IMG/VR virus record: IMGVR_UViG_3300028384_001185
Coordinates: 1-31,253 of that record
Strand: one strand, 5' to 3'
From: a virus
DNA: 31,253 nt
Made by a program: the position numbers and the translations under genes. Positions 1 to 31,253 of this stretch are shown here, one piece after another; the stretch's first letter is position 1; every line of letters starts with the position of its first letter. The notes beneath the pieces were generated by a model. That model was given only the letters and a program-made list of their open reading frames with translations, did not search any database and had not been told where the DNA came from.

Positions 1-39
1 ATTCGCAAGGTATGTTGTTCTTTCAGCACTAAATGCCAT
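1..39 (-). CDS. 5' end of an unidentified structural-region gene (partial)
   Basis: An ATG on the minus strand at 39-37 opens a frame that reads MAFSAERTTYLAN and leaves the window. It is preceded by a strong Shine-Dalgarno sequence, TAGGAG, six bases before the ATG. The TAG of that motif is also the stop codon of the upstream 515-residue gene, so the two genes are almost certainly translationally coupled. Thirteen codons are too few to identify a product. By position it is the third gene of the transcription unit that starts after the capsid terminator. Confidence concerns the start site, not the function. Confidence 0.75.
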   Translation of the reverse strand, partial: MAFSAERTTYLAN

Positions 40-48
40 TGTTATCTC

Positions 49-1596
49 CTATTTGTATCTTATAATCAATTTAAGATCAGATCCAGCAGTTGTAGATCCT
101 ACAGCCGTCACGTCGACTGTTAAATAATCACCTTCGTTTACTTCGATAGGTGTTGTTACTGTATTTGCTGCATTGTTTTGTCCAGCAGATACCGATAATG
201 TATGTATCGAAGAACCGTTCTTATTTACTTTGATATTCAAAGATGATCCTACAGGAGCAGTACCAACAAACGGTCTAATCTTTGTGATTTCAATATCGCG
301 TGGTGCATACCAACGAGCGGTTCCTGTGGTTACGCTCAATTCACCATCTTGCTCGAGTGTAGTATGTGCTTCTGTCTGAACCTTCTGTTCCTGCTGTGAG
401 GTGACACCAAGCCTTGCATTAATATAATCTGAATCAATGACAGAACCTCGAGTATTTTGAAAAATGCTTTCAACCTTATTTGAATCAAGAGTTGATAAAA
501 ACCTCTCTTGTTCGTCGATGATATTCTTTTCTTTCATGAAGTTTTTCATGCGAGTTTCGTCGATAGAATTTCTTTCGATCTCTTCTTTAATCTTGTCGGC
601 AAACGTAGTTGTCTTTTCCATATATTCACGAAGATCTTGTGGAACAAACTTCCCTTTGGATGCATCATATGTCAAACACATTTGACCTTGGATAGTTGGC
701 ACATCTCTGACTGGAGCAGGGTTTGAATGACCTTCTTGAGTGTGCTGCAAGTAAAGCACATATTCTCCATTGCCATTTGTCTCTACTGCCAAGTCTTTGA
801 TATTAATTGCACCACGCATTGAGGAATGATTACCGCACTGATAATACAAAGTATTAGGGGCATTTGCAGGAACTACGAATGTAAGAGTACCGCTTTGTGT
901 TCTCGAGTTTGTTACGCCACTCGTATATTCACCTACATAACTACCAGCAGCGAAGTTATCTCCATTGTCCGTAGTCAGATAGAATGGATGTCCTGATGCA
1001 TCTACGACAAAGTTATATGTATTGCCTCTGCGAAGTGGTCCAATATCTGGATTTAATCCTACTTGAGTACCGGTAAACTTATATGACCCACCTTGATGTC
1101 CTACATTATAAGTAACAGCCGATGTATTCAGAGTTGGTGCAGTAAATGTTTCTGGAACTACCCAATTTAACCTTTGTACTTTTTGGCCAGAATCTGTAAC
1201 TCCAGCAAATGTGATATTATTTACACTATCATATGTTACCCAATCAACCAAGTTGTTTTCACCTGGTTCTTCAATCCATTTTAAAAATATCTTATGTGTC
1301 TGTGAAGAGCTATCATTCATATTAAAAGCCGCAAAGTTATCGAGCTGATAAGTACCTTTACGATAAATTGGTATTTCAGTTTGTGTCTGTAATGTGATCT
1401 TTTCTCTTTGATATGGCAACGTGGTTGGGTTCCAAGACCACTTCCATATGCCATGTCCTGAGTCTCTATTATCTACAGCAAAGTTGAGTGTTTCTGGTTC
1501 AATCGACTGATCGATGATGTTATCAAACACATCGATCTTCAGATCTCCTGATGAGTCTTGGATAAGCGTTGCGATTTGTCTATTTCTTGATGCCAT
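49..1596 (-). CDS. 515-aa virion protein with a cupredoxin-like domain and C-terminal beta-sandwich
   Basis: This is probably a virion decoration, fibre or baseplate-associated protein; I do not recognise a named T4 homologue. Residues 1-150 are beta-rich and unidentified. Residues about 160-267 look like a cupredoxin: a GHPF motif with His203, then Cys254, His257 and Met260 in the order and C-x2-H-x2-M spacing of type 1 copper proteins such as amicyanin. Residues about 325-385 are highly charged and helical, a likely coiled coil, followed by a DSDYINAR element shared with the fibre genes. Residues about 415-515 (WYAPRDIEITKIRPFVG to the end) form a beta-sandwich of a kind common at the C-terminus of marine phage tail proteins. 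Start: the ATG at 1596 overlaps the stop of the preceding gene as TAATG, so translation is coupled. The function of the copper-site-like domain is unknown. Confidence 0.85.
   Translation of the reverse strand: MASRNRQIATLIQDSSGDLKIDVFDNIIDQSIEPETLNFAVDNRDSGHGIWKWSWNPTTLPYQREKITLQTQTEIPIYRKGTYQLDNFAAFNMNDSSSQTHKIFLKWIEEPGENNLVDWVTYDSVNNITFAGVTDSGQKVQRLNWVVPETFTAPTLNTSAVTYNVGHQGGSYKFTGTQVGLNPDIGPLRRGNTYNFVVDASGHPFYLTTDNGDNFAAGSYVGEYTSGVTNSRTQSGTLTFVVPANAPNTLYYQCGNHSSMRGAINIKDLAVETNGNGEYVLYLQHTQEGHSNPAPVRDVPTIQGQMCLTYDASKGKFVPQDLREYMEKTTTFADKIKEEIERNSIDETRMKNFMKEKNIIDEQERFLSTLDSNKVESIFQNTRGSVIDSDYINARLGVTSQQEQKVQTEAHTTLEQDGELSVTTGTARWYAPRDIEITKIRPFVGTAPVGSSLNIKVNKNGSSIHTLSVSAGQNNAANTVTTPIEVNEGDYLTVDVTAVGSTTAGSDLKLIIRYK
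817..1060 (-). other. Cupredoxin-like domain in the 515-aa protein
   Basis: Ligand-type residues read directly from codons: His203 (codon 990-988), Cys254 (837-835), His257 (828-826) and Met260 (819-817). The Cys-His-Met loop reads QCGNHSSMRG, with C-x2-H-x2-M spacing. The first His precedes the Cys by 51 residues, close to the 47 of plastocyanin. Whether copper is bound is inference. Confidence 0.7.
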
Positions 1597-2114
1597 TACA
1601 CTAACTCAAAATAGTTAAACCTAAATGATGCATTGTAGGTTATGAATTCGGTTCCTGATGCTGTCGATTCAAAGTTGATATCACCGAGTGCTACAGGCAC
1701 TGCATCAATATATCTTACTTTCTTTGTTGTGTTATTATGACTTGATAAAATAGAAAGAGTAATGTCAGCGTATGTTGGTGGCTCTTGCATTGTAGCACCA
1801 GCCTTTTGTGTGCTACTTACTCTATAGTCAATATCTGTGTCGAGTAGTCTACGAATCCATTGAAACATCTCATCGTAGCCTTGCATGTTTTCGTCAAGAA
1901 TAATATTACAACTTAATTCGTTAAACGTAAGTTTATCTCCTGGAAATGGTACACCAGTGACCTTACGAAATGGCATTTCAACAGCAGTCATCAACATACC
2001 AGGATGTGTCACTGACTGACAGAAGAATTCCAAGTTTGGATAATTACGTCTATCAATAGTCAGCTTAAAACTGGTAGGTTGTAAATAATTAAAGTTGTCT
2101 GTTAAACTTGCCAT
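1596..2114 (-). CDS. 172-aa tail-tube-fold-like structural protein
   Basis: A small beta-rich protein whose size and layout resemble T4 gp19-type tube proteins. The N-terminal segment FKLTIDRRNYPNLEFFCQSV followed by HPG parallels the tube pattern of a strand, F-x-C, then a Leu/His-Pro-Gly turn. A long middle strand-helix element (DENMQGYDEMFQWIRRLL) corresponds to the helix before the last strands, and the end, SFRFNYFELV, is a typical closing strand. It is clearly different from the true gp19 at 7478-8005, so it may be a second tube paralogue, a tube-initiator or terminator subunit, or a baseplate hub component. It is the first gene after the capsid terminator and has its own late promoter (2120-2127), with no Shine-Dalgarno before the ATG at 2114. 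The assignment rests on pattern recognition only. Confidence 0.65.
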   Translation of the reverse strand: MASLTDNFNYLQPTSFKLTIDRRNYPNLEFFCQSVTHPGMLMTAVEMPFRKVTGVPFPGDKLTFNELSCNIILDENMQGYDEMFQWIRRLLDTDIDYRVSSTQKAGATMQEPPTYADITLSILSSHNNTTKKVRYIDAVPVALGDINFESTASGTEFITYNASFRFNYFELV

Positions 2115-2119
2115 ACTGC

Positions 2120-2127
2120 TATTTATA
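2120..2127 (-). promoter_or_regulatory. T4-type late promoter TATAAATA before the 172-aa gene
   Basis: This is a perfect minus-strand TATAAATA octamer. If it occupies about -13 to -6 as in T4, +1 falls at 2114, the A of the ATG, so the predicted message is leaderless. The region between octamer and ATG (GCAGT) has no Shine-Dalgarno. Confidence 0.75.
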
Positions 2128-2140
2128 ACAAAAATAAGTT

Positions 2141-2178
2141 AAAAAAAGAGGCAGCCGAAGCTGCCTCTCGTTTTTTTT
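2141..2178 (-). terminator. Bidirectional intrinsic terminator after the major capsid gene
   Basis: A nine-base-pair stem, AGAGGCAGC/GCTGCCTCT (arms 2147-2155 and 2160-2168), closes a TTCG tetraloop on the minus strand and is followed by a run of seven T. The plus strand reads the same stem followed by eight T (2171-2178). It lies 12 bases past the capsid stop codon and separates the head unit from the next late unit. Confidence 0.93.
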
Positions 2179-2190
2179 ATTAAGTATCGC

Positions 2191-3552
2191 TTATGCGCCG
2201 AGGATGTTGTCCACGCGGAAGATACGATAGTACTGGTTAGTCTTTGCTGTTGCAAGACCGTCAGCAGGATTTGTTCCAACGAATGGATTTGAGACCATGC
2301 CGTAGCGAGTCTTAAAGCCAATCTTCGGCTGGAATGTGTCCTCACCAACCGCACGAACCATTGTGAGTGGTACGTATGGGCAATAGAACAAGCCAGCATC
2401 GTATGGGTTTGTACCCTTATAACCGATGTTAACATAATCGCCTACTGCGTATGGATCGATATAAACACGCATACGACCGTTAAGTACACCAGCAAATGTG
2501 TTGCCTGTGTCATCTACGTTCAATGCTGTGTTCATAGCTGGAGCATAGTCCAACATGCCTGAAGCAGCAAGTGCTGAGGCAACGTCTGAAGAACAGATCA
2601 TGAAGTTACCCTTACCGCGACGTGTTTCTTTCGCGATTGTGTTAGCTTCACGCTCGATCTGTACGATCAGACCCTTGAACTTTTCAACTGACCAACGACC
2701 GTCTGCATCTGTCTGCAGGTCGAAGATACCGTTGATTGCTGTGTTAGTTGTTGATGCACCAGTCTTCGCTTGTGAGTTAACTGTACGAACAACTTCACGG
2801 TTGATTTCAGCCATGATTTCTGTTGACAGAATATTTGCCAACTCAGTTTCAGCGTCAAGACCATGAATTGCTTTCAAGTCTTGTGCCAATTCCAAGCTGT
2901 ATTCTGCTTTCAGTGCACGTGACTTTGCAGTCACTGTTGCCTTATCGATTGTGAAACCCATTTCAGCAAATGCTTCGCCACCTGTTTCACCAAGTGATTC
3001 AGCTTCTGCAGTTGTGTATGGATCGATAAGTGATGCTGGATCACCACGAGAATCGTCGATGGTTGAGTCTGAGTTAGTGTCAGTCAAACCTTCTAGACCT
3101 GATACTCCAACGTTAGCTGGATGTGACGCTGTGCTTGAGTCACCAGAGAAGTTTGATAGTGGCTCATTGAACAGAGCTTCTGTACCCTTACCGCCGTTAT
3201 CGTTGTTATTTGCGCCAGCTTTTGTTGTCTTGTAACGTGACTTCATCGCGAAGATAAGGCCAGTTGGACCAGACATTGGCTGAACACCACACATGTCGTA
3301 TGCCATCAAGTTTGGCATCGCACGACGTACAAGCGCGATCAGTACTGGGTTCCAGTTCTGTACGTTTGCTACGTTGTTTGTTGGTGATTCTGCAAGCATT
3401 TGACCTTCTTCGATCAGTGCTTGTTCTTGGTTTTCAAGAACAGCTGCTGTTACAGCTTTCCTGTGTTGATCTTGAATTGTTCCCGCTGACTCAGAGTTCA
3501 GTACTGGGGACCATTTCTCAATCAGTTTATCGTAAGATACTACGTTATTCAT
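2191..3552 (-). CDS. 23: Major capsid protein gp23
   Basis: The main shell subunit of the head (453 aa; T4 gp23 has 521). In T4, gp23 assembles on the gp22 core and is then cut by gp21. Residues about 50-100 carry the family signature: GQMLAESPTNNVANVQNW, then NPVLIALVRRAMPNL and CGVQPMSGPTGLIFAM. A likely gp21 cleavage site is after LAE at residue 55 (consensus Leu/Ile-x-Glu), removing a helical propeptide of about 55 residues. The C-terminal third (KIGFKTRYGMVSNPF, YYRIFRVDNIL) is the conserved shell-forming end. The ATG at 3552 has a good Shine-Dalgarno (GGGAG) eight bases upstream. It follows the scaffold gene by 14 bases; I see no consensus late promoter immediately before it, so it is probably transcribed with gene 22 or from a non-consensus promoter. 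Confidence 0.97.
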   Translation of the reverse strand: MNNVVSYDKLIEKWSPVLNSESAGTIQDQHRKAVTAAVLENQEQALIEEGQMLAESPTNNVANVQNWNPVLIALVRRAMPNLMAYDMCGVQPMSGPTGLIFAMKSRYKTTKAGANNNDNGGKGTEALFNEPLSNFSGDSSTASHPANVGVSGLEGLTDTNSDSTIDDSRGDPASLIDPYTTAEAESLGETGGEAFAEMGFTIDKATVTAKSRALKAEYSLELAQDLKAIHGLDAETELANILSTEIMAEINREVVRTVNSQAKTGASTTNTAINGIFDLQTDADGRWSVEKFKGLIVQIEREANTIAKETRRGKGNFMICSSDVASALAASGMLDYAPAMNTALNVDDTGNTFAGVLNGRMRVYIDPYAVGDYVNIGYKGTNPYDAGLFYCPYVPLTMVRAVGEDTFQPKIGFKTRYGMVSNPFVGTNPADGLATAKTNQYYRIFRVDNILGA

Positions 3553-3566
3553 TTTGGACTCCCAAA

Positions 3567-4640
3567 TTATTTCGTTGTTTTTTCGATTGCCGAAAGATAC
3601 TGAGCCATAGATCCAGTTGACTCAAACACCGGTGAATCACCATCGTTTGTGTCTTCTTCAATATCAGCGGACTCAGATGCCTTTTTGGTAAAGTATGATT
3701 CTTTTACAGTTGCAACCTTCTCAGAGAAAGTTTCTTCTGAATCAAAATCCATATCTGCTACCAAAGTTTTTAGTTTTTCGATTTGCGTTTCTGCAAGACC
3801 AGTTGAATGTTCACGAATGATTGAATCCCGCTTATAAGCATCAAGCTCTTCAGCCATAGCCATGTTCTTCGAGATTGCAATATTGTGAGCTTCTTCAAGT
3901 TCTGATACTTCTGCAGCTAGCTCATCTACTAGGTCAACTTTAGACTCAGGAACTTCGATGTATGATTCTGTGAACAGTTCTTTCAGAGAGTTCATGAACT
4001 TCTCAGCAATTTCTGTACGCAGACCAGTTTCGATAGCAACCTTATTGTCTTCCATCCAGGACTCAACTACGTAGTTAAGGTAGTTATCGACCTTTTCAAC
4101 GAGTTCTGACTTTGTAGTTGCAACTTCTTCAGCCAGTTCTTCGTTGTATTTTTCTTCGAGACGATCAATCTCTTCAGTCAGCTTTGACTTAATAGCTGCT
4201 TCAAAGATTGTTGCCGCTTTGTCTTTGAAACCTTCAGACAGTGTTGCTTCTTCAGAGATCAGAGCATTCAGATCGTCTGAGAAATCAACAGCTACTTGGA
4301 TTTCTTCTTGTTCAGCAATTGCGTCACCGTCAAAAGCTTCAGGTGCAGTACCTGCGGTCAATGTTGCCAGTACGCCGCCGAGTTTTTCCTTCGACATACC
4401 TTGCATTGCACCAACTGCAGCTGACATCATGCCAGCCTTAGTCTTAGGCATTGGATCCTGTTTAGTGTTGTCACCCTTACGTGTCGGTGCACGCTTAGTG
4501 GCTTCACCTGCTTTATCTGTTGCAGCAACTGACTGAGCTTCGGCATTTTTAGGATCATGAGTTCCTTCTTCCACAACTTCGTCTGTTACTTCGTCATGGA
4601 GTTCAACTTCCTGATCTTCGATTTGATTTTCATCAGTCAT
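3567..4640 (-). CDS. 22: Prohead scaffold (core) protein gp22
   Basis: The major internal scaffold around which the prohead shell forms; in T4 it is later degraded by gp21. The 357-residue sequence is very acidic and almost entirely helical: an acidic N-terminus, a basic linker at about 48-68, a segment with AAVGAMQGMSKEKLGGVL, then long charged coiled coil from about 110 to 320 (IDRLEEKYNEELAEEV and LVDELAAEVSELEEAHNIA). Possible gp21 cleavage motifs of Leu/Ile-x-Glu type recur along it. The ATG at 4640 has GGGAG seven bases upstream. Its position between protease and capsid genes is the T4 order. The 99 bases before it are not empty: they carry a small reading frame (4652-4765). Confidence 0.95.
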   Translation of the reverse strand: MTDENQIEDQEVELHDEVTDEVVEEGTHDPKNAEAQSVAATDKAGEATKRAPTRKGDNTKQDPMPKTKAGMMSAAVGAMQGMSKEKLGGVLATLTAGTAPEAFDGDAIAEQEEIQVAVDFSDDLNALISEEATLSEGFKDKAATIFEAAIKSKLTEEIDRLEEKYNEELAEEVATTKSELVEKVDNYLNYVVESWMEDNKVAIETGLRTEIAEKFMNSLKELFTESYIEVPESKVDLVDELAAEVSELEEAHNIAISKNMAMAEELDAYKRDSIIREHSTGLAETQIEKLKTLVADMDFDSEETFSEKVATVKESYFTKKASESADIEEDTNDGDSPVFESTGSMAQYLSAIEKTTK

Positions 4641-4651
4641 AGATTGACTCC

Positions 4652-4765
4652 CTATATTTTAGTTTTGAGTAACGAGAGGAAATTCTTAAACTCACGAACC
4701 TGTGTCTCATAGAGGTCGGTGCGTGGAGCTTTCTTAATTTCATTCAACACCTTCCATAACTCCAT
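4652..4765 (-). CDS. 37-aa frame: likely frameshifted C-terminus of gp21, or a small overlapping protein
   Basis: A minus-strand frame opens at ATG 4765 inside the end of gene 21, runs past its stop and ends with TAG at 4654-4652. It reads MELWKVLNEIKKAPRTDL, then YETQVREFKNFLSLLKTKI, a credible amphipathic helical sequence with codons like its neighbours. It lies in the +1 frame relative to gene 21. Joining it to gp21 after ...MEGVE would give about 201 residues, close to the 212 of T4 gp21, and from memory EIKKA...L...F..FLS.L resembles gp21 C-termini of marine T4-like phages. Options are a separate small protein made by coupling, a programmed +1 frameshift, a real mutation or a one-base sequence error. 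No Shine-Dalgarno is seen before its ATG, which favours the C-terminus reading. Confidence 0.7.
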   Translation of the reverse strand: MELWKVLNEIKKAPRTDLYETQVREFKNFLSLLKTKI

Positions 4766-5258
4766 TAACAAAAGCGCTAGGTGCAGATGGATCTTGAACA
4801 ATATCTACTGCGTTGAGTAGAAAATCGTCTTTAACGATCATTGCGTTATTACTTCTTTCTAAACTTCCCATACCACGAGTCGAGACGCCTAAGTTGACAC
4901 CGCCATCGAGTAGACCTTGTACGATCTTACCCATAGGAGTTTCCAAAATAGTCGCCTTACCCACAACATCGTTGCCCTTCCATTCGAGCTTTTCGATCTT
5001 GTGAGAAACTTTGTCAAGATTAACGGTCGGTCCTTCAGGGTGATTTAACTCACCTACAGCTCTACCTTTGGTTACTTGCTCTGTATTATATTTGTTTAGA
5101 GCTTTTTCCATAACAGGCTTTGGATATATTCGACCGTTACGATTCTTTTGTTCTGCTTGCATAAAAATACCTTCGATGGCATACTTCTTGTTGCCCTTCT
5201 CATCAGCCTCTGTGAGGACTTCTAGATTTTGTTCGGTATATTCTGCAATCAGTTTCAT
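4740..5258 (-). CDS. 21: Prohead maturation protease gp21 (frame ends early)
   Basis: The serine protease inside the prohead that cleaves scaffold, core and capsid proteins at Leu/Ile-x-Glu sites. The conserved core is intact: IEGIFMQAEQKNRNGRIYP at about 28-46, GELNHP with the likely catalytic His73, GVSTRG with the likely nucleophile Ser126, and VDIVQDPSAPSAFVNG near the end. The family is usually about 210-220 residues; this frame stops at 172 with ...MEGVE-TGA, and coding sequence of gp21-like character continues in the +1 frame to 4652. The ATG at 5258 overlaps the stop of the upstream gene as ATGA, so translation is coupled. Function is clear; the break near 4740 is unresolved. Confidence 0.93.
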   Translation of the reverse strand: MKLIAEYTEQNLEVLTEADEKGNKKYAIEGIFMQAEQKNRNGRIYPKPVMEKALNKYNTEQVTKGRAVGELNHPEGPTVNLDKVSHKIEKLEWKGNDVVGKATILETPMGKIVQGLLDGGVNLGVSTRGMGSLERSNNAMIVKDDFLLNAVDIVQDPSAPSAFVNGVMEGVE

Positions 5259-5467
5259 TTTTTCAGTACCTTCACGAATTCAGTAGCGGCTTTTTCTGCT
5301 TCTGCTTTCGATCTATAATTGTCTAGTCTATCTCCGTCAATATAAGCAACGTAAGCGTTACGTTCTTTATAAACCATTATCTGGATTCTACCTAATTTTT
5401 TATTTAGGACTAATTGTCCTTCAGGTTTTCTACCAGTTAATTCGCGAATATGACTAAATTGTTTCAT
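5255..5467 (-). CDS. 70-aa basic protein at the gene 68 position (putative prohead core)
   Basis: A small basic protein starting MKQFSHIRELTGRKPEGQLV, with a central strand-rich part and a charged helix KAEAEKAATEFVKVLKK. It sits between the acidic gp67-like gene and the protease, where T4 has gene 68, a minor prohead core protein of 141 residues. This one is half that length, so the equivalence rests on position only and I give no gene symbol. Its stop overlaps the gp21 start as ATGA. A perfect late octamer at 5475-5482 lies so close that the predicted transcript begins about two bases before the ATG; no Shine-Dalgarno is present. Confidence 0.8.
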   Translation of the reverse strand: MKQFSHIRELTGRKPEGQLVLNKKLGRIQIMVYKERNAYVAYIDGDRLDNYRSKAEAEKAATEFVKVLKK

Positions 5468-5474
5468 TTTACTT

Positions 5475-5482
5475 TATTTATA
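5475..5482 (-). promoter_or_regulatory. T4-type late promoter TATAAATA before the gene-68-position gene
   Basis: A perfect octamer in the 37-base gap between the gp67-like and 70-aa genes. With T4 geometry, transcription would start near 5469, two bases before the ATG at 5467. It would give an independent late transcript for the 70-aa gene, protease, scaffold and capsid up to the terminator at 2141-2178. Confidence 0.75.
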
Positions 5483-5504
5483 CTTTTTAATTTTTTAACT
5501 GAGA

Positions 5505-5867
5505 TCAAGATTCTTCAGAACCCTCGTCTCCTTCATTATCGTCTGCCCGTTCGAGTCCTTCATCCTCGTCGGTGTCATCTTCATCGTCCATATCGATTTC
5601 GTCATCAGCACCGGGCTCTTGTAAGTCTTCTTCTTCCGTGGCATCTTCTCCCTCATCAGCGTCAAGCATTGCTTCTACTTCTTCGTCAGAGATGTCATCG
5701 ATATCTGTTTCTTCTACACCATTATAGATTTGATCTGCTAAGCGAATCTGCTCTTGATCCAGCAGATCATTCATCTTAATGGTCATGATTTCACCGAAGG
5801 CTTTATTGGCATTATTATAATCTTGATCCAATGCCATCTGGATCAATTCTTTTGTCGCTTCACTCAT
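5505..5867 (-). CDS. 67: Acidic prohead core protein gp67-like
   Basis: A 120-residue protein whose first 60 residues are helical (ELIQMALDQDYNNANKAFGEI, DLLDQEQIRLADQIYNG) and whose second half is almost all Asp and Glu, with runs such as DDEIDMDDEDDTDEDEG. T4 gp67 is a short acidic prohead core protein (80 aa) encoded just after the portal gene, the same position. It probably helps core assembly and is cleaved in maturation, as in T4. The ATG at 5867 overlaps the portal stop as ATGA. The symbol rests on position plus composition rather than on recognised sequence identity. Confidence 0.85.
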   Translation of the reverse strand: MSEATKELIQMALDQDYNNANKAFGEIMTIKMNDLLDQEQIRLADQIYNGVEETDIDDISDEEVEAMLDADEGEDATEEEDLQEPGADDEIDMDDEDDTDEDEGLERADDNEGDEGSEES

Positions 5868-7420
5868 CTTTCATCTCCTACAGGTTTGAGTTCAAATTTT
5901 TGGGCTGGAGCTTCTTGCTCTGGCTCTTCATCTTCTTTTTCATTTTCTTCACCGCTAATCTCTTTGTCTATTTGCGTAATATCTTCATCAGTTAACATCA
6001 ATACGTTCTTCTGAACCCATTCTTTTGAGAAGTATTCTCCAACATAATTTTGTACTTGATCAAGTGTTTGTAATCTTTCACGTAACATCTCTGCATCGCG
6101 AAGTTCTGTAAAGTGATTATCACGCACATAATCAATCGTGATATCGTTTTTCCATTCTTGCCAATCTTCTTCGGTAATAATACCTTTCATGATTAGCTGT
6201 GTTTTCAAGATGCCATAGAATAAGTGTGCAAATCGATTTCTTAGGCGATCAATAAACTTTTGGAACTTCAACTCGTCACGATTAACTTCTGTCGTACGAC
6301 CTAAACTAAACTGTGCTTCTTGTTCTAAGCGATTGATCGGTACATTTAATGCACGATAGACTTTCTTTTGGAAATAGATGATATCGTCTATCTGTCCTAG
6401 ATTCTCACCTCCAGGTAATGTACTAATCTCTGTTCCTTTACCGCCTTCACGGCGTGGTAACCAGAAATCTTCAAGCATTGACATATGTTTACGATCGTCT
6501 CTGATCTCACCTGTCTTGGCATCATACACGAGTTTATTACGATACTTTGTCATGATCGACTTCAAGTATTCTTCTGATTTACCTCGTGGCATATTACCAA
6601 CGTCAATGTAAAAGATACGTCTTTCAGGTGCACGTGCTAAACGATAGATTACTAACGAATCTTCCATCATACGCAACTGATTAATTGGCTTCAAACCTTT
6701 ATGTAAGTGAGATACGATCTTCTTACGATCTTCACTCAATAAACCTGATGTGACGTATGATACAGAATCTACTGTCATCTTGATGCCAGAGTTAGACTGT
6801 CCAGGTTTCTCTTGATAGATAAAGAACTCTTCTGTCTTATCAACGAGTTTGGCTCCAGTAACTTCGTCTTTCTTATATTTGACCTTCTTTACTTTACGCA
6901 TCTTAGCGCTGTCAATTGGACGAATCTCTTGAATACCGTCTTTTGGGTTCTCTTCGTTTACTACAAGATGATGATATAAACGGCCATCAACGTACCAACG
7001 ACGAAAGATGTCGTAGCCGATTTCTTTAAAGTTCAACATGCCATATACGTTGTCGAACTCTTCTTTAATAGTCTTTTTAATTCTGTCTGGTGCTTTAACG
7101 TCATCTAAATTGATATCGATGTTTTGCTGTAGTTCTGATCCACTGATCGATTCATTTACGATATCTTCGATAGCCGCATCAACTTCAGGATGCATCGCAT
7201 TTCCACGATACTTCATTATAAGTTGATAGTTATCTTTCGAATCATCGCCATCGAGATTTAGATACTGACCATAATGTGTACCGGCTGCAGTGGCATAACT
7301 TCCGCCTTCATCGTCCCGTGGTGGAACGATAGATGGTAGCTTCTGATCTTCTTTCTTTTTTGCCTTTTTGATTTCAAAACCAAATAAGGTTAAAGCTGAT
7401 TTGCCTGTTTCTTCTGCCAT
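5864..7420 (-). CDS. 20: Portal vertex protein gp20
   Basis: The dodecameric portal subunit that nucleates head assembly, is the DNA channel and docks terminase and neck. Length is 518 residues against 524 in T4. Family landmarks include EVDAAIEDIVNESI, an RIFYIDVGNMPRGKSEEYLK segment, and FWLPRREGGKGTEISTLPGG followed by LGQIDDIIYFQKKVYRALNVP. The acidic C-terminus (EENEKEDEEPEQEAP) is typical. I choose the ATG at 7420 (MAEETGKS); a TTG at 7432 in the same frame would add four residues but has no better ribosome site. Upstream lie a possible late promoter and a 9-bp hairpin. Its stop overlaps the gp67-like start. Confidence 0.96.
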   Translation of the reverse strand: MAEETGKSALTLFGFEIKKAKKKEDQKLPSIVPPRDDEGGSYATAAGTHYGQYLNLDGDDSKDNYQLIMKYRGNAMHPEVDAAIEDIVNESISGSELQQNIDINLDDVKAPDRIKKTIKEEFDNVYGMLNFKEIGYDIFRRWYVDGRLYHHLVVNEENPKDGIQEIRPIDSAKMRKVKKVKYKKDEVTGAKLVDKTEEFFIYQEKPGQSNSGIKMTVDSVSYVTSGLLSEDRKKIVSHLHKGLKPINQLRMMEDSLVIYRLARAPERRIFYIDVGNMPRGKSEEYLKSIMTKYRNKLVYDAKTGEIRDDRKHMSMLEDFWLPRREGGKGTEISTLPGGENLGQIDDIIYFQKKVYRALNVPINRLEQEAQFSLGRTTEVNRDELKFQKFIDRLRNRFAHLFYGILKTQLIMKGIITEEDWQEWKNDITIDYVRDNHFTELRDAEMLRERLQTLDQVQNYVGEYFSKEWVQKNVLMLTDEDITQIDKEISGEENEKEDEEPEQEAPAQKFELKPVGDER

Positions 7421-7441
7421 TTCATTTCTCAATTATGATAG

Positions 7442-7465
7442 GAGAGCCGCTTGATTGCGGCTCTC
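7442..7465 (-). other. Hairpin in the gp19-gp20 gap
   Basis: Perfect 9-bp inverted repeat GAGAGCCGC (7442-7450) and GCGGCTCTC (7457-7465) with a six-base loop. On the minus strand it is followed by CTATCATAATTG rather than a U run, so it is a poor intrinsic terminator. If the AATAAATA at 7472-7479 is a promoter, the hairpin would be the very 5' end of the portal message. Confidence 0.75.
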
Positions 7466-7471
7466 ACTATG

Positions 7472-7479
7472 TATTTATT
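7472..7479 (-). promoter_or_regulatory. Possible late promoter AATAAATA before gene 20
   Basis: One mismatch from TATAAATA, overlapping the stop codon of gene 19 (7478-7480). Predicted +1 is at about 7466, just before the hairpin and 46 bases from the portal ATG. Its placement between head and tail genes is sensible, but the mismatch and overlap with coding sequence make it uncertain. Confidence 0.45.
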
Positions 7480-8005
7480 ATGTTGTTGTATCAGTGTCGT
7501 AGTACTGATATGCGAAGGTTACTTGGAACCTTTCGATCTCATCATTTGAGCTATAAGCCAAATCGATTGGAGACATTTCTTGTGGGAATGCACCTCTAAA
7601 GGTGTAAGACTTAAGAATGTCACCTGAGCGATCGAGTTGATCCACCTTCAGGTCAGCTTCGTATGCAATTGGTGAAGTAAGACCAGTATTAGCACTATGT
7701 GCATTCATACCGTTCATCCAACGTTCCATCGCGTTACGAATTGCAAAGTCAGTATCATTAATGATTGTGACAGTCCACACATCAAATGTACGATCACCCG
7801 CAATCTTTAACTGACGACCACGGAAAGGTACAACGATTTGTCCTACTGTGGAGCCTGGAAGTTGAGCAGTTTCACATAAGAATGATGTGAGTTCTGCATC
7901 TCCATTTGCATAGCCAGGAAAGTTAATCGTAGCTTTAAAGAGGTTAGGACGAGCGCCACCACCTCTTAGCTTTGACTTAAAGTCATCTACGCCGAGAATA
8001 GCCAT
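7478..8005 (-). CDS. 19: Tail tube protein gp19
   Basis: The subunit of the rigid inner tail tube, around which gp18 polymerises (175 aa; T4 gp19 has 163). The family pattern is clear: RPNLFKATINFPGY near the N-terminus, FLCETAQLPGSTVGQIVVPF, then GRQLKIAGDRTFDVWTVTII, a helix with FAIRNAMERWMNGMN, and the closing IERFQVTFAYQYYD. T4 gp19 has the same order, including AGDRTFDDWTVTVMND. The ATG at 8005 has an optimal Shine-Dalgarno, AAGGAGGT, the strongest in the window, fitting a protein needed in many copies. It follows the sheath gene by 11 bases and is presumably co-transcribed from the promoter at 9850-9857. Confidence 0.97.
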   Translation of the reverse strand: MAILGVDDFKSKLRGGGARPNLFKATINFPGYANGDAELTSFLCETAQLPGSTVGQIVVPFRGRQLKIAGDRTFDVWTVTIINDTDFAIRNAMERWMNGMNAHSANTGLTSPIAYEADLKVDQLDRSGDILKSYTFRGAFPQEMSPIDLAYSSNDEIERFQVTFAYQYYDTDTTT

Positions 8006-8016
8006 ATCTTACCTCC

Positions 8017-9792
8017 TTAAACCGTGCCAACTACTTCTTCAAAGTCAACACCTGAACGAACAGCTACAAAGTTTAGAGTAATGTAGTTAATCGAACGTGC
8101 TGGTTTGATGAAGATATTAGCAATAAATTCATTGCGGTCAACGACTGCAGGAGTGTTGTTTGTCTCATCACAGACTACACGGAAGTCAGTGATACCACGA
8201 CGACCTTTTACTTCCCGTAGGACAGGTTCGACGATGTTAACAAACTCTGCTCTTGTGAATTCGTCGTTGAATTCGAAGAGTGCTTGTTCAGCTGCTCTAC
8301 CAATAGCGCGCTCAAGTACCAAGAACAGACGACGTACGTTGATACGATCGAATGCAGATGGACGACCAAGTTTTGTCTTATCACCGAAGAGCAATGAGCC
8401 TTGACCTGGAATGTTTGCGATTGGATTTACACCTGCTTTATACAGTGTATCTCTCTGACCCTTAGTTGGTGTCCAGCTCAATGCAGTAATACCTAAGTAT
8501 TGACCACGACGTGAGCCAGCTGGAGAGAACCATGGTGCACGATTAATATCAGTAGCAGCCATGATACCTGCTGTAGATGAAGCAGCTGGGATTGTGATGT
8601 ATTGATCGTTAAACTTATCATACACTTTCAAGAAGTTACCATCCATGACAAGGTATGATGAGTTAGTGAAGGTATCAGCTGTTGAAACAATATTATCAGT
8701 AATTGTTGAAGCGTTTGTTAAACCAACAACATCGTCACGAGCTGGTGATGCACAAACAACACAGTCTTTACGTAGAGACTGAGCAGTAGTAATCAAATCG
8801 TTAACGACTGTAGTTTGATTCAAAGTTGTACCCATAGATGGTGAAATCAAGAAGTCGACTTCTACGATATCACGATCTTCATATAGATCATATCCATTAA
8901 GGAACTCTGTAGTTCCGAGAGCACCTGAATTTTCACCACTATCGAAGAGGTGAATCTTAACTGCTCTTTCAGCTTGACGTAGGATATAGTCATCTCCTGA
9001 ATCAAGAGTATCACCAGCTTGTTCACCTGGTGCATTCAGATAATCAGAGTCATGGTTGACCATGTTGATATAATCTGAACGAGCATTGATGATGTCGATG
9101 ATATAGTTTGTACTACCATCGGCCAATTTTGCATCTGGTGCTACAGAAGCAAATGGATATGTTTCGAGGATTTCCCCTTTTGTTCCTGTCAGCTTACCGT
9201 TACGATCAATTACTACTAAATGTAATTCATCGTTCGACGCATTACGATCGCTCGCATACGTTGAAGTTTGTGGTGCTGCATCGAATTCTTTTTTATAAGC
9301 CCAATTTGTAAAGATCACTGAGCCAGCTGAATCTGCTGGGCAGATTTGTACTTCAAGGCTATTACCTAATTCACCAGCATACTTAGCAGTGAATGTATAA
9401 CCAGTATTATTGAGTGATCCATACTGAGCATCGAAGTCTTCTTCGTTCTTAACAAGAAGAGTATCGAGTGGTGCGCTATCAGTTGCAGATTGCAGTGTCT
9501 GAGAATACGCGTTGAGGGCAGCGCCTGTAGCTTCTCTTGTTACGAAAGCTGAGCTTGAGTAACGTAAGAAGTAATTAGCTGAATGCCAATCGATGGTGTT
9601 ATCTGAGTCGGGAGTAGCAAACGTATTCACTAGTTCGGCTTCGTTTGCAATAGCTACTCGCTCTCCGATAGGTCCCCATCTAAAGTTGCCAACAATTGCG
9701 CCAGTAGTTGACTGTACGTTAGGAACGCCACCAGTCAGATCTATCTCTTTGACGACAACCGCTGGACTTGCAGACGGTGTTGAGAGTGCCAT
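8017..9792 (-). CDS. 18: Contractile tail sheath protein gp18
   Basis: The sheath subunit that contracts to drive the tube through the host envelope. Length is 591 residues (T4 gp18: 659). The N-terminal SPAVVVKEIDLTGGVP is the usual sheath start; the C-terminal half has RAPWFSPAGSRRGQYLG, a signature of the family, followed by INPIANIPGQGSLLFGDKT-like sequence (here VNPIANIPGQGSLLFGD) and RINVRRLFLVLERAIGRAA. The last 60 residues are the conserved core that links subunits. The variable middle carries several Asp-Ser pairs. The ATG at 9792 has AGGAAG upstream and a consensus late promoter 52 bases before it, so gene 18 heads the tail transcript. Confidence 0.97.
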   Translation of the reverse strand: MALSTPSASPAVVVKEIDLTGGVPNVQSTTGAIVGNFRWGPIGERVAIANEAELVNTFATPDSDNTIDWHSANYFLRYSSSAFVTREATGAALNAYSQTLQSATDSAPLDTLLVKNEEDFDAQYGSLNNTGYTFTAKYAGELGNSLEVQICPADSAGSVIFTNWAYKKEFDAAPQTSTYASDRNASNDELHLVVIDRNGKLTGTKGEILETYPFASVAPDAKLADGSTNYIIDIINARSDYINMVNHDSDYLNAPGEQAGDTLDSGDDYILRQAERAVKIHLFDSGENSGALGTTEFLNGYDLYEDRDIVEVDFLISPSMGTTLNQTTVVNDLITTAQSLRKDCVVCASPARDDVVGLTNASTITDNIVSTADTFTNSSYLVMDGNFLKVYDKFNDQYITIPAASSTAGIMAATDINRAPWFSPAGSRRGQYLGITALSWTPTKGQRDTLYKAGVNPIANIPGQGSLLFGDKTKLGRPSAFDRINVRRLFLVLERAIGRAAEQALFEFNDEFTRAEFVNIVEPVLREVKGRRGITDFRVVCDETNNTPAVVDRNEFIANIFIKPARSINYITLNFVAVRSGVDFEEVVGTV

Positions 9793-9849
9793 TTTATCTT
9801 CCTTTTTAAAAAATTATATGTTCCATAATACGATTAGTCAACTTGCTAT

Positions 9850-9857
9850 TATTTATA
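9850..9857 (-). promoter_or_regulatory. T4-type late promoter TATAAATA before gene 18
   Basis: A perfect octamer just after the gp17 stop codon (9861-9863). Predicted +1 near 9844 gives a leader of about 52 bases to the sheath ATG. This is the best-placed promoter in the window, in a 68-base gap at a functional boundary (packaging to tail). Confidence 0.88.
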
Positions 9858-9860
9858 CAA

Positions 9861-11468
9861 TTACAAATTTGGATCGTATTCTACTGCCCATCCTTTGGCC
9901 AGCTTGTCATCTTCTGACTCAATCTGCATGATTGCTTCTGAGCCATCATCTATAAATCCAAATGGAACAATGTCATCTTCTAATTCTTTAATCCTGTTCT
10001 CAAATAACAACTTCTTCATATTAATATCAGTCATGTCCATAAAATAACTACCAGTCGTGAAATAGCCAAATAAGACTAAGTTCATTACTAAGTCATCATG
10101 ATTTCCGTCTGAAGCCTCGAACGATTGACCTTTTGCTTCAAAGGTTGATATCTCGAGTATTGTATTCTCGTCTACTATCTTTATCTTATTATTTTCAAGT
10201 ATATCCTTAAAAGCCGAACAGCCTAACCTTTTAGTCTTACGATTGATCTCAATACCGAGTGCATTTGCCTTTGTCAGTGATTCTGCATGCATGTTCTCAT
10301 ATTCAAGGTCGTGCCATAAACCATTACAAACGAGAGAACCTTGATCGTTTGACTCAATAACGACATAGGCACTATTGTAGACTTTCGCATATTTATAGAT
10401 AATGTTGGGGAAGAGTATAGGAGAGATAGTGTTATTGCGATATACAGCAACCTGTTCGAACGGGCGTACGCTAATATCGATCAAATTAAAAGTAGAATAA
10501 TCCTGTCCTCTTCCCTTCGCAACATCAACTGTCATCACATATTGATGACTCTTTTCTGGCTCTTTGTAAATGTTCAGTAATCCACCTTCCATCACTCTTA
10601 ATGGTGGATTAGCTCTCAATCCCATCAAACACTCTGCATTAATGAGTGTGTCACCGGTGCCGAAAAATGTATTGCCAAATTCTTGATCGAACTGTAATTG
10701 ACTTGTATTTGAGATTGTTTGGGCTTTCCAAGCCTCATCACGACCAGGTACGTCATTCCAATCGACACGAAAGCTCTTGAATTCGTTTACTCCTTGTACA
10801 GCGCCTTCCCAAATCTTGTGAAATTGGTTACCGATTCCATTAGCTGTCGATGTAATGATGACCTTAGTGTCTTTACCTGCTGATACAACTGGATATGTTG
10901 AGGTATAAAACTCTGCAGCCCGTTCAACAAAAGCAAACTCATCGAGGTAAAGAAGATTAACTGACATACCACGAATAGAACTACCGGAAGTAGCAGAAGC
11001 GATAATACGGGAATTATTACTGAATTCCAAAGAGCCTTTATTGAGGGCTTTATTACCCGGTTGTAAAAAGAACGGTATGTTTTCAAGCATGAGCGTGATG
11101 CGAGATAGCATTTCGCGAGCTGTCGCCCCTTTATTCGCAAGAACCGCAATTGTTTTTTCCGGGTTAAAGAGAGCGAACCATAATAGGTATGCGCAGGCTG
11201 ATATTGACTTACCTGATTGACGACATGCGAGAACGACATTGAAACGATTTTCCTGAAAATGTGTAAACATCCTTTTTTGATAAGGATATAACTCAAAATT
11301 TACCAAGCCTTTGTCAAGAGATATAACTTTAATGTACTTCTCGGCGAAGTATACAGGATCATGCATGCATTTCTTGTATTCCGCAAGGAGTTCCTGAGTC
11401 CATTGTTGCTGAACACCATCTCTTTTGACATTAGGATTCCCTAGATAACTCTGTTGTTGGCTCAACAT
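9861..11468 (-). CDS. 17: Terminase large subunit gp17
   Basis: The packaging motor: an N-terminal ATPase drives DNA through the portal and a C-terminal RNase-H-like nuclease makes the headful cut. Residues 82-88, CRQSGKS, form the Walker A variant seen in T4-type terminases; LLYLDE at 172-177 is Walker B with the catalytic Glu; TSTAN at about 206-210 is the coupling motif. The nuclease acids lie in MTVDVAKGRGQD, VIESNDQG and DGNHDDLVM. Length is 535 residues (T4: 610). I use the ATG at 11468; a TTG at 11471 immediately before it is equally well placed relative to GAGAGG. The start overlaps the end of gene 16 by 38 bases. Confidence 0.97.
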   Translation of the reverse strand: MLSQQQSYLGNPNVKRDGVQQQWTQELLAEYKKCMHDPVYFAEKYIKVISLDKGLVNFELYPYQKRMFTHFQENRFNVVLACRQSGKSISACAYLLWFALFNPEKTIAVLANKGATAREMLSRITLMLENIPFFLQPGNKALNKGSLEFSNNSRIIASATSGSSIRGMSVNLLYLDEFAFVERAAEFYTSTYPVVSAGKDTKVIITSTANGIGNQFHKIWEGAVQGVNEFKSFRVDWNDVPGRDEAWKAQTISNTSQLQFDQEFGNTFFGTGDTLINAECLMGLRANPPLRVMEGGLLNIYKEPEKSHQYVMTVDVAKGRGQDYSTFNLIDISVRPFEQVAVYRNNTISPILFPNIIYKYAKVYNSAYVVIESNDQGSLVCNGLWHDLEYENMHAESLTKANALGIEINRKTKRLGCSAFKDILENNKIKIVDENTILEISTFEAKGQSFEASDGNHDDLVMNLVLFGYFTTGSYFMDMTDINMKKLLFENRIKELEDDIVPFGFIDDGSEAIMQIESEDDKLAKGWAVEYDPNL

Positions 11469-11784
11469 CAATTATATCATCCTCTCGTAGCATTTTTTGC
11501 AAGTCAGCTGTAGAACTTAAAAACACATTATTTGTTTGATTTTCAATTTGTCTTTGAGGTTGTTCTTCATCTAACTGCTTTTGCTTTTTATTCAAGTCCA
11601 TCAATCTATCATTAACGTCAGAAACGTTCTTAATCATACCAGATAGTACTTCGTATGCACGAGGATGCTCGCTTTCGCGAGCAACCTCTATCATGTTTTC
11701 TAAGGCATCTTTGCCTTTTTCTATGAGTTCATAATATGTATCACGTGAATAATCATAATCATTTTTTACTTTATCATCGCTCAT
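11431..11784 (-). CDS. 16: Terminase small subunit gp16
   Basis: The DNA-recognition and regulatory subunit of terminase, next to gp17. Starting at ATG 11784 it is 117 residues: a central long helical hairpin (DTYYELIEKGKDALENMIEV, then SEHPRAYEVLSGMIKNVSDV, then NDRLMDLNKKQKQL) followed by VFLSSTADLQKMLRE, which parallels the VFMGSPTELMDEI of T4 gp16. An in-frame ATG at 11838 would add 18 residues but lies inside the upstream gene and lacks a ribosome site. The 11784 ATG comes one base after that gene's stop and has AAGG nine bases upstream, so I prefer it. The 3' end overlaps gene 17. Confidence 0.9.
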   Translation of the reverse strand: MSDDKVKNDYDYSRDTYYELIEKGKDALENMIEVARESEHPRAYEVLSGMIKNVSDVNDRLMDLNKKQKQLDEEQPQRQIENQTNNVFLSSTADLQKMLREDDIIDVEPTTELSRES

Positions 11785-11785
11785 T

Positions 11786-13063
11786 TTAATGTGCCTTAAA
11801 TGTTCCTCGACCACTTGTTGGCGGTGAGTATGTGACATCAGTGCCAGTCTTAACAGTAAGACCGAACTTCATCTTTGGATATGCACCTGCTCGACTGGCT
11901 TGAACTGCATAATTGTTTGACCAGTCATCTGTACCGTCATATGATACTGAGGAATCAGCCCATAGAGGTGATAAGTACATATAGTATGGATCTTCTGTAC
12001 CTTCAAGTACTACACCTGGACGATATGCACCACCTACACCAGCCGAGTCATCAGCAGGATCGAATGATGAGTGACTTGCCTTCTTACCAAAGTTATTTGT
12101 ATCGGCTGAGTCTGCTTTTGCCCATAAACCATTGACACCCCAGAATAGTCGATTCTCACCTACAGAATCTGAGACACCGTCAATAGCAATCATGATTACA
12201 TCACCTGATTGAATCATGTTGCCTGTATCGCCTTTATTTTCAACTGAAACGTTTGTGCGATATAATGTGCCTTGATTAGAACCATCAAAAGTAACAAGAT
12301 CCTCGTTATTACCAGTTCTATCGTCTCCTGATATCATCAGCAGCTTCGAAACAAGATCAATACTAAATGCTCGACCGATTGCTGCAGTATCTTGACCAGC
12401 ACTTAGCCAGTTTTCTGGTGCAATAGTCAACTGTAGTCCACCAGATGCATGTCCATGGTTTCCATCTCTACCATGTCTACCTACAGTTGCAACAGCAGGA
12501 GGAGTACTTAAGTTGGCATCCATCAATGTTGGTACACTATCAACATGTACTTCGAAATAGATACGATCATTACTCTTAATTGGTTGAGATACAACTGCTT
12601 CGCCGCCTACACCCATTGTTCCTGGTGTTGGATAGAATCCCCAATCAAGATAGGATACACCGCCAAAGTATGCGTCTGAATCAGCATTACTTCTGTCATG
12701 TGTACCACGAGCAGTGAAGACGTGTCTTACTTCACCATCGTCACCGACATCATGACTCTGTGGATCAATGACTTTAGTAGCGGGATATCCAAAGAAACCA
12801 GACCCAGTATTTGGATCGTTAAAGACTGTACCTATACCTAATCCAGTAGGATTAAATGTAATTTGTCTTGAAAGTCCAGGATATGCCTGCTGTAACAACT
12901 GTAAAAGCTGTGTATTAGTAAAAGTGGTAATATTTTGAAAATTACCAGTATTTGTAGCCGCCTTCGCATTTGCTGAACTATTAGCAAGGATTTGAGCAGA
13001 CCAAAAACCTAATGAAACTGTAACTGGCTTTTGAGTATAATTATCAAAAAAACTATATGGCAT
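11786..13063 (-). CDS. 425-aa accessory virion protein, SPRY/B30.2-like core
   Basis: Not a T4 gene. The N-terminus (residues 1-110) has a helical ANAKAATNTGNFQNI stretch and a Gly-rich loop region. Residues about 165-330 look like a SPRY or concanavalin-type sandwich: RIYFEVHVDSVP, then a glycine- and histidine-rich loop GRHGRDGNHGHASGG, LTIAPENWLSAG, AIGRAFSIDLVSKLLMISGD, and GDVIMIAIDGVSDSVGENRL with FWGVNGLW, the last parallel to the V-A-x-D ... W/F-x-x-N-G-x-W edge of SPRY domains. It could bind a surface ligand or decorate neck or head. It lies between gene 15 and gene 16. The ATG at 13063 uses a GGAG that overlaps the previous stop codon. Fold call is tentative. Confidence 0.75.
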   Translation of the reverse strand: MPYSFFDNYTQKPVTVSLGFWSAQILANSSANAKAATNTGNFQNITTFTNTQLLQLLQQAYPGLSRQITFNPTGLGIGTVFNDPNTGSGFFGYPATKVIDPQSHDVGDDGEVRHVFTARGTHDRSNADSDAYFGGVSYLDWGFYPTPGTMGVGGEAVVSQPIKSNDRIYFEVHVDSVPTLMDANLSTPPAVATVGRHGRDGNHGHASGGLQLTIAPENWLSAGQDTAAIGRAFSIDLVSKLLMISGDDRTGNNEDLVTFDGSNQGTLYRTNVSVENKGDTGNMIQSGDVIMIAIDGVSDSVGENRLFWGVNGLWAKADSADTNNFGKKASHSSFDPADDSAGVGGAYRPGVVLEGTEDPYYMYLSPLWADSSVSYDGTDDWSNNYAVQASRAGAYPKMKFGLTVKTGTDVTYSPPTSGRGTFKAH

Positions 13064-13066
13064 ATC

Positions 13067-13462
13067 TTATCTCCATGTCGTAATGATTAAAGCATGGCCA
13101 CTATCCATACCAGCTGTTGTCGTTATTGTATTTTTGCCTGTCATGGTAAAATCTAAGTTTTCATCCAGCAAATAACCATTTAAATAGACCATGATTGTTG
13201 CTGAATCGAACAACAAGCTATTACCATAATCGTCAGCTCCTGTGAATACAGTATCTCCTGAATCCGCTTCAAAGAAATACTTGCTCATCTGCAAGGCGCG
13301 TGCTTGTACATAGTCAGAATCTACCACAGCTATCGTAGCCGCAGAGTCTAACGTGTTTACTGATTCAAGAGTAGTAACTCGACCATCTAGATCGGTGAAG
13401 TTTCCGTCTAGTTCACCATGTGTGAGCTCCACTCCTTTCGTGCTTCTTAATGTGATCGTCAT
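13067..13462 (-). CDS. 131-aa protein with one fibre-type YLNG cassette
   Basis: A small structural protein. It opens MTITLRSTKGVELTHGELDG, a start I know from phage tail-fibre proteins. Residues about 38-56 carry one DSAATIAVVDSDYVQARA repeat, and residues about 60-131 form one beta-rich cassette (YFFEADSGDTVFTGADDYG ... MVYLNGYLLDENLDFT ... ALIITTW). That cassette occurs six more times in the 2642-residue protein, so the gene looks like a minimal single-unit version. It may be a head or neck fibre or an adaptor. The ATG at 13462 has TAGGAG six bases upstream, 16 bases after the gene 15 stop. Confidence 0.85.
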   Translation of the reverse strand: MTITLRSTKGVELTHGELDGNFTDLDGRVTTLESVNTLDSAATIAVVDSDYVQARALQMSKYFFEADSGDTVFTGADDYGNSLLFDSATIMVYLNGYLLDENLDFTMTGKNTITTTAGMDSGHALIITTWR

Positions 13463-13478
13463 GTTTTTCTCCTAAACG

Positions 13479-14288
13479 TTAACTACTATCAACTGAAGGT
13501 ATAATTTGTGTAATATAGCCGTAAGCTCCTGCACTATCGAAGCTTACTCCTCCTCCGTTACCATCTGAATCTGCTCTTGTCTTGAGCGTTTGAACAGATA
13601 TGTCTGAATCTTCTAAACCTGCATCCATAAAGAAGAATTCTGTATTTACCTCTGTAATAATTGCAGATTCTCTATTCACAGGTCCATAATATGATAACTT
13701 CATATCAAATGAAAGTGTATAAACTATCGTACGGCGCTGCGCAAGTTGACCATCATAATCATCTTGAAAATCTACCCCAGTAATGATAAGAGGTATATCT
13801 TCTACGAAGTCTTCAAACAAATCTGGAAATGGTTTAATCGTCATCGTATATTGAGGATTAAACGTAGGTAATATTTGTTCGACTACTTGTAAACAATCGT
13901 CATGTGACTTAGCGTATATATTCAATTGAAAACTAATAGTATATGGTACTGGAGAATACATCTTTGTACGCTTCAGTGCATTATTAGTTGGTTGACTCAA
14001 TGAGCTAAGCTTAGTTAATTGACGAGTCGTATCATATGTTATACCGCCTATCTCGAAAGACATGCGAGGTAGTTTGACCGCTAGCTTCTCTCCGCCATCT
14101 TGCAAATCTGCATTCTCACGAATACGCTCTAAATACTTTTCTTTGGGCGAATATGACAGCGGTACCTTTAACTGATTAATAGTAGCACCAGAACTATTAT
14201 GCCTGATGATATACAAGTTATTAAAGAGTCGACCGAAGAGAGCGACAGCTTTTCTTGTTTTTTCGTGGTAGAAATAATCACCAAACAT
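13479..14288 (-). CDS. 15: Tail sheath terminator / connector protein gp15
   Basis: Caps the finished tail and joins it to the neck; 269 residues against 272 in T4. The match is clear along the length: MFGDYFYHEKTRKAVALFGR with LFNNLYI at the start, KVPLSYSPKEKYLERI, YSPVPYTISFQLNIYAKSHD, then QVVEQILPTFNPQYTM, and DDYDGQLAQRRTIVYTLSFD. T4 gp15 has FQIVEQILPYFQPHF and a similar final SRRRIEWSLTFE. The last 45 residues are unlike T4 and rich in Asp-Ser (GLEDSDI, RADSDGNGG, SFDSAGAYG, SVDSS), the composition of the fibre genes. Its start overlaps the upstream stop as TAATG. Confidence 0.95.
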   Translation of the reverse strand: MFGDYFYHEKTRKAVALFGRLFNNLYIIRHNSSGATINQLKVPLSYSPKEKYLERIRENADLQDGGEKLAVKLPRMSFEIGGITYDTTRQLTKLSSLSQPTNNALKRTKMYSPVPYTISFQLNIYAKSHDDCLQVVEQILPTFNPQYTMTIKPFPDLFEDFVEDIPLIITGVDFQDDYDGQLAQRRTIVYTLSFDMKLSYYGPVNRESAIITEVNTEFFFMDAGLEDSDISVQTLKTRADSDGNGGGVSFDSAGAYGYITQIIPSVDSS

Positions 14289-15562
14289 TATTGATCCTCA
14301 GGGTCGCCAAACGGATTAGTTTCTGAGAAGTCTAAGAAATCATCTGACTCATCGCTAAACTGGTCGTTTTGCTCGTTCTTCGATATATTATTTAATTCTT
14401 TTATACTTGTTACTTGTAAGCCTGTATTACCAGCGCCTCTCGATGTATTTATTATTCGACTACCATTACTTTCGCCAATTATAAAATTACTAAACTCGCC
14501 ATCATCTGCACCTACATGTGTTAGTCTTAGCTTACGACATGAATCACCATCAGAATCAAGCACGTAGTGTGTTACCTCGCCACGCATTTTTGTGCCATTT
14601 GACAGTGTTTGATAAATGTCATCGCCGATTCGATAATCACTATCAATAGTACTAGCAGCACCAAACGTGATGCCAACCTCTTGGCTATCTCCATACCCAC
14701 ATCCAGAATCGAGGAGTATGAGTGCACTTACTTCTCCTTTGGCAGAATCAATGAGTGCTTTACCTTTTGCAGTCTTATAATCCCAATGTTCTTCAACGAG
14801 TGGTGTAGAATCTTCGTATGTGTTTCCAGTTGAGTCGGGTACCCAATTAGACCAAGTATTGTCGTAAGTGAGTTTATTCTTTGCAATAACAAATTGAAAA
14901 TCATCTATATTACCAGTAAATGATTTGTTGATATCAGAATCGATTACATATTGACCTAGTACATTTTCTTTATGTTCTGGTGCTGTATAGCCTGAATCAT
15001 AGCCAAGTCTAATGATATCACCAGAATCAAAGAAATAAAAGTTTGGATTTGATACATAAGTACCAGCATATGCACCGTCTAAACCAATACGCAAGCTTGC
15101 AGAATTTAATGCAGTTTGATTTGTTTCTATTTTTGCAAAATGCCACTGATTAGCTTGTACAAATAAACTTTGTGTCGTACGTACCTGTACATTTTCTGTC
15201 TGAAATGCATCTTTGTTTGATGAATCAACACTGTAGGTTATCGCTAGGTTGTTATTGTTGTTTACGTATATCCTAAAGTTTTCATGCCAAGCAAGAGTAC
15301 AAGGCTCGAGTGAATCTAAATAAAACCAAAAGGATTGCATAGCAAATTGGTTTGTACCTGCTGCGCTATCAGTTATTTCTTTTAGTGTAGTGAGGTCGTT
15401 TGAGTCATGCTTTAGAGAACCACAGCCAAACTTAAAAACGCTCGAGTCTATCTCACCACCATAACGACCACTATCGAATTCTGGTGGGTCAATAAAGACT
15501 TGAGGCTGCGAAGTATAATACGTTCCGCTATCTAAAATTTGTAAACCGTAAACTTTTCTCAT
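14288..15562 (-). CDS. 424-aa LamG-like virion protein coupled to gp14, with a gp14-like tail end
   Basis: Residues 1-30 (LQILDSGTYYTSQPQVFIDP) and about 268-300 (VSALILLDSGCGYGDSQEVG) each contain a G-Y-x-S-x-P-type turn common in marine phage structural proteins. Residues about 40-245 look like a concanavalin/laminin-G sandwich: SVFKFGCGSLKHDSNDL, SFWFYLDSLEPCTLAWHENF, WHFAKIETNQ, LRIGLDGAYAGTY, FTGNIDDFQFVIAK. The last 15 residues (FLDFSETNPFGDPEDQ) resemble the FESSPFDNDFMD end of T4 gp14. The start overlaps the gp14 stop (TGATG). I infer an expansion of gp14 into two coupled chains: a neck-attached sugar-binding module carrying the old gp14 end. Asp-Ser occurs 18 times. Confidence 0.82.
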   Translation of the reverse strand: MRKVYGLQILDSGTYYTSQPQVFIDPPEFDSGRYGGEIDSSVFKFGCGSLKHDSNDLTTLKEITDSAAGTNQFAMQSFWFYLDSLEPCTLAWHENFRIYVNNNNNLAITYSVDSSNKDAFQTENVQVRTTQSLFVQANQWHFAKIETNQTALNSASLRIGLDGAYAGTYVSNPNFYFFDSGDIIRLGYDSGYTAPEHKENVLGQYVIDSDINKSFTGNIDDFQFVIAKNKLTYDNTWSNWVPDSTGNTYEDSTPLVEEHWDYKTAKGKALIDSAKGEVSALILLDSGCGYGDSQEVGITFGAASTIDSDYRIGDDIYQTLSNGTKMRGEVTHYVLDSDGDSCRKLRLTHVGADDGEFSNFIIGESNGSRIINTSRGAGNTGLQVTSIKELNNISKNEQNDQFSDESDDFLDFSETNPFGDPEDQ

Positions 15563-16206
15563 CAGATATACCCATTATTTACATAACCAGGCTTAACATA
15601 GTTTTTCCCGGTTGTTAAGAGCACTTTGCCTCTTGCACGCTTTGGTGCTTTCAGACACAGTTCATATTGATATGTGTCGATACGTTCTACATCATCGATC
15701 TCAGTGACACCAGTATCGAAATCTTCTCCTGTATATTCGAACAACTGACAACGTAGTTTGAATGTAGGTATATCTTCTATTTGATAGAATGGCTGCTCAT
15801 GCTCTACATGCATGATTTGGAACATTTTCTTTGTCAAAGGTAAATATATCACGTCACCTTCAACTGGTCTATCAGTCAATAACTCATTATCGTATCGTGC
15901 AACCTGTGCAGCCCAACGACGTCGTGAGACTATAAACGTAGCTTCGTCTCTGATCTCTACACCAAACCGTGTAAAGAGATCACCTTCTCCGTCAAAACCT
16001 TCTACATTTTCAATATACATCTCTACCTTATAAGACGAGTTGAAGCTCGACTCAGGATCAGCACCAAATACATTATCGTAATTGACGAGATCTCGTGGTA
16101 TGTAGTACACATCTTGACCATAGATCTGCATAGCCTCAATAACGAGGTTTTCATACAGCTCCATCTCAGATCTGACTTTAGGTGTAAAGTAGAAGTTTCT
16201 CGCCAT
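15562..16206 (-). CDS. 14: Neck protein gp14 (N-terminal part of the family)
   Basis: Forms the lower neck ring with gp13, where the tail attaches. The 214 residues match the body of T4 gp14: ENLVIEAMQIYGQDVYYIPR (T4: AESIQMRGVECYYVPREYV), VFGADPESSFNSSYKVEMYI, EGFDGEGDLFTRFGVEIRDE, EGDVIYLPLTKKMFQIMHVE, QPFYQIEDIPTFKLRCQLFEY and TGEDFDTGV. The end differs: after about residue 180 it becomes basic and stops at VNNGYI, without the Phe-rich acidic tail of the family. That tail appears at the end of the next gene. The ATG at 16206 uses a TAGGAT formed over the gp13 stop codon. Confidence 0.92.
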   Translation of the reverse strand: MARNFYFTPKVRSEMELYENLVIEAMQIYGQDVYYIPRDLVNYDNVFGADPESSFNSSYKVEMYIENVEGFDGEGDLFTRFGVEIRDEATFIVSRRRWAAQVARYDNELLTDRPVEGDVIYLPLTKKMFQIMHVEHEQPFYQIEDIPTFKLRCQLFEYTGEDFDTGVTEIDDVERIDTYQYELCLKAPKRARGKVLLTTGKNYVKPGYVNNGYI

Positions 16207-16207
16207 G

Positions 16208-16960
16208 TTATCCTACCATGAGAGGTGGAGGGAATGAGAAATCTTCGTGGATCCTTTCTTTCAGCCGCTCTATCTCTGCTGTAGCATCATCAAACATTTG
16301 TCTACCGTTAAATGTTACACCACCTGGAAGTTGAACACCTTCAAACTTAAGTAGGTTTGTACCCCATTGTTGTTTGATCAACTGTGTCGAATACTCTTTT
16401 AGCCACCAATCATTCCATATTGAGGTATTCGTTGTGTCTACAGTTTGATAAACGTCAAGTATGATATATTCGTTTATCTGTAAATCACCATCTTGGAAAT
16501 CACCGTGTATGTATAATCTATCTTCATGTCTCGACCACTGTATTTGTGGTAAACCATTGAGCTTCATATCGAGAAGAGAAAGATATTGCTGCATCTGTTC
16601 ATAATAAGCCAAATCACCAGCGAAGTTCTGTAAATCGGCAATATCATTTAGCATCATTTGATATTTGATATCAAAGAAGTTTGTAGAAGTACCAAAAGCA
16701 GAAGATATTGGAAACATCTTATTTACGAATAAGATATTTGTAGGTATCGGTATATACTCGTTAGTGATGTCTGCTTGTGTAATCTGATGTTTGTAGAATG
16801 TACGTACAGTCGCATCGAAGTGATACTCTTGCCAGTATTGCAGAGCTTCATCGATACGATCTTCTATTTGGTCTTCATCGACATTGATCTCGAGAACTGG
16901 ATCACCGAGTTTCCTCTTACAATAATCGATCAGATCTTGCCTACTAGCTGGAGGTGCCAT
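16208..16960 (-). CDS. 13: Neck protein gp13
   Basis: Head-completion neck protein that binds under the portal. 250 residues (T4: 309). It opens with ASRQDLIDYCKRKLGDPVLE and INVDEDQIEDRIDEALQYWQ, the typical N-terminal helices, followed by EYIPIPTNILFVNKMFPI, then a helical and aromatic middle (YQMMLNDIADLQNFAGDLAY, QIQWSRHEDRLYIHGDF) and a final DWWLKEYSTQLIKQQWGTNL with FEGVQLPGGVTFNGRQMFDD. The ATG at 16960 lies eight bases after the second copy of a 13-bp tandem repeat that contains the Shine-Dalgarno GGAG. A consensus late promoter precedes it by 40 bases, so it heads the neck-to-terminase transcript. Confidence 0.95.
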   Translation of the reverse strand: MAPPASRQDLIDYCKRKLGDPVLEINVDEDQIEDRIDEALQYWQEYHFDATVRTFYKHQITQADITNEYIPIPTNILFVNKMFPISSAFGTSTNFFDIKYQMMLNDIADLQNFAGDLAYYEQMQQYLSLLDMKLNGLPQIQWSRHEDRLYIHGDFQDGDLQINEYIILDVYQTVDTTNTSIWNDWWLKEYSTQLIKQQWGTNLLKFEGVQLPGGVTFNGRQMFDDATAEIERLKERIHEDFSFPPPLMVG

Positions 16961-16964
16961 ATAT

Positions 16965-16990
16965 AGTCTCCGATGTTAGTCTCCGATGTT
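16965..16990 (-). repeat. 13-bp perfect tandem repeat carrying a duplicated Shine-Dalgarno
   Basis: Two adjacent copies of AACATCGGAGACT (minus strand), at 16978-16990 and 16965-16977. Each contains GGAG; the copy nearest gene 13 puts it at normal distance from the ATG at 16960. The whole repeat lies within the predicted leader. Confidence 0.93.
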
Positions 16991-17005
16991 AAAATTATCT
17001 GAGAC

Positions 17006-17013
17006 TATTTATA
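17006..17013 (-). promoter_or_regulatory. T4-type late promoter TATAAATA before gene 13
   Basis: A perfect octamer in the 80-base gap between the 434-aa gene and gene 13. Predicted +1 is near 17000, giving a leader of about 40 bases that contains the tandem repeat. I see no hairpin terminator in the gap. Confidence 0.85.
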
Positions 17014-17040
17014 TGTTTTTTGAATTGAACTAGTTACTCT

Positions 17041-18345
17041 CTAGAAAGTTAACGTGTTAAATTCATCGGTTGGATCTATCATTTGAATAGAGACAGTACC
17101 AGAAGATGATTGTCTATTATTAATACTACCGCCGAGATATGTTGGAGCAGAGGCACTTGTGTTACTTGTTACATGAATCCAAGTGTTTGCTCCGGTACCA
17201 GGACTTGTTCCGTTAGATTTGACCCATATCTTTGATCCTGCTGTCGGGCTATAACGATACGCAACATAAAAATTGTTTAATCCACCAAACGCACTACCAC
17301 CATTTGTAGTTTTTGTTCCAGGATTCGAACCAGAAGTAGTCACACCACTAGCATTATCTCCATTACGACTGTTCAGTGCTACATATTCCAATAAGGTATC
17401 ACTTCCGTCATACACTCTAAAGCCGCCGGTGCCTCTATGATTTGAATTTCCGCTAAGTCCCTTAAACCAATATATTGCTAAGAATTCACCATCTGGCAAT
17501 GCCATTGTTTTAGGTTGGACTAGCATACCATCAAATAGTTTTGAGTGTGTAGTCATATTCCACTGATAAGCACTAGCATCATAATTCGTAGAGAAGGTGC
17601 CACCGTCGCCGTACGCATCTGTCATTGTAACTGTGGCATTCTGCCATGCGGTGCCTTGTGTTTCAGGTTTGACCACTCCACCCGCTAATCCAATGTAGTT
17701 AATTGTTGCATCTTTTGATAGAATGTTAATACCATCAGTTGCTTTAAATGTATATGTAAATACTCCACCAGCAGAATCATTATGCAATCCAGCTGCAACA
17801 TTATTCCATACTGTTTGTGCAGAGTTTGGTGTAAAGGTAACAGTTCCAGCATCTGAATCTACTATTATGCTTTGCATAAGTGGACCAGCAGAATCTGCAG
17901 CAGTACCCAGATATCTAATTGGTATACCTTCTGAGTCAGCAGCTTCTATAGTGACGACTAAAGGTGTTGCACTATCATCAATTGAATAAGATGCAGCAGG
18001 TTCACCACTATCTGTCCATGTTGGTGTATTGTTAACAATCGTAGCCGAATACCATCCATTACCATTATAAACATACATACGATTATTTGAGTTTACAAAT
18101 GCCATACTTCCTGTATCCGCAGTAGATAAAGGAAGACTTCCAATAGAATCATAGACAGTAAGAGAACCGCCCTCTCCAGTTCGAGATTGTACATGATCCG
18201 AATCAATATGGCTTTGTACATATGATGCATCTATAAGAGTTGTTGCAGCCGCAGAGTCTAATGATCTATGCAGCAAAGGTAGCTTGTTCGTATTCCTTTT
18301 GCCTGTCTTTGACAATATGATCGATATGTCTCTTGCTCTACCCAT
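17041..18345 (-). CDS. 434-aa fibre-like protein with GWY module and cadherin-like domain
   Basis: Probable tail- or neck-attached adhesion protein, last of three related neighbours. The basic N-terminus MGRARDISIILSKTGKRN is of a type seen at phage fibre attachment ends. It is followed by DSAAATTLIDASYVQSHIDS repeats, then the shared module VYDSIGSLPLSTADTG ... NGNGWYSATIV at about 65-105, then a cadherin/Ig-like domain at about 110-220 (VVTIEAADSEGIPIRYLG ... TVTFTPNS ... YTFKATDGINI), and a C-terminal beta sandwich (about 230-434, FLAIYWFKGLSG, GGFRVYDGSDTLLEYVAL). The ATG at 18345 has AAAGGA and AAGG upstream and a possible late promoter 13 bases before it. Receptor binding is inference. 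Confidence 0.85.
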   Translation of the reverse strand: MGRARDISIILSKTGKRNTNKLPLLHRSLDSAAATTLIDASYVQSHIDSDHVQSRTGEGGSLTVYDSIGSLPLSTADTGSMAFVNSNNRMYVYNGNGWYSATIVNNTPTWTDSGEPAASYSIDDSATPLVVTIEAADSEGIPIRYLGTAADSAGPLMQSIIVDSDAGTVTFTPNSAQTVWNNVAAGLHNDSAGGVFTYTFKATDGINILSKDATINYIGLAGGVVKPETQGTAWQNATVTMTDAYGDGGTFSTNYDASAYQWNMTTHSKLFDGMLVQPKTMALPDGEFLAIYWFKGLSGNSNHRGTGGFRVYDGSDTLLEYVALNSRNGDNASGVTTSGSNPGTKTTNGGSAFGGLNNFYVAYRYSPTAGSKIWVKSNGTSPGTGANTWIHVTSNTSASAPTYLGGSINNRQSSSGTVSIQMIDPTDEFNTLTF

Positions 18346-18363
18346 TACCTTTTCCTTTATCCC

Positions 18364-18371
18364 TATTTATT
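18364..18371 (-). promoter_or_regulatory. Possible late promoter AATAAATA before the 434-aa gene
   Basis: One mismatch from TATAAATA, directly after the TAA (18370-18372) that would end the upstream protein if its frame is corrected. Predicted +1 near 18358 leaves a 13-base leader holding the Shine-Dalgarno AAAGGA. Confidence 0.6.
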
Positions 18372-19471
18372 ATACTAGGACTTTCGCTTCCCAGAGTAAA
18401 TTACTAGTATTTGCAGTTTCTGCATATAATCTAACTATTTGAAAATCAGGTGAAGATGCCTGATCACTAGCACCATTTACACCTGCAGTTCCTCTCAGGA
18501 TTTGATGATGAACCAGAATAGTTATGATAGTGTTGACCAGCGAAGAATGTACCAGTGCCGTCATCAACTGGAATACTGCTAACACTTGCACCCGTAATAC
18601 CATTCGAATTATTATAGATAAATGTCCCAAATGAAAGTGAATTTTCTACCATTTTTGCGACATATACACAATCTGTGCCACTCCCTCCTGATCCGCTATC
18701 CCATAATGTCAAATAGATAGGGTGCGGGTAATTTTGAGAAGTGAAGAGATACGCTGAACTGGCAGAAATAGCGCTATCGAGTGCTTGATGTAATGCTTCT
18801 ATTGTTGACCACGATTCATCTTGAGCAAATTCAATTTGAGGTCTAGTATCTCCCATTTGAGGTTGTGTCCAAATATGGTATGTACTAAAAGTATAAACAG
18901 TATCGGCAACTGGTGGAGGAGGAGCATACACGACATTAAAGTCTTTTGTAATGGTACTAATATTTACACCATCGTTTACTGTAAATGCAATTTGAAATGA
19001 ATTTACATCAGCATCTGAATCCATTTGTAGATTAAAGACATTTGACCCACCAGAATCATGATTTATGCGTACATCAGTCGATGCGCTACTCGGTATGAGA
19101 GTATGACTATAAGTGAATATCTTTGGATTATCATCTGAGTCAGAAGCGATGACAGTCATATTAAAGCTGTCAGCAGTCAACGAATATTTGTCTACGTCTG
19201 GTGCAGAATCATATCCTTCGATAGAATCAATTGCAGGAGACAAGTTAGCCGTAGCTACGTTATACCATCCTTGTCCTTCTCGTACGTAAAGTCTTCCTGT
19301 ACTATTTACATACGCCTTTCTACCAGTTTCCCCCGTAAATGGCATGCTATCTAAAGTATCATAGTAATCGAAAGCCTTTGTCTGTCCTATATTGATTACT
19401 TCACTTGAATCAAATCCAGTACCGCCATATCCACCTTCTTGTATTCTTCTTAGCTTACTCAATAAAGGCAT
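18370..19471 (-). pseudogene. Fibre-like paralogue with a +1 frame break (334 aa as read, about 366 aa if joined)
   Basis: As read, the frame from ATG 19471 stops at 18467 with an odd Cys-rich end (ERNCRCKWC). The +1 frame continues with GTAGVNGASDQASSPDFQIV then RLYAETANTSNLLWEAKVLV and stops at 18370, just before the next gene's promoter. The switch lies in NPE/GTAG, at CCTGAGAGGAACT near 18485-18500; removing one base joins them. Domains: DSSEVINI element and YDTLDSMPFTGETG ... GQGWYNVATA module (about 20-80), a cadherin-like domain (about 85-190), a PPPP linker, then a C-terminal adhesion domain. The start overlaps the previous stop as TAATG. I class it as disrupted, but recoding or a sequence error would make it a working gene. 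Confidence 0.75.
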
Positions 19472-21738
19472 TATATAACTCCTGTATATTTTTCATGATC
19501 AGTGACAATAATCGAACCTCGCATGGAACTGTGAAACTGGCAATTATAATAATATGTACCACTAAATTTTGGATTCCAAGTGATTACACCATCTTCAGTA
19601 CCATTATTTTCGATATCATCAATAGTACTTCCAGTTCCTGTTGATTGTGTAGTTCTAATCCAGAATGGGTGACCTCCAGCATTTACACGAATCCTTACGA
19701 GATCACCAGTATTAACACGTATAGTTGCGTTATCGGTTAAATCAGATACAGTTTCATAGTCTACACTATTAGCCGATCTCATTTTTCCAGTAAAGTTATA
19801 CGAGACATTAGCATTATTTACTGCATATAGATTGATATTAGCTTTATCGAAAGGATGAGTCCTGAATAAATGAATATCTCCACGATTTACTTGTGTACCA
19901 GAACCACCATATGTAGTATCAGAATCTACGTATCTAGCACCAATCACCACAGATTTGCCATCGGCTGTTGTTTCGATATTATCACCAAAACCAATAGTTG
20001 TGCCTGCATCGATGCCTGATGGATTTCTCGATAATTCACTAATCTTTTCGAATCCATCTCCAACTCTATTATAAACCATTACAACTTCACGATGATATCC
20101 AGTACCAAAGTAATGGTCTGAATCGACTACATCTTCGACAAATAAGACATTGCCATCACGCGAAAGTGTAAGTGTATTACCGAAACGAATGGTTGGGTCA
20201 CCGGGTATATTACCTTGACCATCGATCCTTTGAGTTAATTCCCAAGAATCTGCACCGTCATACTTAAATACAAACACTGCACCTTGGTTACTATCAGGAT
20301 CTGATAATCCTGCCGCTGCTTTTTCCCTACTTTTTGTATATCTGGGTGCACCAACAACAAGTGTTTCGAAAGCAGAATCAATGGCTATAGCACCGGCATA
20401 TCCTGTGATAGTATTGTCGACTGCGGATCTTAATCTAATCTCTTCTGGTATAGGAACTATTGAGTGTTGAGACCATTTTTCTCCGGTTCTCTCCCAAACT
20501 TCATATTGGTATGTTTTAATTGCAGACCAACCTGCTGGTTCTGACCAATCACTTTCAAAGTATCCAACACTATCTCCATACCATAATACTTTTTTGCCGT
20601 CTTTGCTCAAAGCATGTGTTACACTTACATTGCTCGGTGTGAAGATTTCACGTTGTTTAGTCCATGTATTTGATGATCTCGTATAGACAGATATATCACC
20701 AGAATCTTCATCAGTTGCGGCTGCTAACATATAGTCATACGATCCTGAGTTAATATGTATCCTTCCTGGTATATTAGCATTAGCTGCTAAACCTCGTACC
20801 TCGTTTCTTTCTATAAACTCACCACCTACAGAGTCTCTATTAAGATAAATAAATCTTCCTTGTTCTGTGAGATTGGCTGTAAAGTTGCCTTCATTTAATA
20901 CAAGGTGTAAGCCATCATCACTTATTCTATTATAACTTCCGGTGCCCCAAACTGTATTGGTGTTCGTCCACATATTTTGTATTAAATCATAACTTCCTGT
21001 ACTATCGTTTTTTGTCCATGTAAGTAATGCTCCAGGAGCTATGAACATATTATTAAATCTTCTCACATAAAAACTAGTAATACACTTGCCGTCAGGAGTT
21101 ATATTGATACCGTACTGACCACCTAATTCATCATTAGCTCCATGATCTGGCCCTTTATTAAATTCAAGCTGATATGAATTACGCCAATCGTTGCTATCAT
21201 TAAAGTGAGAAAAGTTGATAGTCTCTGATAAAGTAGCAAAGCTGATACCATCACTCACCTTGAAAGTTACTAAGCTTGAGTCTACAGTTGCTAAGCTACT
21301 GTCTAGAGGAGTAAATGTGAAGATAGAAGAATCTTGTGTAAACGTCGCAAGGTTTCTTAAGTTTCCATCAGATTCAAGACTATACTGTAACGGGTTCGAA
21401 TCAGCATCAGTGGCTATTAACTGTATTATGGTACTATTTTCAAGCTTTGATAAGAGTGTATTCCTTGAAGGCGTAGTGTCAATACCACTTAAGGACGATG
21501 CTGTTGGAGCAGACCGCGTAAGAGTTGTAGAATACCAGTCTTCACCATCATATAAAAAGTAGAGATTACTATCAAGTATATAAGCTTGTGTCCCTGAATC
21601 TGCCGAGCTTGGAAGTGCACCATGAGAATCATATGATTTAATTCCAATAGAATTTGATATCTGAGTAATCGCCGCAGAGTCAAACCCATTACCACCATAG
21701 ACACTAGCTTTAGTTAGTCTAATTGAACTTAGCTTCAT
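19471..21738 (-). CDS. 755-aa adhesion protein: GWY module, cadherin-like domain, FG-GAP-like propeller, cupredoxin
   Basis: Probably a receptor-binding or virion surface protein. Order: residues 1-75, an N-terminal element with GGNGFDSAAITQIS and the shared YDSHGALPSSADSG ... GEDWYSTTL module; about 75-180, a cadherin-like domain (IIQLIATDADSNPLQYSL ... VTFKVSDGISFATLSETI); about 190-635, blade-like repeats, the last ones matching FG-GAP/integrin-alpha propeller pattern (ETLVVGAPRY, FGNTLTLSRDGNVLFVED, IGFGDNIETTADGKSVVIGA, RGDIHLF); about 650-747, a cupredoxin-like domain with His690, Cys733, His736 and Met739. The start overlaps the upstream stop as ATGA. Nothing like it is in T4. The propeller call rests on motif spacing only. 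Confidence 0.87.
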   Translation of the reverse strand: MKLSSIRLTKASVYGGNGFDSAAITQISNSIGIKSYDSHGALPSSADSGTQAYILDSNLYFLYDGEDWYSTTLTRSAPTASSLSGIDTTPSRNTLLSKLENSTIIQLIATDADSNPLQYSLESDGNLRNLATFTQDSSIFTFTPLDSSLATVDSSLVTFKVSDGISFATLSETINFSHFNDSNDWRNSYQLEFNKGPDHGANDELGGQYGINITPDGKCITSFYVRRFNNMFIAPGALLTWTKNDSTGSYDLIQNMWTNTNTVWGTGSYNRISDDGLHLVLNEGNFTANLTEQGRFIYLNRDSVGGEFIERNEVRGLAANANIPGRIHINSGSYDYMLAAATDEDSGDISVYTRSSNTWTKQREIFTPSNVSVTHALSKDGKKVLWYGDSVGYFESDWSEPAGWSAIKTYQYEVWERTGEKWSQHSIVPIPEEIRLRSAVDNTITGYAGAIAIDSAFETLVVGAPRYTKSREKAAAGLSDPDSNQGAVFVFKYDGADSWELTQRIDGQGNIPGDPTIRFGNTLTLSRDGNVLFVEDVVDSDHYFGTGYHREVVMVYNRVGDGFEKISELSRNPSGIDAGTTIGFGDNIETTADGKSVVIGARYVDSDTTYGGSGTQVNRGDIHLFRTHPFDKANINLYAVNNANVSYNFTGKMRSANSVDYETVSDLTDNATIRVNTGDLVRIRVNAGGHPFWIRTTQSTGTGSTIDDIENNGTEDGVITWNPKFSGTYYYNCQFHSSMRGSIIVTDHEKYTGVI
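19522..19780 (-). other. Cupredoxin-like domain in the 755-aa protein
   Basis: AGGHPFWIR gives His690 (codon 19671-19669); YYYNCQFHSSMRGSI gives Cys733 (19542-19540), His736 and Met739, spacing C-x2-H-x2-M. His to Cys is 43 residues. The HSSMRG loop is identical to that in the 515-aa protein 18 kb away. Confidence 0.7.
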
Positions 21739-24700
21739 GACGTATCGACTCTTTCTGTATAGACCAGTGTATTTCCTGGTGTGCCGCTATAAAAACGCAC
21801 TCTATCATATATAAATGCCCATGCACCTGTATGACTCACATCTAAATTGCCTATATCAACAACAGTGTTTCGAGAATTATAAACTGCTGACCAAGAACCC
21901 GAAGAGCCAGCTTCTGTGTTTGCAACACCTGGACTTGGAGTGCCTGTTTGTCCCCAGTCTAAGGTTGCCACTACTGAGCTATCACGTTCAAATTCTATTG
22001 ATCTCCACGATCCAGCACTGTTGGCGTTATTAATAGCTCCTACCAACCAAAGAGTATGATCTTGGTCATACGGTCCAGCTAATGGTCCAGTATATCTATC
22101 AGTAGCAAATGCAACATAACCATAATTTGGAGTATTCAATGTATTCCATGGATCTGTGCCTACTGTACCCGTCTTTGTCGCCCACATATTCCATTCATCA
22201 TCACCAGCCAAATCTTCGGCAGAATAATTATTTAATGTCATGGTGATATTATACCAACCAGTTCCATTTGTGATATAATAACGATTCGTACCTTTTACAT
22301 ATGCTTCAGTTCCAGCGACTAAGCTTGTAACAGGCAATTCTCCGATTGAATCATAAACTGAAACAAGATTATAGTATACTAATCCAATCGCAGCTTCGTC
22401 GATATCGATGACTAGATTCGAATCAGCACCCATGATATTTTCACCGTTTCTATTCAAAGTAATGTTATTAGATCCAGCATTACCACCACCATCTATGATT
22501 CTTACTTCTGTACCAAGTCCTGGACCAGGCGGGAGAGTAAGATCAATAGGATTAGTCGTTGTATCGATGATGTTCTTTGAATTTGAATCTAGTTCAATGT
22601 TCGTAGATATCGTAGTCCATGAGGATGCCTGAGACTGTCGAGCTTGAATATATGCGCTATCGATAAGATTGGTTACACCAGCCGAATCGACTGTACCTCC
22701 ACCACCATTATTGATGATGTAGTCTTCATTAATTAGACTCAGTACAGTTGCAGAATCAACACCGATATTATTGCCAGTATACTTGATCGCCTGCAGTATA
22801 TCGCCCGAATCAGCGGCTTCTGTCAGTACAATACTAGTTCCGTTTGTTGCAGTATAATCAGCACTCTGTAGGAAGATACCATTTAAATAAACGTTTAATC
22901 TACCTACGCTATAATCGAGAGTTTGGCTATAATCGTCTGCACCGCTAAACGTTGTTTGACCGCTATCAGCAGTGTATTCATAAGTTATCTTAATATCGTC
23001 GTTTAGTGCTGCAGCCGTTGTCAGTGTTACTTCATATCCATTCGTAGCTGTATAGTCATCGCTGTCTTGTAGGGCAATACCGTTTACATAAACGACAGTC
23101 ACAGCATTAGAAGCGTAAGTGAGAGTGTCACCTCTACGATCTTCTCCTGTAAATGTTGTTTGACCTGAATCAGCTAAGAACTGATACTGTACTGTCTTAA
23201 GATCTTTAGCTCCGCTAAACTGTTGAATTAAGAAGACGTCTGATGATATTGCTGCCACAGTTAAGTTGATGTTTGTACCATCGGTTGCTGTATAATCGGT
23301 TGTTTCTGCAAGTAAATCGCCATTCTTAAATACTTGAATACTACCAGCTACGTATGTGAATCCAGTTTTGTTGAGCGTAGTACCAGTAGCACCAGTAATT
23401 TTTGTTACACCAATATTTAGACTCGATACCAAAGAACCCTTCGTGTTTACGACTGATAATAAGTCAGAAGAGTCAGCAGCATCAGTTAGTGTGATAGTGT
23501 TAGCTTCTCTTGTAAAGTCATTCAGCGGTGATAGTAAGATACCGTTCAGGTACACTTCTATGACACCAGATGAAAGATCCATCGTCAAGCTTTCATTATC
23601 TGTGCCAGAAAATACAGTTTGTCCAGAGTCCGCAGTGAATTGGAAAGTAGTTTGAGCGAGTGTAGTCTTCTTAATTACTCTACCAACTGTCTCGATTACA
23701 GATACAGAATATCCACTATCGAGTGCTTCAGTAAACGTAACGTTCGAATCAACGATCGTATAGTCTGTAGTTAACTCTTGTAAGATACCGTTAATGTAAA
23801 CTTCAGTATTGTCAGGATCGACTAAGAATGTCTTACCAAACTTATCTGCTCCGCTAAATACTGTATCACCTTGATCAGCCTCGAAGAAATACTTATTGAC
23901 TTCAAGAGTACCACGAGCTAAGACACCCTGCCGTGATTGGATGTAATCTGAATCAACTTCTTGTTGTATCAGAGTAATCGTAGCAGCAGAATCAACGCCT
24001 TCGGCCGCTGCTTCAGGTGGTGTATACTTAATGATAGTAATATTATCACCGAGAGCAGCAGAATCAGTCAGAGTAATAGTTGAGCTGTCTGTTTTTGTGA
24101 AGTCGGCCGAGTCAACAAGTAATACACCATTTAGGTATACATTAATATCTACACCACCTGCATTATAGGCGAGTGGAACATTATTATCATCAGAATCAGT
24201 AAATGTGATTTGACCTGAGTCTGCAGTATAGACAAACTTACTGATCGTTAGACCATCTGCAACTGCGCCACCACCGCCGCCTCCGGATGAGTTAATAGTG
24301 ACAGTTTTTGTATTTGCATCTGTCGAAAGTGTGATATTAGTACCAGCTTCAAATGTCAGTGTATCTGTTGCTGTACCAGCAACGATATCATCATTACCAC
24401 TCACTGATATTGTCTTAAACGCTACGTTAGCACCACCAGCACTGACAGCTTCTCTTGCTTGGATATAATCTGAATCGATGATTGCAAAGATAGCGTCAGA
24501 ATCTAATCCACCAACACCACTACCTGTGCCTGATTCTCTTTGAGCAATATATGCAGAGTCGATTAGTTGTGTTACCAACGCAGAATCGATCAGTTTTGGT
24601 ACACCAGTTATATTAGACCATGAGTAGTCTTGTCTTTGTGCAACATAAGCTGAATCAACGTGTGCTGTGACTCGACCATTTGTATAATAAAGGTTAGTTG

Positions 24701-27700
24701 AACCTTCACTCAAATCGTCAGTATCAAAACCAGTTAGGTTACGACTCATAACGAATACAGAATTACCCATATATCCGTGTGCTGTACACTGATAATGCAG
24801 AACCTGTGGAGTGGTGTCAGTTACTTCGATCTGAGTATATGAACCAGCCTGACCAGCTACGCCATTAGTCGTTACACCTGCAGTATATTGTGTCGTCTTC
24901 GCAGCATCATAGTAGAATGCGATTGGATGACCAGCGTTTGTACCATTTGATTGATCAAAGCGATACTTATTTCCTGGTACAAGCTGAAGCATAGGAGCTT
25001 GTTGATTGCGAATCACGTAGCCGTTTGTAGATCCAGTGCCTTCATATCTGTGTGCTACTGTTTTTGTGCCAACTTCAACTAAGAAAGTTGTTACATCAGA
25101 ATCATGTAGAAACTCAAGATATTCAAGACCAACAATTCGATTAGTCTCAAGTTGATTATCTCCATCTTCACCAAATATCCCTTTTACTTCATTCGAATCA
25201 AGGACGTTTGGAGTGCCGGTTAAGTTACTATAGTTTAGGTAATAAGCACCGTGTTGACCGTCAAGAGTATCAGCATCGATATTCAATGCATCAATGTTTG
25301 TCTTATTCTGTACAGGAATAGTCGGCTTACTGGTTATATTATTCCAGTCGAGATAATGACCAGCTGACTCACCATTTAGCGTCTCAGCATCTACAGCACC
25401 GAGAGCGTTGATGAAACTTACATTTACATGACTATCGATAATCGATACTACAGTACTTGAATCGGTTCCAGCTGCTGCAGCTCTTGCTGACACATATGCT
25501 GAGTCGACAGTGTCTGTAATCAGTGTGATAGTAGTGGCTGAATCTGTACCAGCTTCGGTACGTGCACTGATATAAGCAGAGTCAATTAATCCGGTCACTT
25601 GACCAGAATCAAGTCCGCCACTAAGAGCAGTAACCTCTGCATCAGTTCTTGATCTATCGATTTCTTCCCATTCTCTTCCACCGGCAAAGAATAAGAAAAC
25701 ATCATTTCCACTATAATAATCGCCAATTTGTTCAAAACCAATTCTATATGCTAACTCACCTGTAGGGTGTGATATATCTCTAAATGTATTTCCATTCGGC
25801 GTTACTGATTTACCAAGAGCAGAACCTCCAGAATTATACCATGTAAGAGTGTTACCGTTATTATTATCAGCATAATCACCATTTCTGTATTTGATCTCAG
25901 CAAGTCTACCAGCGTTGTGATCACTCTGTTCAATAACAATACCACGAATATCAACATCACTACTAAAGTCAAAATACATACCACCATTCAAATTTGGAGG
26001 TGAGAGATTAGGAGTGAAGAAGAACCAAGCATCAGCGCTTGTGCCTGCGGTAAATGTACCACCTAAAGCGTCAGTACCACTGATATCTGTTCTTGTTACT
26101 GATGATGGATTGTTAGCTACCCAGTTAATTAATTTACCAGCATAGGGAGAACCATTCACACTACCCGCAGGTATTGTAGTTGTAAGAGCAGTAGCTGGTA
26201 CAGACTTATAAAGAATATCACTGTCAGATTTATACCAGTATTCACCTACATTTAAAATTGCAGGTTCGGCAGATTGAATATAATATTTTGATGATGACTT
26301 AATTTTCGTTTTTGCGAAGATATAGTCGCTGTCTACATCATTTGCAATAATCGCACTGACAGTTGCAGAGTCAGTACCTCCTCCACTAGATCGCGCTGCG
26401 ACATAAGCACTATCAATCAAATTAATTACATTTTGACTGTCAATAGTATCCGGAGTTCCGGTCAGTGAGCTATACGCAAAATCTTGTCTGGCTTGTACAT
26501 AAGCAGAGTCAACGTTATTAACAAAAACACTTGATGCATTATCGATGATATTTGTTACATACGCTGAATCTGATCTTGCTTGAATATAAGCACTATCAAT
26601 GATTGCTTCTACTCGGGCATCTGTATAGTATAGGTTTGTACCTTCACTGAGATCAGTTGTACTATGATTTGAAATATTAGATACTGTACCTGTTACATCG
26701 CCAGTTAGATCACCTGTTACATCGCCAGTTAGATCACCTTCAAATGTGTTAGCAACCATCGTGCCAAGTGTAAATGATGGGTCTGAGGTATTGATATTGC
26801 CTTCTACTTCAGGATCATACTTATTGAATATCTTAAACTTTTGATCAGATGCATCACGGAAGAAACCAGCATGAGAGTAAGGTGCATCAGGTAAGTTATA
26901 GTTACCAACAATACCAAGATCCTGATTAATAGGGGCTGCAAGGCCATACCAATAATCACCAGAATCGTGGCCACCAGCAGTCTCGAATGTAATCTTAATG
27001 TTGTTTCTAATTGGTAATAACGTACGATCTTCAGATAGATCGAGTGTAGCTTCACCACCATCAGAATCAAAGTTGATGCGAGTCGAGGTACCGTTATCAA
27101 ATGCTCCTGCAGAATCTCCACTATGTAACCTAATAAGATCACCACCATTTGCAGAGTCAGCGTCATGAATAACTACAAAATAGTATTTAGATGAATCACC
27201 TTCATAGTAGTCTTTGATAAGACCATCATTTGTTCCAGTACCATCAAAGAGTGTAGTGACTGTGTCACCAGCACCGATATAAATGAAGTTGTCAGTAACT
27301 TGTAGGTTTTGTACTTTAGTAACTGTTTCTGTACCTAAAATATTTAGGTTACCAGCAACTGTCAAGTCAGCATCAAATCTACTGTTTCCATCTACACGAA
27401 TGCCTTCGAAGACCTCGGCCTTTGGATTAACTTGAATACAACCACCAACGTTGCCTCCTGATGCTGAGTCTGCAACTAAGACTGTACCAACTTCAAACGG
27501 ATAGTTAGGAAATTGTGGTTGAGTATTAGTTAATTCACCTGCAGAATCAAAAGATACGTGAACAATATCACCTGGATTAAATGCTGCGGTGTTCAATCCA
27601 CCATAAAGACCTCGCATAGTAACAAAGCCAAAAGCTCCGTCTGCGATAGAATGGGAAGTAAGACCAATGGTCGTGTACACTGTGCTAAAGTCATCTGCTT

Positions 27701-29663
27701 TTGCAAGAGCGATGGTTGGGAAATCGTTAGAGGCGCCAGTTACGTAAACTGCCTTTCCTTTGGCGATAGTTGTACCAGTGTTATTGTATACTCTAACTAC
27801 TTCATCTTGACCAATCTTAACATTGATCGAAGCATTTGAGTATGTAAGGGCGTCAGGACCTTGGAAGTAGAATAGGTTTCCTTCTTGGAAAGCAGGAAGA
27901 TTATTTGGTACATCTACGTCTGTATAAACATTCTCATCAAAGTTTAAGAGTGCAATCTCACCTGAATCTGCAACTACTCGATTGATAGTGATAGTCGAAT
28001 TTGAATCAACGTTAATCGTTCCAGTTGATGTATCATACTCGATACCTGTACCACCAGTTAGTTTTCCTCTTACTGCGGTAGTAAAGTCTGTAGCGACCGC
28101 ATAGTTCGAATCATTACCTAAGAAGAACTGATCGTTATCAAGGTTGGGTGTAGCATTTGTACGACCTGCACCACCAACTTTAATAGCCATGTTAGATGTT
28201 GGCGTATGTCTCTGGATCCTACCAATATTTTGAATAAGATTACTTTCACCAGATGGTTTTACATTTGTAACATGACCAGCTTCAGAAGCACTCACATAAA
28301 CAGTATCATTCGGTCCAAACGTAATACCAGTTTCACCAAAGTTAGCAACATTTATATTTTGTAGATTACCAAATGTGACAACTTCTACGTTATTACTGGC
28401 TGTTACGTCTGCGGATACAAAACCCATTGCAGGCATCGTGGAAGAGCTATTTGCTCTTGCTAAATCAATAGTTGACGTGTTACCCTGAACACCTGTCACA
28501 TAGACAAGTTGTCCTTTTAACATGTCAACATCGGCTCGAGCTATGAACCTTACAGCACCATTTAAGTCACCAACAAAATCATCTGCGGTAACAGTACTAA
28601 ATGTTACATCTGAGGTCGATAGTAAGTCTTGATCGGTCTTTACACGTTGCCTTACATATGCTGAGTCGACTAATCCAATAGTGTTATCGGAATCATAAGT
28701 TGTATAACCAGCATCGTTAGTGAAAGATGATACATTAGTCGGTGCACCAGTCAACGACCCATAAGCGTAGTCTTGACGTGCTTGAACATAGTCGCTATCG
28801 ATCAGATTGATCGCTTCAGCAGAATCGAGATAGAGATCTTTTACTAGATTATCGATATAAGTTGAATCGATGATTGCAACAACTTCTGAAGAATCGAGTT
28901 GACTCGCCACATTTGAGTCGATCTTATCTAAGAAGTACTGAGCGTGATAACCATCGAGTGTATCAGCATCAACGTTGAGTGCATCTACAAATGCTTTATC
29001 AACATCTGCAGTGATGACGTTTGAGACGTCGACGTTATCAAGGATGAGAGGCTTATTTGTTACATTAGTCCAATCACGATAGTATGCACCATCTTGTCCT
29101 TCTAATGTATCAGCGTCGTTGCTCTGTCTTGCTTGGATATATGCAGAATCAATAAATGCTGTTAGCTCACCACTATCAAAATTATTCGCATTGATGAGTG
29201 TTATAACTTCACTAGAATCCAAAATAGTTGGTACATTATAAAGATTATTGAAGTTATTATAGTAATTAGGGTTCAGACCACCAAGCGTATTAGCATCAAT
29301 TGTTAGGCTATTGATATATGCTTCTGTGACTCGAGCTTGTACATATGCAGAGTCAATAAGATTAATAGCTTCAGCCGAATCGAGGAAGAGATCAGGGTCG
29401 ATTCGTGCATTCACATAGTTTGAGTCTACAAGTACTAAGATTTCAGAAGAGTCAAGTTGAGATCTGGCAATTATCTCAACTGCATTTGCGATCGATTCAA
29501 CTCGAGCCGAATCGACGAAAGCCTTTATCTCGTTAGAACTATTTTTATAATAGATCTTACCATCATTGTAGTTAATCGCGATTTCGCCATAATCGAGATC
29601 CCCTACCTGTGGCACTCGACCTGATATAGCAGATCGTTTGAGTAATACTTTTGGTGTTGCCAT
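21735..29663 (-). CDS. 2642-aa mosaic fibre-like virion protein
   Basis: The largest gene, almost certainly a long fibre or similar virion appendage. Residues 1-50 (LLKRSAISGRVPQVGDLDYG, EIAINYNDGKIYYK) match a common phage fibre N-terminus. About 50-340: repeats of DSAYVQARQ type and DADTLDGYHAQYFL type. About 340-510 and 615-740: a duplicated beta domain (MLKGQLVYVTGVQGN and IAKGKAVYVTGASND). About 990: GDLTGDVT repeats. About 1200-1340: a sandwich-like domain. About 1540-1640: cupredoxin. About 1800-2295: six YLNG cassettes. About 2420-2480: the YDSIGELP ... GTGWYNIT module shared with the next genes. The ATG at 29663 has AGGAAGAG upstream. There is no internal stop over 7.9 kb. It is not clearly homologous to T4 gp34 or gp37, so I give no symbol. 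Confidence 0.9.
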   Translation of the reverse strand: MATPKVLLKRSAISGRVPQVGDLDYGEIAINYNDGKIYYKNSSNEIKAFVDSARVESIANAVEIIARSQLDSSEILVLVDSNYVNARIDPDLFLDSAEAINLIDSAYVQARVTEAYINSLTIDANTLGGLNPNYYNNFNNLYNVPTILDSSEVITLINANNFDSGELTAFIDSAYIQARQSNDADTLEGQDGAYYRDWTNVTNKPLILDNVDVSNVITADVDKAFVDALNVDADTLDGYHAQYFLDKIDSNVASQLDSSEVVAIIDSTYIDNLVKDLYLDSAEAINLIDSDYVQARQDYAYGSLTGAPTNVSSFTNDAGYTTYDSDNTIGLVDSAYVRQRVKTDQDLLSTSDVTFSTVTADDFVGDLNGAVRFIARADVDMLKGQLVYVTGVQGNTSTIDLARANSSSTMPAMGFVSADVTASNNVEVVTFGNLQNINVANFGETGITFGPNDTVYVSASEAGHVTNVKPSGESNLIQNIGRIQRHTPTSNMAIKVGGAGRTNATPNLDNDQFFLGNDSNYAVATDFTTAVRGKLTGGTGIEYDTSTGTINVDSNSTITINRVVADSGEIALLNFDENVYTDVDVPNNLPAFQEGNLFYFQGPDALTYSNASINVKIGQDEVVRVYNNTGTTIAKGKAVYVTGASNDFPTIALAKADDFSTVYTTIGLTSHSIADGAFGFVTMRGLYGGLNTAAFNPGDIVHVSFDSAGELTNTQPQFPNYPFEVGTVLVADSASGGNVGGCIQVNPKAEVFEGIRVDGNSRFDADLTVAGNLNILGTETVTKVQNLQVTDNFIYIGAGDTVTTLFDGTGTNDGLIKDYYEGDSSKYYFVVIHDADSANGGDLIRLHSGDSAGAFDNGTSTRINFDSDGGEATLDLSEDRTLLPIRNNIKITFETAGGHDSGDYWYGLAAPINQDLGIVGNYNLPDAPYSHAGFFRDASDQKFKIFNKYDPEVEGNINTSDPSFTLGTMVANTFEGDLTGDVTGDLTGDVTGTVSNISNHSTTDLSEGTNLYYTDARVEAIIDSAYIQARSDSAYVTNIIDNASSVFVNNVDSAYVQARQDFAYSSLTGTPDTIDSQNVINLIDSAYVAARSSGGGTDSATVSAIIANDVDSDYIFAKTKIKSSSKYYIQSAEPAILNVGEYWYKSDSDILYKSVPATALTTTIPAGSVNGSPYAGKLINWVANNPSSVTRTDISGTDALGGTFTAGTSADAWFFFTPNLSPPNLNGGMYFDFSSDVDIRGIVIEQSDHNAGRLAEIKYRNGDYADNNNGNTLTWYNSGGSALGKSVTPNGNTFRDISHPTGELAYRIGFEQIGDYYSGNDVFLFFAGGREWEEIDRSRTDAEVTALSGGLDSGQVTGLIDSAYISARTEAGTDSATTITLITDTVDSAYVSARAAAAGTDSSTVVSIIDSHVNVSFINALGAVDAETLNGESAGHYLDWNNITSKPTIPVQNKTNIDALNIDADTLDGQHGAYYLNYSNLTGTPNVLDSNEVKGIFGEDGDNQLETNRIVGLEYLEFLHDSDVTTFLVEVGTKTVAHRYEGTGSTNGYVIRNQQAPMLQLVPGNKYRFDQSNGTNAGHPIAFYYDAAKTTQYTAGVTTNGVAGQAGSYTQIEVTDTTPQVLHYQCTAHGYMGNSVFVMSRNLTGFDTDDLSEGSTNLYYTNGRVTAHVDSAYVAQRQDYSWSNITGVPKLIDSALVTQLIDSAYIAQRESGTGSGVGGLDSDAIFAIIDSDYIQAREAVSAGGANVAFKTISVSGNDDIVAGTATDTLTFEAGTNITLSTDANTKTVTINSSGGGGGGAVADGLTISKFVYTADSGQITFTDSDDNNVPLAYNAGGVDINVYLNGVLLVDSADFTKTDSSTITLTDSAALGDNITIIKYTPPEAAAEGVDSAATITLIQQEVDSDYIQSRQGVLARGTLEVNKYFFEADQGDTVFSGADKFGKTFLVDPDNTEVYINGILQELTTDYTIVDSNVTFTEALDSGYSVSVIETVGRVIKKTTLAQTTFQFTADSGQTVFSGTDNESLTMDLSSGVIEVYLNGILLSPLNDFTREANTITLTDAADSSDLLSVVNTKGSLVSSLNIGVTKITGATGTTLNKTGFTYVAGSIQVFKNGDLLAETTDYTATDGTNINLTVAAISSDVFLIQQFSGAKDLKTVQYQFLADSGQTTFTGEDRRGDTLTYASNAVTVVYVNGIALQDSDDYTATNGYEVTLTTAAALNDDIKITYEYTADSGQTTFSGADDYSQTLDYSVGRLNVYLNGIFLQSADYTATNGTSIVLTEAADSGDILQAIKYTGNNIGVDSATVLSLINEDYIINNGGGGTVDSAGVTNLIDSAYIQARQSQASSWTTISTNIELDSNSKNIIDTTTNPIDLTLPPGPGLGTEVRIIDGGGNAGSNNITLNRNGENIMGADSNLVIDIDEAAIGLVYYNLVSVYDSIGELPVTSLVAGTEAYVKGTNRYYITNGTGWYNITMTLNNYSAEDLAGDDEWNMWATKTGTVGTDPWNTLNTPNYGYVAFATDRYTGPLAGPYDQDHTLWLVGAINNANSAGSWRSIEFERDSSVVATLDWGQTGTPSPGVANTEAGSSGSWSAVYNSRNTVVDIGNLDVSHTGAWAFIYDRVRFYSGTPGNTLVYTERVDTS
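22780..24250 (-). repeat. Six tandem YLNG cassettes within the 2642-aa gene
   Basis: Each unit of about 75-85 residues reads roughly ADSGQTTFSG-x-D, a Tyr/Leu strand, V-Y-L/V-N-G-I-L-L, D-Y/F-T, T-L-T-x-A-A-x-S-G-D, then a short strand. Clear units contain VYLNGVLLVDSADFT, VYINGILQELTTDYT, VYLNGILLSPLNDFT, VFKNGDLLAETTDYT, VYVNGIALQDSDDYT and VYLNGIFLQSADYTA. The fourth lacks the ADSGQTTFSG start. A seventh copy is in the 131-aa gene. Confidence 0.88.
24768..25080 (-). other. Cupredoxin-like domain in the 2642-aa protein
   Basis: NAGHPIAFYY gives His1579 (codon 24929-24927); LHYQCTAHGYMGN gives Cys1626 (24788-24786), His1629 and Met1632. The His to Cys distance is 47 residues, the same as His37 to Cys84 in plastocyanin; the loop is C-x2-H-x2-M. 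Sequence around it differs from the other two copies, so it is not a recent duplicate. Confidence 0.7.
26689..26736 (-). repeat. 24-bp perfect tandem repeat in the 2642-aa gene
   Basis: Two adjacent identical 24-bp copies (26689-26712 and 26713-26736) encode GDLTGDVT twice, within FEGDLTGDVTGDLTGDVTG. Being a multiple of three and perfect, it is probably a recent slippage product that keeps the frame. Confidence 0.92.
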
Positions 29664-29692
29664 TTTCTCTTCCTAATAAGGATGCTTATACA

Positions 29693-31253
29693 CTAATAAG
29701 TGCCGCAATCGATAGTTTGTAGTTCTACATTTCCTGATGTTACGACAAAATCCTGTGAATCAAATGTAGCTACACCTGGATTCAATGTGGATGCCAACTC
29801 TGTAGAAACAGTTAGTTGGTTGCTAATGTCGTTATAGTTTAAATCAATGCCTTCGCCTGCATGCAAGAGTCCTGCTACTCGATCATCGACTCTCTCTTGA
29901 GTATAATATAGGTTTGTACCTTCTGTAAGATCTGATGTTGTTTTTGTACCAAAGTTTGAATCAACTCGAACGTCGGTATAATAGAGATTTGTTGAACCTT
30001 CTGGTAGATCATCTGTAGATGCTAAACCAAGATCACTATCGAAGTTTGCTTTTGTATATATTTGTTCAACATCAATACTGAATACACCAGTTGATGAATC
30101 ATATGTAAGGTCACCTTGTGCTGCAAAGTGTGCTCTTACTTCGGCCGCACTTGGACCAGTATATACAAATTGGCCAGTAGATGAATCATATGTCAGTGAG
30201 CCATCGCCACCAGCATCGATCAGTGCGATAGCATCTCTTACTCGTTGTTCTGTAAAGTATAGGTTATTACCTTCAGTGAGGTTTGTAGTCGTCTTCGTAC
30301 CTAAGCGAGCATCAAAGTCTGAATCGACTCTTGTTGGTGTATAATAAAGATTGTCACCCTCGGTTAGATTTGTTGTGGTGACTGTCGTAAGTGCACTATC
30401 CCAACGGGCACGTGTATAGTATAGATTAATATCACCTTCTGATAGGCTATCAGTCGTCTTTAGACTAAAGTCAGAATCAAATCCTGTATATTGACCACTG
30501 ATTTGACCATTTACTGTGATGCTACCTGCGACGTCGATATTTGGTGCTTTGACGTCTTTATTGAAGTTCCAAGTATCAGTAGGATAGTCCCACCAAATCT
30601 TTGCATTTGCAGCTGCCACAGTAATACCAGCAGAATCGGCATCAGCAGCAGTTGCCGCTCCATCAGCGAGTACGATGTTTTTATCGTTGATAGTAAGTGT
30701 TTCTGAATTAACAGTCGTAGTAGTACCTTCAACTTGTAGGTCACCTTGAATTACTACTTTACCTGCGGCTCCAACTGGTGTAGGATCAAGAATAAGATCT
30801 CCAGTTGTCGTGCTAATCGTATTACCATCAATATTTACATTATCTACGTTTAAGAAAGCGAGCTTACGTACACTACTATCAAGGTTGAACTTAACGTCTA
30901 TGTTACCTAAGTTAGGTGTCATGACGGTGTTTAAGTTAAAGCCGCCTATGAGTGAAAACTCGTCATTCGGATCGAAAGCATTTAATTGGCTAACACCATT
31001 ATCGCCTCGAACGTTAATGGTCTCTGCTCTCAAAAATCTCTTATTTACAGCATCTTGATCATTAATTGGATCAGCAAGTGTAGTTATCCTATCATCGCTT
31101 ACTGATATTGTTCCATCTGCGCCATCAAGTGTAAGAGTGCCACTCGTGGTCTTTATAGTCCTGCCATCAACCTCGATATTGTCGACAGCAAGGAAATCAA
31201 TCTTATTATCTGCATCTGTGATTAGTGCACTAAGAGGTACTGTATGACCACGC
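29693..31253 (-). CDS. Fibre-like protein, 3' part of a gene entering from beyond the window
   Basis: The frame is open to the window edge: upstream of the TTG at 31033 it continues in frame with DPINDQDAVNKRF and, earlier, KIDFLAVDNIEVDGRTIK, so that TTG is not the start. At least 519 residues are present. DQDAVNKRFL is a typical fibre element before shaft repeats. The C-terminal half has repeats of TTSDLTEGTNLYYTQERVD type (at least five: 30425, 30355, 30290, 29980 and 29920 approximately) and two LTYDSSTGQFVYTG-type units. NSETLTINDKNIVLADGA is a known fibre motif. It precedes the 2642-aa gene by 29 bases, and the same DLSEGTNLYYTDARV motif recurs there, so the two are probably parts of one appendage. 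Confidence 0.88.
   Translation of the reverse strand, partial: RGHTVPLSALITDADNKIDFLAVDNIEVDGRTIKTTSGTLTLDGADGTISVSDDRITTLADPINDQDAVNKRFLRAETINVRGDNGVSQLNAFDPNDEFSLIGGFNLNTVMTPNLGNIDVKFNLDSSVRKLAFLNVDNVNIDGNTISTTTGDLILDPTPVGAAGKVVIQGDLQVEGTTTTVNSETLTINDKNIVLADGAATAADADSAGITVAAANAKIWWDYPTDTWNFNKDVKAPNIDVAGSITVNGQISGQYTGFDSDFSLKTTDSLSEGDINLYYTRARWDSALTTVTTTNLTEGDNLYYTPTRVDSDFDARLGTKTTTNLTEGNNLYFTEQRVRDAIALIDAGGDGSLTYDSSTGQFVYTGPSAAEVRAHFAAQGDLTYDSSTGVFSIDVEQIYTKANFDSDLGLASTDDLPEGSTNLYYTDVRVDSNFGTKTTSDLTEGTNLYYTQERVDDRVAGLLHAGEGIDLNYNDISNQLTVSTELASTLNPGVATFDSQDFVVTSGNVELQTIDCGTY

Follow-up and report, generated by a model that had tools for sequence, protein, structure and literature searches.

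Plastocyanin and amicyanin are small secreted electron carriers with an eight-strand sandwich fold and four copper ligands in a characteristic order, and amicyanin carries the last three of them in a C-x2-H-x2-M loop (CTPHPFMRG). In copper nitrite reductases and multicopper oxidases, cupredoxin domains form part of an enzyme architecture with type 2/3 motifs (HxHxH). Tailed phages offer a different precedent, the Ig-like decoration domain, a promiscuous surface beta-sandwich of another superfamily that is reused in unrelated virion proteins and has no metal site. We found no description of a cupredoxin, or of copper, in phage structural proteins in the open-access full texts that were searched. 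The type 1 copper domain itself is known, and automatic databases may already label some of the proteins treated here as cupredoxins, but a widespread module of phage tails that keeps the ligands appears to be undescribed.

The DNA analysed here, referred to as the window, is the 31,253-nt viral record IMGVR_UViG_3300028384_001185. Because its gene order includes portal, sheath, tube, terminase and capsid genes, and its nearest isolates are Phage C48C1 (terminase 72%, capsid 65%), Pelagibacter phage HTVC008M and Methylophilales phage Melnitz, the window is, judged by its sequence, part of a T4-like marine phage of the Kyanoviridae type. The features on which the following discussion is based are these:

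49-1596, minus strand: 515-aa ORF (P0001), probable fibre or baseplate-peripheral protein
790-1116, minus strand: cupredoxin-like domain 1, residues 161-269 of P0001, supported by AlphaFold2 and Foldseek
817-837, minus strand: predicted ligand loop Cys254-x2-His257-x2-Met260, in YYQCGNHSSMRG
988-990, minus strand: predicted copper ligand His203, in a GHPFY motif immediately ahead of the strand predicted for domain residues 45-48
1596-2114, minus strand: tail-tube-like protein (PHROG 45 tail tube, E 5.8e-26), whose gene separates P0001 from the capsid gene
2191-3552, minus strand: major capsid protein (gp23-like), 65% to Phage C48C1 (Kyanoviridae) and 59.5% to Pelagibacter phage HTVC008M
19495-19776, minus strand: cupredoxin-like domain 2, at the C-terminal end of a 755-aa ORF, with H690, C733, H736 and M739 at 19522-19671
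24744-25043, minus strand: cupredoxin-like domain 3, inside a 2642-aa tail fibre ORF, with H1579, C1626, H1629 and M1632 at 24768-24929

An earlier note on this DNA had recognized in the 515-aa minus-strand ORF a blue-copper ligand set with the amicyanin-type C-x2-H-x2-M spacing, and His203, Cys254, His257 and Met260 are indeed encoded there (at 988-990, 835-837, 826-828 and 817-819, respectively). The interval assigned to the site in that note, 817-1060, contains the ligands and is too small for the domain, whose real span is 790-1116. Nor does P0001 adjoin the capsid gene, as had been stated; it lies one gene away, with the tail-tube-like gene intervening.

P0001 comprises an N-terminal domain (residues 1-160), the cupredoxin-like domain (161-269), a helical region (approximately 320-410) and a C-terminal beta region (approximately 418-514). 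Its residues 120-269 match PHROG 677 (baseplate wedge/tail fibre connector, E 2.4e-19), the similarity being confined to profile positions 262-411 of 412 rather than extending over the whole length, and its C terminus shows weak matches to the tail proteins of PHROG 2952 and PHROG 7049. Taken together with the surrounding structural gene cluster, these matches make P0001 a probable fibre or baseplate-peripheral virion protein. The PHROG 677 members from cyanophages, i.e. the gp9 proteins of S-SSM5, Syn9 and P-SSM4, have as their C-terminal domain the very domain discussed here, with all four ligands, whereas P0001 has it in the middle of the protein, preceded by an N-terminal domain of its own and followed by a fibre-like C-terminal part.

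The conserved N-terminal domain matches no known family, and a 160-aa query representing it retrieved only 19 viral loci. Within it, residues 65-153 (window 1138-1404) bear a weak repeat-like similarity to the cupredoxin domain (THKIFL..., GVTDSGQKVQRLNWVVPE), lacking the Cys and Met ligands. Late HMM iterations took in this region, and a comparison of alignment A2 with alignment A1 gave an E-value of 0.00027; however, with the broader domain profile described below (A3) the N-terminal region reached an E-value of 0.09 and a probability of 0.6%, leaving the repeat reading unsupported there. The full-length P0001 modelled by AlphaFold2 without an alignment had a pLDDT of 38, with residues 418-514 scoring better, and this part of the model may, at low confidence, explain weak matches to C1q/jelly-roll heads. 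A nucleotide search of phage records found nothing. In Phage C48C1 the slot of P0001 (L150:18267-18920) is occupied by an unrelated 217-aa hypothetical protein, which by eye resembles a 2-oxoglutarate/Fe(II) oxygenase.

The structure of domain 1 was predicted with AlphaFold2 from 51 aligned sequences, yielding a model with eight strands, a pLDDT of 97.4 and a pTM of 0.90. In the numbering of the domain, H43 is placed before the strand 45-48, C94 ends the strand 89-94, and H97 and M100 precede the strand 101-107. When the model was compared with PDB using Foldseek, the best matches were rusticyanin, copper nitrite reductase, plastocyanin, auracyanin and multicopper oxidases; ranks 1-13 were cupredoxins with probabilities of 0.99-1.00, and nearly all of the 50 matches listed were cupredoxin or multicopper-oxidase folds. 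The TM-scores to solved cupredoxins were moderate (0.5-0.65), which counts against the copper-site explanation. A fold other than a Greek-key sandwich, which the earlier note had considered fatal to its interpretation, is thus not what the model gives, and we confidently predict that residues 161-269 of P0001 adopt the cupredoxin fold.

Evidence for kinship at the level of sequence depends on the method. Searches with single proteins gave nothing convincing, and the window domain scored 13.6 bits with TIGR02657 (amicyanin, cut-off 110.2) and 12.6 bits with PF00127 (plastocyanin/azurin, cut-off 21.2); it is therefore not filed in either family. The domain of the 755-aa ORF reached 18.7 bits (E 0.0018) with Cupredoxin_1 (PF13473), below the cut-off of 27 bits. 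That the window copies fall short of the Pfam and NCBIfam cut-offs for known copper families weighs against explaining the domain as a copper site. On the other hand, hmmsearch with a profile of 23 divergent domain copies (A3, from which the ligand-less copy L134 was deliberately omitted, along with four other representatives) found the copper nitrite reductase 6hbe as the best PDB match (E 1.1e-8), the plastocyanin 2plt (E 1.3e-4) and many further plastocyanins at about 1e-4 to 1e-2, with the ligand columns falling on the known copper ligands. The top PDB matches of our first profile, 8a14 and 9rxk, were dismissed as chance, both reflecting one common stretch that resembles a protein G tag.

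An alignment to amicyanin by hhalign had a probability of 80% (E 1.4e-5), compared with 0.3% for a control in which another part of P0001 was aligned to alignment A1; the A3 search of PDB constitutes the test that is independent of the amicyanin and poplar plastocyanin sequences used in such alignments. The alignments and the A3 search agree in placing the four residues at the ligand positions of plastocyanin and amicyanin, as the earlier note had proposed. With a predicted sandwich of about eight strands and detectable homology to solved cupredoxins, the domain can be assigned to the cupredoxin fold superfamily, and the order of the ligands, their placement relative to the strands and their conservation across the family are those of type 1 copper proteins. 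A relationship may extend to plants: 24 of 51 phage relatives (including L070 and L079) match PF25489 (At5g54830-like), L077 doing so over most of the domain with 29.3 bits against a cut-off of 27. This family is named after a plant CYBDOM protein, and the window copies tested had no match to it; a PF25489 search of viral contigs gave no hits even for the controls and is thus uninformative. It is possible that the plant domain is itself related to cupredoxins.

The phage domain shares with amicyanin and plastocyanin the predicted eight-strand sandwich and the order of the four ligands, and its CGNHSSMRG loop aligns with the corresponding loop of amicyanin. It differs from both in having a longer loop between the strand that follows the first His and the next strand, in being embedded in large phage proteins, and in having HP rather than HN after the first His. 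His-Pro at the first ligand also occurs in the type 1 sites of multicopper oxidases, but no type 2/3 motifs or enzyme architecture of the kind present in those enzymes and in nitrite reductases are seen in the phage proteins. The HP could also be taken as a hint that the His2-Cys-Met set binds a different soft metal, for instance Cu(I) alone, Ag or Zn, and serves for scavenging, for storage or for structure only. In vitro, Zn, Hg or Cd can indeed occupy cupredoxin sites, and sequence alone cannot identify the metal. Yet a His/Cys/His/Met set with the C-x2-H-x2-M spacing is the specific signature of type 1 copper sites, and the profile's nearest neighbours whose ligands fall into register are copper proteins, so we regard a metal site of another kind as distinctly unlikely and strongly predict that the domain binds copper.

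The claim that the window encodes a set of three such domains within 31 kb, each with all four ligands, is confirmed by the 515-aa, 755-aa and 2642-aa ORFs, the last of which matches a tail fibre family (PHROG 30742, E 8.6e-51). The distance from the first His to the Cys is 51 residues in P0001, 43 in the 755-aa ORF and 47 in the 2642-aa ORF, and the pattern H-x(38,60)-C-x2-H-x2-M, observed three times in the 19 window proteins, had a mean of 0.0025 and a maximum of one occurrence in 2000 shuffles. All three copies are covered by one HMM family (domain scores of 166, 76 and 61 bits); they share only about 30% identity with one another and are therefore old copies rather than products of a recent duplication. 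Three copies, in ORFs matching in size and order, are likewise present on a related contig of 37.5 kb (IMGVR_UViG_3300017913_002411). The 2642-aa fibre (21735-29663) also has a DUF4183 match at residues 1800-1868 (E 4.8e-6, above the cut-off, in two stretches). It includes 11 occurrences of a ten-residue motif of the LIDSAYVQAR type, which is found once each in the ORFs at 13067-13462 and 17041-18345 and in P0001 (residue 386), and several fibre-type proteins are rich in Asp-Ser pairs (about 2-4 per 100 residues).

We assembled 149 distinct sequences of the domain from viral contigs, phage records and MAG contigs. The HCHM set is intact in 138 of the 141 that cover all four positions, a count that is partly biased, as some of the search patterns contained the ligand motifs. 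A fairer picture comes from the loci fetched with the N-terminal 160-aa query, which have HCHM wherever the domain is covered, and from tblastn hits in phages, nearly all of which have it too, divergent copies in P-HM2 and P-RSM4 having lost several ligands. The set is intact in 24 of 25 representatives sharing less than 50% identity (L134 included) and in 12/12 sharing less than 35%, the median pairwise identity of the representatives outside the ligands being 32%. In the A3 alignment, with a mean column identity of 34%, the four ligands are the sole invariant columns, followed by G22, F27, P35 and Y83 (each at least 90% conserved). A clade of fibre-type copies, L134-L138, has both His residues replaced (by Lys and Thr), with Cys changed to Ser in one member, and these copies are natural metal-free controls. 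Retention and loss affect the site as a whole, which is the behaviour expected of a metal site, and the strict conservation of the ligands combined with the joint loss of the His residues indicates that the set is selected as such, in support of the original suggestion of selection on metal binding.

The same clade, together with the divergent copies of P-HM2 and P-RSM4, shows that loss of the site need not entail loss of the fold, and one could thus imagine the whole domain as a beta-sandwich that binds no metal, a relic of a cupredoxin retained for its fold, in which the four residues serve for packing only. Packing alone, however, would not be expected to leave one Cys, two His and one Met as the only invariant residues among 23 sequences at 34% identity, or to cause ligands to disappear jointly instead of singly; we accordingly hold this explanation to be improbable.

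The domain is not peculiar to this protein or to the window, as it had first seemed, being a widespread module of baseplate and fibre proteins of marine phages. Searches with tblastn found it in 284 phage records with the P0001-type domain as the query, in 119 with the fibre type and in 47 with the 755-aa type, and a query of the cyanophage gp9 type (its first ~11 residues being filler from no record) hit 347 GenBank phage records, mostly cyanophages; these sets overlap. The carriers include T4-like and T7-like (Autographiviridae) phages of Synechococcus, Prochlorococcus, Pelagibacter and Methylophilales, Syn9 among them. Copies per genome mostly number 1-5, with five each in P-SSM2 and P-HM2. 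Many cyanophage proteins modelled in BFVD have the same domain at TM 0.7-0.95. BFVD structural matches at TM ~0.7 were also noted for three 'beta-sandwich proteins' of Marseillevirus/Pithovirus (A0A481YVH3, A0A481Z6J5 and A0A481YWX9), and giant viruses could, on the strength of these models, carry the domain too. It is absent from T4, P-SSP7 and Pelagibacter phage HTVC008M, and its absence from the latter two makes it dispensable, which weighs against the copper-site explanation.

In a bacterial genome collection, three of five loci (L145-L147, from Saprospirales/Flavobacteriales) lie in phage-like clusters of fibre genes, L145 and L147 having been read gene by gene and L146 sharing a contig with L147; the respective bins probably contain phage DNA. 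In the phylum of a Verrucomicrobiia MAG, 6 of 145 genomes have a copy (E <= 1e-4). The idea that the domain was borrowed recently from electron-transfer proteins of the host finds no support in these loci, nor in the amicyanin and plastocyanin cut-offs that it fails to reach.

The annotations of the carrier proteins, which are approximately 300-4400 aa long, include baseplate wedge/tail fibre connector (gp9), tail fibre, proximal fibre, gp7, structural protein and, for a giant protein, S8 peptidase. This context makes it very improbable that the domain is an auxiliary metabolic gene product, i.e. a plastocyanin-like protein working in the infected cell and not in the particle: although plastocyanin genes are present in many cyanophages, here the domain is embedded in baseplate and fibre proteins, and the window copies belong to a late structural cluster.

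The predominance of cyanophages among the carriers invites another thought, namely that the virion is redox-active, the copper site passing electrons to and from the host surface or oxidants generated by light, such that its redox state gates attachment or the conformation of the fibre. The ligands are those of electron-transfer cupredoxins and are kept far more strictly than the sequence of the fold. Adsorption of P-HM2, with its five copies, is light-dependent (in darkness it is inferred to be close to zero), while that of P-SSP7, which has none, is light-indifferent (PMC7112961). This correlation nevertheless comprises two phages from different families (n=2), P-SSM2 has as many copies as P-HM2, and the carriers infecting the non-photosynthetic Pelagibacter and Methylophilales speak against a purely photosynthetic link. 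We see a redox-active virion as possible though unlikely, and the more specific proposal, that type 1 sites on baseplate and fibre proteins are redox switches or sensors tuning attachment to the redox, light or copper state of the host, as slightly less likely still.

The interpretation we favour, with a probability of roughly 0.6, is that P0001 is a peripheral tail or fibre protein containing a swappable cupredoxin module that is stabilized by copper and has a role in surface contact. Marine phages would have spread the domain over diverse fibre and baseplate proteins, much as tailed phages did with the Ig-like domains. The protein would be made metal-free in the cytoplasm of the host, where free copper is held extremely low, and for this reason loading would follow assembly, one copper ion being taken up once the domain is exposed to the periplasm or seawater. 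Copper would then lock this exposed sandwich in place. Cupredoxins dock to proteins through the rim surrounding the second His, and in the phage domain this rim might serve for contact with the host surface or for packing of the fibre against the baseplate. We infer such a stabilizing and docking role from the cupredoxin precedent and from the kinds of proteins that house the domain.

Cultured phages with the domain (P-SSM2, P-HM2 and Syn9) and without it (P-SSP7 and HTVC008M) allow these predictions to be tested directly. Should copper be bound, it would be present in the host-contacting parts of several hundred sequenced marine phages, among them many of the T4-like cyanophages that kill Synechococcus and Prochlorococcus. 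Their virions would then have a metal requirement, for which we found no measurement in the literature. Copper binding would also provide a reason for the hitherto unexplained conservation of 'hypothetical' fibre domains, and it might tie infection in the ocean to trace copper or to redox conditions.
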